DNA of 64,000 bases. Origin: Planctomycetota bacterium. Its GTDB lineage: Bacteria > Planctomycetota > UBA1135 > GCA-002686595. Positions 1 to 64,000 of this stretch are shown here, one piece after another. Position 1 is the first letter of the stretch, and every line of letters begins with the position of its first letter. Under the pieces are notes generated by a model. That model made no database searches, had not been told where the DNA came from, and worked only from the letters and a program-made list of their open reading frames with translations. Both the position numbers and the translations under genes were made by a program. Where the stretch lies: contig SMVQ01000066.1 of NCBI GenBank assembly GCA_004357655.1, positions 1 to 64,000 of the forward strand. Reading direction: 5' to 3'.

Positions 1-1
1 C

Positions 2-157
2 GTGGGTGAGCGTACCGGCGCGCCGCTGCTCCTCCACGCAAGCTTCCGCCTGCACGGCGCGACCCTGGTGCGGTCCGAGGCGGACGCGGTGGACGCGTTC
101 CACCGCAGCCGGCTCGACGGCCTCGTCGTCGAGGACCGCACTTACGAGCGTTCCTAG
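2..157 (+). CDS. Carbamoyltransferase, C-terminal end only (partial)
   Basis: The window opens inside this gene; only the last 51 codons are present, ending in TAG at 155-157. The peptide contains a stretch reading LLLHASFRLHGATLV and then DAFHRSRLDGLVVEDR. This closely follows the C-terminal block of NodU/CmcH-type O-carbamoyltransferases (typically NTSFN.HGEPIV, then a D-A-x-x-x-F-x-x-S-x-L-D-x-L pattern). These enzymes transfer carbamoyl from carbamoyl phosphate to sugar or antibiotic hydroxyls. The following DUF5989 and SGNH genes are the usual partners of such transferases, which supports the call. The stop codon overlaps the stop of the convergent methyltransferase gene in a shared CTAG. 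The catalytic N-terminal domain lies outside the window and cannot be judged. Confidence 0.72.
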   Translation: MGERTGAPLLLHASFRLHGATLVRSEADAVDAFHRSRLDGLVVEDRTYERS

Positions 158-1122
158 GCACGTCGCGCCACGACGCAGACGAGCCCGGCGTCCGGGTCAT
201 TGAGACCGCGCAGCGCCCACGCGAGCTGGAGCCGGCGAATTCCCATCGCGCTCGGACGCGGTGTGGGATCGAACAGACCCTCGCCGCGTGTAGCGGGCGG
301 GATGCTGCGTATCCAGTGGAGACCCAAGCTATCGAGCAGCGGGAGGACGTGCGGCAGCGGGAGGATGTGCTCGAGCGGGTGGAGATACTGGTCCTCGATC
401 CAGATGCGCTTTTTCTCGTCGTCCATGTCGCGGCGCCGCAACAGGGGATCGAGCGCGCGGATGGGCTGGCCGCGGAGTCTTCCCAGAGCGCGGCGCGCAC
501 AGTGAAAGAGCCGCCCCGCAGTCTCGTACCAACCTAGGACGAGGACCCCCCCCGGGGCGACGCACTCCGCGACCTTCGCGATGGCGTCGTCGGGGTCGGG
601 CGTGTGATGCACGACGCCGCGTGAGATCACTACCTGGAAACTCCTCGGCTCGACGGGCAGGTCGAACAGGTCGGCGCGCACGAGCTGCAGGTTGTCGACG
701 ACTGCCCGGGCCCGGAATTCCTCGGCGTGCGCGAGGGACTCCCGGCAACCGTCGATCCCGACCACCGTGCGGTGCGACGCGGCGAGGGCGAGGAAGGCCG
801 GGACCTGGGCTGTCCCGCAGCCGAGGTCGAGAACGCGGGCGTCCGGCGCGATCGCCGCATCGAGCGCCACGAGGAACGGGGCGCGCCGCGAGCGGTCCAG
901 CAGGCTCGCGCCATCGTCGCCCGGCGCGTAGCCCGGGAACGGACTCTTCGTGTAGAAGCGCTCGACCTCTTCGGCACGGCGCTCGCGAGCGCGGCTGCCG
1001 AGGACGTCGAGCAGGGCCCCAGAGCGGTCGAAAGGGAGGGCGCATGACGGGCAGGCCGCGGCCTGGCCGATCGATGCGAAGCATCGTGGACAAAACGGGT
1101 GTTCGAGCCCTATGCGCCCCAT
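154..1122 (-). CDS. Class I SAM-dependent methyltransferase with N-terminal zinc-ribbon-like motif
   Basis: This 322-residue protein has the Rossmann methyltransferase signature VLDLGCGTAQ near residue 95, an acidic residue after strand 2 (VGIDG) and the post-core segment VVISRGVVHHTPDPDDAI. Together these mark a class I SAM methyltransferase of the Methyltransf_11/UbiE-like type. The N-terminus carries CPRC...CPSC, likely a small zinc ribbon. The C-terminal 120 residues have no obvious motif. Its substrate is unknown. It lies antisense between the carbamoyltransferase end and the DUF5989 gene, and starts 51 bp from the latter, so the two starts may share a divergent promoter region. Such carbamoyltransferase loci often carry sugar or lipid decorating enzymes, so a surface glycan substrate is plausible but inferred. 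Confidence 0.82.
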   Translation of the reverse strand: MGRIGLEHPFCPRCFASIGQAAACPSCALPFDRSGALLDVLGSRARERRAEEVERFYTKSPFPGYAPGDDGASLLDRSRRAPFLVALDAAIAPDARVLDLGCGTAQVPAFLALAASHRTVVGIDGCRESLAHAEEFRARAVVDNLQLVRADLFDLPVEPRSFQVVISRGVVHHTPDPDDAIAKVAECVAPGGVLVLGWYETAGRLFHCARRALGRLRGQPIRALDPLLRRRDMDDEKKRIWIEDQYLHPLEHILPLPHVLPLLDSLGLHWIRSIPPATRGEGLFDPTPRPSAMGIRRLQLAWALRGLNDPDAGLVCVVARRA

Positions 1123-1173
1123 GTACGCGCCTCTGGAGTAGAATCGGGCTCTCGCACTCAGGTCGAGCCTAGC

Positions 1174-1356
1174 ATGCGCATGATCTCCGCAATCAGGGCA
1201 GGATTCGGCACTTCCAGCGAGCTCATCGGGGGACTCTGGCGCGGACCCTACTGGTGGCTCGTGCCCGTCGCCGCCCTCCTCCTACCCGCCGCGATCCTGT
1301 TCATCTTCTTGCAAGCCGTGCCCTTGGTCGCACCGTTCGTGTACACCGTGTTCTGA
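1174..1356 (+). CDS. DUF5989-type small membrane protein
   Basis: A 60-residue protein with one strong transmembrane helix (WWLVPVAALLLPAAILFIFL) and the ending VAPFVYTVF. This matches the small DUF5989 family, whose members have a WW-L-P-rich helix and a terminal AP-F-x-Y-T-x-F. DUF5989 genes commonly sit between carbamoyltransferases and SGNH hydrolases, exactly as here. I placed the start at ATG 1174 because an upstream in-frame start (1099) would run into the divergent methyltransferase gene; ATG 1180 is an alternative. Its molecular role is not known. Position and topology suggest a membrane partner of the carbamoyltransferase or the hydrolase. Confidence 0.75.
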   Translation: MRMISAIRAGFGTSSELIGGLWRGPYWWLVPVAALLLPAAILFIFLQAVPLVAPFVYTVF

Positions 1357-1377
1357 TTAGCCACGGAGCCCCGATCC

Positions 1378-2499
1378 ATGCTGGGAAACACCGGCGAGGT
1401 ATCTTCCCTGCCCAGCCCGGACCCCGACGAGCCCCCGCGGCGTCCGCGTGGCCTCCTCTACAAGCTGGGCGTCACACTCGCCGCATTCGTCGTCGGCCTC
1501 TGCGGCTGCGAGTTCGGGGTGCGCCTGCTTGGCCTCGCCCCCCCACCGCATCCCGAGGCGCGGGGGAACCTCTTCCAACCGTCCTCCGACCCGATCCAGA
1601 GGTTCGAGAACAGGCCGGGCGGATCGCAGCGGATCCTCTACCGCGATGCGCCGGGCGAGCGAGCGCGCGTCGTGTGGATGGCGGTCAACTCGCAGGGCTT
1701 CCGCGGCCCCACGGTATCGCGCAAGAAGCCGGCGGAGACCTTCCGAATCGCCTGCGTGGGCGACTCGCACACCTTCGGGCACGGCGTGGCGGCGTGCGAT
1801 ACCTGGCCGGCGGAGCTGTCGGCGATCCTCGGCGCACGATTCCCGGACCGCAACATCGAGGTGATCAACTGCGGCGTCGAGAACTACGACACGATGCAGG
1901 AGTACATCTGGCTGCGCGACAAGGTCCTCGATTTCTCGCCGGATCTCGTCGTGATGCAGTTCTTCGTGAACGACGCCAGGGCGCAAGACCTCCCCCGCGA
2001 GCCGGTCAGGCGCGACTGGATCATCCGCCTGAGCCATCCCTCGCGCGACGGCCTGGTGCGCCGGCTTCGTGACGCGTCGCGGCTCGCGGATCTCGTGCTC
2101 GACGGCGTCTGGCGGCGCCACGGGCTCGCGATCTTCTCGGACCTCCACTCCGAGTTCTACCGAGAACCGAGAGCGGAGTGGCTTCGCGTCCAGTCGGCAC
2201 TGCGTAGTACGCGCGACGAGCTCGCGGGACGCGGGATCGGCTACGGGCTCGCACTCTACCCGTTCCTCGTGCGCTCCGGCGAGCACCTGACGAGCTACGA
2301 GTGTTTCGAAGTGGTGAAGGCGTTCTGCGTGGAGGAGGGGATCCGCGTGCTCGATGCGGAGCCCGCCTTCCTCGCGTCGGATGTGGATTCGCTGCGCAAT
2401 TCGCCCCACGACTTCCACGGCAACCCCGAGGCGAACCGGATCTTCGCAACAGCGGTGGCGGATTGGTTGGTGGCGGAGGGGTTGTTGACGAGCGGCTAG
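1378..2499 (+). CDS. Membrane-anchored SGNH/GDSL hydrolase
   Basis: This 373-residue protein begins with a proline-rich cytoplasmic tail and one transmembrane helix (about residues 26-48). A periplasmic SGNH hydrolase domain follows. Block I is visible as CVGDSHTFGHG, with the nucleophile Ser in GDSH. The block III Asn is likely in FFVNDAR. The C-terminal catalytic D-x-x-H region is probably HDFHGNPEANRI. SGNH proteins of this layout are O-acyl esterases or transferases that modify extracellular polysaccharides. It starts 21 bp after the DUF5989 stop, so the two are likely co-transcribed with the carbamoyltransferase. The exact acyl substrate cannot be read from sequence. Confidence 0.8.
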   Translation: MLGNTGEVSSLPSPDPDEPPRRPRGLLYKLGVTLAAFVVGLCGCEFGVRLLGLAPPPHPEARGNLFQPSSDPIQRFENRPGGSQRILYRDAPGERARVVWMAVNSQGFRGPTVSRKKPAETFRIACVGDSHTFGHGVAACDTWPAELSAILGARFPDRNIEVINCGVENYDTMQEYIWLRDKVLDFSPDLVVMQFFVNDARAQDLPREPVRRDWIIRLSHPSRDGLVRRLRDASRLADLVLDGVWRRHGLAIFSDLHSEFYREPRAEWLRVQSALRSTRDELAGRGIGYGLALYPFLVRSGEHLTSYECFEVVKAFCVEEGIRVLDAEPAFLASDVDSLRNSPHDFHGNPEANRIFATAVADWLVAEGLLTSG

Positions 2500-2528
2500 A
2501 TCCGCTGCTCCGCACGGACGCGGTCATG

Positions 2529-2882
2529 TCACTGAAAGGTAATTCTGTAGGCGTTTGCCGTGGTTGCAAGGGGAACGGGCGCACTCCCCGAGTCACGGTA
2601 GAGCCACTGGAAACTCCAGGTCGATCCCGGAATCCAAGTACTCGAATCAACAGAGTCCAAGGGCCCGGGCGACACATTGGCCGTCCCCGCGGGGCTGATC
2701 ACCACGGTCTCCGAGGCCATGCGAACCGGCGCCTCTAAGCACAACACCCCTGCCCCAAAGGGAACACCGGGCCAAGGCTGGCTCATGGCGACTCGCCCGC
2801 GCCCCCCCGGAGGCGCATGATGCACGGCGAAACTGAGGTCGTGGGAAGTGGCAGCAGTGGTCGGGCGCTCAGAGCAGGGGAG
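2529..2882 (-). pseudogene. Remnant of a large secreted protein (planctomycete-type C-terminal region)
   Basis: A reading frame open from 2882 down to 2529 encodes PFGAGVLCLEAPVRM, then STWIPGSTWSFQWLYRD and a final NAYRITFQ. This pattern (G-x-G-x-LC, then a PGSTW-x-FQ-x-WYRD motif, then a short strand ending in F) is, from memory, the recurrent C-terminal end of large secreted proteins in Planctomycetota. There the N-terminal hundreds of residues carry the function. Here nothing precedes it: an in-frame TAG lies at 2883-2885 and the next gene on this strand ends at 2910. I therefore read it as a decayed 3' fragment left by deletion. A short expressed protein from GTG 2825 or ATG 2787 is possible but has no signal peptide. 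Confidence 0.5.
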
Positions 2883-2909
2883 CTACGCGAGGGTGCGAAG
2901 CGAGGACGG

Positions 2910-3599
2910 TCAGCTCGCGAACCGCCACTTCACGATCGCCCACACTGCGATGAAGCCGTCCTTCAACCCGATCTTCTTGCCTTCATCGTAGTCGCGACCG
3001 GCGTAGGAGATCGGCACTTCGTAGATGCGCACTCGCATCTTGGCGATCTTGGCCGTCATCTCGGGCTCGACGGCGAAGGTCCGGGACTGGATGTCCAGCT
3101 TCTTCGCGATGTCGACCTTGAAGACCTTGTAGCAGGTCTCCATGTCCGTGAGGTTCAGGTTGGTGAACATGTTGCTGAGCAGCGTCAGCAGCCGGTTCCC
3201 CACCATGTGCCAGAAGAGGTGCACGCGGGCGTACGCGCCGCCGCGAAAGCGCGAGCCGTAGACCACGTCGGCCTTACCCTCCTCGATCGGACGCAGGAGC
3301 GCGCCGTAGTCCTTCGGGTCGTACTCGAGGTCGGCGTCCTGGATGATGACGACGTCGCCCTGCACCTCCTTGAAGCCCGTGGAGAGCGCGCCGCCCTTGC
3401 CCAGGTTCTGTTCGTGGTAGAAGCACCGGACCTCCGGGTGCTTCTCCGCCAACTCGGTCATGATCTCGCGCGAGCGGTCGGTCGAGCCGTCATCGACGAG
3501 GATCAGCTCCTTCTCCCACGGCGTGTCGAGCACGGCTGTGACGATCTGTTCGAGGGTCGACTCCTCGTTGTACACGGGCATCACGACCGAGAGTTTCAC
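2910..3599 (-). CDS. GT2-family glycosyltransferase (dolichyl-phosphate mannose synthase-like)
   Basis: The 229-residue protein is a compact GT-A fold enzyme. It starts LSVVMPVYNEESTLEQIV, has ILVDDGSTDRS and the DXD-type metal site in QDADLEYDP, then YGSRFRGG. This order matches polyprenyl-phosphate sugar synthases (DPM1/GtrB-like), which load a sugar from NDP-sugar onto a lipid phosphate. There is no membrane tail, as in the short DPM1 form. Its start overlaps the end of the epimerase gene by 4 nt, so it is the last gene of the rmlC-reductase-epimerase-GT2 unit. The product could feed the two PMT-like transferases further downstream; that link is inference. Confidence 0.85.
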   Translation of the reverse strand: MKLSVVMPVYNEESTLEQIVTAVLDTPWEKELILVDDGSTDRSREIMTELAEKHPEVRCFYHEQNLGKGGALSTGFKEVQGDVVIIQDADLEYDPKDYGALLRPIEEGKADVVYGSRFRGGAYARVHLFWHMVGNRLLTLLSNMFTNLNLTDMETCYKVFKVDIAKKLDIQSRTFAVEPEMTAKIAKMRVRIYEVPISYAGRDYDEGKKIGLKDGFIAVWAIVKWRFAS

Positions 3600-4585
3600 G
3601 CGCGCACTCTGGCTCCGAATGAGCCGCCCGTGGCGGCCATGTTCTCGAACACCCGAATGTTGTAGAGGCTGTCATCCTCGAGGTCGGGATAGGCGTCGCG
3701 ATGCTCGTAGACGTCCGCGACGATATCCTCGACGGTGTGGCTGGCCTGGAATCCGAGGTAGGTCTTCGCCTTCTCGCAGGTGACCTTGTAGTTGCGGAAG
3801 TCCTCGATGTGCTTGAGGTGAATCGCCACCTTTTCGCCCGAGAGGCGCTCGACCTCCGACTTCACCATGTCACCGACCTGGCCGACCGTGTAGTTCTCGG
3901 ACATCAGGTTGAAGACACCGCTCAGGGCGTAGTCGGCCTGGATGGCGCGCAGGTAACCGGTGCAGGCGTCGCGCATGTCGAGCAGCGGGCGCCAGATCGA
4001 CGGGTTGTTCACCGTGACCTGCCGCTGGGTCATCGCGAACTTGTACATCGTGTTCACGATGAGGTCCATCCGCATGCGCGGGCTGTAGCCGCAGATGGTC
4101 CCCTTGCGTAGCGCGATCGTCGAGAAGTCATCGCCCTGGAGTTGCAGCACGCCGCGTTCCCCCTGAAGCTTGGAGATCCCATACGGGTACCCGCAGGTGA
4201 CGGGGCTCTCCTCGTCGTACAGCTCGTTGACCGTGTAGCCGTACACCGAGCAGGACGACGCGTAGATGTAGCGCCGCACGCCGGCTTGCTTCGCGATGAA
4301 AGCGAGGTAGGACGGCAGCGCCGCGTTGGAGATGAAGTTCGTGGAGGGATCGAACTCGGCCATCGGGTCGTTCGAGAGGCCGGCGAGGAAAACGACCTGC
4401 TCGTAGCCTTCCATGTCCTCGCGCGTGCACTCGAACAGGTCCTTCTGGATGACCTTCACCTCGGGCGGGAGGTTGTTGCCGAACCAGAGGAGGTCGACGA
4501 CGTCGACTTCGTAGCCATGCTCGAGCAGTACCGGAATCAACGCGGAGCCCACGTAGCCCGCTCCGCCTGCGATCAGGATCTTCAT
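3596..4585 (-). CDS. NAD-dependent sugar-nucleotide epimerase/dehydratase
   Basis: An extended short-chain dehydrogenase/reductase of 329 residues. The NAD-binding Gly motif is IAGGAGYVGSAL at the N-terminus. The active site shows SSCSVYG followed by YPYGISK, giving the Ser/Tyr/Lys triad. The family acts on nucleotide-diphosphate sugars (GalE, RmlB, GDP-mannose dehydratase relatives). Substrate type cannot be fixed, but the neighbours rmlC and an rmlD-like reductase suggest a deoxysugar route. It lacks features that would single out RmlB, so 4,6-dehydratase versus epimerase is open. It sits 1 bp after the reductase gene and overlaps the GT2 gene by 4 nt. Confidence 0.82.
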   Translation of the reverse strand: MKILIAGGAGYVGSALIPVLLEHGYEVDVVDLLWFGNNLPPEVKVIQKDLFECTREDMEGYEQVVFLAGLSNDPMAEFDPSTNFISNAALPSYLAFIAKQAGVRRYIYASSCSVYGYTVNELYDEESPVTCGYPYGISKLQGERGVLQLQGDDFSTIALRKGTICGYSPRMRMDLIVNTMYKFAMTQRQVTVNNPSIWRPLLDMRDACTGYLRAIQADYALSGVFNLMSENYTVGQVGDMVKSEVERLSGEKVAIHLKHIEDFRNYKVTCEKAKTYLGFQASHTVEDIVADVYEHRDAYPDLEDDSLYNIRVFENMAATGGSFGARVRA

Positions 4586-4586
4586 G

Positions 4587-5324
4587 TCAGGAATCTCGTT
4601 CGCCGCGATCGATGAGGCGTTCGTACCTCTCGCAGCTCAGGGAAGTGTCCGCGGGAACGCTGAATCCGACGTCGTGGATCGAGAGTTCCCCGATCTCCTT
4701 CGACTCGTCCAGGCTCTTCGCGAAAGCGAATACGGATCGCCGCTCGCCGCCGACGTGCACGACGCCCTTGGCCTCGCTCAGTCCGATGAGCGCCGCGACC
4801 TTCCGCGCGATGGCGGACACGCTCTCCCGGCTCGTCCACTGGTCGACGAACGCCTTGGGGTACGGAAACTCGTTCGGACCGAACGTCGTGCGGACGATGA
4901 GCGAGTCCTCGAGCATGCGTACGGCGCACTCGCCGCCGAGCTTCGACCAGGCGTACCTGTTCACGGGGTGGAGGGCGTCCTCCTCCGAGTAGTTGCCCTC
5001 GTCGCCGCGGAAGACGTAGTCCGTGCTGAGGTAGATCAACCGCGCGCCCACCGCCAGGCACAGCTTGACGATGTTCGCCGTCCCGATGATGTTGGCATCG
5101 ATCGCCCGCGTGGGGTCCGCGTCGATCTTCGGCGGCGACGTGAATGCCGCAGCGTGCACGAGGAGCTCGAAAGGATGCGCCTCCGCGTACGCCGTGATCT
5201 GGTCCCGGTCGGTGACGTCGAACTCGGCGGACGTCGGGAACATGGACTCGGGGAAGAGCGGCTTCAGCTCGGTGCCCAGGAGGCCGCTGCCGCCGGTGAA
5301 CAGGATCCGGTCTCTATTCGTCAA
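4587..5324 (-). CDS. dTDP-4-dehydrorhamnose reductase-like SDR protein
   Basis: A 245-residue protein with the Rossmann motif FTGGSGLLGTEL, the stretch DVTDRDQI and LVHAAAFTSPPKID, and catalytic STDYVF...NRYAWSK (Tyr-x-x-x-Lys). The DVTD...VHAAA...STDYVF arrangement is that of RmlD, which reduces the 4-keto group of dTDP-4-dehydrorhamnose using NAD(P)H. It is about 40 residues shorter than typical RmlD, mainly in the substrate domain, so another deoxy- or amino-sugar reductase is possible. It lies 19 bp downstream of rmlC and 1 bp upstream of the epimerase gene, and is almost certainly co-transcribed with both. Confidence 0.78.
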   Translation of the reverse strand: MTNRDRILFTGGSGLLGTELKPLFPESMFPTSAEFDVTDRDQITAYAEAHPFELLVHAAAFTSPPKIDADPTRAIDANIIGTANIVKLCLAVGARLIYLSTDYVFRGDEGNYSEEDALHPVNRYAWSKLGGECAVRMLEDSLIVRTTFGPNEFPYPKAFVDQWTSRESVSAIARKVAALIGLSEAKGVVHVGGERRSVFAFAKSLDESKEIGELSIHDVGFSVPADTSLSCERYERLIDRGERDS

Positions 5325-5343
5325 GGTCGGTGGTCCTCAAGGC

Positions 5344-5982
5344 TCACAGGTCTCCGAAGACGAAGTTCTGCGAGCGTTCGTCCGCGCCCCACGCCTCGAG
5401 CGTGAAGCCTTCGCGGTCCTTCTCGGTGACGAGCGGATCCCCGGCGACCAGGGCTTCGAACTCCGCGCGCAGCTCCGGGTCGCACGCGCTCCAGTCGATG
5501 TCCGGTGCAAACGGCGAGACGCCGCCCTCGCAACCCGGGCTGTACTCCCCCGAGCAGAAGTACTCGATGGCCGAGTCGACGGTGAAGAAGTTGCCGTGCG
5601 CGAAGCCCGGCGGCACCCAGATCCACTCCTGGTGGTCGGCCTCGTAGTCCGCGGGCATGTCGTAGCAGGCGATCTTGCCGTACGTCGGCGAGCCCTTGCG
5701 GACGTCGAGGAACATGTCGACCATCCGGCCGGAGAGCGTCCGGAGGAGCTTGCCCATGTGCGGGTTCCACTGGAAGTGCAGGCCGCGGATCGTGCCCGCG
5801 CGCGAGTAGCTCTCGTTGGCCTGGACGAACTCGAGACCGTGGAGGAACTCGAGGTCCGGGTGGCTGTGAAAGTCGCTCCGCCGGAAGTGCTCGGTGAAAT
5901 AGCCGCGGTGGTCGCTGAAGCGACCGAAGCGGATGACCTTGACCGCCTCGATGGCGAGCGTCTTGACGTCGATGACTTTCAA
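5344..5982 (-). CDS. rmlC: dTDP-4-dehydrorhamnose 3,5-epimerase family protein
   Basis: A 212-residue cupin-like epimerase. Diagnostic segments are FSDHRGYFTEHFR, the active-site region GTIRGLHFQ with the catalytic His, GKLLRTLSG, and VPPGFAHGNF followed by YFCSGEYSPGCEGG. This is the RmlC fold, which epimerises C3 and C5 of a 4-keto-6-deoxy sugar nucleotide. The C-terminus is about 25 residues longer than the core enzyme. It is the first gene of the minus-strand sugar cassette. No rmlA or rmlB is visible in the window, so dTDP-rhamnose itself is not proven as the product. Confidence 0.88.
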   Translation of the reverse strand: MKVIDVKTLAIEAVKVIRFGRFSDHRGYFTEHFRRSDFHSHPDLEFLHGLEFVQANESYSRAGTIRGLHFQWNPHMGKLLRTLSGRMVDMFLDVRKGSPTYGKIACYDMPADYEADHQEWIWVPPGFAHGNFFTVDSAIEYFCSGEYSPGCEGGVSPFAPDIDWSACDPELRAEFEALVAGDPLVTEKDREGFTLEAWGADERSQNFVFGDL

Positions 5983-6115
5983 CGGTTCGTGGAAGGCGAT
6001 GGCTCGGCGAGAGCCGCTCAGGAGGATTCGGAGCGCGTCGCGGGGACCGCTACACGTCTTCGAGGCGGGAGTTTGGCATAGGTCCCGGAGACCCGCAACC
6101 GGTTCCGGAGCCCAA

Positions 6116-7156
6116 TCAACCCGGCCTCCGGATCGTGGCGTGTTGCCCGAGCCGGCGTTCGACCGCGTCGGCGATCCAACCCATCGGGTGGGGGCGGCCC
6201 TCCGCTTCGGTCAGGTACCGCGCAAGCCGGTTCGCCGTGATGAGCTTCAGGTTGTACGCGAACCACTTCATCCTCGCCATTCGGCTCAAGCCCGAAGTGA
6301 TCTTGAGCAGGGACCAGGAGTTCCCCACCTCCTTGCACCAGCTACCGGCGACCTCGGCGAGCGAGCGGTGTCCCGGGAGTCCGAACACCTCGCGCACGAC
6401 CTTCTGGTCGAGCCACATGCGCTTGAAGAAATAGCCGAAGCCCTGGTCGTGGTAGTGGAATACCCGTGCGCGTGGCTCGAAGACGACCGTGTAGCCGTGC
6501 TGTAGGGCCTTCGCCGCCCACTGGAAGTCTTCGCCGAACGTCGACGCATCGAACGGCAGCGGTCCCAGGAGGACACCGCGCCGTGTGCACGAAGTGCAGT
6601 TGTCGAACGAGGCGAGCTGCCGCTGCTCGTGCGGAGGCAGGTCCTCGAATCGCTGGCCCTCCGCCAGCTTCTTGTAGACCCGTCCGGTCTCGGGCTCGTG
6701 CTTCCCGTGCGGTCCCGCTGCGACGATCATGGCGATCTCCTCGTCGAGCGAGCGCTCCTTCTCGAGCGGGTTGACGAGCGGCTCGTCCGGGCCGAGCTGC
6801 ACGCCGTAGCACCCCGCGACCCCCTCGTTCTCGCGGAGGGGCGCGACGAGTCGCGCGAGCCAGGACCCGTCCACGGGCAGAGCGTCGCCGACGGTGAACA
6901 CGAGGATCGCCCCACGCGCCTCCCGCGCCGCCTCCTGCCGCGTGCGGCCGTGGTTGAAGGTGCCCTTCTCGATCTCGAGCACGCGCACGCCGAACTCCTC
7001 GCAGACCGCGAGCGTCGCGTCGGTCGAGCCCGAATCGATCACGATGACCTCGAACTCGAAATCGACGTCCTGCGACTGGAGCGCCGGCAGGAGGCCCCTG
7101 AGGTTCTCGGCCTCGTTGAGGGTGGGGACGATGACGGAGACGAGGGGCTGCGTCAT
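6116..7156 (-). CDS. GT2-family glycosyltransferase (rhamnosyltransferase-like)
   Basis: A 346-residue GT-A enzyme starting VSVIVPTLNEAENL with VIDSGSTDAT. It shows the F-x-HG-x-TR element (FNHGRTRQEAA) and an acceptor-site ED motif (FGEDFQWAAKAL). The same F-x-HG-x-TR element occurs in the next two upstream glycosyltransferases, so the three are paralogues. It is typical of rhamnosyltransferase-type GT2 enzymes that build surface polysaccharide. The C-terminal third is basic and amphipathic and may bind the membrane. Its start overlaps the end of the GT2-GT4 gene by 4 nt, which points to translational coupling. Confidence 0.83.
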   Translation of the reverse strand: MTQPLVSVIVPTLNEAENLRGLLPALQSQDVDFEFEVIVIDSGSTDATLAVCEEFGVRVLEIEKGTFNHGRTRQEAAREARGAILVFTVGDALPVDGSWLARLVAPLRENEGVAGCYGVQLGPDEPLVNPLEKERSLDEEIAMIVAAGPHGKHEPETGRVYKKLAEGQRFEDLPPHEQRQLASFDNCTSCTRRGVLLGPLPFDASTFGEDFQWAAKALQHGYTVVFEPRARVFHYHDQGFGYFFKRMWLDQKVVREVFGLPGHRSLAEVAGSWCKEVGNSWSLLKITSGLSRMARMKWFAYNLKLITANRLARYLTEAEGRPHPMGWIADAVERRLGQHATIRRPG

Positions 7157-9903
7157 GCCTGTCCGCCTACGGACGGCGCGTCCTTGCGCCGGCGCACGGT
7201 CACGCGCTTCACGCGCAGGCTGGCTTCGGGGCCGCCTTCGCGGACGGCGGTCTCGAGCCGAAGTCGGCGCGAGCCGGCTGGGAGCTCGGTAGCGATGACC
7301 ACCTTGTGCAACTCGTCGGCGCCGTGGGCACGCAGCAACGGCAGGCGCCCGATCTCCCGGCCGTCGACGAGAACCCGGCCGCCGTGCTCGGTCTCGGGCT
7401 CGGCGGCGAGCGCGAAGATCTCGATCCCCACGTCCACCTCGATGCCGGCGGCCGCGGCCAGGTCGTACTCGACGGCTGCGCCGCCGGGCCTGAGCAGCAG
7501 CATGTCGCTGCCCTGTTCCTCCACGGGGCCCTCCCGCTGCGACGCATCGCGCCCTTCGTAGTCGAGCAAGAGTGCGCCCGCTCCCTCATCCCGGACTCGA
7601 CACGCGAGCCCGCGGTAGCGGAACTCCATCTCCTGGGCATTTTCCCCGATCGTCTTGACCGGTGCCATGCTCGTCGCGAGCCGCGCCAGCAGCTCGGGCT
7701 CGTCCAGGAAACGGCGCATCTTGGCCGCGAGGTCCGCGTCGTCGCCGACACGAAAGTGCAGCCCGTTCACTCCGTCGCGCACGAACTCGACCATGCCGCC
7801 GATGTCGCTGGCCAGGATCGGCGTCTTGGTCAGGAACGCCTCGTGGATGGTGATCGGCGAGTTCTCGTACCACACCGAGGGCACGACGAGCACGTCGACC
7901 TCCGCGTACACCTCGGAGAGCCGGGCGTTGTCGAAGCGCCCCATGAACCGGACGTTGTCGCCCGCCAGTTCGGCGAGCTCCGCGTGATGCGGTTCCGCGT
8001 CCGGCTGGAAGTCACCGTACACGTTCAGCACGGCCTTCGTCCCCGCGAGGCGCCGCATCGCGCGCACGAGCACATCTCCGCCCTTGTACCAGACCAGGGA
8101 GCCGATGAAGCCGAAGCGCACTCGGCCGTCGGCAGGTGGCTCATGCTCCAGCGCGTGGATGTGGTCGGTCCGCATCCCGTTGTCGGAATAGAGGAACGTG
8201 TGGGGCGAGAATCGGCCGGTCTCGAGCAGCTTGGAGCGGAGAAATCGGCTGGGGCTGATCCGGAGGTCCGCGGCCGCGTAGGCAGAGAGCACGAACTCCT
8301 GGCGCTCGGCGAGGTCCACGTACTCCGCCGCGCGCCGCCGCCAGACCGCGGAGGCGACGGGGCTCTCCGCGACCTCGCGTGCGAAGCCCTCGATCACGGC
8401 GCCCGCCGCGGCGCCGATCCGCTCGGCGACCGGAACGAGGGGCAGTCGCTCGTCCTTGACGCACAGGTAGCAGCCCGCCCCCATGTTCCGCTCGCAGATC
8501 CGGCCGTCGGGTCGGATGAGCTGCACGCGCGCGCACACCGCCCAGTAGTCGTGGCACGTGATCACCGTCGCGTGCCCGAGCTCGCGCGCGACGTGAACGA
8601 GGCCGGCCGAGGTGTGGATGAGGTGCTGGAAGTGCACGACGTCCGGCTGCTCGGCCAGCAGCACGCGGCGGAACGCCGCCTCGGCGCGCGGCTCGTGGTA
8701 GCTCTCGCGCAGGTTCGCATGGGCGAGGCGATGCGTCATGCGCAGCACGCGCAACCCCTGGAACTCGCTCTCTTCCACATGAAAATCGGGCAGCTCGCGC
8801 TCGTCCGCGGGAACTCGCGTGAGGACCGTGCAGCGGTGACCGCGCCGCTGCATCTCCGTGGCGAGGTTGAAGGCGTAGACCTCCGTGCCCGCCCAGGTCT
8901 CGGGGGGGAAGCCGTGCACGACGTAGAGAATGCTCAGGTCGGTCCGCTCGCGCAGCCGCGTCGCCGGGTGCCGCAGGCTGCTCCGCCCCCCATCGTGCAG
9001 GCCCAGAAAAGCCGCCGCGCGCAGTTCGTGCGCGTGGACGAGGAGCGCGCGCTCAGCCTCCGGGAGCGCGCCGAGGGCGCGGATCGCCGCCGCGTCTTCG
9101 GCGGAGAGTCGCGCGGTGAGGACCTTCACATCCTTCGGCGTACGAACGCAGGTGCGATCGAGCCACTCCGCGTTGAACCGCCCGTCGACGAAGGACCGGG
9201 CGTAGGTCTCGGCCGCGTCGTAGTCGTGGCTGTGCTCGACCGTCGCCGCGGCGTCGTAGACGACGGTGAAGCCGGCCTCGAGCAGCGCGCGCGCCATGAG
9301 CACGTCCTCCCCGAAGGTCGCGCGCGGAAACGGGTGTCGCTCCCACAGCTCGCGGCGCACGGCCGAAGCGACGTCGTTGAAGTTGTAGAGGAGTCGGCGC
9401 TCGCCCGGGTCCATGTCCGCGTAGACGGCGGGCTCGGGCAGGCGCACTGCCCGGCGTTCCAGCGCGTAGCCGGGGTCGCCCGCGCTGAAGATCCGCGTCA
9501 GCACGTCGGCGTCCGAGCGCGGGACGTTGCGGCAGTAGGCCGCGCCGACGCGCTCGTCCGTGAAGTTCCGCGCCAGCGTCGCGAGCCAGTCGGGCGAGCC
9601 CGGAATCGCGTCCTGCGTGAGGAATACGAGCAGGTCTCCGGTGGAGCGCGCCGCGAGCAGGTTGCGCGTGTCCCCATGGTCGAACTCGACCTGCTCGATC
9701 CGCTCCATGGCGAGGGGCACTGGAAACCGTTTCCGCCAGCCCGCGAGCAGCTCCCACGTCCCGTCGGTCGAGCCCGAATCGATGATCCGGAAGTCCCAGG
9801 CGATGTCGGTCTCCTGCGCCGCCAGGGCCGTGACGGCGCGCTCCAGGAGCTCGATGCCCTGCCAGGTGGGCATCAAGACGGAAACGGATCGGATGGGGCG
9901 CAT
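7153..9903 (-). CDS. Bifunctional glycosyltransferase: GT2 domain fused to GT4 domain
   Basis: This large protein (916 residues from ATG 9903) joins two catalytic domains. Residues about 5-260 form a GT2 domain (VSVLMPTWQGIELL, IDSGSTDGTW, FDHGDTRNLLA, FGEDVLMARALL). After a linker, residues about 320-740 form a GT-B fold GT4 domain starting ILYVVHGFPPETWAGTE. That domain has GFIGSLVWYKGGD, VPSVWYENSPITIHEAFL (the E-x7-E region) and GVNGL. A further 170 residues look like beta-strand-rich polypeptide with no known motif. I chose ATG 9903 because the GT2 core starts directly after it; an upstream ATG at 9942 adds only 13 unconserved residues. A two-domain enzyme can add two sugars in sequence to one acceptor. 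Confidence 0.85.
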   Translation of the reverse strand: MRPIRSVSVLMPTWQGIELLERAVTALAAQETDIAWDFRIIDSGSTDGTWELLAGWRKRFPVPLAMERIEQVEFDHGDTRNLLAARSTGDLLVFLTQDAIPGSPDWLATLARNFTDERVGAAYCRNVPRSDADVLTRIFSAGDPGYALERRAVRLPEPAVYADMDPGERRLLYNFNDVASAVRRELWERHPFPRATFGEDVLMARALLEAGFTVVYDAAATVEHSHDYDAAETYARSFVDGRFNAEWLDRTCVRTPKDVKVLTARLSAEDAAAIRALGALPEAERALLVHAHELRAAAFLGLHDGGRSSLRHPATRLRERTDLSILYVVHGFPPETWAGTEVYAFNLATEMQRRGHRCTVLTRVPADERELPDFHVEESEFQGLRVLRMTHRLAHANLRESYHEPRAEAAFRRVLLAEQPDVVHFQHLIHTSAGLVHVARELGHATVITCHDYWAVCARVQLIRPDGRICERNMGAGCYLCVKDERLPLVPVAERIGAAAGAVIEGFAREVAESPVASAVWRRRAAEYVDLAERQEFVLSAYAAADLRISPSRFLRSKLLETGRFSPHTFLYSDNGMRTDHIHALEHEPPADGRVRFGFIGSLVWYKGGDVLVRAMRRLAGTKAVLNVYGDFQPDAEPHHAELAELAGDNVRFMGRFDNARLSEVYAEVDVLVVPSVWYENSPITIHEAFLTKTPILASDIGGMVEFVRDGVNGLHFRVGDDADLAAKMRRFLDEPELLARLATSMAPVKTIGENAQEMEFRYRGLACRVRDEGAGALLLDYEGRDASQREGPVEEQGSDMLLLRPGGAAVEYDLAAAAGIEVDVGIEIFALAAEPETEHGGRVLVDGREIGRLPLLRAHGADELHKVVIATELPAGSRRLRLETAVREGGPEASLRVKRVTVRRRKDAPSVGGQA

Positions 9904-9990
9904 CGGGGGCGGGTCGGGGAAACGAGCGGGCTGACAGTACACCCGCGGCGAGACGGATGGGAAACCCCTCCTTTCTATGTCGGCCGCCGC

Positions 9991-10938
9991 TCAGGTGAAC
10001 TTGCGCGTCGCCCCGGTTGCCGATCCGCGGCTCCAGCCGAGGGTCCAGCCGCGGCTCCCGAAATACTGGCCGAGGACCTGGGCCGTCCGTAGGCCGGGCG
10101 CCCGCAACAGGTGGTGCAGGCCGGCCCGCTCGCGCTGGATGAAGGCGAGGTCGCGGCGCAGCTCGCTCGCCACGCCGCGCAGCACGGAGGCGAGGCTCGG
10201 CCGCACGCGATGGCCGTGGACACGGCGCTGGAACGCGGCGTCGACGCGGTAGCGCTCGAAGGCCTGGCTGGGCGTGTAGGTGTGCGCGTGGTGAACGACG
10301 CTGCGCGGAGCGAACGCGATCCGGTGGCCGGCGGCGAGGGCGAGCTCGGCCCAGGCGGAGTCCTCGCCGAATGGGAGTTCGGGCAACGGCAGGGCCTCGA
10401 GCACGGACTTGCGGATGCAGCTCGCAATATTGTTGAAGCGCAGGAGCGCGGCGCGCTCGCGCGCCGGCATCGAAGCCAGGGCGTCCGCTTCCGGAAGCTC
10501 GCGCACCTCGGGCTCGGCTTGCGCGTCGGCCCCGTCGAGCACCGTCCGCGCCGTGAGCGGGTCGTCGTCCGGGTGCGGCAGGATGCGGCTCGTGCAGCCG
10601 GCGACGCGCTCGTCCGCGAACTGTGCGACGAGCTCGGCGAGGAAGTGCTCGTCCGCAGGCAGCGCGTCCTGGGAGAGGAAGACCAGGAACTCGCCCCGGG
10701 CCTGGCGCGCGAGGAGGTTGCGCGTCGCGCCGTGCTGGAACTGCGCGCGCTCGATCCGTGCCACTGGGATGCCGGCGGCGCGCAAGAGCTGCCGCGTGCA
10801 GTCGCGCGAATCGGAGTCGACCACGCGCACCTCGTGCCCCCCCTCGACGACCTGCCGCTCGAGGGCCGGGAGGAGGCGGTCGAGGTAGCGCTCGGCGTCG
10901 AGCGTGGGAATCAGGACGGAGACGCGCGGTGCCGGCAT
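9991..10938 (-). CDS. GT2-family glycosyltransferase
   Basis: From ATG 10938 the protein has 315 residues. It opens with VSVLIPTLDAERYLDRLLPAL and shows VVDSDSRDCT, the FQHGATRNLLA element, FLSQDALPAD and FGEDSAWAELAL. It is a paralogue of the two glycosyltransferases downstream. An upstream in-frame ATG (11028) would add 30 low-complexity residues, so I prefer 10938. It is the most upstream gene of the second glycosyltransferase group (10.9 to 6.1 kb, minus strand) and faces the OPT transporter gene divergently across about 145 bp. Confidence 0.82.
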   Translation of the reverse strand: MPAPRVSVLIPTLDAERYLDRLLPALERQVVEGGHEVRVVDSDSRDCTRQLLRAAGIPVARIERAQFQHGATRNLLARQARGEFLVFLSQDALPADEHFLAELVAQFADERVAGCTSRILPHPDDDPLTARTVLDGADAQAEPEVRELPEADALASMPARERAALLRFNNIASCIRKSVLEALPLPELPFGEDSAWAELALAAGHRIAFAPRSVVHHAHTYTPSQAFERYRVDAAFQRRVHGHRVRPSLASVLRGVASELRRDLAFIQRERAGLHHLLRAPGLRTAQVLGQYFGSRGWTLGWSRGSATGATRKFT

Positions 10939-11082
10939 GATCGGGCCGGAGGAGTATATCGGCCGCAAGAGGCCGGAATCGCGAGGCGGGCATGCCGGGG
11001 CCGGTTTCTCCCTCCGGCCTCCAACCATCGACGAGGAGCAGGGAGTCGTAACCGGGATCGGCTGCGGGCTAGAATCCGGCCC

Positions 11083-13005
<1,923 letters not shown>

Positions 13006-13009
13006 TCCG

Positions 13010-13945
13010 TCAGGCGCGCTCGCAGAGCTCGCGGAAGTTGCAGAAACCGCAGCGCCGGGCCTCGCGGCTCCCGGCCGGGATCATCGGGAAGTGCTCGGGG
13101 TCGCCCTCGCCTTCGTCCGCATCGAAGTGGAGGGCGCGCATCGCATCCATCGACGCCTCGATGCGCCCCAGGGTCGCGTCGACGTCGCCCCGCGAGAAGC
13201 GCTCCTCCGCCACTCCGCCGCCGGCGAGGTACACGTCCGCGCAGATGACGTCCGCGGGCGCGACGTCCCACTTCTCCATGGCATAGAGCACGTACGCGGC
13301 GAGCTGGGGGCGGTCGTTCGGGGAGGGCGAGCCCGTCTTCCAGTCCCAGATCCGGACCTCGCCATCGTCCCTGTGGGCGAAGTCGGGGATCGCGAACACC
13401 TTGGTGTCGAAGAGCGCGATCGTCCCCATCTCCTCCAGCGCCAACCAGTCCCGGGGCTCGGACTCGCGGACGCCCTCGAGCTCGGGGTCCGCGAAGAACG
13501 CCCGGATGCACGTCCGGATGCGCTCGACGAAGCCCTTGCCGTAGGTCGCGGCCGCGCCCGTCGCCTCCTCGATGCGCGGCTCGCGGTAGTGGTGCTCGGC
13601 GAGGCGCGTCGACTTGGACGGGCGCCGCTTCCAGCCCCCGTCGCGCGACTCCTTGTACGCCTCGCGCAGCCGATCGATCGCGAAGCGCGCGAGCTCATCC
13701 TCCGTCCCCACGTGACCCTGGTGCCGCCCGTCGAACCACCGCGCGACGGCCCGGTGGACGATGTCGCCCGCGAGCATGGGCATGCGGGTCATCTTCTTGA
13801 GCAGGTAGGCCCGCCGGCGGGCCTGAGGCGCCGTCACGGACCAGCCGCGCCAGGAGAGGTAGTACTCGTAGTAATACTGGCGCCGGCAATCCGCGAACGT
13901 CGCGGCGCGCGAAGTGGACCAGGAGAGCTCGTGGACGATCGCCAT
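13010..13945 (-). CDS. PD-(D/E)XK nuclease domain protein with likely 4Fe-4S cluster
   Basis: This 311-residue protein has the RecB/Cas4-type nuclease core: IPDFAHR, then VRIWDWKTG about ten residues on, and the motif QLAAYVLYA. A Cys at position 20 (FADCRRQYYY) and three C-terminal Cys in CGFCNFRELC form the pattern that holds a 4Fe-4S cluster in AddB and Cas4 enzymes. Such proteins are single-strand DNA exonucleases. It stands alone, with no helicase, cas or recombination partner next to it, and is convergent with the OPT gene. The presence of all core residues argues for an active nuclease. A role in DNA repair is the default inference. Confidence 0.8.
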   Translation of the reverse strand: MAIVHELSWSTSRAATFADCRRQYYYEYYLSWRGWSVTAPQARRRAYLLKKMTRMPMLAGDIVHRAVARWFDGRHQGHVGTEDELARFAIDRLREAYKESRDGGWKRRPSKSTRLAEHHYREPRIEEATGAAATYGKGFVERIRTCIRAFFADPELEGVRESEPRDWLALEEMGTIALFDTKVFAIPDFAHRDDGEVRIWDWKTGSPSPNDRPQLAAYVLYAMEKWDVAPADVICADVYLAGGGVAEERFSRGDVDATLGRIEASMDAMRALHFDADEGEGDPEHFPMIPAGSREARRCGFCNFRELCERA

Positions 13946-14058
13946 GCGTGGCCCCGCTCCAGCGGAGCCGCACCACTTCTACCCGATCGTGCGGAGCGGG
14001 TCACGCGGTGCCCCAGCACCGCCGCCTGGTTGGCTCCGTACACTACAATCGCGAGCGC

Positions 14059-15726
14059 ATGTCCAGAAAGCCACGTTTTCCCGCTCGGGCCTTGCTGGTC
14101 CTGCTCCTCATAACGACGTCGATCAAGCTCGCGATCGTCCTCGCGCCGCGGTCCGATCTCTACTTCACCAACGCGAACCGGCAGCCCACGACGTTCATCG
14201 GCGAGGAGGTGCATCGCGGCACGACGGCCCTCGACCTGATCGAGGGCACGGTCATGCCCGTGCAGGACTACCAGTACGCGCCCTTCTTCGGCGGCTCCCT
14301 GGTGGTCGCCTACGCCGCCATCCCCTTCTTCCTGGTGTTCGGCCCATCGATGGGCACGCTCAAGCTCACGGGTATCTGCTTCAACGCGGTCGCCGTCGCG
14401 TTCCTGTTCCTCGCCCTCCACCGATTCGCGGGGCGCCGGGCGGCCTGGATCGGCGGCCTGCTGTTCGCGGTCGCCGCGCCCGGCTACTCGATCCTGTCGC
14501 TGACCGCGTTCGGCACGCACGTCGAGAACAACGCCTTCGCGATGATCTGCGTGTACCTGTTCCTGCTCACCTCCGAGCGCGACCGGCCACGGCCCGGCGC
14601 CGCGTTCCTGCTCGGCCTCGTGGCCGGCTTCGCCACGTATTTCGGGTACGTGATCCTCGTCACCCTGGGCACGCTCCTCGTGTGCGCCCTCGCCGTCGAA
14701 CGGCGCGCGCTCTTCCGGCGTGACCGGGTCATCGTGCTGGCCGGCTACGCCGTGGGGCTCATACCCTGGCTCGTCTACAACGCGACCCACGACTTCGCGG
14801 GCATCGAGATCTATGGGGCGCCCGTGGGCGGACACTACCTGGACTCCGCCGCGGACGTGGCCCGGCGCGCGAAGGCCTTGCTCACCGATGCGTTCCCGCG
14901 CTCCTTCTTCTTCCGCGATCTCGGGTCGTGGACCGGGTATTGGCAGGGCGTCGTCGCCGGCTCCATCGTGCTCCTGCTCGCGATCCTGGGTGGATTGTTC
15001 GGCCGCCGGCGATCCCAGGCGGCGGGCGGGCCCGGGCGCGAGACGCCCCCGATCACACCGGCGCGGCTCGCGCTCGTCTACGTACTCGTCTTCGTCGCCG
15101 CGTACGCTCTCAGCGACTTCTCGTCCGGTGGGCTGGTCGGTTTCGCCGTGACCTACCGTTACGTCTACCCCTTGTACCCGTTCCTGTTCATGGCGGCCGC
15201 GGTCGCACTCGACGCGCTGTGGGGCAAGGGCGTCTCGGGACGCACCACTGCGCTCGGTTGCACGGGCTTCCTGCTCGTCCTCGGCGTGACGGGCGACGCC
15301 GGCCTGGTCGAGCCCGGCAACTACGGCGTGAACTTCGAGCGGCCCGGATACTCGCGCTCGGCACTCGGCCGGTTCGTGGTGCTGACCTACGCCGAATCGC
15401 CGGAGCATCTCACGGACCGCATCCAGGTGGTGATCGATCGGGCGCGGAAGGTCCGTTCCGAGGAGGAGTACGACCTCTTCCTCTTCGGCATGGGCATGAC
15501 CCTCCGCCACAGCGTCGGCCCGCTCGAGGATGCCAGGCCGCGGTTCGTGCGGATGATCGCCGACCTCGAGGAGCTCCGGCTGTACCTGCTCGAGCACATC
15601 GAAGAGGAGTACAAGCCCTACTTCCGGAAGCTGCAGCCCGGGGAGCGGGAGTACGCCTTTGACCAGAGGGACGCATTCCGACGGGCGCCCGAGCGCAGGC
15701 GGGCACAGGAACCGCATGGAGGGTGA
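14059..15726 (+). CDS. Polytopic membrane glycosyltransferase, PMT/ArnT-like (copy 1)
   Basis: A 555-residue integral membrane protein with about ten hydrophobic helices in the first 430 residues and a charged C-terminal soluble tail. The first luminal loop carries the acidic GEEVHRG segment, and GTHVENNAF recurs in the paralogue (GTHLENNAL). The architecture fits GT-C fold transferases that use lipid-linked sugars (PMT, ArnT, DUF2079-like). Start ATG 14059 was chosen because the first helix follows directly and the region before it lies in the intergenic gap to the nuclease gene. It is followed after 31 bp by a paralogue, so a tandem duplication is clear. Substrate unknown. Confidence 0.72.
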   Translation: MSRKPRFPARALLVLLLITTSIKLAIVLAPRSDLYFTNANRQPTTFIGEEVHRGTTALDLIEGTVMPVQDYQYAPFFGGSLVVAYAAIPFFLVFGPSMGTLKLTGICFNAVAVAFLFLALHRFAGRRAAWIGGLLFAVAAPGYSILSLTAFGTHVENNAFAMICVYLFLLTSERDRPRPGAAFLLGLVAGFATYFGYVILVTLGTLLVCALAVERRALFRRDRVIVLAGYAVGLIPWLVYNATHDFAGIEIYGAPVGGHYLDSAADVARRAKALLTDAFPRSFFFRDLGSWTGYWQGVVAGSIVLLLAILGGLFGRRRSQAAGGPGRETPPITPARLALVYVLVFVAAYALSDFSSGGLVGFAVTYRYVYPLYPFLFMAAAVALDALWGKGVSGRTTALGCTGFLLVLGVTGDAGLVEPGNYGVNFERPGYSRSALGRFVVLTYAESPEHLTDRIQVVIDRARKVRSEEEYDLFLFGMGMTLRHSVGPLEDARPRFVRMIADLEELRLYLLEHIEEEYKPYFRKLQPGEREYAFDQRDAFRRAPERRRAQEPHGG

Positions 15727-15757
15727 ACGAGCGCGTCGCCACGCTTACGATGCCCGG

Positions 15758-17431
15758 ATGACTGCCTCAGCGCGCGACGTCAGGCCGGCCCAGCGCCCAC
15801 CCAACACCCTTCGCGCGCTCCTCGTCCTCATCGCGATCGCGACCGGTCTGAAGCTGTGCCTGATCCTCGCGCCACCCGTGGACATCCAGGCCGGCGGGCA
15901 CGGCATGGAGGAGGAGCTCATGCGGGGCACAGCGGCCCAGGAGTTCCTCGACGGCCCCCTCCTCCCGTTCATGGACTACCAGGTCAACGGCTTCTCGGGC
16001 GGCTCGCTGGTCGTATCCGTCCTCGCCGTGCCCCTCTTCGCGACGTTCGGCGCCAAGCTCTTCGTCCTGCGGCTCGTGACGCTCCTCTTCGGAGCGCTCG
16101 GCGTGGCGAGTGTGTTCCTCGTCCTCGACCGCTGGGTGAGCCGGCGCGCCGCCTGGGTCGGAGGGCTGCTACTCGCGATTCCACCCCCGGGATACTCGAT
16201 CGTCTCCACGACGGCGTGGGGCACGCACCTCGAGAACAATGCGCTCACGCTCTTCGTCCTCTTCCTCTGGCTGCGCGTCCACAGCGACGGCCGCAGGGGA
16301 TTCCTCGCGCAGCTCGCGCTCGGGATCGCCGCGGGGTTCGCGACGTACTTCGGTTACGTCTTCCTCGTCGCGCTGGCCGTCCTACTCTTGTTCGAGCTGC
16401 TCGCGGACAAGCTGTTCTTCCTTCGCGCGGCGTTCTTCGCACGCGTGATCGGCTTCGCGGTCGGGTTCTCGCCCTGGATCGCGTACAACCTCCAGCATGG
16501 CTTTTCCGGCCTGCGGCCCTACGGACGGTCGTTCGCCGAGCACTTCATGGGCGACCGGGCGATCTCGGAAGCCCTGACCTCGATCGAGACGTTCCTCGCA
16601 GCCGACCTGCCAGGATCGTTCTACATGCCTTCGATCGCGGGCATCTCGAACGCGATCCTGAGCGCGGTCATGTACGTCGTGCTGCTGCTCCTCGTCCTGG
16701 CCGCGATCATCCATCATCGGGCCTCGATCGCGCGCGCCGCGGCCGCCCTCGTGCGGCGCCGGCCAGGCTTCGACTGGCATCCGACCGCAGTCTTCGCCGC
16801 GTATCCCATCGCCTACGTCGCGGCGTACGCGGTGAGCGACTTCCGGGTCGAGACACTCCACGTTCAACAATTCCGCTACGCGATGCCGGTCTTGCCGTGG
16901 CTGTTCCTCCTGGCCGCGGTCGGCTTCGATGCTCTGGCGGGGAGGAAGCAGTACTTCCAGCCGGCCGGCTGGGTGCTCGCGGGCACGTTCCTGCTCCTGT
17001 CCCTCGCCGGCAACGTCGATCGCTGCGAATTTGCGGGTGCGCCGGAGTCGTGGAAGCACAGGGGACGCACGCCGGCGGGGCTTGCACGCGTCATCGCCGA
17101 GAACTACATCACGGATCACGCCGAGCTCGGGCGGATCGTCGACCGCATCACGGCGGGGCGGCCGAAGCAGGTCCAGCACGACCTGCTCTTCACCACGGGC
17201 CAGACGCTGAAGTTCTACGTCCGTCCGGGCGAGGAGAGCGCGCTCACGCCGCGGGCGCGCGAGCGCCTGCCCGACTATGGTCGCACGCTCGACTTCCTCC
17301 ACGCGGCAGTCGCTCCGGCGTTCGTGCTCTACTTCGAGCGGCCCGTCCCGGATGAGACCATCTTCCGTCACCCGCGGGATCGCGACCGGTTCCTCGCGGA
17401 ACGCGAGCGACGACTCGAGGAGTCGGACTAG
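15758..17431 (+). CDS. Polytopic membrane glycosyltransferase, PMT/ArnT-like (copy 2)
   Basis: A 557-residue paralogue of the preceding gene. It shares the N-terminal ALLVL helix, the acidic loop (GMEEELMRGTAAQEFLDG), PGYSI, GTHLENNAL, and GFATYFGYV in the same order. The family is GT-C type, taking sugar from a polyprenyl-phosphate donor on the outer face of the membrane. ATG 15758 gives an N-terminus that aligns with copy 1; ATG 15716, overlapping the upstream stop, is an alternative. A strong hairpin overlaps the stop codon. The lipid-linked donor could come from the DPM1-like enzyme at 2.9-3.6 kb, which is inference. Confidence 0.72.
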   Translation: MTASARDVRPAQRPPNTLRALLVLIAIATGLKLCLILAPPVDIQAGGHGMEEELMRGTAAQEFLDGPLLPFMDYQVNGFSGGSLVVSVLAVPLFATFGAKLFVLRLVTLLFGALGVASVFLVLDRWVSRRAAWVGGLLLAIPPPGYSIVSTTAWGTHLENNALTLFVLFLWLRVHSDGRRGFLAQLALGIAAGFATYFGYVFLVALAVLLLFELLADKLFFLRAAFFARVIGFAVGFSPWIAYNLQHGFSGLRPYGRSFAEHFMGDRAISEALTSIETFLAADLPGSFYMPSIAGISNAILSAVMYVVLLLLVLAAIIHHRASIARAAAALVRRRPGFDWHPTAVFAAYPIAYVAAYAVSDFRVETLHVQQFRYAMPVLPWLFLLAAVGFDALAGRKQYFQPAGWVLAGTFLLLSLAGNVDRCEFAGAPESWKHRGRTPAGLARVIAENYITDHAELGRIVDRITAGRPKQVQHDLLFTTGQTLKFYVRPGEESALTPRARERLPDYGRTLDFLHAAVAPAFVLYFERPVPDETIFRHPRDRDRFLAERERRLEESD

Positions 17432-17449
17432 CGCCGACTCCCCGAGTCG
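17411..17449. terminator. Hairpin terminator candidate straddling the PMT-like gene stop codon
   Basis: The arms 17411-17426 and 17434-17449 are inverted repeats that pair over 16 bp with a single A-C mismatch. The 7-nt loop contains the TAG stop codon. No T-run follows on either strand. The hairpin lies between convergent genes (PMT-like copy 2 and spoVR), so a bidirectional transcription stop is the natural reading. Confidence 0.5.
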
Positions 17450-17525
17450 CCACTCGCGTGAGCGCTTGGAGGTCAGTGAGAGGAATGGCCGCAGGTCAGG
17501 CGCGGTCCGGAGCGAACGGCGGCAC

Positions 17526-18920
17526 TTACGCGCAGGCTTCCTCGGCCGTCTTCGTCTCGACGGCGCGGATCTCACCGCCTTCGGCCGTGAGCCGCCGCCC
17601 CTGTCCGTCGTCGACCGTGAGGAGGTGCACCGATCGGCCCCAGACCTTTTCCACCATGAGCAGCATCTCGCCGGCCTCGTCCAGCTTCAGATCGCGGCCC
17701 TCGTGCTTGTGCACGAGGAGCAGCTCGCCGTGCTCGCCCTCGTCCGCGCTCTGGAGCTCGATCCGCGGCAGGCCGCCCCAGGAGAGCTCGGAGAGCAGCT
17801 TCTCCTTGATCGCGCCCCAGTCCCGGTCCGCGACCTCCGTCCGGCCCGTCCGGGCGTTGCGCTGGTACACGAACAACTGATTCCTCGAAGCGAACTCCTC
17901 GTCGACGACCTCGTCGATGAAGCTCACGTCATTGTGCATCCGGCGCAACCGGAAGATGTCCTGGCCGGATTGCTCAGCGTGGCGGAACAGCTCGATGCCG
18001 AGCTTGTAGGGGTTCAATTGCCCGGGCGCGGCGAGCGTCGCGCCGGAGTGGCAGTCCGCGAACTCGACGATCTCGGAAGCATCGAGGATGCCGGACGTGA
18101 GGATGCGACTATGCCAGAACGACGCCCAACCTTCGTTGATGATCTTGGTCATGCGCTGCGGCGCAAAGTAGTAGGCCTCGTCCCGGATCATGCGCAGGAC
18201 GTCGCGCTGCCAGCGTTCGATGGGCGCATTCTCCGCGAGGAAGCCCACGATATCGTACGTCGGCGGAGCGAACAGGCGCGCGGGCTTCGGAGCGGCGGCA
18301 TCCGTTCGGTCGAGCGGCGAGCTGATCACCGCCTCGAACGATCGCCGCGCCCGCTCGGAGAGCCCCAGCTTCTCGGTGGGCGGGTGGTCGCCCTGCAGCT
18401 TGCCGCGGAGCGGCATGTACGGGTCCAGGAGCGTGTCCAGCGAGAGCGCGACGTCGAGGAACCGCTCCACCTCATCCTGTCCAAAGGCCTCGACGTAGTC
18501 GCGCACGCGCCCGGCGTGGCGCGACATCACATCGACCATGTTGCGCTCGGTCGGCCCGAACCAGACGTTTTGCTTGAAGAAGTCCGCGTGGCCGAAGACG
18601 TGCGCCATCACGAGCTTCTGCTCCATATCGGAATTCGAACGCACGAGGTAGGCGTACGTGGGGTCGTTGTTGATGACGAGCTCGTAGATCTTCGACAGAC
18701 CGTACTCGTAGCCCTTCTGCAGGCGCTCGTAGTCCATCCCGAAGCGCCAGGAGGAGTAGCGCACCGGAAATCCGCCGTAGGCCGCGACGGCATTCACGTC
18801 GCGTGCGGCGAGCATCTCGAAGACGACCTCGAAGAAGTCGAGGCCGGAGGCCTTGGCCTCGCCTTCGATGCAGAGCGCCTGGGCGGCGAGCTCGGGGGGC
18901 AACGATGTCGTGGTCACCAT
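17526..18920 (-). CDS. spoVR: SpoVR family protein
   Basis: A 464-residue protein of the SpoVR/YcgB family. Recognisable segments are FPVRYSSWRFGMDYERL, YEYGLSKIYELVINNDP, VMAHVFGHADFFKQN and the later IINEGWASFWHSRIL. Several conserved His and Glu residues in these blocks suggest a metal site. In spore formers it affects cortex formation; in other bacteria it belongs to the PrkA-YeaH-YcgB stress module. It is the last gene of that trio here, starting 3 bp after the YeaH stop. The biochemical activity is unknown. Confidence 0.92.
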   Translation of the reverse strand: MVTTTSLPPELAAQALCIEGEAKASGLDFFEVVFEMLAARDVNAVAAYGGFPVRYSSWRFGMDYERLQKGYEYGLSKIYELVINNDPTYAYLVRSNSDMEQKLVMAHVFGHADFFKQNVWFGPTERNMVDVMSRHAGRVRDYVEAFGQDEVERFLDVALSLDTLLDPYMPLRGKLQGDHPPTEKLGLSERARRSFEAVISSPLDRTDAAAPKPARLFAPPTYDIVGFLAENAPIERWQRDVLRMIRDEAYYFAPQRMTKIINEGWASFWHSRILTSGILDASEIVEFADCHSGATLAAPGQLNPYKLGIELFRHAEQSGQDIFRLRRMHNDVSFIDEVVDEEFASRNQLFVYQRNARTGRTEVADRDWGAIKEKLLSELSWGGLPRIELQSADEGEHGELLLVHKHEGRDLKLDEAGEMLLMVEKVWGRSVHLLTVDDGQGRRLTAEGGEIRAVETKTAEEACA

Positions 18921-18923
18921 CGC

Positions 18924-20042
18924 TCAACGCCCCTTTCCGAGGAACGCACGGATCGAGTCGGGGATCTCCTCGCGGCTGTTCACGTTCGTCGTGATGACGC
19001 GCTCGTCGTCTGACAGCGCGCCGTCGATGTCCTTCTTGAACTGTCCCGAGCCGTAGGCGCTCTTCACCTGGCCGTAGCAGAACTGGTTGACGCGCGGCAG
19101 AATCTCGTCGGAGAGCAGGTTGATGCAGCGCTCCGTATCCCGCGCCGACCAGTTGTCGCCGTCGGAGTAGTGGAACGGGTAGATGTTCCAGTTCTCCGGG
19201 CGATACTTCTCCATGATCAGCTTCAGGCACAGCTCGTAGGCCGAGGAGATCTTCGTTCCGCCCGACTCGCGCAGGTGGAAGAACGCGTCGTGGTCCACGA
19301 TCTTTGCGACGGCGTCGTGCACCACGTACACGACCTCGATGTTCTGGTACTGGCTCCGCAGCCAGGTGTCGATCCAGAACGCCTTGATCCGGACGATGTC
19401 CTTCTGCTCCCGCCCCATCGACCCCGACACGTCCATCATGTGGAAGATCACGGCGGACGACTCCGGCCGCGGCGTCGTGCGGCGGGCGCGATAGCGTTCG
19501 TCATCTCGGATCGGGATGACGACCGGGTGCTCTGGATCCCATTCCCCGGCGGCGATCGTCCGGCGCAGGGCGCGCCGAAACGTGCGCCGGAAGTGGCGCA
19601 GCGAGTTCGGACCCGTCGTACGAAGCCCGGTGTAGCGTCCCCCGTCGGTGGAAATCTGCTTGTTGCCCCGCGGCTCGATGTTCGGGAGCTCGAGCTCGTC
19701 GCCCAGCATCTCGGCCAACTCGGCGAGCTCCACTTCGACCTCGAGGATGTGCCGCCCTTCCTGGTCCCCCGCCGTCCCGTGACCCTCGGCGTCCCGGCCT
19801 TCCCCGTCCATGGGGTCGCCCTTCTCGCCCGGCCCCTGCCCCACCCCCTGACCCGAGTTGTCGCCGAAGCGAAAGCGCGGAAGCTCGATCTGGGGCACGG
19901 GGATCGAGATCGTGTGCTTGCCCTGACGCCCCAGGAGCTCACTCGTCGAGAGGTACTTCCGCAGATCCTTCCGCAGCTTTCCACGCACGATGTCGCGGAA
20001 CCGGGCCCGGTCCCGCTCCATCCTGTAGATCTGGAAACCCAT
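18924..20042 (-). CDS. yeaH: YeaH/YhbH family protein (DUF444) with VWA-like domain
   Basis: A 372-residue DUF444 protein. The N-terminal part has the RFRDIVRGKLRKDLRKYL helix region and a Gly/Asp-rich low-complexity stretch around residues 65-95. The C-terminal half is a von Willebrand A-like domain with a MIDAS-type motif in MMDVSGSMG and SYSDGDN-like FHYSDGDNWS. It partners with PrkA kinase and SpoVR in a widely conserved stress and stationary-phase module; in enterobacteria YeaG and YeaH act in sustained nitrogen starvation. It lies 17 bp downstream of prkA and 3 bp upstream of spoVR, so the three form one operon. Confidence 0.92.
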   Translation of the reverse strand: MGFQIYRMERDRARFRDIVRGKLRKDLRKYLSTSELLGRQGKHTISIPVPQIELPRFRFGDNSGQGVGQGPGEKGDPMDGEGRDAEGHGTAGDQEGRHILEVEVELAELAEMLGDELELPNIEPRGNKQISTDGGRYTGLRTTGPNSLRHFRRTFRRALRRTIAAGEWDPEHPVVIPIRDDERYRARRTTPRPESSAVIFHMMDVSGSMGREQKDIVRIKAFWIDTWLRSQYQNIEVVYVVHDAVAKIVDHDAFFHLRESGGTKISSAYELCLKLIMEKYRPENWNIYPFHYSDGDNWSARDTERCINLLSDEILPRVNQFCYGQVKSAYGSGQFKKDIDGALSDDERVITTNVNSREEIPDSIRAFLGKGR

Positions 20043-20059
20043 GGGGTCGCCCTGGAATC

Positions 20060-22105
<2,046 letters not shown>

Positions 22106-22418
22106 GAGGATGTCGGACCTATCGATAGAGAGCGGACCGCCGGCAGGGAACCGGGGGACGGGCGCCTGCTATCGATCGGTCCGATCGCCCCATGCCTGGA
22201 GCCCCAAGCGACGAGACCGTGCTGCCACACGGCCGCTGGGCCCCGCAATGCGGGCCCGAGCCCGGATACGAGGGCCAGGCGCCCTACCTCCTAAGCCCAT
22301 TGCCCATAACTTGGAAGTCGTCGTGACCCGGCCCGGGTCTGCGTCCCTGAGCTCCGCGCAGTCCCTTCTGGCGAGCCCGAACTCCCTCTGACCACCCCTG
22401 ACGGCGTATCCTGACTCG
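22106..22418. other. Divergent intergenic region, prkA / M28 peptidase
   Basis: This 313-bp gap separates two divergent genes and must hold both promoters. It contains two ATCGAT sites, one at about 22119 and one at about 22172. I see no convincing -35/-10 pair, RNA gene or coding frame. Confidence 0.5.
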
Positions 22419-23363
22419 ATGACCCGAGCGCAAACCCGCTGCGACATGCTGCTCTCGCCCTTGTTTGCCACCCTGGCCCTCGGTTGTGCCTCCGGAAGCT
22501 GCGGCACGAGCCCCGCCACCCCGGCGCCGGTCCACTTCGACGCCGACCGCGCCTGGCGCGACCTCGAGACGTTGGTCTCGTTCGGTCCGCGGCCCATTGG
22601 GACCGAAGCGCTCGAGCGCACGCGGGCGTTCATCGAGGCCGAGCTCGCGAAGGTCGGCTACGTGGTGAAGCGCGAAGCCTTCACCGCGAACACTCCGAAG
22701 GGCCAGTTCGAGATGGCGAACGTGTACGCCGACCTGCCGGGGAAATCCGACGATGTCGTGCTCCTCGTGAGCCACTTCGACACGAAGCTCTTCGACTTCG
22801 AGTTCGTCGGCGCGAATGACGGCGCATCCGGTACCGCGGTGCTGCTCGAGCTCGCGCGCTCGATGATGATGTCGGGACCGCGCGCCGTCACCTACCGCTT
22901 CCTGTTCGTCGACGGTGAGGAAGCCACGCGGGACTTCTGGGGGGACAAGGACCACACGTACGGCTCGCGGCACCACGCGCAGCAGCTCGTGCAGCGCGGC
23001 GTCGCCGAACGCTTCAAGGCCTGCGTGCTGCTGGATCTCGTGGGCGACAAGGACCTGCACCTCCTGGACGAGATCTACTCCGATGCTGACCTCAAGCGCA
23101 TCTTCAGGGACGCGGCGCGGGCGAACGGCCTCGGGAAATACATGGACGGGAGGCGTCAGGAGGCCAAGGACGACCACCTCGAGTTCATGAGGGTCGGCAT
23201 CCCGAGCATCGACCTGATCGACTTCGACTACGGGCCGAACAACGACTACTGGCACACGGCCGAGGACACCATCGACAAGTGTTCGAAGGCGAGCCTCGAC
23301 GCGATCGGGCGCATCGTGCTGCACGGTCTACACGGGCTCGAGCAGTTTGCCCTGGATCACTGA
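22419..23363 (+). CDS. M28-family zinc aminopeptidase or glutaminyl cyclase-like lipoprotein
   Basis: A 314-residue secreted protein. The N-terminal signal ends in the lipobox LALGC (Cys 23), so it is a lipoprotein. The M28 fold ligands are visible: SHFDTK (His, Asp), GANDGASG (bridging Asp), FVDGEEAT (catalytic and ligand Glu), and NDYWHTAEDT (last His). The overall length and the FGPRPIGTEALERTRAFI start are close to glutaminyl-peptide cyclotransferases, which share this fold with aminopeptidases. Either activity is possible. It stands before the EF-hand protein gene by 21 bp on the same strand and is likely co-transcribed. Confidence 0.85.
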   Translation: MTRAQTRCDMLLSPLFATLALGCASGSCGTSPATPAPVHFDADRAWRDLETLVSFGPRPIGTEALERTRAFIEAELAKVGYVVKREAFTANTPKGQFEMANVYADLPGKSDDVVLLVSHFDTKLFDFEFVGANDGASGTAVLLELARSMMMSGPRAVTYRFLFVDGEEATRDFWGDKDHTYGSRHHAQQLVQRGVAERFKACVLLDLVGDKDLHLLDEIYSDADLKRIFRDAARANGLGKYMDGRRQEAKDDHLEFMRVGIPSIDLIDFDYGPNNDYWHTAEDTIDKCSKASLDAIGRIVLHGLHGLEQFALDH

Positions 23364-23384
23364 ACGCCCGCGCCATCGACCCTA

Positions 23385-26195
23385 ATGGACCCGATCGGAA
23401 GGAATACGCCCGTGCGCACACTCGTTCACGCCGCCGCAGTCGCCGTAACACTCGCCGCGGGAGTCCACGGGACGCCGCAGGGCGGAGGCTTCGGGAGCGC
23501 CTCCCAGCCCGCGGTCGGCCTGGCCCGCGCCGCCGACGCGAACGGGGATGGCGCGCTGTCCGGCGCGGAGTGGATCACTTTCCTGCAGGGGCTCGGAGCG
23601 GACACGGACGGCGCGCTCGACCGGCTGCGGGTCGAGGCCCGGCTGCTCGCCCTCGACCCCGACGGGGACGGCGTGACGACGGCGGCGGACCTGGAGCTCG
23701 TCCTGGCCGCCGGCGGCCCGCGCCGGTACGGCCTGCTCGCGACGATCGTGCGCGGAATCGCGGACGGGGACGGCGACGGGGCGGTGTCGGAGACGGAGCG
23801 CGAGACCTTCATCGCGGCGGCCCTGCCCGCTTCCGGCGGTCCAGTCGCGGAGCTCGTCGTCATGGGCTGGCTACGGAGCGGCGCTTCGCTGCCGCCGCCC
23901 GCGGACAGGAACGCGATGACGGTGCCCGTGATCCTCGCGACGCTCGACGCCGCGCTCGACGCCGATGCGAACGGTGTGCTCACGCTCTCCGATCTGAACG
24001 CCCTGCACCGCGGCCTCGACGCGAACGGGGACGGGCTGATCGATGCCGGCGAGCTCGCCTCCGCCGCCCGCGGCCCCATGGGACCGAGCCTGCCGAGCGC
24101 CGCCTGGCGGAACCGTTGGAGCATCGGCGCGGACGCCCGCGAGCGGCCCCCGCTCATGCCGTGGCAACGCACGCTCGACGACGCCCTCGCAATCGCCGCG
24201 GCGACGGGCAAGCCCTTGCTCGTCTGCGTGAACATGGATGGGGAGAACGCGAGCGAAGCCCTGGCCTGGGGCCGGTATCGCGACCCGGATTTCGTCGCGC
24301 TCGCGGCCGGCTTCGTCCCCGTCGTGGCTTCCCCCGACCGCCGCAACGCGCGCGAGCGGGACGACCGGGGCCGCCGCCTCGCGGACAGACGGTTCGGCCG
24401 GCTCCTCAACTCCGAGCACATCGACATCGAGCCCGTACTCTACGAGCGCTACTTCAACAGCAATCGCGTCGCGCCGCGCCACGTCGGCGTCAGCCCGGAC
24501 GGGAAGATCCTGTTCGACGTGTTCCTCGTGCAGGACCTCGCGCTCGTCGACGACAAGCTGCGCGAGTACGGCGTCGCCGCCGCCGCGCCACCGGATCCCG
24601 CGACCCTCTCTGAGGCGGAGCTCCTCGCCAGCCCGGACGCCGCGAACCGGGACGAGCTCGAGCGGCGGTTCGTCACGGCCGACGAGCGCACGCGCGCACG
24701 CCTCGCGGGGCTCGCCCTGTCGCCGGTCCGCGCGACGCAACATGCCGAGCTCCTGCACCTCGCCCTGCGCGACCCGAGCGCGGCCGTGCGCCGCCAGGGA
24801 GTGTGGACGATGGTCCAGCACGCCCCGCTCGCGCCGTTGGCGCTCTTGCCCCCGGCGTTCGCCGAGGTCGGCGGCGACCCCGAGCTACGCTCACTCCTCG
24901 TCGTCGCCGCGCGCCGTGCCTCCGAAGAGGCGTCCGACGACGCGCGCCGGAAGGAGGCCGCATTCATCCACCGGGTCTTCTCCACCCTCTACGAGCCCTC
25001 GGAGACCGTCGACGTCGAGCGCTGGCGACTCGCGCTCTCCATCGCTCCACTCGTCCTCGCGAACGCGCTGACCGAGGCGCGGATGGACGTGGTGACCGAC
25101 GCGCTCGACGGGCTCGAGCGGGCCACCGACGCCGCTCCCGAAGACGTCGACCTGTGGGTCCAACTCGCCGCAACGCGGATGCTCCTGGCGGACATCAGCC
25201 TCGCCCTCGGCCGGAACCCGGCCTACTTCTTCGAGGATGCGATTCGCGCCTGCGAGGCAGCGCTCGCCCTCGCGCCCGAAGACGGGGAAGCGCTCGCCTA
25301 CCACGCATGGGCAAGCCACATGCTCTCCGACCCGGAGACCGCCGCCGAGATGGCCGCGCGCGCTGTCCCGCGCCTGGTGCGCAACGCGGGCTCGCCGCTC
25401 GCCGCGCGAGTGCTGGAGGTCCTCGCGAACGCGCGCACGAGCACGCTGTACGCCGCAATCGGCGCCGGCGAAGAGTGGCCCCCCGCGACGGTCCCGGACG
25501 CGTGCGCAGCGTACGAGCTCCTGCTCGCCCACCCCGCGGGCACCGAGGCGCACGCGAAGGCCTACCTCGACATGCTCGGCGCCTTGCGAGCGTTCGGCGT
25601 CCAGTCAGGCGTCCTGCGCCGCGCCCTCGCGCGTTGGCCCACCTCGGGCGAGATGCACGCATACCTGCGCTTCCAGATCCTGCGCGACGCGGGCTCGGAC
25701 GCGCTGGAAGCAGCGTACGAAGAGACTCCCCTCGCGCTGGTGAGCGAGGCTCAACGTCCTGCGATCGATTGGTTCCGCGGGCTCGCGACGCTCGTCGGCG
25801 CCGAGCAGCGCGTGAACAACCGCGAAGCCGAATCGGCACTCGCCGCCTACGGTCGCAGCATCGAGTGGTTCGCCCGTTCGATCGAGGCGGCGCCGGACTT
25901 CACGGGCTCGGCCGCGCACTACCAGTGCCTCGCCCTCGCCGGCACGGCGCGCCTGCAATCCGCTGCCGGGTTGCTCCATGAAGCGGCCGACTCGATCGTG
26001 GCCGCCGTGACCACCGCGCCGCAAAGCTCCGAGTTGGCGGACGGCCTGGGCGAGAGCCCGGCGGATTCCGCGCGCGAGATCCTCGCGACGCTCGAACGGT
26101 CCGACGAGCCCGACCTCGCCGTGGACCTCGCCACGCGCCTCGCGGAGGCGGGGCTCGACGTCGCGGGCGGGGGGCGGGCGCCGGCGGAACGCTGA
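23385..26195 (+). CDS. Secreted EF-hand protein with thioredoxin-like and TPR-like regions
   Basis: This 936-residue protein starts with a signal peptide; GTG 23412 is an alternative start giving the tighter signal VRTLVHAAAVAVTLAAG. Five EF-hand calcium loops follow in the first 230 residues: DANGDGALSGAE, DPDGDGVTTAAD, DGDGDGAVSETE, DADANGVLTLSD and DANGDGLIDAGE. Residues about 260-390 resemble a thioredoxin-like fold (GKPLLVCVNMDGE, HVGVSPDGKILFDVF), but the redox CXXC pair is absent. The rest is alpha-helical with TPR/HEAT-like repeats. It is probably an extracytoplasmic calcium-binding scaffold. I recognise no named family for the whole. Confidence 0.7.
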   Translation: MDPIGRNTPVRTLVHAAAVAVTLAAGVHGTPQGGGFGSASQPAVGLARAADANGDGALSGAEWITFLQGLGADTDGALDRLRVEARLLALDPDGDGVTTAADLELVLAAGGPRRYGLLATIVRGIADGDGDGAVSETERETFIAAALPASGGPVAELVVMGWLRSGASLPPPADRNAMTVPVILATLDAALDADANGVLTLSDLNALHRGLDANGDGLIDAGELASAARGPMGPSLPSAAWRNRWSIGADARERPPLMPWQRTLDDALAIAAATGKPLLVCVNMDGENASEALAWGRYRDPDFVALAAGFVPVVASPDRRNARERDDRGRRLADRRFGRLLNSEHIDIEPVLYERYFNSNRVAPRHVGVSPDGKILFDVFLVQDLALVDDKLREYGVAAAAPPDPATLSEAELLASPDAANRDELERRFVTADERTRARLAGLALSPVRATQHAELLHLALRDPSAAVRRQGVWTMVQHAPLAPLALLPPAFAEVGGDPELRSLLVVAARRASEEASDDARRKEAAFIHRVFSTLYEPSETVDVERWRLALSIAPLVLANALTEARMDVVTDALDGLERATDAAPEDVDLWVQLAATRMLLADISLALGRNPAYFFEDAIRACEAALALAPEDGEALAYHAWASHMLSDPETAAEMAARAVPRLVRNAGSPLAARVLEVLANARTSTLYAAIGAGEEWPPATVPDACAAYELLLAHPAGTEAHAKAYLDMLGALRAFGVQSGVLRRALARWPTSGEMHAYLRFQILRDAGSDALEAAYEETPLALVSEAQRPAIDWFRGLATLVGAEQRVNNREAESALAAYGRSIEWFARSIEAAPDFTGSAAHYQCLALAGTARLQSAAGLLHEAADSIVAAVTTAPQSSELADGLGESPADSAREILATLERSDEPDLAVDLATRLAEAGLDVAGGGRAPAER

Positions 26196-26266
26196 CCGAA
26201 GGCCGCGTGACCGGGACGTCCGTCAGTGACTGCAACGGGTACGACCTCGAGCCCGTCACCTTCTGA

Positions 26267-29200
26267 TCAGACCTGGACCGCCGCCTCGCGGTCAGACCCG
26301 TCCTCGCGCTCCCGCGCAGAACCGGCCTCCGCGCGTGCCGGCTGGAGCTCCACGACGGGCTCTCCTGACTCGGGGTCGATGCTCTCCGAGGACGTTGGGG
26401 CCTCGCCGGCGTCCTCGCCGGCTTCCTCGTCCTCGTCCTCGGCCTCGGGCGTAGCGGCAGCGCCGGCGGCGGCGGCTTCCTCGCGCTGGCGCGCACCGCC
26501 GTTCACTTCCGGCACGAACTCCTCCACGTCGTCGAGCTCGACCATCACGAAGCGCGACACGCCCTTCACCTCCATCGTGATGCCGAAGAGCGCCTCGCAG
26601 ACCGCCATCGTGCCTTTGTTGTGCGTCACGACGATGAACTGCGTGTCCGCACGGAAACCGTCGAGCATGCCGATGAAGCGCTCGATGTTTGCGTCGTCCA
26701 GCGCCGCGTCCACTTCGTCGAGCACGCAGAACGGGCTCGGTCGCGCCTCGAACACGGCGAACAGGAGTGCCAGAGCGGTCATGGTGCGCTGACCGCCGGA
26801 CAAGAGACCGATCGGGAGCAACTCGCGGCCCGGCGGGCGCGCGACGATCTCGATGCCGGCCTCGAGGATGTCCACACCCTCCTCCAGTCGGACATCGGCC
26901 CGGCCGCCGCCGAAGAGCTGCCGGAAGACGCGCTGGAAGTTCGCGCGAACCTCTTCGAAGGTCTCGAGGAACAGGCGCCGACTCTCCTCGTCCATGCGCT
27001 GGATCGTCTCGGCCAGCGTCTTCCGCGCCTTCGCCAGATCGCCGGACTGGGTCTCCAGGAACTCGAGGCGACCGCCGACCTCCTCCAACTCCTCGACAGC
27101 GTCCATGTTGACCGGACCGAGGCGGTCGAGCTGAGCCTTCAGCTCGGAGACGGTCCGATCGAGCGCTTCCAGCGCGGACTCCTCGGCGAGTTCGGGCTCG
27201 GGCTCGAACTCGGCGCGGAGGTCACCCAGGCCGAGCGCGAGGTCCTCCTCGGAGCGCTTGAGCACGTCTTCGCGCGCGAGCTCCAGGCGCTGCACCAGCA
27301 GCTTCCGGTCGGACAGGCGGTCATTGTCGGCGTCGAGCTTCGTCTGCACCACCTCCGCCTTCTGCCGCACCGCCTCGATGCGCTCGCGACCGCTGCGCTC
27401 GAATGCGCGCAGCTCCTCCAGGTGCTCGTCGATGGTTCCGCGCTCTTCCAGGAGCTCCATGGCATGGACCGCGATCTCCTCGCACTCCCCGGCGCCCTGT
27501 CGCGCGTTCTCCGTGTAGTTCCGGGAACGCGTCTCGGAGCGCTCGATCTCCGCGGCGCCTTCCTCCATGCGTTGCCGGTGAATCTCGATCCGGTCGAGCG
27601 TCGCGTCGAGCTCCCCGCTCCGCGCCGTCCGTTCGACCTGCGCCTCGTTCGCCTCGCGACCGAGCAAGTCACGTTGCTCCTCCAGCCCGTGCCGCCCGGC
27701 CTCCATGGCACTGAGACGCGCGTTCTCGCGCTCGAACGCGGCTTCGCGCTCCGTGCGCTGGTCGAGCGCCTCCGCGAGCTCCCGCTCGAGGTGCTGTTGT
27801 TCCTCCTCGGCCCGCTCGGCCTCCTGCGCGACGAGGTCGCGCGACGCGCGCAGGTCCCCCAGGCGCGCCTCGAACGTGTGGAGCTCCGCCCGCGCCTCGG
27901 CGAGCGCCGACCGACACTGCTCGCGGGCCTCATCGGCCGCGGCGACCTGCGCGGCGACCGCCGTGCGGTCGTGACCGAGTACGGCCAGGCGCTCCTCGAG
28001 CGCGGCGATGGCCGCGTCCGCCGCGCGGACATCGGTCTCCAGGTCGGCCGCGGTCGAGCGTCGCCCGATCGCACCCTGGGTCACTTCGCGGTGACCGCCG
28101 ACGATGCCCGTCGCATCGACGAGCTCGCCCTCGGGTGTCACGAACGCGAAGCGCGGGTGCTGCGCAACGAGCGCGAGCGCGACGTCAAGGTCGGCGACGA
28201 CGATGACGCTGCCGAGCAGCGCGTCCACGACGGCCCGCATCTCGGGCTCGCACTCGACGAGCTCGGACAGCCGTCCGAGCGCGCCGGGACCGAGCTCCGG
28301 GAGCTGCGCGAGCTCGGTCCGGCCGAGGCCTTCCGGCACGACGATGCCCGCCTGACCTTCGGAACGCCCGGCGAGCCAGGCGGCGATCCCGCGCGCGCTC
28401 GCCGCGTCGGTCGTCACGAGTGCGACGGCGCGGTCAGCGAGGGCCGCGTCGAGCGCGCGCGCGAACCGCGTGTCGACCCTGAGGTGATCGGCGACGAGGC
28501 CGCGCAGGCATTCGGGCGAGCACGGTCCGTCCGCGCTCCCCGCCGCCGCGAGCACACAGCGCGCGCCGGCCGCCAGGTCTTCGAGCTCGCGCTCGCGGTC
28601 GAGCAGGGATTCGATCCGGCTCTGCAGCCGCGCGCGGTCGAGCTCGCGTTCGGCCTTGGCACGCTTCGCGGTCTCGAGCTCCGCATCGACCACGGCCAGG
28701 CCCGCCACGTGTTCCCGGCGCTCCGATTCGCAGGACTCCAGCGCGCCCTCCGCCGAGCCCACGCCGGACCGCGCGGCGTCGGCCGTGCCGACGATCTCAG
28801 CCAGCGACCCGTCGAGCCCGGCGAGCCGCGCCGCTACGCGCTCGTGCCGCTCGGCCATCGGTGAGCGCGAGTCCGCGAGGTGATGCGCCCGGTTCTGGCC
28901 CTCCGTGCGCTCGTGCAGTCGCTCGAGCAGGAGATCGTTCTGGGCCTGGACTTCCACGCGAACCGTCTTGTAGCGGGCGTTGAGCTCACGCAGCCGGTCG
29001 GCGAGCTCCTTCGCGCGGGCCTCGGCGCCCTGCGCCGCCTCCCGCAGCACATCCGCCTCCGCGTGCATCGTCTCCAGCTCACCCTGGCGTTCCGTGAGCT
29101 GCGCGCCCAGGGTATCGGCGCGTTCAGCCTCCTCGGTCGCCGACGCCTCCCACGAGGCGACTCGCAGCGCGAGCTGACTTTTCCGCTCGTCCATCGCGCG

Positions 29201-30094
29201 GATCTCGCCCGAGACCCGTCCGGCATCCGTCGAGACGCGATCGAGCTCGGCCACGACGGTCGCGCGCTCCTCTTCACTCTCCTGCACGTCGCGGTCGCAT
29301 CCAGCGCGATCCTCGCGCAATGCCGCGAGCAGCACCTCCAGCTCGCGGACCTCGGGCGCCGCCTCATCGAGCGCGCAATCCACCGTGAACAGCCTGTGCT
29401 TGAAGAATCGTGCCCTCTGCGTGGTCCACTCCGCTCTCGCTTCGACGTAGCGCTCGGCACGGCCGGCCTGGATCTTGAGGGAGCGTACGCGCGTACGCAG
29501 CTCGCCGACCACGTCGTCGAGGCGCGTCATGTCGGACTCGACGCGCTTCAGGCGCAGATCGGTCTCGTGCCGGCGCTGGCGATAGCGGCTGATGCCGGCC
29601 GCTTCCTCGAAGATCGCGCGGCGCTGGACGGGGTTCGCCGACAGCACGGCATCGATCTTGCCCTGCTCGAGGACGGAGTACCCGCGGCTGCCGAGGCCGG
29701 TGTCGAACAGCATCTCGCGGACGTCCTTCAGGCGCACGCGCTCCCCATCGAGCAGGTACTCGCCCTCGCCCGTCTTGAACAGACGCCGCGTGACGGACAC
29801 CTCGGCCCCGCGACCCTCGAGCAGGTCATCGGAGTTGTCGAGTACGAGCGTGACCTCCGCCACCGAGAGCGCCGGCCGGCTCGCCGAACCCTTGAAGATG
29901 ACGTCCGTCATCCCCACGCCGCGCATCGACGTGGGACGCGTCTCCCCCAGCACCCACCGGATGGAGTCGACGACGTTGCTCTTGCCGCAGCCGTTCGGAC
30001 CGACGATGCCGGTCAACGTGTTCTGTGCAAAGTCGAGGACCGTCCGATCGGCGAAGGACTTGAAGCCGAAGAGCTCGATTCGTTTCAGGCGCAT
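26267..30094 (-). CDS. smc: Chromosome segregation protein SMC
   Basis: A 1275-residue SMC ATPase. The N-terminal Walker A GPNGCGKSNVVDSIRW starts at residue 32. Long coiled coils flank a hinge at about residues 520-680 (including a VDATGIVGGHREV block). The C-terminal head has the signature LLSGGQRTMTALALLFAV and Walker B FCVLDEVDAALDD. It forms the condensin core with ScpA and ScpB, neither of which is nearby. The protein is longer than the usual 1180 residues because of an acidic, Ala/Glu-rich tail after the Walker B region. It lies 71 bp downstream of the ATP-cone gene on the same strand and converges with the EF-hand gene. Confidence 0.96.
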   Translation of the reverse strand: MRLKRIELFGFKSFADRTVLDFAQNTLTGIVGPNGCGKSNVVDSIRWVLGETRPTSMRGVGMTDVIFKGSASRPALSVAEVTLVLDNSDDLLEGRGAEVSVTRRLFKTGEGEYLLDGERVRLKDVREMLFDTGLGSRGYSVLEQGKIDAVLSANPVQRRAIFEEAAGISRYRQRRHETDLRLKRVESDMTRLDDVVGELRTRVRSLKIQAGRAERYVEARAEWTTQRARFFKHRLFTVDCALDEAAPEVRELEVLLAALREDRAGCDRDVQESEEERATVVAELDRVSTDAGRVSGEIRAMDERKSQLALRVASWEASATEEAERADTLGAQLTERQGELETMHAEADVLREAAQGAEARAKELADRLRELNARYKTVRVEVQAQNDLLLERLHERTEGQNRAHHLADSRSPMAERHERVAARLAGLDGSLAEIVGTADAARSGVGSAEGALESCESERREHVAGLAVVDAELETAKRAKAERELDRARLQSRIESLLDRERELEDLAAGARCVLAAAGSADGPCSPECLRGLVADHLRVDTRFARALDAALADRAVALVTTDAASARGIAAWLAGRSEGQAGIVVPEGLGRTELAQLPELGPGALGRLSELVECEPEMRAVVDALLGSVIVVADLDVALALVAQHPRFAFVTPEGELVDATGIVGGHREVTQGAIGRRSTAADLETDVRAADAAIAALEERLAVLGHDRTAVAAQVAAADEAREQCRSALAEARAELHTFEARLGDLRASRDLVAQEAERAEEEQQHLERELAEALDQRTEREAAFERENARLSAMEAGRHGLEEQRDLLGREANEAQVERTARSGELDATLDRIEIHRQRMEEGAAEIERSETRSRNYTENARQGAGECEEIAVHAMELLEERGTIDEHLEELRAFERSGRERIEAVRQKAEVVQTKLDADNDRLSDRKLLVQRLELAREDVLKRSEEDLALGLGDLRAEFEPEPELAEESALEALDRTVSELKAQLDRLGPVNMDAVEELEEVGGRLEFLETQSGDLAKARKTLAETIQRMDEESRRLFLETFEEVRANFQRVFRQLFGGGRADVRLEEGVDILEAGIEIVARPPGRELLPIGLLSGGQRTMTALALLFAVFEARPSPFCVLDEVDAALDDANIERFIGMLDGFRADTQFIVVTHNKGTMAVCEALFGITMEVKGVSRFVMVELDDVEEFVPEVNGGARQREEAAAAGAAATPEAEDEDEEAGEDAGEAPTSSESIDPESGEPVVELQPARAEAGSAREREDGSDREAAVQV

Positions 30095-30165
30095 CGTGTG
30101 TCGTCTGGGTTCCAGATGAGTTCCGGATCAGATCCGGGTGGGGGTTCGTGGTGCGTAGAGCGCGC

Positions 30166-32313
30166 TCACGAGCGGCCGGCGAAGAGGGATCCGGGGCGCG
30201 CGGAGAACGGGTGCGGAGCGGCGTCCTGTCGTGGCGCACGAAGCTCGGCGAACCGCTCCCACGCGGCGATGGCTGGGTGGGCGTCGTCGAGCGCGGCGGA
30301 GGACAGCACCGGCTTCACGCGCGGGGACCATGGGAAGAGCGCGCCGGACCGCAAGGTCGCGAGCAGCTTCGCCTCCGCTTCGCCCGGCGCGCCGAGCGAG
30401 CGCGGGAGCAGGTAGCCGGACGTGTAGACCGCTTCGCGCTCGTCCTCGGGCGCGGGCAGGCCCTCGAAGAGCCGCGCCTGGAACGCCCGGGGCTGCTTCG
30501 CATCGATTGCGGCGAAGCGGGCCCGCGCGCGTGCGCCGAACATCGGAGAGAGGACGACGGACAGCCCGCGCTCGCTGGCGAAGCGTCCCGCGGCCTCGGA
30601 GAAGAGACCGAGGAGGCGCGCTCCAAGGTCCGGCGACAACTCACCGTCACCGAGGATGCGCAGGCACTCGCACAGGCCGACGGGCGTGAGCGCGAAGACA
30701 CGGCGCTCGCGCAGGGTCTCGCCGTGTGCCCCGCGAACTTCGCGTTGGAAGGCCTCCAGGCGCTCGAGGGCGTCGAGCGAGGCCTCGACCATGGCCGCGA
30801 GTGCCTCGTAGGCGAGGTCTTCGCGCCACGGCCCCGCGCGCCGCGCGATTCGCGGTAGGTTGACGGCGACCGCCCCGGCGCAGGCGAGCGCCACCTTTTC
30901 GCGACCACGGCGGCGGCAGCCGGGGGCGACCCAGCGCTCGTCGCCCGAGTGCCAGACCGGGACGAGGCGGCCCGAGCGCAAGAGGGACTCCGCGGCGTCG
31001 CGGGCGGCGGGATCCTCGTCGAGCGCGGGGAGCACCTCCTGCCAGGCCAGGAACAGCCGCGGGGCGGGGGCGCCTTCGGTGCAGAGGATGGCGAGCTCCA
31101 CCAGCACCCGGGCGAGGAGCGCGGGCGAACGCCCGCCGGGGTCGCTGAGGTCGATGCTGCGACCCGCCGCCCGCCCCAGGGCGCCCAGGGCGCGAAGGAA
31201 GTCAGCGAGATGCGCGCTGCCACGCGGGCCGCGCGATAGCGGGTGCAGCACGCGGCTCGCATCCTCGAGGACCAGGCCGAACGCCGTCTCGCGCACGAGC
31301 GGAGCGAGTTCCGAGAAGAGCTCGAACGCCGAGTGCGCCGAGACCTCACGGCGCAGGAGCAAGTCCGCCTGAACCGAACGCGTGAGCACGAGGTGCGGCC
31401 GTGTCACGTCCTCGAAGTAGAGGTCGCCGGAGCGGTGCATGTCGGCGACGCGCTCGTCGAATACGTCCTCGAGCGCGTATCGGGAGAGGATCTCGGACGC
31501 CACGCAACCGGCGACATCAGCGACACTCTGGACGCCGACGCCGCAAACACTCCCCGAGCTCCCCGGGAGGTAGTCGATGCTCGCGTCGAGAACCTGCCGC
31601 GCCGGCGGGCCGAACAGGCGACGGAGGTCGTGGCGCGGAAGGCTGACGGGTTCCTGCTGGAGCAACGCGTGCCGCAAGCCCATGGAGAAGAGCTCGTTGT
31701 CGACGAGCTCGCGCAGGAGCGACGTGGTCAGGCGCCTGAGGCCCGAGTCGAAGACGCGATGCTCGACGCGCGCGGCGACGTCTTCGGCCACGTTCTGCGC
31801 CAGGTCGGCCTCCTCCATCAACGCGGCGACGATGCGCCCGCGACTCCACGGTGACGCTCCGCTCGAGTCGCGCACGATCGGTCCCTTGAACTCGGTGTCC
31901 GCGCGCGGCATCCCGGCGTGGACGCTCAGTGCCTCGCGCGACCGCGCGCGTCGGTCGCGATACAGGATGAACGCCTTCGCGACACGCGCGCGGCCCATCT
32001 CGATCAGTGCCTGCTCGACGAGGTCCTGGATCTCCTCGATGCCCGGGACCGAGGGCTCGGGCGGTCGGCCCTCGCCATCCCAGCCCTCGAGCCGCCCGTG
32101 GCGGACAGCGAGGGTGAGCGTCACGACATCGGCGACCTCCGACGCGAACAGGGGGTCGTCGTCGCTCACCGCGGACTGGGCGCGGGACACGGCATCGGCG
32201 ATCCGCGTGGCGTCGTACTCGAGCTCCCGACCGTCACGCTTCCGGACGCGGCGGACGGGGACAGGGCGCGGCGCGAGGGTCCGCTCCGGGCGATCGGGCT
32301 CACGGGAGCTCAT
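30166..32313 (-). CDS. ATP-cone protein with truncated, inactive-looking NrdD-like domain
   Basis: A 715-residue protein. Residues about 20-115 are an ATP-cone (VRKRDGRELEYDATRIADAV, then IEEIQDLVEQALIEMGRARV and ILYRDRRA). The rest follows the class III ribonucleotide reductase NrdD fold in order: SRYALEDVFDERVADMHRSGDLYFED (the loading region), AVAVNLPRIARRAG (tvNLPRIA block), and YTSGYLLP (YTNS..lP block). It then ends within about 85 residues. The zinc-binding Cys pairs and the glycyl-radical RVCGY-type motif of true NrdD are absent, so reductase activity is not expected. The start overlaps the nrdR stop by 1 nt. An allosteric or regulatory role in nucleotide sensing is inference. Confidence 0.7.
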   Translation of the reverse strand: MSSREPDRPERTLAPRPVPVRRVRKRDGRELEYDATRIADAVSRAQSAVSDDDPLFASEVADVVTLTLAVRHGRLEGWDGEGRPPEPSVPGIEEIQDLVEQALIEMGRARVAKAFILYRDRRARSREALSVHAGMPRADTEFKGPIVRDSSGASPWSRGRIVAALMEEADLAQNVAEDVAARVEHRVFDSGLRRLTTSLLRELVDNELFSMGLRHALLQQEPVSLPRHDLRRLFGPPARQVLDASIDYLPGSSGSVCGVGVQSVADVAGCVASEILSRYALEDVFDERVADMHRSGDLYFEDVTRPHLVLTRSVQADLLLRREVSAHSAFELFSELAPLVRETAFGLVLEDASRVLHPLSRGPRGSAHLADFLRALGALGRAAGRSIDLSDPGGRSPALLARVLVELAILCTEGAPAPRLFLAWQEVLPALDEDPAARDAAESLLRSGRLVPVWHSGDERWVAPGCRRRGREKVALACAGAVAVNLPRIARRAGPWREDLAYEALAAMVEASLDALERLEAFQREVRGAHGETLRERRVFALTPVGLCECLRILGDGELSPDLGARLLGLFSEAAGRFASERGLSVVLSPMFGARARARFAAIDAKQPRAFQARLFEGLPAPEDEREAVYTSGYLLPRSLGAPGEAEAKLLATLRSGALFPWSPRVKPVLSSAALDDAHPAIAAWERFAELRAPRQDAAPHPFSARPGSLFAGRS

Positions 32314-32822
32314 CAGCCGCTCTCCCCGCTCTCACGGTCCGCCTTGGCCTGGAGCTTGGCTTCGGCCTCCCGCTTGTCGAGGAGCGGCTTCAGCTCGTCC
32401 AGGAACTGGTTCACGTCCTTGAACTCCCGGTACACGCTGGCGAAACGCACGTACGCGACCTGGTTCATGGTGCGCAGCTCGTCCATGACGAGGGAGCCGA
32501 TGACCGCGCTCGGAACCTCGCGGTCGTAGTCCCCCTGGCACTTCGCCTCGACGCGCGCGGCGGAATCCTCGATCGCTTTCATCGGGACCGGGAGCTTCTC
32601 GCACGCCCGCATCATGCCCTCGAGCACCCGCTCGCGATCGAAGCGAACCCGCTCGCCGCTCTTCTTGATCACGCGTAGCGGCGTCTCCTCGATGCGTTCG
32701 TAGGTCGTGAAGCGCATGAAACACTGGAGACACTCCCGGCGCCTCCGGATGACGTTGCCGTCAGCGGACGTACGCGAATCGACGACGCGATCGTCGTCTT
32801 CACCGCATCGGGGGCACTTCAT
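32313..32822 (-). CDS. nrdR: Transcriptional repressor NrdR
   Basis: A 169-residue regulator with an N-terminal zinc ribbon (Cys 3, 6, 31, 34) and an ATP-cone at about residues 48-140 (LRVIKKSGERVRFDRERVLEGM to FASVYREF). NrdR senses ATP/dATP and represses ribonucleotide reductase genes through paired NrdR boxes. The C-terminus is slightly longer and charged. It is translationally coupled (1-nt overlap, TGATG) to a second ATP-cone protein. A promoter with an NrdR-box-like 16-mer lies just upstream, suggesting autoregulation of this pair. Confidence 0.95.
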   Translation of the reverse strand: MKCPRCGEDDDRVVDSRTSADGNVIRRRRECLQCFMRFTTYERIEETPLRVIKKSGERVRFDRERVLEGMMRACEKLPVPMKAIEDSAARVEAKCQGDYDREVPSAVIGSLVMDELRTMNQVAYVRFASVYREFKDVNQFLDELKPLLDKREAEAKLQAKADRESGESG

Positions 32823-32844
32823 GGATCGGCTGCCGGACCGGCAG

Positions 32845-32873
32845 AGAAGACCACGCTAGATGTTGTGTGTCAA
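32845..32873 (-). promoter_or_regulatory. Candidate nrdR promoter containing an NrdR-box-like site
   Basis: On the minus strand TTGACA (32873-32868) is followed after 17 nt by TCTTCT (32850-32845), 22 nt before the nrdR ATG. Overlapping the -35 and spacer, ACACAACATCTAGCGT (32868-32853) matches 13 of 16 positions of the E. coli-type NrdR box (ACACWATATATWGTGT). The -10 is weak. A second box at the usual spacing of about 31 bp is not clear; a CCCATATGGG palindrome lies at 32900-32909. Confidence 0.45.
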
Positions 32874-32923
32874 CGGGGGAAGGGGGCCTCCTGCCACTGC
32901 CCATATGGGTAGGCGGAGGGGGC

Positions 32924-34300
32924 TCACTTGCCGAGACAGAATTGCGCGAAGATGCGATCGAGCAGTTCCTCGGGCGTCGTGCGTCCGGTGATGCAGTCGA
33001 GGTGATCCGTCGCGGCCCTGAGCGACTCGGCGAAGAGATCGAGGGACAGCCCCCCCTCCAAGGCGGCGAGCGATTCGGAAAGCTCCCGCAGCGCTGCCCG
33101 CAGCGAGTGCTTGTGGCGCACGGTGAGCTCCCTGGCGACCCCCGCGCGCCGCGTGCCGCCGCCCCCGAGTCCGAGCGCCCGCACGGCCTCCTCCGCGAGC
33201 GAGGCGAGCCCCGCGCCCGTCGCGGCGGAGACGGCGACCCACGGCAGTTCCGCGAGCGGAGCGGGCGGGCGCGGGCGAGCCGCCGCGAGGTCGGTCTTGT
33301 TCCAGACGACGATGCGCGCGCAGGCCGCGGGCCCGGGCGCCGCGACCCCACGCGCGACCGCATCGACCACGAGCAGTTCGAGGTCGGCGGCGTCGCGTTC
33401 GGCGCGGGCGTGCGCCTGGGCCTCGGCGTCCGGTCCGCGGGCGGCGGCGTCGGTGCCCGCCGTGTCGGCCAGCCGGCAGGGCGTCCCCGCGAGCGTCCAG
33501 GTCCCGGTGACCCGATCGCGAGTCGTCCCGGGCTGGACGCTGACGAGTGCGCGGCCCCCCGTCAGGCGATTGAAGAGCCGGCTCTTGCCCGCGTTCGGGG
33601 CCCCAGCGAGCACGACGCGCGGCTCGCCCGGCGCTGGAAATCGGCGCTCCTCCCAGGCCAGGGCCTCGGAGAGGCCGGCGTGTACGTTCCGTACCCCCGC
33701 GCGCAGCTCATCGATCGGCACGTGGCCCGTCTCGCTCTCGTCGAAGTCGAGGCTCGCCTCGCAGAGGGCGCGCAGGGCGTCGAGGGTCTCGCGCAGGGCG
33801 CGCATGCGCTCGTCGAGCCCCCCGAACAGGAGCGCCGTGGCGGCGCGTCGCTCCTCGTCGCTGCGGGCGGAAACGAGCGCGAGCACGCCCTCGGCACGCG
33901 TCAGATCGAGGCGCCCGGAGAGGAACGCGCGACGCGTGAACTCGCCCGGTCGGGCCGGCACGGCGCCCAGGGCCAGGACCCGGTCGAGCGCGCACGCGAC
34001 GAGCGACGGCGCGCCGGGCAGGTGCAACTCGACCACGTCCTCGCGTGTGAAGGAGCGCGGGCCGGGCATCCACAAGAGGAGCGCCGGCTGCTCGCCACGA
34101 CCGTCGTGGAAACGAACCTCCTCGAAGCCCCGTGCGTGGAGACGCGGCGGCCCGTCGTCACCGGTGCACGACTCGAGCGCGATGCGGCGCGCGTCCGGCC
34201 CGGACAGGCGTAGGACGGCGCGCAGGCCGCGACCCGGCGGCGAGGCGACGGCGGCGATCGTCGTCCCGGTTGCCGCTGCCCTCGCGGCGCTCCCGTCCAT
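32924..34300 (-). CDS. mnmE: tRNA modification GTPase MnmE
   Basis: A 458-residue MnmE. The N-terminal folate-binding domain starts TTIAAVASPPGRGLRAVLRLSG. The helical domain contains an inserted Ras-like G domain with G1 GAPNAGKS at 233-240, G3 DTAG, and G4 NKTD. The C-terminus ends FCLGK, carrying the conserved CxGK Cys. With MnmG it builds the cmnm5 group on U34 of tRNAs; mnmG is not in the window. ATG 34300 overlaps the yidC stop by 1 nt (TGATG), so the two are coupled. The larger frame reaching to 35458 is a shadow of yidC. Confidence 0.95.
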   Translation of the reverse strand: MDGSAARAAATGTTIAAVASPPGRGLRAVLRLSGPDARRIALESCTGDDGPPRLHARGFEEVRFHDGRGEQPALLLWMPGPRSFTREDVVELHLPGAPSLVACALDRVLALGAVPARPGEFTRRAFLSGRLDLTRAEGVLALVSARSDEERRAATALLFGGLDERMRALRETLDALRALCEASLDFDESETGHVPIDELRAGVRNVHAGLSEALAWEERRFPAPGEPRVVLAGAPNAGKSRLFNRLTGGRALVSVQPGTTRDRVTGTWTLAGTPCRLADTAGTDAAARGPDAEAQAHARAERDAADLELLVVDAVARGVAAPGPAACARIVVWNKTDLAAARPRPPAPLAELPWVAVSAATGAGLASLAEEAVRALGLGGGGTRRAGVARELTVRHKHSLRAALRELSESLAALEGGLSLDLFAESLRAATDHLDCITGRTTPEELLDRIFAQFCLGK

Positions 34301-36282
34301 CACCCGCTCTTGCGCTTCTTCTTGCGCGAAGCCGCCTTCCCGGCCGACTGCGGACGCCTGCCGGCCTGCTTCTTCTGCTGCTGCATCTTCTGGGCCTGCC
34401 CCTGCATCTCGGAGAGGCGCGCCATGAAGCCGGACTTCTTCTTCGGTTTCTCCGTGGCGTCGATCGGCCAGATCTTCTTGATCACGGTCTGCTCCATGAT
34501 GCCGAGGATCGACTGCGTGATCATGTAGAGCGAGAGGCCCGCCGCGTAGTTGTAGAGGAAGAATCCGAAGAGGACCGGCATCCACATCATCATCTTCTGC
34601 ATCTTCAACGCCTGCGCGTCGGTCGGCTTCGGCATGACCTTCTGCTGCAGGATCCAGAGCACGACCATCGTCGGAGGCAGGACGTTCAGCCACTCGATCG
34701 TGCCGATGAACGGGAGGTGCGTGTCGAGGTCGATCCGCATCATATGATCGGGCTTCGCGAGGTCCTTCACCCATCCGAAGAACGGCGCCTGGCGCAGGTC
34801 GAAGCTCGTCCGGAGGGCCTGGAACAAGCCGAAGAACACGGGGATCTGGACGAATACGGGCAGGCAGCCGCCGAGGGGCGGGAAGGCGCCCTCTTCCTGC
34901 ATGACGCGCGCCTGTTCCTGGCGCAGCTTCTTCGGGTCCTTCGCGTACTTCTGCTTGACCTCGTCCAGCTTCGGCTGGACGCGCTTCATCTTCGTCTGGT
35001 GGCGCGCCATCGCCACCTGGGACTTGCGGTTGACCGGGAACAGGAGCAGGCGCACCGACAGTGTGAGCAGGATGATCGCCACGCCCCAGTTGCCGGTCAG
35101 GGCCTGGAATTTGCCGAGGACATAGAGCAGGACCGAGGCGATCCCCGCGAAGAACCCAAGGTCGTCCTCCACGAGCACACGGTGGTCCGCGTAGTCGGCC
35201 TCGAGCAGGTCGCGGTCCTTGGGCCCCGCGTAGACGATGAACTCGTAGCGACTCTCGGCGCCCACCTCGGGAACGTGGAGGAGCAGGTCGATGTCGGTGA
35301 CGATGCACTGGTACGCCTTGTCGGCCTCCTCGGGGTTCCGCCGGGCCCAGCCGAAGTCGCGCAGCCGGCGCCAGGAGGCACCCTTCAATGCGGGGACGGA
35401 GGTGTCGTTCGCGGCCCGCAGAAGGATGGCGAAGTACTTGTTGTGCACCCCGGCCCACGAGAGCGGACCGGCGCCGCTCGAGAACGGACCGGACAGCTCG
35501 CGCGGACTGTCCTGCCGCACCTCGCTGTCCATGTCGACCTCGCCGCCGGTCACGCGCCAGGCGACGGCGGCCTGGGGCTCCGTGTAGAACTGGTCCGTCG
35601 TCTCGCGCGGAACGCAGGCAGCGGGCGTGAACACGAACTGCTTCGGGCCCGCGAACTCGGGATTGTCGTTGCGCAGCGCGAGCTCGATGCGCAGGTGGTA
35701 CGCACCGGGCTCGGTCCGGATGACCTTCTCGAACGTCACCCCCGTCCCAGGCGAGTAGATGAAACGCACCCCGAGCACGACGCCGTGCTCCTCGATGATC
35801 TCGTGCTGCCAGAGCGCCTCCTCGAGCGGGCGCAGGGTGAGCTCGGTGCTCGACGCGTTCGTGCGCAGCAGCATCGAGCCCGTCTCGCCGGAGTCGGTCT
35901 CGACCGTGTAGAGCAGCGACGTCCAGTGATCGCGATCCGCGCGCTGTTCATCGTCGAGGCCCTGGGTATCCCAGTAGCCCCCGATCCGGAGATCGCGCAG
36001 GAGCGCGCCGCGGTTGTCGAAGCGCGCCCAATAGTGACCGGGCTCCCCGAGCCGGCCCACTTCGAGCCACTCGATCCAGCGCTCTTCAGCCTCGACGACC
36101 GGCTCGGTCGGCTCGGGCGGCGGCTCGGCTTGCGCCGGCGACTCGCCGGGCACGCCCGGCTCGAACGCCTCGATCGGCGCGCCCGCCGGAGCGCCCTCGC
36201 CCGGCGGTTCGGCGTTCATCTTCGCCCAGAAGAAGACGAGCAGGAACGAGAGGAAGATGGCGAACGGGAGACGCTTTTCCAC
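34300..36282 (-). CDS. yidC: Membrane protein insertase YidC
   Basis: A 660-residue YidC/Oxa1 insertase. The first helix (LPFAIFLSFLLVFFW) is followed by a long periplasmic domain of about 370 residues, as in Gram-negative YidC. The conserved core comes next (NWGVAIILLTLSVRLLLFPVNRKS, the hydrophilic arginine in its groove helix, PPLGGCLPVFVQIPVFFGLFQAL, and LYMITQSILGIMEQ). A basic Lys/Gln tail closes it. No ATG precedes the first helix; GTG 36282 (MEKRLPF) is the best start, 11 bp after the phosphoesterase stop. It acts with SecYEG or alone in inner-membrane protein insertion. rnpA and rpmH, its usual neighbours, are missing. Confidence 0.94.
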   Translation of the reverse strand: MEKRLPFAIFLSFLLVFFWAKMNAEPPGEGAPAGAPIEAFEPGVPGESPAQAEPPPEPTEPVVEAEERWIEWLEVGRLGEPGHYWARFDNRGALLRDLRIGGYWDTQGLDDEQRADRDHWTSLLYTVETDSGETGSMLLRTNASSTELTLRPLEEALWQHEIIEEHGVVLGVRFIYSPGTGVTFEKVIRTEPGAYHLRIELALRNDNPEFAGPKQFVFTPAACVPRETTDQFYTEPQAAVAWRVTGGEVDMDSEVRQDSPRELSGPFSSGAGPLSWAGVHNKYFAILLRAANDTSVPALKGASWRRLRDFGWARRNPEEADKAYQCIVTDIDLLLHVPEVGAESRYEFIVYAGPKDRDLLEADYADHRVLVEDDLGFFAGIASVLLYVLGKFQALTGNWGVAIILLTLSVRLLLFPVNRKSQVAMARHQTKMKRVQPKLDEVKQKYAKDPKKLRQEQARVMQEEGAFPPLGGCLPVFVQIPVFFGLFQALRTSFDLRQAPFFGWVKDLAKPDHMMRIDLDTHLPFIGTIEWLNVLPPTMVVLWILQQKVMPKPTDAQALKMQKMMMWMPVLFGFFLYNYAAGLSLYMITQSILGIMEQTVIKKIWPIDATEKPKKKSGFMARLSEMQGQAQKMQQQKKQAGRRPQSAGKAASRKKKRKSG

Positions 36283-36293
36283 GGGAAATTCCG

Positions 36294-37142
36294 CTACCGG
36301 CCTACCGTCAGCCGGTCGGCGAGAAACTCGGGCAGCTCGGGGACGGCGCGGATGGCCGCCGCCGCGGTCTCGATGTCGTACTCGAGGCGCACGAACGTCA
36401 TGTTCGCGCCGTCGAAGAGCCCGTAGGAGAGGCGACTGTCCCCGTCCCGGGGCTGCCCCACGGAGCCCACGTTCACGATGGCGCGGTTCCGCACGAGATC
36501 GCCGAGGTCGTAGGGTCCCTCGGTATTGCGCGGGCGGTAGAGCGTCCCGTCTTCGTAGTAGACGGCGGGGACATGGCTGTGGCCCACGAAACAGACGCCG
36601 CGCGTCATGCAACCGTAGTTGGCTTCCATCTTCTCCGTATCTCGTATGTCCCGCGGGAGCATGTACTCCCGCACGGGATCGCGCGGGGAGCCGTGGGCGA
36701 ACATGGCGATCTCATCGCACTGGGTCGGCTCGAGCGCGTCCAGAAAATCCCAGTAGGCGAGCGTCTTGTCCGGATCCGGATCGCGGTTCAGCTCATCGCG
36801 CGTCCAGTCGATCGCGGCCCGTGCTTTGGGGTTGAAGTCCTCGGCCGAGTAGAGGAGCGCGTACTCGTGATTGCCCTGGAGACAGAGTCCGTCTGCGAGC
36901 TCGGGCGCGCCCTTCGAGACACCGCCCGATGCTCCGCCCGAGGTCGCCGGATCGCGGGCGTCCGGAACGCACAGTTTCATCACGATGTCGAGGCACTCGC
37001 GCGGCTTGGCGCCGTAGCCCACGACGTCGCCGAGGCAGACGTAGCGCCCGGCCCCACGTTGGCGGGCATCCGCGAGCGCGACCTCGAGCGCCGGGATGTT
37101 CCCGTGCAGGTCCGAGATGATTGCGGTGAGGGGGTACGTCAA
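36294..37142 (-). CDS. Metallophosphoesterase (calcineurin-like)
   Basis: Taking TTG 37142 as start the protein has 282 residues. The calcineurin-like metal motifs are complete: SDLHGN, CLGDVVGYG, LQGNHE, a His in MFAHGSP, and GHSHVP. The length and the GDVVGYG form place it with YfcE/ApaH-like cytoplasmic phosphodiesterases or dinucleotide phosphatases. The start is uncertain because no ATG lies near the first motif; longer forms from 37301 add an unconserved Ala/Arg-rich segment. It lies between the WecA/MraY-like and yidC genes. The substrate is unknown. Confidence 0.8.
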   Translation of the reverse strand: MTYPLTAIISDLHGNIPALEVALADARQRGAGRYVCLGDVVGYGAKPRECLDIVMKLCVPDARDPATSGGASGGVSKGAPELADGLCLQGNHEYALLYSAEDFNPKARAAIDWTRDELNRDPDPDKTLAYWDFLDALEPTQCDEIAMFAHGSPRDPVREYMLPRDIRDTEKMEANYGCMTRGVCFVGHSHVPAVYYEDGTLYRPRNTEGPYDLGDLVRNRAIVNVGSVGQPRDGDSRLSYGLFDGANMTFVRLEYDIETAAAAIRAVPELPEFLADRLTVGR

Positions 37143-37305
37143 GGGGCTCCCCGTGGAGGAACACTCCGGGGCGGCTGCCGGGCGGGCAGAGTCGGTCGCG
37201 GCGCAGGCGTAGACACGGCCAGCCCCGCGCAACACGACCGGGTTTTGGAGGCGAGGATTATCCGCGCCGCCCACGCGATGGGCAAGGAGGAGCCCGCGCA
37301 AGCGT

Positions 37306-38259
37306 TCAATCGGCCCCTCCCGCGCGGGGCCCGCCCGGGGGCTCCGGCGTCCCAGGCTCCGGTGTCCAACGGACGGCGAGGGCGAAGATCACGGCCGTCA
37401 CGCAGGCGCCCACCCAGGCGCCGTCGAGCCCCGCGAGGCTCCGACCGCGGCCGAGAAATGGCGGGAGGGCCGCGAGCACCAGCGCTAGCGCGACCGCGGG
37501 CCGGGGCAGGCCGGCCGCTTCGAGGCGGTGGGCCAGGTGCCGCCGGTCCCCCACCCATGGCGCCTGCCCGCGACTCAGGCGCACGAAGACGAGGCGGCCG
37601 AGGTCGAGGAGCGGCAGGAGCAGCGCTAGGCGGGCCGCGGGGTGCCAGGCGATGAGCAGGCCCACGACGTGGCTGCCGGAGTCCCCGAGGTAGGCGGCCG
37701 GCGCGCCGCCCCGCCGCCAGGGCAGGTTGAAGGGTAGGAACCCGAGCAGCGCGGACCGGACGGCGGCGACGGGCGCGAACGCGAGCAGGCCGAGCGCGAC
37801 CACGGCGCCGTCGGCGTTGTCGAAGGTGTTGATCGCGTTCATCGCCACGACCGCGAGCAGGCAGCCGAGCGCCCGCTGCGCGAGGTCGCCCTCGAAGCCC
37901 GGCACCAGCACGAGGAGCAGCCCGACCGCGCACTGGCCGAGGAGCTTCGTGCCCGGCGGGAGCCCGCCCCGCCGGCGATCGTCCGCGAGCCCGAGCAGGA
38001 GCGCGCCGACGAGGGCGGGCCAGGGCAGGCCGGGCGGCGCCCCGCCCAGGGCGCTCGCGACGAGCAGCCCCACGAGGAGGACCGCGCCGCCGACGAGCGG
38101 CACGGGTTCCGTGCGCGGCTTGCGCAACGCCTCGCTGCCCGCGCGACGATCGATCCAGGCCGTGCGGTGCGCGACCCACACGAACGCCGGCGTCGCGAGC
38201 AGCACCGTCGCGAGCACGGCCGCGGAGATGAGCGCTGATTGCGGATCGGAGAGGCTCAC
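37306..38259 (-). CDS. MraY/WecA-type polyprenyl-phosphate glycosyl-1-phosphate transferase
   Basis: A 317-residue membrane enzyme with about ten hydrophobic helices from GTG 38259. Active-site blocks are RKPRTEPVPLVGG, the LGLADD Asp pair, NAINTFDNADGAVV, the YLGDSGSHVVG catalytic Asp, and GDRRHLAHRL. It transfers a sugar-1-phosphate (GlcNAc-1-P or similar) from UDP-sugar to undecaprenyl phosphate, starting a surface glycan. The last block fits WecA/TagO-like members rather than MraY. The start overlaps the nadD stop by 4 nt (GTGA), supporting co-translation. True mraY would lie in a dcw cluster, which is absent here. Confidence 0.83.
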   Translation of the reverse strand: MSLSDPQSALISAAVLATVLLATPAFVWVAHRTAWIDRRAGSEALRKPRTEPVPLVGGAVLLVGLLVASALGGAPPGLPWPALVGALLLGLADDRRRGGLPPGTKLLGQCAVGLLLVLVPGFEGDLAQRALGCLLAVVAMNAINTFDNADGAVVALGLLAFAPVAAVRSALLGFLPFNLPWRRGGAPAAYLGDSGSHVVGLLIAWHPAARLALLLPLLDLGRLVFVRLSRGQAPWVGDRRHLAHRLEAAGLPRPAVALALVLAALPPFLGRGRSLAGLDGAWVGACVTAVIFALAVRWTPEPGTPEPPGGPRAGGAD

Positions 38260-38897
38260 GATGCCGGGCGATAGAGCCCGCTGCTGCGGATGTAGGCCGC
38301 CACGAGCCCTGGAACTTCCGCGCCCGGATCCGCCCCGGCCGCCAGCCGCGCCCGCAGGTCTGACGCGCTCACGGTCACGGGCGGAAGCTCCAGGTATCCG
38401 CGCTCGAGCTTCAGTGCGAGCGGCTCCGGCAACCCGGAGCAGACCTCGCGCAGCACGTCCGCGCCGCGCGCCTCGCCCGCACGGAAGACCACGATCGGCT
38501 GGACGCGCTCGAGCAACCCGCGCGCGTCGCGCCAGCCCATGAGACCGGCGAGGTTGTCGGTGCCGATGATCAGGTGGATGTCGACGTCGTCCGCCTCGCC
38601 CACGGCAGCAGGGAGCTCGCGTACCGTGTCCACGGTGTAGGAAGGTCCGGGCCGGTCGAGCTCGATGCCGCACGCGGACCAGCTCGGCTCGCCCGCGATC
38701 GCGAGCCCCACCATCGCGAGCCGGTCGGCGCCGGATGCCAGGACGATGTCGGGCTTGTGCGGCGGCCGGGCGGCGGGCACGAACACGACCCGGTCGAGCT
38801 CGAAGGCCGCCTGGGCCGCGCGCGCCGCGTGCAGATGCCCGCGGTGGATCGGGTCGAACGAGCCACCGAGGAGGCCCAGTCTACGGCGGGGATTCAT
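38256..38897 (-). CDS. nadD: Nicotinate-nucleotide adenylyltransferase NadD
   Basis: A 213-residue nucleotidyltransferase with the N-terminal GGSFDPIHRGH signature (HxGH motif), VFVPAARPPHKPD, and the C-terminal SASDLRARLAAG segment (normally the ISSTxIR motif). It adenylates nicotinate mononucleotide in NAD synthesis. The final motif reads SASDLR rather than STxIR, a modest change. It heads the nadD - WecA-like - phosphoesterase - yidC - mnmE series. The ribosome silencing factor gene rsfS, a common neighbour, is absent. Confidence 0.93.
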   Translation of the reverse strand: MNPRRRLGLLGGSFDPIHRGHLHAARAAQAAFELDRVVFVPAARPPHKPDIVLASGADRLAMVGLAIAGEPSWSACGIELDRPGPSYTVDTVRELPAAVGEADDVDIHLIIGTDNLAGLMGWRDARGLLERVQPIVVFRAGEARGADVLREVCSGLPEPLALKLERGYLELPPVTVSASDLRARLAAGADPGAEVPGLVAAYIRSSGLYRPAS

Positions 38898-39141
38898 CCG
38901 CGGTCGCCCCCTCCCGAAGCGTTACCCGGAAGGCGGCGGAGGTAGTGTCGCGAGGCGGTCCGTTCCGACCTCCGCACCGTTTCCCCGTGGCGTGTTCCAA
39001 TCTGCATCCGATGCCTCCTGGCGGGCGCAATTCTCGGCCAGGACTGGACTTCAGTCCACATGTCGCGGATGATCTTCGCTCCGTCGGGGCTTCCGAATCC
39101 CTGACTCCCCCACCCCTCCCCCGCGTTTTGCGCAGGTGCCC
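38898..39141. other. Divergent intergenic region, nadD / lipoprotein gene
   Basis: The 244-bp gap between divergent genes should contain both promoters. It carries a 14-nt inverted repeat TGGACTTCAGTCCA at 39045-39058, which could be an operator. No -35/-10 pair is convincing and no coding frame is credible. Confidence 0.4.
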
Positions 39142-39774
39142 ATGAACCGGTCCCTCACCGCCCTTCTGCTCGCCGTCTCCGTCACCGCTGGCTGCGAGAC
39201 GAGCGGGGCCGACATGAACCGCCACTGGAGCGCGAGTTCGGTGCCGCCGCGTATGCAGCGCTACTTCCTGGGATACAACGCCGACAAGGACGGGCCGTAC
39301 CAGGAATTCCAATGGGATCGGAAGATGGACCTTCAGGTGACGTTGCGACGTCACCTGTTGAACATGAACCCCGACAACCCGAACCACCCCGAGTACAAGG
39401 CGCAATTCGAGCCGCGCCCGAACGCGAGTCCGCTCCCGGACCCGATCCCCTACGTGCACCTCGAGGGGGTCATACTCGGCCTCGTCGGCTGGGCCGCGGG
39501 GCTGGGACCGTTCGGTTCACTCGACTGGATCCCGATTCCGGTCGACTCGCTCATCGGCACGATGGGGCCCGGTGGATGGAACGAATTCGGCGCGGGCCTC
39601 GCCCAAACTTTCTCGCCCATCGCAGTGATCACTGCCTCGTTCCTCGACGCGAACTGGCCCGGCTACTCGGCTAGTGGTGAACCCGAGGAAGTGCCCACCA
39701 TCACGGAGCTCAAGGAGCAGGATGGATCGAGTTCGGCGAGACCCGTGGCGCGCGTCACGAAACTCGGAGAGTAG
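39142..39774 (+). CDS. Hypothetical lipoprotein
   Basis: From ATG 39142 the protein has 210 residues. The N-terminus (MNRSLTALLLAVSVTAGCE) is a lipoprotein signal with Cys 18 of VTAGC as the lipid site. The mature part has a charged first half and then a Gly/Pro-rich hydrophobic patch (VILGLVGWAAGLGPFG) and FSPIAVITASF, which may embed in the envelope. I recognise no family. A GTG at 39136 is an alternative start. It is single, with a strong hairpin after its stop. Confidence 0.65.
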   Translation: MNRSLTALLLAVSVTAGCETSGADMNRHWSASSVPPRMQRYFLGYNADKDGPYQEFQWDRKMDLQVTLRRHLLNMNPDNPNHPEYKAQFEPRPNASPLPDPIPYVHLEGVILGLVGWAAGLGPFGSLDWIPIPVDSLIGTMGPGGWNEFGAGLAQTFSPIAVITASFLDANWPGYSASGEPEEVPTITELKEQDGSSSARPVARVTKLGE

Positions 39775-39797
39775 GCCCACCTATTCGCGACCGACCC

Positions 39798-39827
39798 TGA
39801 GGCGGACCGGTGCGCCGGTCCGCCTCA
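39798..39827. terminator. Bidirectional hairpin terminator between lipoprotein and miaA
   Basis: A perfect 13-bp inverted repeat (39798-39810 with 39815-39827) encloses a TGCG tetraloop. Its right arm contains the miaA stop codon, and it lies 24 bp past the lipoprotein stop. No T-run follows on either strand, so the read-out is structural only. Confidence 0.6.
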
Positions 39828-40817
39828 TCGCATTCCTGGGCCGTCCCATGCCAAGGCGCGCAGGACCTCGCCTCCGAGCTCCGGCGAGGCCGTGCCGACC
39901 GGAGCACTGCGCCAATCGATCGCGAACTTCCGGTACCAGGTGCCCTGCCGGCGGGCGAAGCGCCGGGTCTTCTGGGTGATCCGGTCGCGCGCCGCGTCAC
40001 GATCTATTTCACCGTCCGCCCACGCGAGGACATCCGCATAGCCCAGGGCCTGCGCGGCGCCGGGTCCGAACCCAGGATCAGCGCGCACAGCGAGCGCCTC
40101 TTCCCGCCACCCGGCGTCGAGCATGGCCTCCGTCCTCTGCCGGATCCGTTCGCTCAGGAGCTCGCCGGCGGATTGGAGCCCGACGATGCGGGCCGCGCGC
40201 TCCCGGGGGCCCGCCGGCCCACCCCATTCGCGCTGCCAGGCCGAGAGCGGGCGGCCGGTCTGCTCGAGAACCTCGAGCGCTCGGACGACGCGTTTCGTGT
40301 CGTTCGCGTGGATGCGTCCGCCCGATTCCGGATCGAGCCGCGTGAGCTCGGCGTGCGCGGCGGCGCTTCCGAGCGTCCTCACGCGCTCCTCGATCGAACG
40401 CCGGAGGTCGCGATCCACGGGCGGGCCCTCGAACAGACCGCGCAGCAGCGCAGCGAGCCAGAAACCGGTGCCGCCCACGAAGAGCGCCCGGCGACCGCGC
40501 GCCCGGACGTCCGCGAGCGCCAGACGCGCGTCCGCGAGCCAGCGCTGGACGTCGTAGGTCTCCGAGGGCTCGACGAGGTCCACGAGGTGGTGCGGGACGC
40601 GCGCGCGCTCTGCCCGCGTCGGCTTGGCCGTGCCGATGTCCATGCCGCGGTAGACGAGCATCGAGTCGAGCGACAGGATCTCGGCCCCCGCGCGCTCAGC
40701 GATCGCCAGGGCGAGGGCGGTCTTGCCCGAAGCGGTCGGCCCGACGAGGAGGCGCAGAGGCTCGCGATCCAGGGGATCGCCGTCCTCCGCGGGGGACTGC
40801 GCGGAATGGGTTGCCAT
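39825..40817 (-). CDS. miaA: tRNA dimethylallyltransferase MiaA
   Basis: A 330-residue enzyme with P-loop GPTASGKTALALAIA, DSMLVYRGMDIGTAKPT, HHLVDLVEPSETYDV and VGGTGFWLAALLRGL in the order found in MiaA. It transfers dimethylallyl from DMAPP to A37 of tRNAs that read UNN codons. ATG 40817 was chosen because it lies 18 residues before the first conserved block; the frame upstream is non-conserved. The length is slightly above the usual 300-316. It is a single gene, divergent from the next one across about 70 bp. Confidence 0.95.
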   Translation of the reverse strand: MATHSAQSPAEDGDPLDREPLRLLVGPTASGKTALALAIAERAGAEILSLDSMLVYRGMDIGTAKPTRAERARVPHHLVDLVEPSETYDVQRWLADARLALADVRARGRRALFVGGTGFWLAALLRGLFEGPPVDRDLRRSIEERVRTLGSAAAHAELTRLDPESGGRIHANDTKRVVRALEVLEQTGRPLSAWQREWGGPAGPRERAARIVGLQSAGELLSERIRQRTEAMLDAGWREEALAVRADPGFGPGAAQALGYADVLAWADGEIDRDAARDRITQKTRRFARRQGTWYRKFAIDWRSAPVGTASPELGGEVLRALAWDGPGMR

Positions 40818-40887
40818 CGGTCCTCGAAGCGCGGATTCTAACCGTCCTCCGGGCCATCGATGGCCCCTCCTCCCCGTAGGCCGAACC

Positions 40888-41862
40888 ATGTGCATCGCCC
40901 CCATCGTCCTTCTCGCCCTCTCCCAGGCTGTGGCGGCGCCACAGGACGCCACGCCGCAGCGCGGGCCCGCGCTCGTGCCCCCGCGCGGAACGCAGACGTC
41001 GACGGCACCGCTGCTCGCGAGCGACGGCGAGCCTGCGACCCCCGGCCGCATCCCCACGGACGCGACGCCCGAGGCGCGCGCCCTGTGGGCGAAGGTCCTG
41101 CGCGCCGCCCTCGTGCCGGGCGGGGGCGAGCCCGTCCCCGTGCACTCGTTCGACCTCGGCTTCGACATCGAGTACCGCCGCACAGACGGCAAGAACCATT
41201 TCAAGGCGCGCTACGTCTTCTCCGCGAAGGAGGGCTGGATCCGCTGCGAGGTGGTGGGCAAGGATCGCGTCCAGCTGCGCGGCCGTGACGGCGACTGGCT
41301 GTTCCTGGAGGGACGCTGGGTACCGCTCGAGGACCGCCACACTCGCGAAGCGCAACGCGAGCTTGCCGAGTGGATCTCGATCGCGAACAACTTCATCGCG
41401 CTCACGAATCCGAAGTCACTCAGGATCGTTCGCCTCGCGAAGCGCGGAGTCCCGGAGGCGACCTGGTGGCCGACGGATGAGGCCAGAAAGCGCGCGAGCG
41501 GACTCGACTGGATCGAGGTCGCGAGCCCGGACTTCCGCCTCTTTCAGTCGGTGAAGAGCGGACGCGCGACCCCCGTCTTCGTGGCGCTACTCGGCACGAA
41601 CCGAGAGACGAGCGCAATCGAGCAGGCCGTCCTGCACGAGGACGACAGCGGCGCGATGGTGCTCGAATCCACCCTGCTCGTCACGATCGAGAAGTGGACG
41701 ACCCTGGACGGCTACCGCGTACCCTTGAACATGCTCGTCTACAACCCCGACCTCCGTCGCTCGCCCTGGGTCTTCAAGGCGCGACCCGGCGCGGACATGT
41801 GGCTCGAGAAGGGCGGCCGGCTGAACCCGGAGCTTCCGGCCGAGACGTTCCTTCCGAACTGA
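40888..41862 (+). CDS. Secreted hypothetical protein (possible LolA-like fold)
   Basis: A 324-residue protein from ATG 40888 with a short signal peptide (IVLLALSQAVAAPQ). The mature part is beta-rich: HSFDLGFDIEYRRTDGKNHF, RYVFSAKEGWIRCEVVGKD and VQLRGRDGDWLFLEGRW suggest a half-barrel similar to LolA/outer-membrane lipoprotein-sorting folds, but I cannot assign a family. The second half includes ALLGTNRETSAIEQAVL and LVTIEKWTTLDGYRVPLNM. It converges with mutL, leaving a 2-bp gap. The function is unknown. Confidence 0.65.
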   Translation: MCIAPIVLLALSQAVAAPQDATPQRGPALVPPRGTQTSTAPLLASDGEPATPGRIPTDATPEARALWAKVLRAALVPGGGEPVPVHSFDLGFDIEYRRTDGKNHFKARYVFSAKEGWIRCEVVGKDRVQLRGRDGDWLFLEGRWVPLEDRHTREAQRELAEWISIANNFIALTNPKSLRIVRLAKRGVPEATWWPTDEARKRASGLDWIEVASPDFRLFQSVKSGRATPVFVALLGTNRETSAIEQAVLHEDDSGAMVLESTLLVTIEKWTTLDGYRVPLNMLVYNPDLRRSPWVFKARPGADMWLEKGGRLNPELPAETFLPN

Positions 41863-41864
41863 CG

Positions 41865-43712
41865 CTACCGGCGGTGGAACGCCTTCTCGAGGTCGGCGAG
41901 GCTGAAGCGCACGCGCGTCGGCCGCGCGTGCGGGCAGGTCTGATCCGTCTCGAGCTCGCGGGCGCGCTCGAGGAGTGTGCGGATCTCGTCTTCGGTGAGC
42001 TCGTCTCCGGCCATGATCGACGACCGGCACGCTGCGCTGTGGAGGACCTCCTCGATCACGTCCTCCGCATCCGGTGGATGGCCGGTGCGCGCCAGGATCT
42101 CGATGAGGTCGCGCACGACGCCCTCCGCGTCGGGATTCTTCAGCCGTGCCGGCAGCCCGCTCACGGCGATCGTCGTCGCACCGAGCACGGCGAGATCGAT
42201 GCCGATTCGCCCCAGCGCCTCGAAGTGCCCGGAGAGCAGTAGCGCATCCGCCTTGGAGACCTCGACGAGCTCGGGGACGAGGTAACGCTGCGTCTCCACC
42301 TGGCCCGCGCGCACGTCGCGCCGAAGGAGCTCGAACGTCATGCGCTCGTGCAGAGCGTGCTGGTCGATGATCTCGAAGCCGTCCGGCAGGGCGCGCACGA
42401 GGTACGTGCGCGCGACCTGCAGGAAGGGGCCGCGCAGCTCGTCGCGCGCTTCCCACGCTTCACGCGCATCCGCGAGCCGGGCTCCGGGCGCGACTCCGTC
42501 CGTGCGCCCGGCCGCGTGCGCGCCGGAGGACGGCGGCGCCGGACGCGGGATCTCGAACGGCTGCCCGGGGACCTCGCGGACGACCACCGCTTCGGCTTCG
42601 CCGGCGGGCAGCGGGCCCGGGTTCGGCAGGACACCCTGGCGTACGTCCTCGCCCCCCTCGCGGCGCCACATCGAGTGCAGCATCGACTCGCCGGGCGTCG
42701 CCATGTCCGTCTTGCGCACGCTCTCGCGCAGGGCGTTCACGAGGAAGCCGAACAGGCGGCGCTGATCGCGGAAACGCACCTCCGACTTCGACGGGTGTAC
42801 GTTCACGTCGACCTTGGCGGGGTCGAGCGCGAGCTGAAGGAACACGACGGGTTGACGGCCTTCGACCAGAAAACCGCGGTAGCCCTCGCGCAGCACGCGC
42901 GAGAGCACCTTGTCGCGCAGGGAGCGCCCGTTCAGGAACCACATCTGCCGGGCCGTGTCGCGACGCGAGAATCGCGGCGGGGCGACGAACCCGAAGACCC
43001 GCGTATCGCCGTCGACAGCGTCGACCTCCACGAGCGCTTCCGATAGCTCGGCGCCGAAAGTGCGGCGGATGCGCGCACGGAAGTCCATGTCGGGCTCGAC
43101 CTCGAACAGCCGCCGTCCGTCGTGCGTCGCCACGAAGCCGACGCCCGAGTGCGCGAGGGCCGTGCGCTGCACGATGTCGAGGCAGCGCGCGAGCTCGGTC
43201 GACGTCCGCTTGAGGAACCGCCTCCGCGCCGGCGTGTTGAAGAAGATGTCGCGCACCTCGAGGATCGTGCCCTTCGGCCCCCCCGCCTCGCGCACGTCCG
43301 ACAGGCGCCCGCCCTCGTTCTCGATGCGCCACCCGAGCTCGAGCTCCGGCAGCCGCGAGTACAAGGAGCAGCGCGCGATGGACCCCATCGACGCGAGCGC
43401 CTCGCCGCGAAACCCCAGGCTCGCGATGTGCTCGAGGTCTTCGGGCACGCACAGCTTGCTCGTCGCGTGCGAGACGAAGGCGAGCGCGACGTCCTCCGCG
43501 CCCATGCCCGTCCCGTCGTCGGTGATGCGCACGAGCTTGACGCCACCCTCCTCGAGGTCGATCTGGATCCGCGTCGCCCCCGCGTCGAGCGCATTCTCGA
43601 GCAGCTCCTTGACGACGGAGGCCGGGCGCTCGATCACCTCCCCCGCCGCGATCTGGTTGCGGACGACCTCGGGCAGGACTGCGATGCGGGCGGTGGCGGA
43701 GGGCGTGGGCAT
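41865..43712 (-). CDS. mutL: DNA mismatch repair protein MutL
   Basis: A 615-residue MutL. The GHKL ATPase is clear: IAAGEVIERPASVVKELLENALDAG, ITDDGTGM, ATSKL, and SLGFRGEALASM. The C-terminal domain holds the endonuclease motif DQHALHERMTFE, which fits DQHA-x2-E-x4-E, with ACRSSIMAG and CPHARPT, so this MutL is likely a nicking endonuclease like those of bacteria without MutH. Start ATG 43712 follows the usual N-terminus; ATG 43748 adds 12 residues. mutS is not in the window. Confidence 0.95.
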   Translation of the reverse strand: MPTPSATARIAVLPEVVRNQIAAGEVIERPASVVKELLENALDAGATRIQIDLEEGGVKLVRITDDGTGMGAEDVALAFVSHATSKLCVPEDLEHIASLGFRGEALASMGSIARCSLYSRLPELELGWRIENEGGRLSDVREAGGPKGTILEVRDIFFNTPARRRFLKRTSTELARCLDIVQRTALAHSGVGFVATHDGRRLFEVEPDMDFRARIRRTFGAELSEALVEVDAVDGDTRVFGFVAPPRFSRRDTARQMWFLNGRSLRDKVLSRVLREGYRGFLVEGRQPVVFLQLALDPAKVDVNVHPSKSEVRFRDQRRLFGFLVNALRESVRKTDMATPGESMLHSMWRREGGEDVRQGVLPNPGPLPAGEAEAVVVREVPGQPFEIPRPAPPSSGAHAAGRTDGVAPGARLADAREAWEARDELRGPFLQVARTYLVRALPDGFEIIDQHALHERMTFELLRRDVRAGQVETQRYLVPELVEVSKADALLLSGHFEALGRIGIDLAVLGATTIAVSGLPARLKNPDAEGVVRDLIEILARTGHPPDAEDVIEEVLHSAACRSSIMAGDELTEDEIRTLLERARELETDQTCPHARPTRVRFSLADLEKAFHRR

Positions 43713-44030
43713 GGGGAGTATCTTAGAACCCCGATTCCCTCCGGCCATGGGCGTGTCTCATCCTCGCCCCGCCTCACGAACCGGAAGAGCTGGGAAGGAA
43801 GGCGAGCAGGGAGCGGAGAGGAGATCGACGGCCTTGCCGCTCAGGGCCCGTCCGAGGACAACTGCAAGGTTGCGCCGGCCCTCGCCGCCCCTGGCTGTGT
43901 TGCGGGGTCCCCTTCGAACGACCCACAGGGGTCGTCTCGATCGACCTTTGGCAGACGGGGCTCACCTCCCCGAGTCTCCAGCGCATACGAATCCATGCGC
44001 CCCGCCAGGAACGACGATGGCTCGCCGAGA
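43713..44030. other. Intergenic region between holA and mutL with a repeat element
   Basis: This 318-bp gap between two minus-strand genes has no credible coding frame. It contains a dispersed repeat copy (43844-43905) and a short hairpin with arms 43918-43924 and 43929-43935 (7 bp, ACAG loop) that could end holA transcription. Any mutL promoter would lie near its 43712 start, but none is convincing. Confidence 0.45.
43844..43905. repeat. Dispersed intergenic repeat, copy A
   Basis: Two blocks are shared with the copy at 58291-58405: GGGCCCGTCCG at 43844-43854, and a 21-nt block at 43885-43905. The reverse complement of the latter matches 58385-58405 at 18 of 21 positions. The blocks have a different relative orientation in the two copies, so this looks like part of a palindromic or degenerate element. 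Confidence 0.4.
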
Positions 44031-45164
44031 CTAGCGCCTCTTCTCGGACGGGTCCTTGCGACGCCTCCAGCGCAGCGCGAGCACGACGAAGTCGTTCACG
44101 TCGACGCGGGCGCCCGTCCGCGAGCGGCGCTCGAGGGCGGCGAGGTCGCCGAGCGCGCGCTCCCACTCCTCTGGCGAGCGCTTCTGGACTCGGGCCTCGA
44201 AGGCCTTCTTCGCCATGGGTCCGCCGCGGACGCCGGCGGCGGACGCCGCGCGATCCATCGTCGCGCCGGCGGCGAGAGCGTGCGAGCCAGCCACCGCTTC
44301 GCGCGCCTTGCCCGTGAGCGCGCCGAGGAGCATCACGATCAGCCCTGCCCGATCGACGCTTCGGGCCCCGTCGCGACCGCGGAAGCCGGCGTCGAAGAGC
44401 GCCTCGAGTCCGGCGACCGCGCGATCGGCTTCGCCTGTGAGCAGGTGCTCCGCGATCTCGTAGGGCGAGCTCCCCGATTCCCACGCCACGAGCTCCCGGA
44501 GGCCGTGCCCGTCGCGGTCCCGCAGCGTCTCGAGCCGCGCTTCGAGCGCGTAGAGGTCGCCGCCCGTGGCCGCGGCGACGTAGACCGCCTCGTCGGGGGC
44601 GATCGCCACCTTCATCGCCCGCGCCCGCGCGACCGCCCACACGGCGAGTTCCGCCTTCCGCGGGTCCGGGTCCCAGGGCGGCGGCGTCTCCCACAGTTTG
44701 CGGCAGGTGACGACGCGCCCGCCCGCGGTCTTCACGGCCTTCACGAGCGCGTTGTCCACGCGAATCGACTCCGCCGTGAGCACGATCGTCCCCGGCTCGT
44801 CGCTCGCGAGTCGCGCGGTCGCGGCCGCGATGAACGCCGGCGCGTACTGCTTGCCGCTCTTGGCGAGGAGCGCGCCCACGTTCTGCACCAGGATGCAGCG
44901 CGCGGTCGCGAACAGCGCTCCGCCCGTCAGATCGTCGAGCAACCTCGAGAGTACGAACTCGGGATCCTTCGTGTCGTGCTTGCAGAGCTCGAAGCCGTGT
45001 CGCGTGGCGGCGTCGCACACGAGCCTCGCCGCCCGCTCGCGGAAGTAGCGCTCCTCGCCCTTGATCACGTAGCCGTGCGCCGGCTCGGTGCCGTCCCGCA
45101 GGCTGGCTTCGAGCTCGCGCAGCTCCTCCTCGGGGTGCGCTTCCTTCGCCTTGCGCGCTGCCAT
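44031..45164 (-). CDS. holA: DNA polymerase III subunit delta
   Basis: A 377-residue clamp-loader subunit of the HolA type. The N-terminal HGYVIKGEERYFRERAARL block, the SRLLDDLTGGALFATARCILVQ segment and the mid-domain VAPDEAVYVAAATGGDLYALEARLETL helical region follow the HolA order, although overall similarity to model HolA is weak. ATG 45164 overlaps the ubiA stop by 1 nt, making it the last gene of the menG-CPBP-ubiX-ubiA-holA operon. Function in loading the beta sliding clamp follows from the family. Confidence 0.78.
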   Translation of the reverse strand: MAARKAKEAHPEEELRELEASLRDGTEPAHGYVIKGEERYFRERAARLVCDAATRHGFELCKHDTKDPEFVLSRLLDDLTGGALFATARCILVQNVGALLAKSGKQYAPAFIAAATARLASDEPGTIVLTAESIRVDNALVKAVKTAGGRVVTCRKLWETPPPWDPDPRKAELAVWAVARARAMKVAIAPDEAVYVAAATGGDLYALEARLETLRDRDGHGLRELVAWESGSSPYEIAEHLLTGEADRAVAGLEALFDAGFRGRDGARSVDRAGLIVMLLGALTGKAREAVAGSHALAAGATMDRAASAAGVRGGPMAKKAFEARVQKRSPEEWERALGDLAALERRSRTGARVDVNDFVVLALRWRRRKDPSEKRR

Positions 45165-46036
45165 CAAGCCCCTCCGTGCAACAGGCCCAGGTCGAGCACG
45201 AGGCCGAGGAAGAGCGCCACTCCGACCCATCCGTTCAAGGTGAAGAAGGCGACGTCGACGCGCGAGAGATCATCCGGCGCGACGAGGCCGTGCTCCCACA
45301 CGAGCAATACGGCGGCGCCCGCGACGGCGAGCCAGTAGATCCAGCCGAGCCCCGCGAGGACCGCGACGAGGGCGAGGGCCATGACCGTGATGACGTGCAG
45401 CAGCGCGGAGGCGCGGAGCGCGGCCCTCAGCCCGAACCGGGCCGGGACGGAGTGCAGTCCCCGCGCGCCGTCGAACTCCGCGTCCTGACACGAGTAGATC
45501 AGGTCGAAGCCCGCGACCCAGGTCCACACCGCGGCCGCGAGCGCCAGCACGGGACGGAGGTCGCCCGCGAGGTCGCCGCGGACCGCGATCCAGGCGCCGA
45601 GCGGTGCGAGGGCGAGGGCCAGGCCGAGCGCGCCGTGCGCGAGGAAGCTCCAGCGCTTCACGTAGCTGTAGCCGAGGAGCACGGCCAGCACCGGCAGGGA
45701 GAGCTTGCCCGCGAGTGGATTGAGAGCGAAGGCCGCGCCGACGAACGCGGCGCTCGCGAGCACGACGAGGGTCGCGACCGCGCGCGGCGTGAGCACGCCC
45801 GCGGGGATCTCGCGGCCGCGCGTGCGCGGGTTCGCGGCGTCGAAGTCGCGGTCGACGAACCGGTTGAAGGCCATCGCGGCCGTGCGCGCGGCGACGGCGC
45901 AGACGACGATCCAGAACAGCACGCGCGGCGCGGGCAAGCCGCCGCTAGCGAGCCACGCGCCCTGCAGGGCGAAGGGCAGCGCGAAGATCGAGTGGCTGAA
46001 CTTGACCAGCGAGACGTAGTCGCGGACGCGCGTCAC
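45164..46036 (-). CDS. ubiA: UbiA-family prenyltransferase (4-hydroxybenzoate / MqnP-like)
   Basis: A 290-residue integral membrane prenyltransferase with about eight helices. The two Asp-rich Mg-binding motifs are NRFVDRDFDAANPRT and YSCQDAEFD, as in UbiA of 4-hydroxybenzoate type. In futalosine-using bacteria a UbiA-like MqnP prenylates 1,4-dihydroxy-6-naphthoate. The partners ubiX and ubiE/menG in the same operon fit menaquinone synthesis by that route, but the mqn ABCD genes are not in this window. It overlaps ubiX by 4 nt and holA by 1 nt. Confidence 0.88.
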   Translation of the reverse strand: MTRVRDYVSLVKFSHSIFALPFALQGAWLASGGLPAPRVLFWIVVCAVAARTAAMAFNRFVDRDFDAANPRTRGREIPAGVLTPRAVATLVVLASAAFVGAAFALNPLAGKLSLPVLAVLLGYSYVKRWSFLAHGALGLALALAPLGAWIAVRGDLAGDLRPVLALAAAVWTWVAGFDLIYSCQDAEFDGARGLHSVPARFGLRAALRASALLHVITVMALALVAVLAGLGWIYWLAVAGAAVLLVWEHGLVAPDDLSRVDVAFFTLNGWVGVALFLGLVLDLGLLHGGA

Positions 46037-46686
46037 GGCGTCGCCTCCGGCGGCTGTGTGCCCGCGTCCTCTGCGGGCCTGGGGAGTCCCTGCCAGCGCG
46101 CCCCGACGGAGTGCTCGACGCCGATGCGGTCGAGGATCTTGCCGACCACGTGGGCGACGAGGTCATCCAGCGTCTCGGGCCGATGGTAGAAGCCCGGCAT
46201 CGCCGGGAGGATCACCGCGCCCATGCGCGCGAGGCGGAGCATGTTCTCGAGGTGGATCTCGGAGAGCGGCGTCTCGCGCGGCACGAGCACGAGCGTGCGC
46301 CCTTCCTTCAGCGCCACGTCGGCCACACGCTCGACGAGGTTCGAGCTGAATCCCGCCGCGACGCGCGCCATCGTACCCATGCTGCACGGCGCGAGGATCA
46401 CGGCGCCGGTGAGCGCCGTCCCCGACGACGGCGGCGCTTCGATCGCGCCGGCCGGGAAAGCGCGCACGCGCGCGGCCACTTCCGCCCCGAGCCAGCCGTC
46501 GAGCGCGCCCTGCAGCCGCTCGCCAAGGGCCCCCGCATCGATCCCGAGCTCGTGCTTGAGCACCTTCGCTCCGGCCTCGGTGATCGAGAGGTCGACCGCG
46601 TGCCCCCCGCGCACGAGCTCGCGCACGAGCGCCTCGGCGTAGCGGTGCCCGCTCGCCCCGGTGATGCCGACGAAGAAACGGCTCAT
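46033..46686 (-). CDS. ubiX: UbiX-family flavin prenyltransferase
   Basis: A 217-residue UbiX/Pad1 protein. The FMN-binding start FVGITGASGHRYAEALVREL, the VILAPCSMGTMARVAAGFSSNL block and LVLVPRETPLSEIHLENMLRLARMGAVILPAMPGFYHRP are diagnostic. It makes prenylated FMN for UbiD-type decarboxylases. A UbiD gene is not present here. The extreme C-terminus is extended by about 20 Pro/Ala-rich residues. It overlaps the CPBP gene by 4 nt upstream and ubiA by 4 nt downstream. Confidence 0.93.
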   Translation of the reverse strand: MSRFFVGITGASGHRYAEALVRELVRGGHAVDLSITEAGAKVLKHELGIDAGALGERLQGALDGWLGAEVAARVRAFPAGAIEAPPSSGTALTGAVILAPCSMGTMARVAAGFSSNLVERVADVALKEGRTLVLVPRETPLSEIHLENMLRLARMGAVILPAMPGFYHRPETLDDLVAHVVGKILDRIGVEHSVGARWQGLPRPAEDAGTQPPEATP

Positions 46687-47531
46687 AGGAAGACTTCCGG
46701 CCCCGCGCCGAGCAGCAGCGCGAGGTTGAAGAGACCATGCGTCCATGCTGCGACGCCGGGCCCCCTCCACCGGAAGAGGATTCCGAGCAGCATGCCCGCA
46801 AGCGCGCGATATGTGAAGATCGAGAGGTCGAACTCCTCCCCGCCCGGACCGAGCCACGCCACGAAGACGGCCAGGTGGAAGGCGGAGAAGAGCGCGGCGG
46901 AGCCGAGGAGACCCGCGACATCTCCCAGGAGGCCGGAGATGCCCCGGCGCAGGCCGAAGAACAGCCCGACCTGGACGAAGCATAAGTAGAGCGCACTGTA
47001 GGCGCCGACCCGGAAGACGAGCTCCTCGTACGCGCCGGCTCCGAACACGAATGCGGCCTGCGCGAGACCCGGCGCGCGCGTCTCCGGACCACCCGCCAGC
47101 ACGAGCGGCGGTAGGGAGTCGCCGAGCAGGTGTATGAGGGCGATGAGCGCGGGTCCGATCGCGATGGCCCCGATCGCGCCCTCGATGGCGATCCGCGCGA
47201 TGCGCGGCCCGAGCGCCAAGTGCCGGCGCAGGCAGACCACCAGCGCGCAGGCGGCGGCGGCTGCGAGCGCGACCCGACGGGCGGAGTCCGCCCACTCGCC
47301 GAAGGGGGCGAACAGCCGGAAGAGCACGAGCTCGGACGTATTGCGCTCGCCGCTCCGCGTCGCGATGAGGGCGAGCTCGTACACGAGGAACAGGGGGACC
47401 ATCGCGAGGAAGCCGAGGGCGAGGCTCCGATTCAGGGCGTCCCCGTCCCCGGGCGTCGATTCCCCGTCCTGTTCCTCCAGCTCCTCGTCCTCCTCGTCGT
47501 AGTCGTCGTAGTCGTCGTACTCGTCGCTCAC
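46683..47531 (-). CDS. CPBP-family intramembrane protease with acidic N-terminal tail
   Basis: From GTG 47531 the protein has 282 residues. The first 28 residues are almost entirely Asp, Glu and Tyr (three D-Y repeats, then a run of D/E). About seven helices follow. The CPBP/ABI glutamate motif is visible as AYEELVFRVG, followed by FSAFHLAVF and WTHGLFNLAL, giving Glu-Glu and two His. These belong to CAAX-type prenyl-protein and bacteriocin-immunity proteases. The GTGA overlap with menG and the ATGA overlap with ubiX make it a full member of the operon. Why a protease sits in a quinone operon is unexplained. Confidence 0.83.
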   Translation of the reverse strand: MSDEYDDYDDYDEEDEELEEQDGESTPGDGDALNRSLALGFLAMVPLFLVYELALIATRSGERNTSELVLFRLFAPFGEWADSARRVALAAAAACALVVCLRRHLALGPRIARIAIEGAIGAIAIGPALIALIHLLGDSLPPLVLAGGPETRAPGLAQAAFVFGAGAYEELVFRVGAYSALYLCFVQVGLFFGLRRGISGLLGDVAGLLGSAALFSAFHLAVFVAWLGPGGEEFDLSIFTYRALAGMLLGILFRWRGPGVAAWTHGLFNLALLLGAGPEVFL

Positions 47532-48229
47532 GATGGGCTCCCGGCGGGCACCGAGCCCCAGTGCAGGCAGACGATGCCCTGCGTCAGCCGCTCGTACCCG
47601 CACGACACGAGGCCGACATCCTCCATCTCGCCTTGGAATGTGTCAGGATCCGGCCATGCGAGCACCGTGCGCGGGAGGTACTCGTACGCTTCGCCATCCC
47701 CGGACACGAGGCGACCCAGGCGCGGCAGCAGCTTGGTGAAGTACAGGCGGTACATCGCTCGGAAGGGGGGCGAGACGGGCTCCGAGAATTCCAGCACGAG
47801 GACGCTCCCCCCTGCGCGCACGACGCGCTTCATTTCGAGCAGCCCCTGACGCCGATCCGCGACGTTGCGGATGCCGAAGGCCACCGAACAGACGTCGGCC
47901 GCGTCATCGGAGACAGGCAGGCGCAAGGCGTCGCCCTGGGCGAATAGCAGCCCACCCCGGCCAGGCCTGCGCTTCGGGCCGGCCCTCCGCAGCATCTCGG
48001 GTGTGAAGTCGACGCCGAGGACCTTTGCGCCCTTGCGGGCGAAGGCGAGCGCAAGATCGCCCGTCCCACAGCAGGCGTCCACGACGATGCGACCCCGTAC
48101 GGCACCCGCACGCTCCACGACCCGCCGGCGCCAACGCTGGTCGATCCCCAGGGACAGGGTGCGATTCAGGAGGTCGTAGCGGCCCGAGATGCGGGCGAAC
48201 ATCGACCGGACCGCCGTCGGGTCGGGCAT
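47528..48229 (-). CDS. menG: Demethylmenaquinone / ubiquinone methyltransferase (MenG/UbiE)
   Basis: A 233-residue methyltransferase. The start FARISGRYDLLNRTLSLGIDQRWRRR, the SAM motif VVDACCGTGDLALAFA, and the SVAFGIRNVADRRQGLLEMKRVV and VLEFSEP segments are UbiE family hallmarks. It methylates the quinone ring in the last step of menaquinone synthesis. It is the first gene of the menG-CPBP-ubiX-ubiA-holA operon. Ubiquinone synthesis is unlikely, since no other ubi genes are nearby. Confidence 0.93.
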   Translation of the reverse strand: MPDPTAVRSMFARISGRYDLLNRTLSLGIDQRWRRRVVERAGAVRGRIVVDACCGTGDLALAFARKGAKVLGVDFTPEMLRRAGPKRRPGRGGLLFAQGDALRLPVSDDAADVCSVAFGIRNVADRRQGLLEMKRVVRAGGSVLVLEFSEPVSPPFRAMYRLYFTKLLPRLGRLVSGDGEAYEYLPRTVLAWPDPDTFQGEMEDVGLVSCGYERLTQGIVCLHWGSVPAGSPS

Positions 48230-48263
48230 CGCCGTACGATACGGTACCGCGGCGAGTTCGCCA

Positions 48264-48324
48264 CGATTCGAACTCGGCCCCTCCCTCCACTGAAGCAGCG
48301 GAGTGAGGGGCCGAGTTCGAATCG
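48264..48324. terminator. Long hairpin downstream of the beta-propeller lipoprotein gene
   Basis: Arms 48264-48292 and 48296-48324 pair over 20 perfect outer base pairs, then further pairs with two isolated mismatches, closing on an AAG loop. The hairpin begins 6 nt after the TAG stop of the upstream gene on the minus strand. No T-run follows. It most likely separates the lipoprotein transcript from the menG operon; its outer TTCGAA symmetry made it resemble a tRNA arm, which it is not. Confidence 0.6.
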
Positions 48325-48330
48325 AGGCGT

Positions 48331-51300
48331 CTACTGCCGGTAGTAGTCCATCAGAATGTTCACGTTCGGCGCCGGGATCGACTGAATGCCGGGCAGGAAC
48401 GGGTTGGTGTCCCTGCGGATGGCGCCCGAGGCGGCGATGTCGATCACGTCGATGACGCCGCTGGCCCCCACCGCGTTGGGGATGGCCGCGAACATGAACA
48501 GCGCCTCGTTGGTGTTGGCAATCGAAAACGTCGTGAGTACGCCCCCTATCCGGACGGTCGACTTGCCGTTGGTCGGTGCGGGTGCACCGGCGCTGAAGGT
48601 CGTGGCGAAGTGGGGCAACCCGCCGATGTTCCGCAGGTTGTCGAACGCGAAGTCGACCGGGATCCCGGAGAGTTGATCCTCACCCACGGACACCTGAATC
48701 GCGAGCTGCAGGTCACGGAACGCCGCTGTCGTGAGGCCGCCCAAAAGGAACGTTCCAGTCGCCGCACTTTCGATGCTGAGCCGCGAGATCGCTCCCTCGG
48801 TGTTGCCCGGGATTGCGGTCTGATTGAAGATGTCGATCTTCCCTTCGTGGACGATCCACACCGACGCGTCGAGGTCGATGGGGTCGACCTGGATCGTCTT
48901 CGGGTTCGAGAATATCGTGGGAGCCGTGCCGATGACGTCGTCGAAGCCCCAGCCGTTCACGCCGTTGGGACCGGACTCGTACATGGCAACAGTGCCCGTG
49001 CGGTTGAGTATGTAGGCGAAGTACACGTTGCGTAGGAAGCTGAACTGCACCTGGCGCGGTAGGACGGCGACCTCGAACGGCAGATTGAGCTGCGAGGAAA
49101 CCACCCTGCGGACCTCGAGCGAGAACGCCGAGATGATCGAGAGCGTGCCGCTGCCCTCGTCGCACACGAGGATGTCCTCGTTGCCCGGCTCCCACGCGAT
49201 TCCGCGCGGAGCATTGCCGACCACCGTGCTCTTGATGATCTGGTGGAACGTCGAGGAGTTCGGATTGATATCGATGAACGACACCACGTTGGCTTGCTGA
49301 TTGGTGATGGCCAGGAAGTCCAAGTTGGTCCCCATCGCCATGGAGGTCGGGTCCGGGAGCACGATGCGATCGATCACCGTCATCCGGTTGCTGTTGAACA
49401 CGATCACTTCGCCGCGCTGGCGGTCGATCACGTAGAGGAACTGACCAATCTGCTGGCGAATCTGGTACGGGAAGCAGGCCGAGATCTGGGTCTGACCCTG
49501 CGAAGGGCCGAGGAAGAACGCGTTCTGCTCCGGCGTGATGAGCCCCGAGGCCGGGATCGGCGGCACGTTCGTCGGCGACCCGAAGGGGTCGCCCGGGACG
49601 AGCAGGTTCGTGAGAAAGGCCGGATTCCCGCCCACGATGATCTGGACGAGCGAGTTGTCAATGGACGTGGGCTCCCTGGCGCCGATGAAGGGCGCGACGC
49701 AGAGCGGCGGGAACGTGAGCGGCGGCGGGTTGGGGTGTGGCGCCCAGCTGATGATGTTGGGAGATCCCGGCGACAGACCGGAGCTGAATCCGCCGAGCAC
49801 GAGCGGACCGAGCGTGTTCGGCCCGCTGACGGCGGGGCTCACGATCTTCAGACCGTCGAGGGTGCAGATCTGTCCACCGCCCGCCTGGCAGCCGAACGGA
49901 GTCTGCGCGTTGTCGAAGGCGGCGTCGAGCGCCTGCCCGAGCATCATGTCACCGATCGACGTGACCAGCGGCGGCCGCACGAGCAGGTCGTTCAGGGCGG
50001 TGTCCTTCGTGAGCGTGAACACGCCCGCGGAGCCCCCGTCGACGGTGCACGTACCGGGGACGAGCGGCGGCCGCAGGAGCGAGCCCTGGAACTTCACGTT
50101 CGGGTTGTTCGGAAAGTTCGTATCGCCTTGTTGGATCGTCGGGTTGAGGGTGTCGTCCAGGTGGTAGACCGGGTTGCCCGTACTCTGCCCGAAGCCGTTC
50201 AAGTCGAGGATCGAGAGACCCGGCGCGGCGCCGAGACGACCGATCGTGATCGTGTCCGGCGCGACGGGCGCGTTGACGATCCCCGGTCCCTCTCCGGTGG
50301 TGAAGGAGGTGAAGGCGCCGAGCGTGTTGCCATTGCCGAGCCCGGTCGTCGCGTTGATCGCGAGGTCCTGGAGCAGCGGTTCCGTGGGGCCGTTCGAAGG
50401 GTTCACCGTGATGTCCACCACGCTGAAGTCCGAGTCGTCCTCGCAGACTCCGCCGGGTCCGGCGCCGGGAAAGTTGAAGGCCGGAATCAGCTCGAACACC
50501 GACATGTCGAAGATGCTGATGGGGAGCACCGAGTGCGGCACGGTCGTCCGAGCGGTGGAAGGCCCGAACTGGATCAGGATCGAGGAGCTCTGAGTCGGTA
50601 CCGTGCCGTCGAACAGGTCGCCGACGGAGTAGGGCTGCACGGGCTCGGTGAACTCGACCCGGATGTGGGTGAGGGGGTCGACGTTCGTGTCGCCGTTGCC
50701 CGGCGAGATGAGCGGCGAATTGAGCGGCGGCGGCGTGGTCAGGATCTCGGGATTCAGGGTGTCGGGCCCCACGGTCGAGGAGCCGACCACCGTGTGATCG
50801 AGGCTGTTGCCGTTCGTGGCCTTCACCGAGGTGCCGATCCGCATGCGGATCTGCTTGCCGGTGGGAAACGTCTCGTAGGTCGACAGGTCACCATCGGCGT
50901 CGACGACGAAGACGATGGTGTTCGGCGACACGAGGATTCCGGCGCCATTGAAGGAGCCTTGGGTGCCCGGGAAGCCGATGCCGTTGGAGATGACCGGGAG
51001 GACGTTACCGAACGGGTCGACCTCGACCCACCGCTGGAGCGTCAACTGGCCGTTCGGCTGGATCGGGAGCTCGTAGGTCTGACCGTCGATGAAGGCCCGG
51101 CCCGCGATCGTCTGGGCGTTGCCTGTCAGCGGATCGACCGCCGTCACGGTGACCGCGCCCGTGAGACCCGAGGTGGCCAGGCCGCCCGGGGAGGGCTCGA
51201 GCACGGTCGAGATGTCGATCGGCTCGGTGAGGTTCGCGTAGATGAACTGGTTGCCCGCCAGTCCGCTGGGGAGCAACGCCGTCGTCGGGAACTGGGGCGG

Positions 51301-51564
51301 CGCCTGGATCGGGTTGCTCGGGTTCACGTTGTCGACGAGCTCCGCCACCGTCCGGATCGAGATGATCTGCGACGTCGGCACCCCGTTGGAGTCGAGCTTC
51401 CGCACCGTGTACGGGACGAGCTGCCCGAAGCCGTTCGAGCACTCGTTCAGGGTCATCTGGCCCTCGGTGTCGCTGCTCGAACCCGAGCCCGCAATCCCGC
51501 CGCAGGCGGGGAGCAGGAGGGCTAATGTGCCGCAGAGACCGGTGTACAGCCGTGTATTGCTCAT
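48331..51564 (-). CDS. Large lipoprotein with Ig-like domains and YVTN-type beta-propeller
   Basis: From ATG 51564 the protein has 1077 residues. The signal ends in LLLPAC (Cys 21), so it is a lipoprotein. Around residues 280-430 an SbsA-like bacterial Ig domain is visible (ISPGNGDTNVDPLTHIRVEF followed by EPVQPYSVGDLF). Residues about 690-950 are a beta-propeller with repeats such as FLYVIDRQRGEVIVFNSN, ILVCDEGSGTLSIISA, and the Asn/Pro-rich blade linkers of YVTN proteins. It is thus a cell-surface adhesion or binding protein. The repeats are degenerate and the exact ligand is unknown. A 20-bp tandem repeat lies upstream of its start. Confidence 0.8.
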   Translation of the reverse strand: MSNTRLYTGLCGTLALLLPACGGIAGSGSSSDTEGQMTLNECSNGFGQLVPYTVRKLDSNGVPTSQIISIRTVAELVDNVNPSNPIQAPPQFPTTALLPSGLAGNQFIYANLTEPIDISTVLEPSPGGLATSGLTGAVTVTAVDPLTGNAQTIAGRAFIDGQTYELPIQPNGQLTLQRWVEVDPFGNVLPVISNGIGFPGTQGSFNGAGILVSPNTIVFVVDADGDLSTYETFPTGKQIRMRIGTSVKATNGNSLDHTVVGSSTVGPDTLNPEILTTPPPLNSPLISPGNGDTNVDPLTHIRVEFTEPVQPYSVGDLFDGTVPTQSSSILIQFGPSTARTTVPHSVLPISIFDMSVFELIPAFNFPGAGPGGVCEDDSDFSVVDITVNPSNGPTEPLLQDLAINATTGLGNGNTLGAFTSFTTGEGPGIVNAPVAPDTITIGRLGAAPGLSILDLNGFGQSTGNPVYHLDDTLNPTIQQGDTNFPNNPNVKFQGSLLRPPLVPGTCTVDGGSAGVFTLTKDTALNDLLVRPPLVTSIGDMMLGQALDAAFDNAQTPFGCQAGGGQICTLDGLKIVSPAVSGPNTLGPLVLGGFSSGLSPGSPNIISWAPHPNPPPLTFPPLCVAPFIGAREPTSIDNSLVQIIVGGNPAFLTNLLVPGDPFGSPTNVPPIPASGLITPEQNAFFLGPSQGQTQISACFPYQIRQQIGQFLYVIDRQRGEVIVFNSNRMTVIDRIVLPDPTSMAMGTNLDFLAITNQQANVVSFIDINPNSSTFHQIIKSTVVGNAPRGIAWEPGNEDILVCDEGSGTLSIISAFSLEVRRVVSSQLNLPFEVAVLPRQVQFSFLRNVYFAYILNRTGTVAMYESGPNGVNGWGFDDVIGTAPTIFSNPKTIQVDPIDLDASVWIVHEGKIDIFNQTAIPGNTEGAISRLSIESAATGTFLLGGLTTAAFRDLQLAIQVSVGEDQLSGIPVDFAFDNLRNIGGLPHFATTFSAGAPAPTNGKSTVRIGGVLTTFSIANTNEALFMFAAIPNAVGASGVIDVIDIAASGAIRRDTNPFLPGIQSIPAPNVNILMDYYRQ

Positions 51565-51623
51565 GATCATTGACTCGAGTGGACCTCGTGGCCCGTGCGC
51601 GGTCCCGCGGGGGGTGGGTCGGG

Positions 51624-51662
51624 GTTGGGGGCGGCAGTCTATAGTTGGGGGCGGCAGTCTAT
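51624..51662. repeat. Two tandem copies of a 20-bp unit
   Basis: The unit gttgggggcggcagtctata occurs twice in a row, with 19 of 20 positions matching. It sits about 60 bp upstream of the lipoprotein start. Direct repeats at this position can be operator sites or a slippage duplication. Confidence 0.75.
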
Positions 51663-51958
51663 CAGGATGAACCTGGGGCGCCTATGCGTCCGGGCGAGGG
51701 AGCGCCGCACGACGGGCGCCCTGATGGCGACGGAGGGCGACGGAGTAGGGGATCAATCGCCGTGCCAGCGGCCACGGGGGGACCCCTCGGGCGTGGAGAA
51801 GTATGTTATCGCTTGGATAGCAGGGGTTTAGCTGTTCCTCCGCAAGAAACCCGCGCTCCCCCGACCCAGCCCCGGATGGACCTGCGTGCGCTTCGCGACC
51901 TCGGCGACGTGCGTTCCCGCACGGGAGGCCCCGCTGGGCCGCGGTGCGCCGGTGGCCC

Positions 51959-51995
51959 CGGGGCCCGGCGCTCGGCGCCGAAAGCCCCGTTTTTT
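51959..51995 (+). terminator. Intrinsic terminator on the plus strand, before ruvB
   Basis: A two-part stem (51959-51964 pairing with 51984-51989, and 51966-51971 with 51975-51980, loop TCG) is followed directly by six T residues at 51990-51995. This is a textbook rho-independent terminator, ending 43 nt before the ruvB ATG. No annotated gene upstream would need it, so it implies an attenuated ruvB leader or an unrecognised short RNA. Confidence 0.75.
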
Positions 51996-52037
51996 GGTCG
52001 AGGGGCTGCGGTCCGCGGCCGCTATCCTCGGGTCCGG

Positions 52038-53120
52038 ATGTCCCCTCCCGTCGAGTCCCAGCCCGACCACGTGTTCGACCCCGCGGCCCTGACGGGCCTC
52101 TCGGGGGATCCGGCAGGGGCCGAGCAGCGACCGGAGGCGGAGCTCGAAGCCGGTCTGCGACCTCGCTCCCTGGCGGAGTTCGTCGGTCAGCCGCGGGTGA
52201 TCGAGAACCTGCGCGTCGCCCTGGGCGCGGCGCGGCGGCGGGGCGAGCCGCCCGACCACATCCTCTTCTCGGGCCCGCCCGGTCTCGGCAAGACGAGCCT
52301 CGCGCGAATCATGGCGAGCGAGCTCGGCTCGCGACTCCAGTCCACGTCGGGGCCGGCCGTGGACCGCCCCCGCGACCTCGTCGGCATCCTGACCCAGCTC
52401 GAGCCCGGGGACGTACTGTTCATCGACGAGATCCACCGCATACCCTCCGCCGTCGAGGAGTACCTGTACACGGCGATGGAGGACTTCTCGGTCGACCTCA
52501 CGCTCGACTCGGGCCCGCACGCGCGCGTGATGACGCTCGCGCTCAAGCCGTTCACGCTCGTCGGCGCGACGACCCGCGAGGGGTTGCTCTCGGCACCATT
52601 CCGCGCGCGCTTCGGGCTCTTCGAGCGCCTCGATCCCTACCCTGCCGCCGACCTCGTGCGCATCGTCACGCGCGCGTCGGGCATTCTCGGAATCGGCCTT
52701 CACCCGGAAGGCGCGCAAGTCCTCGCGGACCGCAGCCGCGGCACACCACGGATCGTGAACCGGTTCCTGCGCCGGGCGCGCGACCTCGCCGAGGTGCGTG
52801 GCGAAACCGAGATCGATCGGGCGCTCGCCCTGGAGACGCTCGAGCGCCTCGGTATCGACGCGGAGGGACTCGAGGAGATGGACCGACGCATCCTGCGCTG
52901 CCTCGCCCAGAGCGGCGGCGAGCCCACCGGCATCAAGACGATCGCCGCGGCGGTCGGCGAGGCGGAGGACACGATCGAGGAGGTGTTCGAGCCGCACCTC
53001 CTGCGGTGTGGGCATATGCGCAAGACCGCCCGCGGGCGCGTGATCACGGACAGCGGGCGCAGTGTGATCGGAATGGACGAGGAGCCCCGCTCGCCGGCCG
53101 GCCACGGCCTGTTCGGGTGA
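52038..53120 (+). CDS. ruvB: Holliday junction branch migration DNA helicase RuvB
   Basis: A 360-residue RuvB. It has RPRSLAEFVGQPRVIENLRVAL, Walker A GPPGLGKTSLARIMA, Walker B with VLFIDEIHR, sensor GATTREGLL, and the arginine finger in FRARFG, then the winged helix (GIKTIAAAVGEAEDTIEEVFEP). ATG 52038 is the start because the region before it carries a terminator; the N-terminal 35 residues are an extension. It drives branch migration with RuvA; ruvA and ruvC are absent nearby. The spoIID gene starts at the end of this gene. Confidence 0.96.
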   Translation: MSPPVESQPDHVFDPAALTGLSGDPAGAEQRPEAELEAGLRPRSLAEFVGQPRVIENLRVALGAARRRGEPPDHILFSGPPGLGKTSLARIMASELGSRLQSTSGPAVDRPRDLVGILTQLEPGDVLFIDEIHRIPSAVEEYLYTAMEDFSVDLTLDSGPHARVMTLALKPFTLVGATTREGLLSAPFRARFGLFERLDPYPAADLVRIVTRASGILGIGLHPEGAQVLADRSRGTPRIVNRFLRRARDLAEVRGETEIDRALALETLERLGIDAEGLEEMDRRILRCLAQSGGEPTGIKTIAAAVGEAEDTIEEVFEPHLLRCGHMRKTARGRVITDSGRSVIGMDEEPRSPAGHGLFG

Positions 53121-53125
53121 CCCCG

Positions 53126-54367
53126 ATGCGCGGCGCAGGATGCGGTCGCGCGGCGGCCTCGGTTGCCCTCGCCCTCGCCCTCGCCTTCGCCGCGTGCGCG
53201 CCCCTCCGTCGCGAGCCCGCGCGCTCGACCCCGTCCCCGGTCCCCCGCGCCCGATTCGTCCCGGCCGAGGTGCCGGTCGTGCTCGCGGCGTTCGACGGCG
53301 CGCAGGAGGTCACCATCGGGGTCGGCCCGGGGCAGCGCCTCACGCTCCGACGTGTGGGAGCGCTCGTCCAGGCCGCGGACGGCCGACGGGCGGCGCGCAT
53401 CGTGGTCGCCCCCACGATCCCGCGGCTCGGTCTGGCACTCGGGGACCGGATCTACCCGGGCCGGCTCGCGGTCGAGCGCCGCGCGAACGGGGGCCTGCGC
53501 GTCACGAACCTCGCGCCGCTCGAGCAGTACGTCGAGGGCGTCGTGGCCGCGGAGCTCGTCCTGTGGTCGGCCCTGCCCGCGGAGCTCGAGGCCCAGGCGA
53601 TCCTGGCGCGGACGGTCGCTCTGGCCACGCTCGCGGACCGGCCCTTCGTGTGGGACACGACGGCCGACCAGGTCTACCTCGGACGCTTCGTGCCGGGGAA
53701 CAGCCCGAGCGCGCGACGCGTCGCGGCACGGCTCTCCGACTCGGTCGCGATCACGCGCGGACGGGTGATCGTGAGGGCGGACGGGACGTTCGACGCGCGG
53801 TTCCACGCGGCCTGCGGCGGGACGACGGCCGGCCTGCGCGACGTCTTCCCCGAGTCGGCCGACTACGCCTCGGGCGTGACCTGCGCGCCGTGCCGGCAGC
53901 GCGTCGCGTTCGAGCGCGGGCTCGGCGGCCCCGACCCCGAGCGCCCCCTCGGCTGGACCTTCACGGCGACCGCCGCCGACCTCGCGCGCGTCGCGCGAAA
54001 ACTCGGCGTGGGGACGCGCGTCGCGCGCCTCGCCCCGCATCGGGTCGACCACGGCGGGCGCTGGATCGAGGTGCGCGTAACGGGCGACGCCGGCAGCCGC
54101 GTCATGCCCTACAAGGACTTCCGGCTCCTCATCGGCGCGACGTCCCTGCACAGCGGTCTCGTCCTGCGCACGTGGCCGAAACCCGGCGACGCGATCGAGA
54201 ACGGGCTCTTCTTCGAGGGCCTCGGACGCGGCCACGGCGTCGGCCTCTGCCAGGAGGGGAGCCACGACTACGCGCAGCTCGGCTGGGAGGCGGAACGGAT
54301 CCTCGCCCATTACTATCCCGGCACGAGCGTGGCCTCGACGTCCGCGGCCCCTGCCACGCGGCCCTGA
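53126..54367 (+). CDS. SpoIID/LytB-domain lipoprotein
   Basis: A 413-residue secreted protein from ATG 53126; GTG 53117, overlapping the ruvB stop (GTGA), is an alternative. The signal ends at the lipobox FAAC (Cys 24). The SpoIID domain shows LAPLEQYVEGVVAAEL, AQAILARTVALATL, HAACGGTTA and GRGHGVGLCQEGSHDYAQLGW. SpoIID enzymes are lytic transglycosylases acting on peptidoglycan. In non-sporulating bacteria similar proteins serve general wall remodelling. It is likely translated with ruvB and followed 6 bp later by tgt. Confidence 0.85.
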   Translation: MRGAGCGRAAASVALALALAFAACAPLRREPARSTPSPVPRARFVPAEVPVVLAAFDGAQEVTIGVGPGQRLTLRRVGALVQAADGRRAARIVVAPTIPRLGLALGDRIYPGRLAVERRANGGLRVTNLAPLEQYVEGVVAAELVLWSALPAELEAQAILARTVALATLADRPFVWDTTADQVYLGRFVPGNSPSARRVAARLSDSVAITRGRVIVRADGTFDARFHAACGGTTAGLRDVFPESADYASGVTCAPCRQRVAFERGLGGPDPERPLGWTFTATAADLARVARKLGVGTRVARLAPHRVDHGGRWIEVRVTGDAGSRVMPYKDFRLLIGATSLHSGLVLRTWPKPGDAIENGLFFEGLGRGHGVGLCQEGSHDYAQLGWEAERILAHYYPGTSVASTSAAPATRP

Positions 54368-54373
54368 GCTTCG

Positions 54374-55528
54374 ATGGCAGCGGACCAGTCGCAGGACGAG
54401 CGCTTCCACTTCGCGCTCGAGCACCGCTCCAGCGCGACCCACGCGCGCGCCGGTCGGTTCACGACGCCGCACGGCGTGGTTCCGACGCCGGCCTTCATGC
54501 CCGTCGGTACGCGCGGCACGGTCAAGGGCGCCCTGCCCCGCGATCTCTCCGAGGCCGGCGCCACGATGATCCTCGCGAACACCTACCACCTCCACCTGCG
54601 GCCGGGCGAAGACGTCATCGAGACGCTCGGGGGGCTGCACCGCTTCATGGGCTGGGACGGCCCGATCCTCACCGACTCCGGCGGCTATCAGGTCTTCAGC
54701 CTGGGCGCGACGTGCCGGGTCGACGACGAGGGCGTGTCCTTCCGCTCGATCGTCGACGGCGCCGAGGTGCGCTTCACGCCCGAGCGTGTCATCGACATTC
54801 AGGCCAAGCTCGGCGCCGACGTGATCATGGCCTTCGACCACGTCCCGCCCGATCCGACCCACCGGCGCGACGTGATCGCCGCCACGGACCGGACTCACCG
54901 CTGGCTCGAGCGTTGCGCGACGCGCTGGCGCGAACGCGGCGGGCTCGATTCCGGCCAGGCGCTGTTCGGAATCGTGCAGGGTGGCGCGTTCGAGGACCTC
55001 CGGCGCGCGTCGGTCGACGCGGTCTGCGCGCACGATTTCGCCGGCTATGCGGTCGGCGGCGTGAGCGTCGGCGAGGACCGCGAGGCGATGCTCCTCGCCG
55101 TCGGGGCGAGCGCCCCCCTCCTGCCGGAGGACAAGCCGCGCTACCTGATGGGTATCGGCACGCCGATCGACTTCTTCGACGCCGTCGAGCGCGGCATCGA
55201 CCTCTTCGACTGCGTGACGCCGACGCGCCACGCGCGCACGGCCCAGGCCTACACCAGCCAGGGTCGCATGAACCTCAGGAACCAGGTCTGGCGCGCGGAC
55301 CCGCGCCCGCTGGACCCCGATTGCGACTGCCCGGCCTGCTCCCGTTTCAGCCGCGGATTCCTGCGCCACCTGTGCGTGACGGGCGAGATGCTCGGCCCGA
55401 TCCTGCTCACGCTCCACAACCTGCGCGCGTTCCACCGGCTGATGGCAAAGATGCGAACGGCGATCGCGGAAGATCGCCTGAGCGCGCTACGCGCAGAGGT
55501 CATCGAGCCGATGATGCGGCGCTTGTGA
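54374..55528 (+). CDS. tgt: Queuine tRNA-ribosyltransferase
   Basis: A 384-residue TGT. Conserved blocks are MILANTYHLHLRPGEDVI, LTDSGGYQVFSL with the catalytic Asp, GIVQGGAFEDLR, GYAVGGVSVGE, DCVTPTRHART and the zinc site CDCPAC. It exchanges G34 for preQ1 in GUN-decoding tRNAs. The TRNAR-type loop reads TRHAR here, a small departure from most bacterial enzymes. It follows spoIID by 6 bp. queA is not in the window. Confidence 0.94.
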   Translation: MAADQSQDERFHFALEHRSSATHARAGRFTTPHGVVPTPAFMPVGTRGTVKGALPRDLSEAGATMILANTYHLHLRPGEDVIETLGGLHRFMGWDGPILTDSGGYQVFSLGATCRVDDEGVSFRSIVDGAEVRFTPERVIDIQAKLGADVIMAFDHVPPDPTHRRDVIAATDRTHRWLERCATRWRERGGLDSGQALFGIVQGGAFEDLRRASVDAVCAHDFAGYAVGGVSVGEDREAMLLAVGASAPLLPEDKPRYLMGIGTPIDFFDAVERGIDLFDCVTPTRHARTAQAYTSQGRMNLRNQVWRADPRPLDPDCDCPACSRFSRGFLRHLCVTGEMLGPILLTLHNLRAFHRLMAKMRTAIAEDRLSALRAEVIEPMMRRL

Positions 55529-55545
55529 CCCGAGTACGGAGCGGA

Positions 55546-55716
55546 TCAGCGCCGCTTGTAGTCCGGGCAGGTCTTCGCGTTCGGGCGCTCCGGGCGGTTG
55601 CAAGCGTCCCCGTAGTCCCACTTGCAGGTGTCACAGAGGTAGCCCGACCGGCCGAGCGCGAACATCTTGCGCAGCCCCAGGTACATCCGCTGCACGAGGC
55701 CGCGCAGGAAGCCCAT
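55546..55716 (-). CDS. Small Cys-rich protein (56 residues)
   Basis: A 56-codon gene from ATG 55716 to TGA 55546-55548. It encodes an amphipathic N-terminal helix (MGFLRGLVQRMYLGLRKMF) and then Cys 28, 31, 39 and 50 in the context CDTCKWDYGDACNRPERP and TCPDYKRR. The four Cys are placed like a small zinc or Fe-S binding module. Third-position GC is high, as in real genes here. It sits 13 bp beyond the SH3 protein gene on the same strand and is likely its operon partner. I recognise no family. Confidence 0.65.
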   Translation of the reverse strand: MGFLRGLVQRMYLGLRKMFALGRSGYLCDTCKWDYGDACNRPERPNAKTCPDYKRR

Positions 55717-55729
55717 GGCGCGCGGCCCG

Positions 55730-56965
55730 CTAGCGCGGCTTCGCGCCGGTGCCCGAGATGACCTCGATGCGATAGAGGTCGAGGAGCATCGGGAGCGCCG
55801 GGCGGCCGACGCTCGTCCCCGTCGCCGAACGCGCCGTCGCGCCGTTCACGCCGATCTCGAAGCCCTGGAACGAGGCCAGATCGTAGCGGCCGCTCGAGCA
55901 GGTGATCTCGGCGGTGCGGTCCCCCCCCCAACGCAGGTAGAAATGATCCTCGTTGCCGACGACCTCGGTCTCCAGCCAGCCCCGGCCGTTGAACCTGCCC
56001 CAGAGCGGCATCCGGGCGAGATCGTTGGCCTCGTCCTGCGCGCGGATCGCCTCGATCTTGTTCAATCGCTCGACCTCCGCCTGCGCGATGTCGGCCTGGA
56101 TCCCGGCCATCTCGGCGCGCACCATGGCCTCGGATACGCCGCGACGCGCGAAGTCGGCGACCGCGCTATCCTCCGGCGCGAGCTCGATGACCGCCTGGTA
56201 CGCCGCGATCACGGCCACGTGGTCCGCGGCAGAGGGGTTCGCCTTCGCCTTCGCGCTGAGCTCGTCCGCGGCGCGCAGGGCGGCCTGCGCACGGCTGGGA
56301 GCCTTCTTCGCGACGGCCGGTCCCTTGGCCCCCGTGGGTGCACTCGCGTCCACGGACTTGACCGGGAGCGGAACGGATGGACGCACGACCGCGGTCGTCT
56401 TCCACGCCGTGCCCGCTTCGCTCTGGTTCGCGGCGCGGACGACCTCGCTCGCGAGGACCCAGCCCCGCGCCGTCTGCGGCGACCACACGTGGACCCAGTC
56501 CTCCTTCATCGGCTTCGAAGTGTCCGAGCGCGCGATCAGGCGCACGCGATCCCCGCGCTGGAGCTTGGTCGTGAGCGGCATACTGCCGCTGCCCGACGAG
56601 GCCTTGGGCCGCATGAGGACGCCCTTCGCCGTGACCGAGTACACACCCTGCTCCGTGGTCGGCTTGAGGTACTGCCCGTAGACCCAGACCTCGAGCCCGC
56701 CCGCGGCCTCGACCTGGAGGAAGCCGACGCCAGCCCCGGTGCCGTGCACGCGCAGGAGCTCGTCGCCCTTCATCGTCCGCATCCCATCCGCCTGGCGGTC
56801 CTGGAAGTTGCGGATGACGGCGCCGGCCTTGGCGCGCGCGAAATAGGGCGTGCCCTGCGGCGCGGTCAGCGCAGGCGCCGTTGCGCCGGTCACCGAGCCG
56901 AGCGTCGCGCCCAGCGCGAGCAAGCCTCCGAACACGCGAAACACGATCGAAGTGCGTCCGTCCAT
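55730..56965 (-). CDS. Secreted SH3-like domain protein
   Basis: From ATG 56965 the protein has 411 residues. It has a signal peptide (VFGGLLALGATLGSVTGATA). Two small beta-barrel stretches follow around residues 40-175 (YFARAKAGAVIRN, LRVHGTGAGVGFLQVEAAGGLEVWVYGQYLK-type sequence, RGDRVRLIARSD, DWVHVWSPQTARGWVLASEVV) and resemble bacterial SH3 domains. The middle is a helical coiled region (about 225-310). The end is beta-rich (FYLRWGGDRTAEITCSSGRYDLASFQG). SH3 domains in exported proteins usually bind cell wall. The exact role is unknown. Confidence 0.7.
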   Translation of the reverse strand: MDGRTSIVFRVFGGLLALGATLGSVTGATAPALTAPQGTPYFARAKAGAVIRNFQDRQADGMRTMKGDELLRVHGTGAGVGFLQVEAAGGLEVWVYGQYLKPTTEQGVYSVTAKGVLMRPKASSGSGSMPLTTKLQRGDRVRLIARSDTSKPMKEDWVHVWSPQTARGWVLASEVVRAANQSEAGTAWKTTAVVRPSVPLPVKSVDASAPTGAKGPAVAKKAPSRAQAALRAADELSAKAKANPSAADHVAVIAAYQAVIELAPEDSAVADFARRGVSEAMVRAEMAGIQADIAQAEVERLNKIEAIRAQDEANDLARMPLWGRFNGRGWLETEVVGNEDHFYLRWGGDRTAEITCSSGRYDLASFQGFEIGVNGATARSATGTSVGRPALPMLLDLYRIEVISGTGAKPR

Positions 56966-57166
56966 GGCGCTTTCGTTCCCCTCTGAGAGCTCTGGTTGGG
57001 TCCTGTATCGTCGGGCGGTGTCGAGCCGATGTCCGTGGCGGCTCGCGACCCGCGCGCTCATCCTATCCCCCGCGATCGGCGTGTTCCACGGCGGCCCCCC
57101 GGTTCCGCGGCTCGCGATCCGCGGCGCGGACGCTACGCTGCTCGCGGCGGATTCCGCTCTTCCCCG

Positions 57167-58291
57167 ATGTCCGATCACGACGGCCTGAGGCTCCCCTACC
57201 TCGCCTGGACGCACGATCCTCCGGGTGGAGCAGCACCCTATTGCCTCGCCCAGTCGGCGATGCCGGCGCCCGCGGCCGAGGTCCTCGGCGGGCTCGAGGC
57301 CGCGGACCTCGTCGCGCCCCCCGGCGCCGACGCGCTGCCAAGGCTCGAGGCGCGCCTCGCCGAGCTCCTCGGCCTCGCGCGGGAGCGCGTGATCGTCACC
57401 GTGGGCGCCTCCGCGGCCATGCACATCGCCGCCCTGCGGCTCTTCCGGCCGGGCACCCGGGTGGTCGTGGAGACCCCCGCCTGCGAGCCCCTCCACGCCC
57501 TGGCGAGCCACTTCGGGGCCGACCTCCGCCCCGTGGCCCGGCGCCTGGCCCAGGGCTGGACCATCGATCCGGACGAGGTCCGGGCCGCGCTCGCGAGTGC
57601 CTCGGGCCCGGCCCACGTGTTCCTCTCGAACCCCCACGACCCGAGCGGCACCGTGCTGGACGCCGAGCGCGTGGGAGCGATCGCGCGCGAGGCCGGGCGC
57701 GCGGGCGGTGTGCTCCTCTGCAACGAGGCGGCGATGGAGTGCGCGCCGACGGTCCAGCAGCGCGTCCACGCCTGCCGCCTCGCGCCGAACGCGATCTCGA
57801 TCGGCAGCCTCTCGCAGGCCTACGGCCTCGGCGCCCTGCGGATCGGCTGGCTGGCCCTCGGCGCGGGCCTCGAGCGCGAGCGCGACCATTTCGTCGACAT
57901 GGGGCGCCTCGCCTACCGCGAGCCGGCCACCCCCGCGCTCGTCGCCGGGCGCCGCGCCCTCGAGCGCCTGCCCGCCCTGCTCGCACCCCTGAGGCGCATC
58001 GAGGCCCTGTCGCGCCCGCACCTCGTGCGCTGGCTGTCGGAGACGGCCGGCGTGGAAGCGACGGTCCCGCCGTTCGGGCTCGTCGCCTTCCCGCGGATCA
58101 CCGGGGTCCGTGACACCCGCGCGCTCGCCCGGCACCTCGCGGCCGAGTTCGCGGTCGGCGTCGTGCCCGGCGAGCTCTTCGACGGGCCCGGGCACCTGCG
58201 CGTGGGCTGCGGTGTGCCGGAGGCGACGCTCGTCGAGGGGCTGGTGCGACTCGGCGACGGGATCCGCGCCTTCATGGAGCGCGGCGGTTAG
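57167..58291 (+). CDS. Aminotransferase-fold protein lacking the PLP lysine
   Basis: From ATG 57167 the protein has 374 residues with the fold-type I aminotransferase layout: VTVGASAAMHIAAL, the SNPHDPSGTVL block with Asn 155, LLCNEAAME, ISIGSLSQAYGLGALRIGW and the substrate Arg in LRVGCGVP. In normal enzymes the Lys of S-x-S-K binds PLP. Here codon 217 is CAG, giving Gln. The pyridine-binding Asp of DEAY is Asn 186, and Tyr is missing. A transaminase is therefore not expected. It may be a pseudoenzyme, or have another use for the pocket. It is divergent from the SH3 protein gene. Confidence 0.78.
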   Translation: MSDHDGLRLPYLAWTHDPPGGAAPYCLAQSAMPAPAAEVLGGLEAADLVAPPGADALPRLEARLAELLGLARERVIVTVGASAAMHIAALRLFRPGTRVVVETPACEPLHALASHFGADLRPVARRLAQGWTIDPDEVRAALASASGPAHVFLSNPHDPSGTVLDAERVGAIAREAGRAGGVLLCNEAAMECAPTVQQRVHACRLAPNAISIGSLSQAYGLGALRIGWLALGAGLERERDHFVDMGRLAYREPATPALVAGRRALERLPALLAPLRRIEALSRPHLVRWLSETAGVEATVPPFGLVAFPRITGVRDTRALARHLAAEFAVGVVPGELFDGPGHLRVGCGVPEATLVEGLVRLGDGIRAFMERGG

Positions 58292-58405
58292 GGCCCGTCC
58301 GGGAATAAAGGTCACATTTGGGCGAGGCATCGGCGTTCGTGGCAAGGCGCGCCGACGCAGGCAACCTAGCTGATTTCCGAGGAGGCGCAACGCAGCCACG
58401 GGCGG
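58291..58405. repeat. Dispersed intergenic repeat, copy B
   Basis: The element begins at the aminotransferase stop codon with GGGCCCGTCCG (58291-58301) and includes a block CGCAACGCAGCCACGGGCGG at 58386-58405. Both blocks recur in the 43.8-kb gap. Inside lie inverted copies of a GTGGC-type arm, as in short palindromic interspersed repeats. The gap 58292-58468 holds nothing else. Confidence 0.45.
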
Positions 58406-58468
58406 TCAGGCGGCTCGACAAGTGCACTGAACACTCGACTCACACCACCAGGCCGCGCCGGCGGAGGA

Positions 58469-59689
58469 TCAGGGGCGGGCCGCGAGCGCGGCGAGCGCCG
58501 CCCGCACGGCCTGCCGGCGCGCCTCGCGCAGCGTGAGCCCGGCCGCCTCCGCGGCGCGCGCGACGTCATCGTGCTCCGGGGCGAGGTCGCGCTCGCCGAA
58601 CGGGCTGCGGCCCGCATACTCGGGCCGCGTGCGCACCTTGACCCGCACGGCGACGTCTCCGACCTCCACGCTCATGGACTCGCGCTCGCACTCCGTCCGC
58701 TCGACCTCGCGCCAGCGCACGCCCAGCGTCGTCGTCAGCTCGAACACGGTCGCCTCGAGCGCCTCCCGTTCGCTCGCGCGCGCGAGCGCGGAAATGACGG
58801 TGCCCGGGCGGTCCTTCTTCATGGCGACCGGACTCGTCCACACCTCGAGCGCGCCGGACTCGCGCAGCGCGCGCACGGTGTGCCCGAGCTCCTCGCCGGT
58901 CATGTCGTCGAGGTTCACCTCGAGCAGCCAGGCCGTGCGGCGGGCGGCCCTGGCGCCGGACTCGCCGAGCTGGACGCGCACGAGGTTGGGCGGACCCTCG
59001 TCCGGATCGCGGAGCCCCGCGCCGTAGCCCACGCGCGAGGCGGTGAACGCGCCCGGCGGAGCGAAGTCCGCGACCCACTCGCAGAGGATCGCGGCGCCGG
59101 TCGGAGTCAGGCGCTCGCCGCCCCCGCCGCCGAGCACCATCGGCCTCTCGCGCATCAGCTCCACGACCGCCGGTGCCGGGACGGGCAGCTCGCCGTGGGC
59201 GCAATGCACGGTGCCGGAGCCGGCGATCGGCGGGGTGGCGACGACGCGCTCCACCCCGAGCCGCTCCAGCGCGAACGCCGCGCCGCACACGTCGATGAGC
59301 GTGTCGACGGCGCCCACCTCGTGGAAGTGAATCTCCTCGGGCGTCGTGTCGTGTACGCGCGCCTCGGCCTCCGCGATCCGGCGCAGCACCGCGAGCGCGC
59401 GGTCCTGGCAGCCCTCCGGCAGGGGCGCGCCGCGCACGAGCTGCGCGAGGTCGGCGTAGCGCCGGTGCGGCGCGCTCCCCGACTCGGGCGTCGCGACCGT
59501 GAGCAGCGTGCCGCTGAGCGAGCCGCGCCAGACGCGCTCGGAGTCGATGCGGCTCTCGCCCGGCACGAGCGCCTCCGCCACCTCGCGCAGATCGTCGAGC
59601 CCGAACCGCGGGTCACCGAGGTCGAGCAGCGCGGCGAGGAACATGTCGCCGGCCATCCCGCCAAAGGGTTCGACGAAGAGCGTATGCAT
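58469..59689 (-). CDS. larC: Nickel insertion protein LarC
   Basis: A 406-residue LarC. It begins LFVEPFGGMAGDMFLAALLDLG and has HFHEVGAVDTLIDVCGAAFALE, the GSGTVHCAHGELPVPAPA stretch, TPTGAAIL and LEVNLDDMTGEELGHTVRAL. LarC inserts nickel into the pincer cofactor of lactate racemase-type enzymes. The full reading frame is uninterrupted, so no programmed frameshift is needed here. larB, larE and larA are missing near it, so it may serve another nickel enzyme or a distant larBE. Confidence 0.93.
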   Translation of the reverse strand: MHTLFVEPFGGMAGDMFLAALLDLGDPRFGLDDLREVAEALVPGESRIDSERVWRGSLSGTLLTVATPESGSAPHRRYADLAQLVRGAPLPEGCQDRALAVLRRIAEAEARVHDTTPEEIHFHEVGAVDTLIDVCGAAFALERLGVERVVATPPIAGSGTVHCAHGELPVPAPAVVELMRERPMVLGGGGGERLTPTGAAILCEWVADFAPPGAFTASRVGYGAGLRDPDEGPPNLVRVQLGESGARAARRTAWLLEVNLDDMTGEELGHTVRALRESGALEVWTSPVAMKKDRPGTVISALARASEREALEATVFELTTTLGVRWREVERTECERESMSVEVGDVAVRVKVRTRPEYAGRSPFGERDLAPEHDDVARAAEAAGLTLREARRQAVRAALAALAARP

Positions 59690-59725
59690 CGGCGCAGTGT
59701 CGACTTTAGGGCACGGTGCGGCAAG

Positions 59726-60457
59726 TCAGCCGGCGCGCGCCAGTGCGAGGACGTCGACCCGCCGCGCCCCGGCCCGCCGGAGCACGCGCGCGCACTCGTT
59801 CGCCGTCGCCCCCGACGTGACGACGTCGTCGACCAGCCACACCGCGCGGCCCGCGACGGACGGCTCGGCCGAGTTGTCCAGCCTGAACGCCCCTCGCACG
59901 TTCGCCGTCCGCGACGGCGAGCCGGGTGCGCCCTGGACGCGGGTCGAGCGCCGCCGGACGAGCGCGCGCGCGACGTCGAGGTCGACCGCCCGGCCGACCG
60001 CGCGCGCGAGCAGCAGGGCCTGGTCGTAGCCGCGCTCGAGGCGGCGCAGGGGGTGGAGCGGAACGGGGACGAGCAGCGCGTCCTCGGCGCGCGCCGCGAC
60101 CGCGAGCAGCCGCCGCCCGAGCACCGCGCCCAGCGGGGCCGCGAGGTCGCGGCGCCCCCCGTGCTTGAGGGCCAGGATCCACGCGCGCCCCGCCTCCGAC
60201 GCGCGGTAGTCCAAGGCGACGACCGCGCGTCCGAAGCGCGGCGGCGCCCCCCGGCACTCCGCGCACGGGTACCCATCCGGCAAGCCCCGGGGCAGGCGCC
60301 CGGCGCACCGACCGCAGCGCTCCCCCGGCGGACCCTCGGGCAGGCGGTGCTCCGCGCAGCTCCAACCGTCGTCGGCCGCCGCCCCGCACAACCGGCACGC
60401 GGGCGGGTACACGGCATCGAGCAACGCGTCGACATGCGGCCCGAGGCACCTCGCCAT
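59726..60457 (-). CDS. comF: ComF family phosphoribosyltransferase-like protein
   Basis: A 243-residue ComF protein. The N-terminal zinc finger has Cys pairs (ACRLCG, SCAEH, RCGRC, PCAEC). The PRTase domain contains LVPVPLHPLRRLERGYDQALLLA and the PRPP loop VWLVDDVVTSGATANEC. In competent bacteria ComF helps natural transformation. No other com genes are nearby. ATG 60457 follows a leader with a 14-bp tandem repeat. Confidence 0.9.
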   Translation of the reverse strand: MARCLGPHVDALLDAVYPPACRLCGAAADDGWSCAEHRLPEGPPGERCGRCAGRLPRGLPDGYPCAECRGAPPRFGRAVVALDYRASEAGRAWILALKHGGRRDLAAPLGAVLGRRLLAVAARAEDALLVPVPLHPLRRLERGYDQALLLARAVGRAVDLDVARALVRRRSTRVQGAPGSPSRTANVRGAFRLDNSAEPSVAGRAVWLVDDVVTSGATANECARVLRRAGARRVDVLALARAG

Positions 60458-60514
60458 CCGGCGAGCGAGTGCGGCTATCCGTTCCACCCCCGGAGGACCG
60501 GTCCGAGGTGGGCA

Positions 60515-60607
60515 CGGTTGCGCGATATCGGTTGCGCGATATTCGGTTGCGCGAGATCGGTTGCGCGAGATCGGTTGCCCGAGATCGGGCGCCGCGAGAT
60601 CGGGCGC
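60515..60607. repeat. Tandem 14-bp repeat in the comF leader
   Basis: Six copies of a 14-15-bp unit close to cggttgcgcgagat run head to tail (copies start at 60515, 60529, 60544, 60558, 60572, 60586), with a partial seventh. The first two carry GATAT in place of GAGAT. The array lies 58-150 nt upstream of the comF ATG. It does not code for a conserved protein. Confidence 0.85.
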
Positions 60608-60650
60608 ACTTGGAGAGATGGCCGCCGGACCCACGTGAACGGCGTCGCGA

Positions 60651-61277
60651 CTACGCGGGCTCCTCCAGCTCGACCTCGCCGACGGCGATGTCGATCGATT
60701 CCTGCGGCTGCGCGCGGAGCTCGCGCGGGTCCCCCGGCAGGCCCGCTTTCGCGCGGAGCCGGGCGACGTAGGCCTCGACCGTGTCGTCGTCGAAGGACTC
60801 GACGCTGAAGAGCTCGCCCAGCTCGCGCATCGTCGCGGGATCGCCTTCGAGGTTCGGGGGGTGCTGGCGGAAGTACTGGCGGACGTAGCGCCGGAAGGCG
60901 AGCATCGACCACCACCAACCCGAGAAGAGCAGGCCGACGGCCAGGACCACGATCGCGCCGACCCACGCCATGGAGAAAGACGCCGCTCCCTGCTCGCCCA
61001 CTTCGCCGTAGCGCCCGAACAGTTGCAGGCCGAAGCCGCCGAGGAGGAACGTGAAGCCCAGGTTCGTCTGGACGCGGTTGTAGATGTACTCGCGGACCGA
61101 GCGCAGCCGGCCCGAGCTGTTCCCGAAGTAGCGCTCGACGAGCCGCCGCGGGTGCTCGAAGAGGATCGCGTTGGCGATGAGGAAGCAGCCGACGATCGAA
61201 GCGACGAGGCCGAGGCTGGCCCAGTCGGGTGCGTCGAAGAATCCGGGTAGTGTCGGGTAGGACGTCGAGCCGAACAT
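60651..61277 (-). CDS. Hypothetical membrane protein
   Basis: A 208-residue protein from ATG 61277 with three predicted membrane segments: LGLVASIVGCFLIANAILF, FTFLLGGFGLQLFG and WVGAIVVLAVGLLFSGWWWS. A charged loop and C-terminal soluble region of about 80 residues follow, ending in the acidic VGEVELEEP. I recognise no family. It is divergent from gatC across about 215 bp and upstream of comF on the same strand. Confidence 0.68.
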   Translation of the reverse strand: MFGSTSYPTLPGFFDAPDWASLGLVASIVGCFLIANAILFEHPRRLVERYFGNSSGRLRSVREYIYNRVQTNLGFTFLLGGFGLQLFGRYGEVGEQGAASFSMAWVGAIVVLAVGLLFSGWWWSMLAFRRYVRQYFRQHPPNLEGDPATMRELGELFSVESFDDDTVEAYVARLRAKAGLPGDPRELRAQPQESIDIAVGEVELEEPA

Positions 61278-61491
61278 GCTCGAAACGGTAGGTGTTCGGC
61301 CGGACCCGCGCAAGGTACCCACGCGCGCGTGGCCCGGTGGCGCGGGAGTTCGTAGACTCCCCCACTCGCGGGGCCCGGAACCGGGCTCGACGGCCCTCCG
61401 GCGGGCAGGGACGCGGTCGGTGCCCCCACCCACGCCCCACTCCACGGCCCCGCGCGCGGCCTCGGGCCGCCCCAAGTCACCGAACCCAGGC

Positions 61492-61791
61492 ATGGACAGC
61501 CCCGAGCTCGAAATCGTCAAGCGGACCGCCGCGCTCGCGCGGCTCGAGATCACGGACGCGGAAGCGCGCACTCTCGCACCGCAGTTCGCGCGAATCCTGG
61601 CGCAGTTCCAGGTGCTCACCAGCGTCGACGTGGAGGGCGTCGAGCCGATGACCGGGGCGACGCGGCTCGCGGACGTGACGCGCGCCGACGAACCGCGCGC
61701 TTCACTCCCGCGCGCCGCGACGCTCGCGAACGCGCCCGACGAGCGGGACGGGTTCTACGGCGTGCCCAAGACGATCGGGGGCGGCTCGTGA
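61492..61791 (+). CDS. gatC: Asp-tRNA(Asn)/Glu-tRNA(Gln) amidotransferase subunit C
   Basis: A 99-residue GatC: LEIVKRTAALARLEITDAEA, FARILAQFQVLTSVDVEGVEPM and the short GFYGVPKTIGG end fit the family. It links GatA and GatB. ATG 61492 gives a normal length; the longer upstream frame lies over the divergent leader. It overlaps gatA by 4 nt (GTGA). Confidence 0.92.
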   Translation: MDSPELEIVKRTAALARLEITDAEARTLAPQFARILAQFQVLTSVDVEGVEPMTGATRLADVTRADEPRASLPRAATLANAPDERDGFYGVPKTIGGGS

Positions 61792-63272
61792 GCGCTTACG
61801 AGGAGCTGGACGCAACGGCGCTCGCCGAGTCGATCGTGCGCGGCGAGCGGACGGCGGAGGAGACGACCGCGGACGCGCTGCGCGTGATCGACGAGCGGAA
61901 CGACGAGCTCTTCGCGTTCGTGTCGGTCGATCGCGAGGGCGCGCTGGCGCGTGCGCGCGCACTCGACGAGCGGCGCGCGGCCGGCGAAGCGCCGGGTCCG
62001 CTGCACGGCGTCCCCGTCGCGCTCAAGGCGAACATGTGCCTCGCGGGCGCCGAGGTCTCGTGCGCATCCAAGATCCTGGCGGGGTACCGGCCGCCGTACA
62101 CCGCGACGTTCGTTCAGCGGCTCATCGACGCGGGTGCCGTGCCCGTCGGGATGACCAACATGGACGAGTTCGCGATGGGCTCGTCGTCCGAGAACTCGGC
62201 CTTCGGCGTGACGCGCAATCCCTGGGACGTCACCCGTACCCCGGGCGGCTCGTCCAGCGGGAGCGCCGTCGCCGTCGCGTCGGGCATGGTGCCCATCGCG
62301 CTCGGCTCCGACACGGGCGGCTCCGTGCGCCAGCCGGCGGCGATGTGCGGCATCGTCGGCTACAAGCCGACCTACGGGCGCGTGTCCCGCTACGGCCTCG
62401 TGGCGTTCGGCTCGTCCCTCGACCAGGTCAGCCCGTTCGCGCGCAGCACGCGCGACGCCTGCCGCGTCATGGAGGTCATCTCCGGCCCGGACGAGCTGGA
62501 CTCGACCTGCGTGGACGCGCCGCCGGTCGCGGCCGGGGCGGGCACGGGCGCTCTCGCCGGCCTGCGCGTCGGGGTCCCCCCGGAGTACTTCCCGGACGAT
62601 CTCGACGCGGACGTCCGGGCGTGCGTCGAGGCGGCGATCGAGGCCATGCGCGCGAAGGGCGCGGAGATCGTGCCCGTGTCCCTGCCGCACACGGACGTCG
62701 CCATCCCTACCTATTATGTGGTGGCGACGGCCGAGGCCTCGAGCAACCTCGCGCGTTACGACGGCGTGCGCTACGGCCCCCGTGCCGAAGGCGACGGGAC
62801 GCTCCAGGGCATGTTCGCCGCCACGCGCGACGCAGGGTTCGGCGACGAGGTGAAGCGCCGGATCCTGCTCGGCACCTACGTGCTCTCCTCCGGTTATCAC
62901 GAGGCCTGGTACGGGCGCGCGCTCCGCGTCCGGCGCCTGCTCGCGGACGAGTTCGACGTCGCGTTCCAGGAGGTCGACGTCGTCGCCTGTCCCACCGCCC
63001 CGACGGCGGCGTTCAGCCTCGGCGAGAAGAGCGCCGACCCCGTCGCCATGTACCTATCGGACACGATGACGGTGCCGGCGAGCCTGGCCGGCCTCCCCGC
63101 CTGCAGCGTGCCCTGCGGGTTCGTCGGAGCGCGTGACGCCCAGCTCCCCGTCGGGTTGCAGGTGATCGGGCGGCCGCTCGCCGACGAGCTCGTGCTCGCC
63201 GTCGCGCGCGCGTTCGAGGCGGCCACCGACCACCGGCGGCGCCCGCCGCGGAGCGCCGGAGGCGCGGCGTGA
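61788..63272 (+). CDS. gatA: Asp-tRNA(Asn)/Glu-tRNA(Gln) amidotransferase subunit A
   Basis: A 494-residue amidase-signature enzyme that hydrolyses glutamine. The Ser-cis-Ser-Lys triad is Lys 80 (VALKAN), Ser 155 (GGSSSGSA) and Ser 179 ([12 protein letters not shown]). The C-terminal [17 protein letters not shown] and [17 protein letters not shown] blocks are intact. Ammonia released is passed to GatB. It starts with GTG at 61788, overlapping gatC, and ends with a GTGA overlap with gatB. Order gatC-gatA-gatB is the common one. Confidence 0.96.
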
Positions 63273-64000
63273 GCACGGCGGCCGCCGGCGTCGTCTCCGG
63301 GCAGACGGGCACGCGTTGGATCCCCGTCATCGGGCTCGAGGTGCACTGCCAGCTCGACACGCGGACGAAGCTCTTCTGCGGCTGCGAGTACAGCTTCGGC
63401 GCCGAGCCCAACACGATCACGTGCCCCGTGTGCACCGCCCAGCCGGGGGCGCTCCCGGTCCTGAACAGCGCGGCGCTCGAGTACGCCGTCCGCGCGGCCC
63501 TCGCCTTGAACGCGGACGTGGCGCCCGTCAGCAAGTTCGACCGCAAGAACTACTTCTATTGCGACCTGCCCAAGGGCTACCAGATCAGCCAGTTCGACCT
63601 GCCCTACTGCACCGGCGGCGGGATCCAGCTCGCCTCGGGCAAGTTCATCCGGCTGACCCGGATCCACATGGAGGAGGACGCCGGCAAGGCGATCCACGAC
63701 CGCGGCGACGCCACGCTCGTCGACCTGAACCGCGCCGGCGTGCCGCTGATCGAGTCGGTGACCGAAGCCGACATGTGCTCGGCCGACGAGGCCCACGAGT
63801 ACCTCACCGCGCTCAAGGAGATCTTCCAGTACATCGGCGTCTCCGACTGCGACATGGAGAAAGGCTCCCTGCGCTGCGACGTCAACGTGTCGGTGCACCC
63901 GGAGGGCGAGCCCTGGCGCACGAAGGTCGAGGTCAAGAACCTGAACTCGTTCCGCAACGTGCGCGCCTCGATCCAGTACGAGATCGCGCGGCAGATCGAG
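63269..64000 (+). CDS. gatB: Asp-tRNA(Asn)/Glu-tRNA(Gln) amidotransferase subunit B (5' part)
   Basis: Only the first 244 codons are present from GTG 63269; the window ends inside the gene. The start [14 protein letters not shown], the zinc pairs FCGC and [36 protein letters not shown] and [12 protein letters not shown] are GatB signatures. It activates the misacylated tRNA and accepts ammonia from GatA. The C-terminal YqeY-like tail lies beyond the window. Confidence 0.96.

Follow-up and report, generated by a model that had tools for sequence, protein, structure and literature searches.

A putatively dead, NrdD-derived protein with two ATP-cones encoded beside nrdR in Planctomycetota

Domain architecture and catalytic parts of the nrdR-linked protein

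NrdR is a Zn-ribbon and ATP-cone repressor of ribonucleotide reductase (RNR) genes. In the 64,000-nucleotide stretch of a Planctomycetota genome analysed here (the window), nrdR is directly followed by a gene whose product resembles the class III RNR NrdD, raising the question of what such a protein does in the operon of a repressor. nrdR (32313..32822, minus strand) encodes a 169-residue protein that contains both CxxC motifs of the Zn-ribbon and an ATP-cone (PF03477), and it scores above the family cut-off (TIGR00244, 190.9 bits against 124.65; PF22811, 71.7 bits). Its stop codon overlaps by 1 nt (TGATG) the start codon of the gene for the 715-residue NrdD-derived two-ATP-cone protein (30166..32313, minus strand); the next gene downstream, smc (26267..30094, minus strand; TIGR02168, 952 bits), is given for context only. 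Re-reading the sequence returned the same coordinates, lengths and overlap as a preliminary description of the locus, which had suggested a nucleotide sensor built from a dead reductase.

That description counted one ATP-cone. The cone itself stands, at residues ~20–128 (31930..32256, minus strand; PF03477, 66.7 bits, cut-off 25.8), and the count has to be raised by a second, divergent cone-like domain at residues ~153–222 (31648..31857, minus strand; NF008994, the 2-phosphoglycerate kinase cone, E 5.7e-5; pLDDT ~88–96). Cone 1 retains the motifs KRDG, IEEIQDxVE and AKAYILYR across the family, with K25, R26, D27, G28, Y118 and R119 conserved in at least 90% of a 38-member alignment. The KRDG hairpin, the usual nucleotide-binding motif of ATP-cones, is absent from cone 2. 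Together with the cone of NrdR, the operon thus encodes three ATP-cones.

The remainder of the protein is a degenerate NrdD α/β barrel core (residues ~267–640; 30394..31515, minus strand). Structure prediction, suggested in the preliminary description, bore out its claim of a retained NrdD-like core; in the HMM comparison, also suggested there, the NrdD family scores lie below cut-off, narrowly for PF13597 (25.0 bits against 26.2) and by far for the curated TIGR02487 (16.8 bits against 326.35). The AlphaFold2 model (66 sequences) reached a mean pLDDT of 87.5 and a pTM of 0.81, with pLDDT mostly above 90 in the core, and predicts that the RNR α/β barrel fold is present in reduced form. Foldseek placed the class III RNR 8p28_A at the top of the PDB matches (E 2.0e-13, probability 1.00, 13% identity), with TM values to class III RNRs of about 0.4–0.54, highest for T4 NrdD (1h7b); the modelled fold is not wholly independent of NrdDs because the AlphaFold2 alignment included intact ones. 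These best structural matches, the class III NrdDs (P. copri 8P28/8P23, T. maritima 4COJ, T4 1HK8), share with the 715-residue protein the order of ATP-cone followed by NrdD barrel. Its direct relatives are the intact double-cone NrdDs of Brocadia-like planctomycetes, which occupy the same position in the nrdR operon.

We compared the active sites of 38 family members with those of intact relatives (Brocadia-like NrdDs of 808–817 residues, ten of them at the β-A cysteine). Unlike class III NrdD, the family lacks the β-A cysteine, the zinc site, the glycyl-radical loop and ~100 barrel residues, and its finger-loop cysteine is variable. The β-A cysteine (Cys171 in P. copri) is present in 10/10 intact relatives, and V, T, W, S, A and E are among the residues listed for the 38. 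Nearly all of these miss the barrel stretch N309–Q365 in the numbering of an active relative (L012), with alignment gaps at N309 in 35/38 and at S361 and Q365 in all 38. No zinc cysteines (two CxxC) align in any of the 38, and the glycyl-radical loop (RxVGY/RxCGY) is absent from every one. The finger-loop cysteine occurs as PGC in 24/38, with L, V, S, A or G in the other 14; the finger loop of active class III RNRs normally reads MGCR or MCCR (PMC9669993), and that of the 715-residue protein reads PGCRR. In the 715-residue protein, the family alignment places this remnant and the next motif at residues 464–498 (APGCRRR...NLPRIARRAGPWRE; 30820..30924, minus strand). NLPR is mostly retained (N in 34/38), as are the AGxWRE stretch and G546/G557.

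Having lost the β-A cysteine, the barrel stretch, the zinc cysteines and the radical glycine, the protein, as judged from its sequence, cannot act as a class III reductase in the known form. The protein had been called truncated, and it does stop before the zinc and glycyl-radical motifs; that term misses the loss of the β-A cysteine and of the internal barrel stretch. Nor is the missing glycyl motif supplied from elsewhere: a detached glycyl-radical domain was found neither in 61 related genomes nor, by profile search, in the own genome or the listed family members; a longer version of the query does detect detached domains elsewhere in the phylum. Six genomes from the family and order yielded no NrdG match above cut-off, a result that is not strong evidence because TIGR02491 stayed under cut-off in every genome tested, even those with intact NrdD. 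These comparisons indicate that the protein belongs to an NrdD-derived family of predicted pseudoenzymes, distinct from functional NrdD. Searches of open-access papers, covering RNR pseudoenzymes and standalone ATP-cones as well as NrdR and NrdD, yielded no description of such an NrdR-linked dead NrdD.

Selection and distribution across the phylum

Among four close relatives, NG86 dN/dS was 0.00–0.19 in the cones and 0.07–0.23 in the two halves of the core, so that low values extend over ~650 codons; the last ~45 codons are near neutral (0.5–1.4) and serve as an internal control. Columns at least 80% conserved among the 38 members comprise 42/109 in cone 1, 28/70 in cone 2 and 59/374 in residues 267–640, which marks the cones as the most conserved part of the aligned sequences. 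Since the core is still under purifying selection, it presumably does something beyond carrying the cones.

The layout is not peculiar to the window's genome. The family profile matched 34/37 sampled genomes of its GTDB family, and the linkage to nrdR is fixed: in 33/33 nrdR-bearing family genomes, with nrdR found by an ATP-cone search, the gene shares a contig with nrdR and sits immediately downstream of it. Where the gene is absent or only a fragment (G010, G019, G025 and G027), nrdR is likewise missing from the assembly. A survey of nrdR neighbours, another suggestion of the preliminary description, showed this arrangement to be standard within the family and frequent across the phylum: among 149 Planctomycetota genomes, 136 contained nrdR over cut-off, and at least 80 of these carry a two-cone protein directly downstream. 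This count is a lower bound because the diverged loci L171, L175 and L176 fell under the profile threshold of the first survey.

The open frames of these 80 proteins vary widely, with 26 of at least 780 residues, 37 of 600–779, 12 of 440–599, three of 300–439 and two below 300, some of the short ones being cut by contig ends. Intact NrdDs (RIVGY, zinc site, CCRLR) occur beside nrdR mainly in Brocadia-like families. Some lineages encode two cones and nothing else (L107, 208 residues; L151, about 190), and family f6 has a single-cone protein of 135–154 residues after nrdR (L078, L079, L156 and L157). Read from these sequences, the proteins appear as a graded series, from intact NrdD through an NrdD with a Gly-to-Asp replacement and degenerate cores to two-cone and one-cone proteins, and in the shortened genes it is the barrel that disappears and the cones that persist. 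We do not state the number of independent losses because the tree, built on the cones and early core, is arbitrarily rooted and weak at many nodes. The Gly-to-Asp form was seen at two loci (L109 and L143, in G119 and G185) as a near full-length NrdD beside nrdR that keeps the zinc site and in which RIVGY has become RIADY; it is an apparent intermediate in the loss of catalysis, and both genomes hold another RNR. The association with nrdR loosens elsewhere, two-cone proteins being kept without a detectable nrdR in families f34 and f60 and the gene having moved away from nrdR in family f30. The proteins with two tandem full ATP-cones in f60/f34 genomes where nrdR was not detected (L195:726-1340(+), L191:742-2403(+) and L192:473-1648(+)) include a 205-residue cone-only protein and longer ones.

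Other RNRs are available throughout. The own genome encodes a class I NrdA (TIGR02506, 580.9 bits, cut by the contig end) and a class II NrdJ (TIGR02504, 681.2 bits) in which Pfam finds no ATP-cone. Class I/II RNRs were found in 61/61 relatives, and another RNR (I and/or II) in 37/37 sampled family members: a class I NrdA that carries a cone of its own is present in 17, about 20 have class II only, and in G016 and G029 NrdA is the sole RNR. The catalytic losses, the kept fold, purifying selection, this other RNR in every sampled member and the graded series together lend good support to the dead-reductase reading put forward in the preliminary description. The putatively dead NrdD is retained under class II-only and class I-only settings alike; what accompanies it throughout is NrdR and not any one RNR, which favours NrdR as the shared partner. 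As an exclusive partner, NrdA is rejected by the ~20/37 family genomes without it, and NrdJ is weakened as a candidate by G016 and G029, which have only NrdA.

Candidate roles: NrdR, housekeeping reductases and alternatives

A conserved NrdR-box-like site (ACACAACATCTAGCGT; 32853..32868, minus strand) lies 46 nt upstream of nrdR. Matches of at least 14/16 to the box within 160 bp upstream of nrdR were found at 21/30 family loci, compared with 0.03% of shuffled sequences, using a consensus that had been loosened after these very sites were inspected. NrdR sites described so far come in pairs spaced by about three helix turns; upstream of nrdR there is one strong box only, with no second box evident at the usual 31–32 bp spacing. 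A weak NrdR-box-like pair, 31 bp apart, was observed upstream of the own nrdA (L037:5313-5359; sites 5313 and 5344). Across 87 pairs, the distances of NrdR and of the cones correlate at r = 0.50 against a permutation maximum of 0.15; inside the family the corresponding values are 0.40 and 0.32, as co-inheritance would lead one to expect.

We consider it a credible prospect, just short of an even chance, that the 715-residue protein has no catalytic activity and works in trans as an ATP/dATP sensor, being expressed together with NrdR and most likely acting on it. A sensing role suggests itself most strongly, as the cones show the highest conservation, survive longest and still reside in the nrdR operon. 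The comparisons show descent from a class III NrdD with two ATP-cones, one co-transcribed with nrdR in ancestral Planctomycetota; the reductase chemistry has been lost, and the protein persists in folded form under selection. The protein and NrdR would be made together from an NrdR-controlled promoter; cone 1 would bind ATP or dATP, and the nucleotide state could be relayed through cone-to-cone contacts. NrdR shares with the protein an ATP-cone and the operon and senses ATP/dATP with its cone, whereas the 715-residue protein has neither the Zn-ribbon nor a DNA-binding domain of its own. Higher NrdR oligomers, like its tetramers, are built through ATP-cone pairs. The tetramers that form in this way bind DNA, and NrdR requires specific combinations of ATP and dATP (PMC9110341, PMC12176259). 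From this use of cone pairs and from the conservation and persistence of the cones, we infer a protein that senses ATP/dATP and modulates NrdR, its likeliest partner, possibly as a co-repressor or an anti-repressor, with a housekeeping RNR as the less likely partner. The two-cone proteins of f34 and f60 and the displaced gene of f30 imply that NrdR is not the sole partner everywhere, and undetected nrdR in f34/f60 weakens NrdR as the partner in every lineage.

The protein could instead be a detached allosteric subunit of the housekeeping RNR, binding NrdJ or NrdA in trans and conferring dATP feedback, a role we hold to be conceivable but rather unlikely. It would matter most where the sole RNR is a class II enzyme without ATP-cone: in the about 20 of 37 family genomes with class II only, the ATP-cone proteins are essentially NrdR and the presumed dead NrdD, the own NrdJ has no Pfam cone, and pairing between a dead RNR relative and a live RNR is plausible. 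However, the gene adjoins nrdR and not nrdJ or nrdA, and its conservation is just as strong in G016 and G029, where a class I NrdA that has its own cone is the sole RNR. A new catalytic or ligand-binding role of the degenerate barrel, perhaps directed at a nucleotide and regulated by the cones, would account for purifying selection on the core, the confident fold and the retained NLPR, AGxWRE stretch and G546/G557; we judge it improbable, given that the finger-loop cysteine persists in only 24/38 members, the β-A cysteine is replaced and some lineages drop the core entirely yet keep the cones.

Two further readings carry very little weight. Other families of the phylum (f39, f45 and f68) have split NrdDs whose glycyl-radical part is a separate protein, and by analogy the 715-residue protein could be an active NrdD completed by such a domain in trans; this is highly improbable, as no candidate domain turned up in the 61 relatives or, when the profile was used, in the own genome and the family members listed, the β-A cysteine and a large barrel segment are gone too, and six family and order genomes gave no passing NrdG match. 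Its degenerate motifs and near-neutral tail might suggest a decaying pseudogene or an assembly artefact, to which we attach a negligible probability: the nrdR-bearing genomes of the family retain an open frame, and this, the low dN/dS over ~650 codons, the conservation and the confident fold lead us to reject both.

Returning to a sensor that modulates NrdR, the phylum-wide version of this proposal, in which an RNR of the nrdR operon became a nucleotide sensor acting in trans and its body eroded by lineage down to the ATP-cones, seems to us evenly balanced between right and wrong. If it holds, control by NrdR in Planctomycetota would rely on a dedicated partner and become a two-protein system across much of the phylum. 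In class I RNR, a cone carried by the radical-generating subunit shows that the ATP-cone is mobile and able to regulate RNR without belonging to the catalytic subunit (PMC5794259). That cone sits in a working RNR subunit, whereas here the cones are found on a putatively dead NrdD or alone beside nrdR, and a conserved NrdR-coupled dead RNR would give the ATP-cone domain a third location. The extant proteins, which range from a working enzyme to the regulatory domain alone, also make it possible to test which parts of an allosteric enzyme are dispensable when only sensing is kept.

Split NrdDs with separate glycyl-radical proteins

In families f39, f45 and f68, NrdD has the core and zinc region and no glycyl loop. 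A separate protein of 105–121 residues with its own N-terminal domain bears RVVGYFS...NWNKSK (general loop R[VI]VGY[FY]S..NWN.SK). These small proteins are encoded at L180:1494-1817(-), L181:1466-1780(-), L182:1277-1594(+), L183:1532-1852(-) and L184:1444-1806(-), and their NrdD partner loci are L140, L095, L124, L133 and L100. The split NrdD is probably the working RNR of such genomes, because several of them have no class I/II match. Modelled by itself with AlphaFold, the small protein gives a poor structure (pLDDT 65). Its profile matches 70/392 phylum genomes, some of these matches being the C-terminus of an intact NrdD.

In Brocadia-like genomes of family f49, the small protein is present besides an intact NrdD (G145:C1:1680119-1680427, G178:C1:218587-218889 and G268:C1:2569054-2569284). 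There it looks like a spare part of the kind represented by YfiD/GrcA, a small separate glycyl-radical-loop protein that serves pyruvate formate-lyase (PMC8683613), whereas the planctomycete protein matches the NrdD loop. In f39 (L124 and L140), an NrdG-like radical-SAM frame lies directly downstream of the glycyl-less NrdD.
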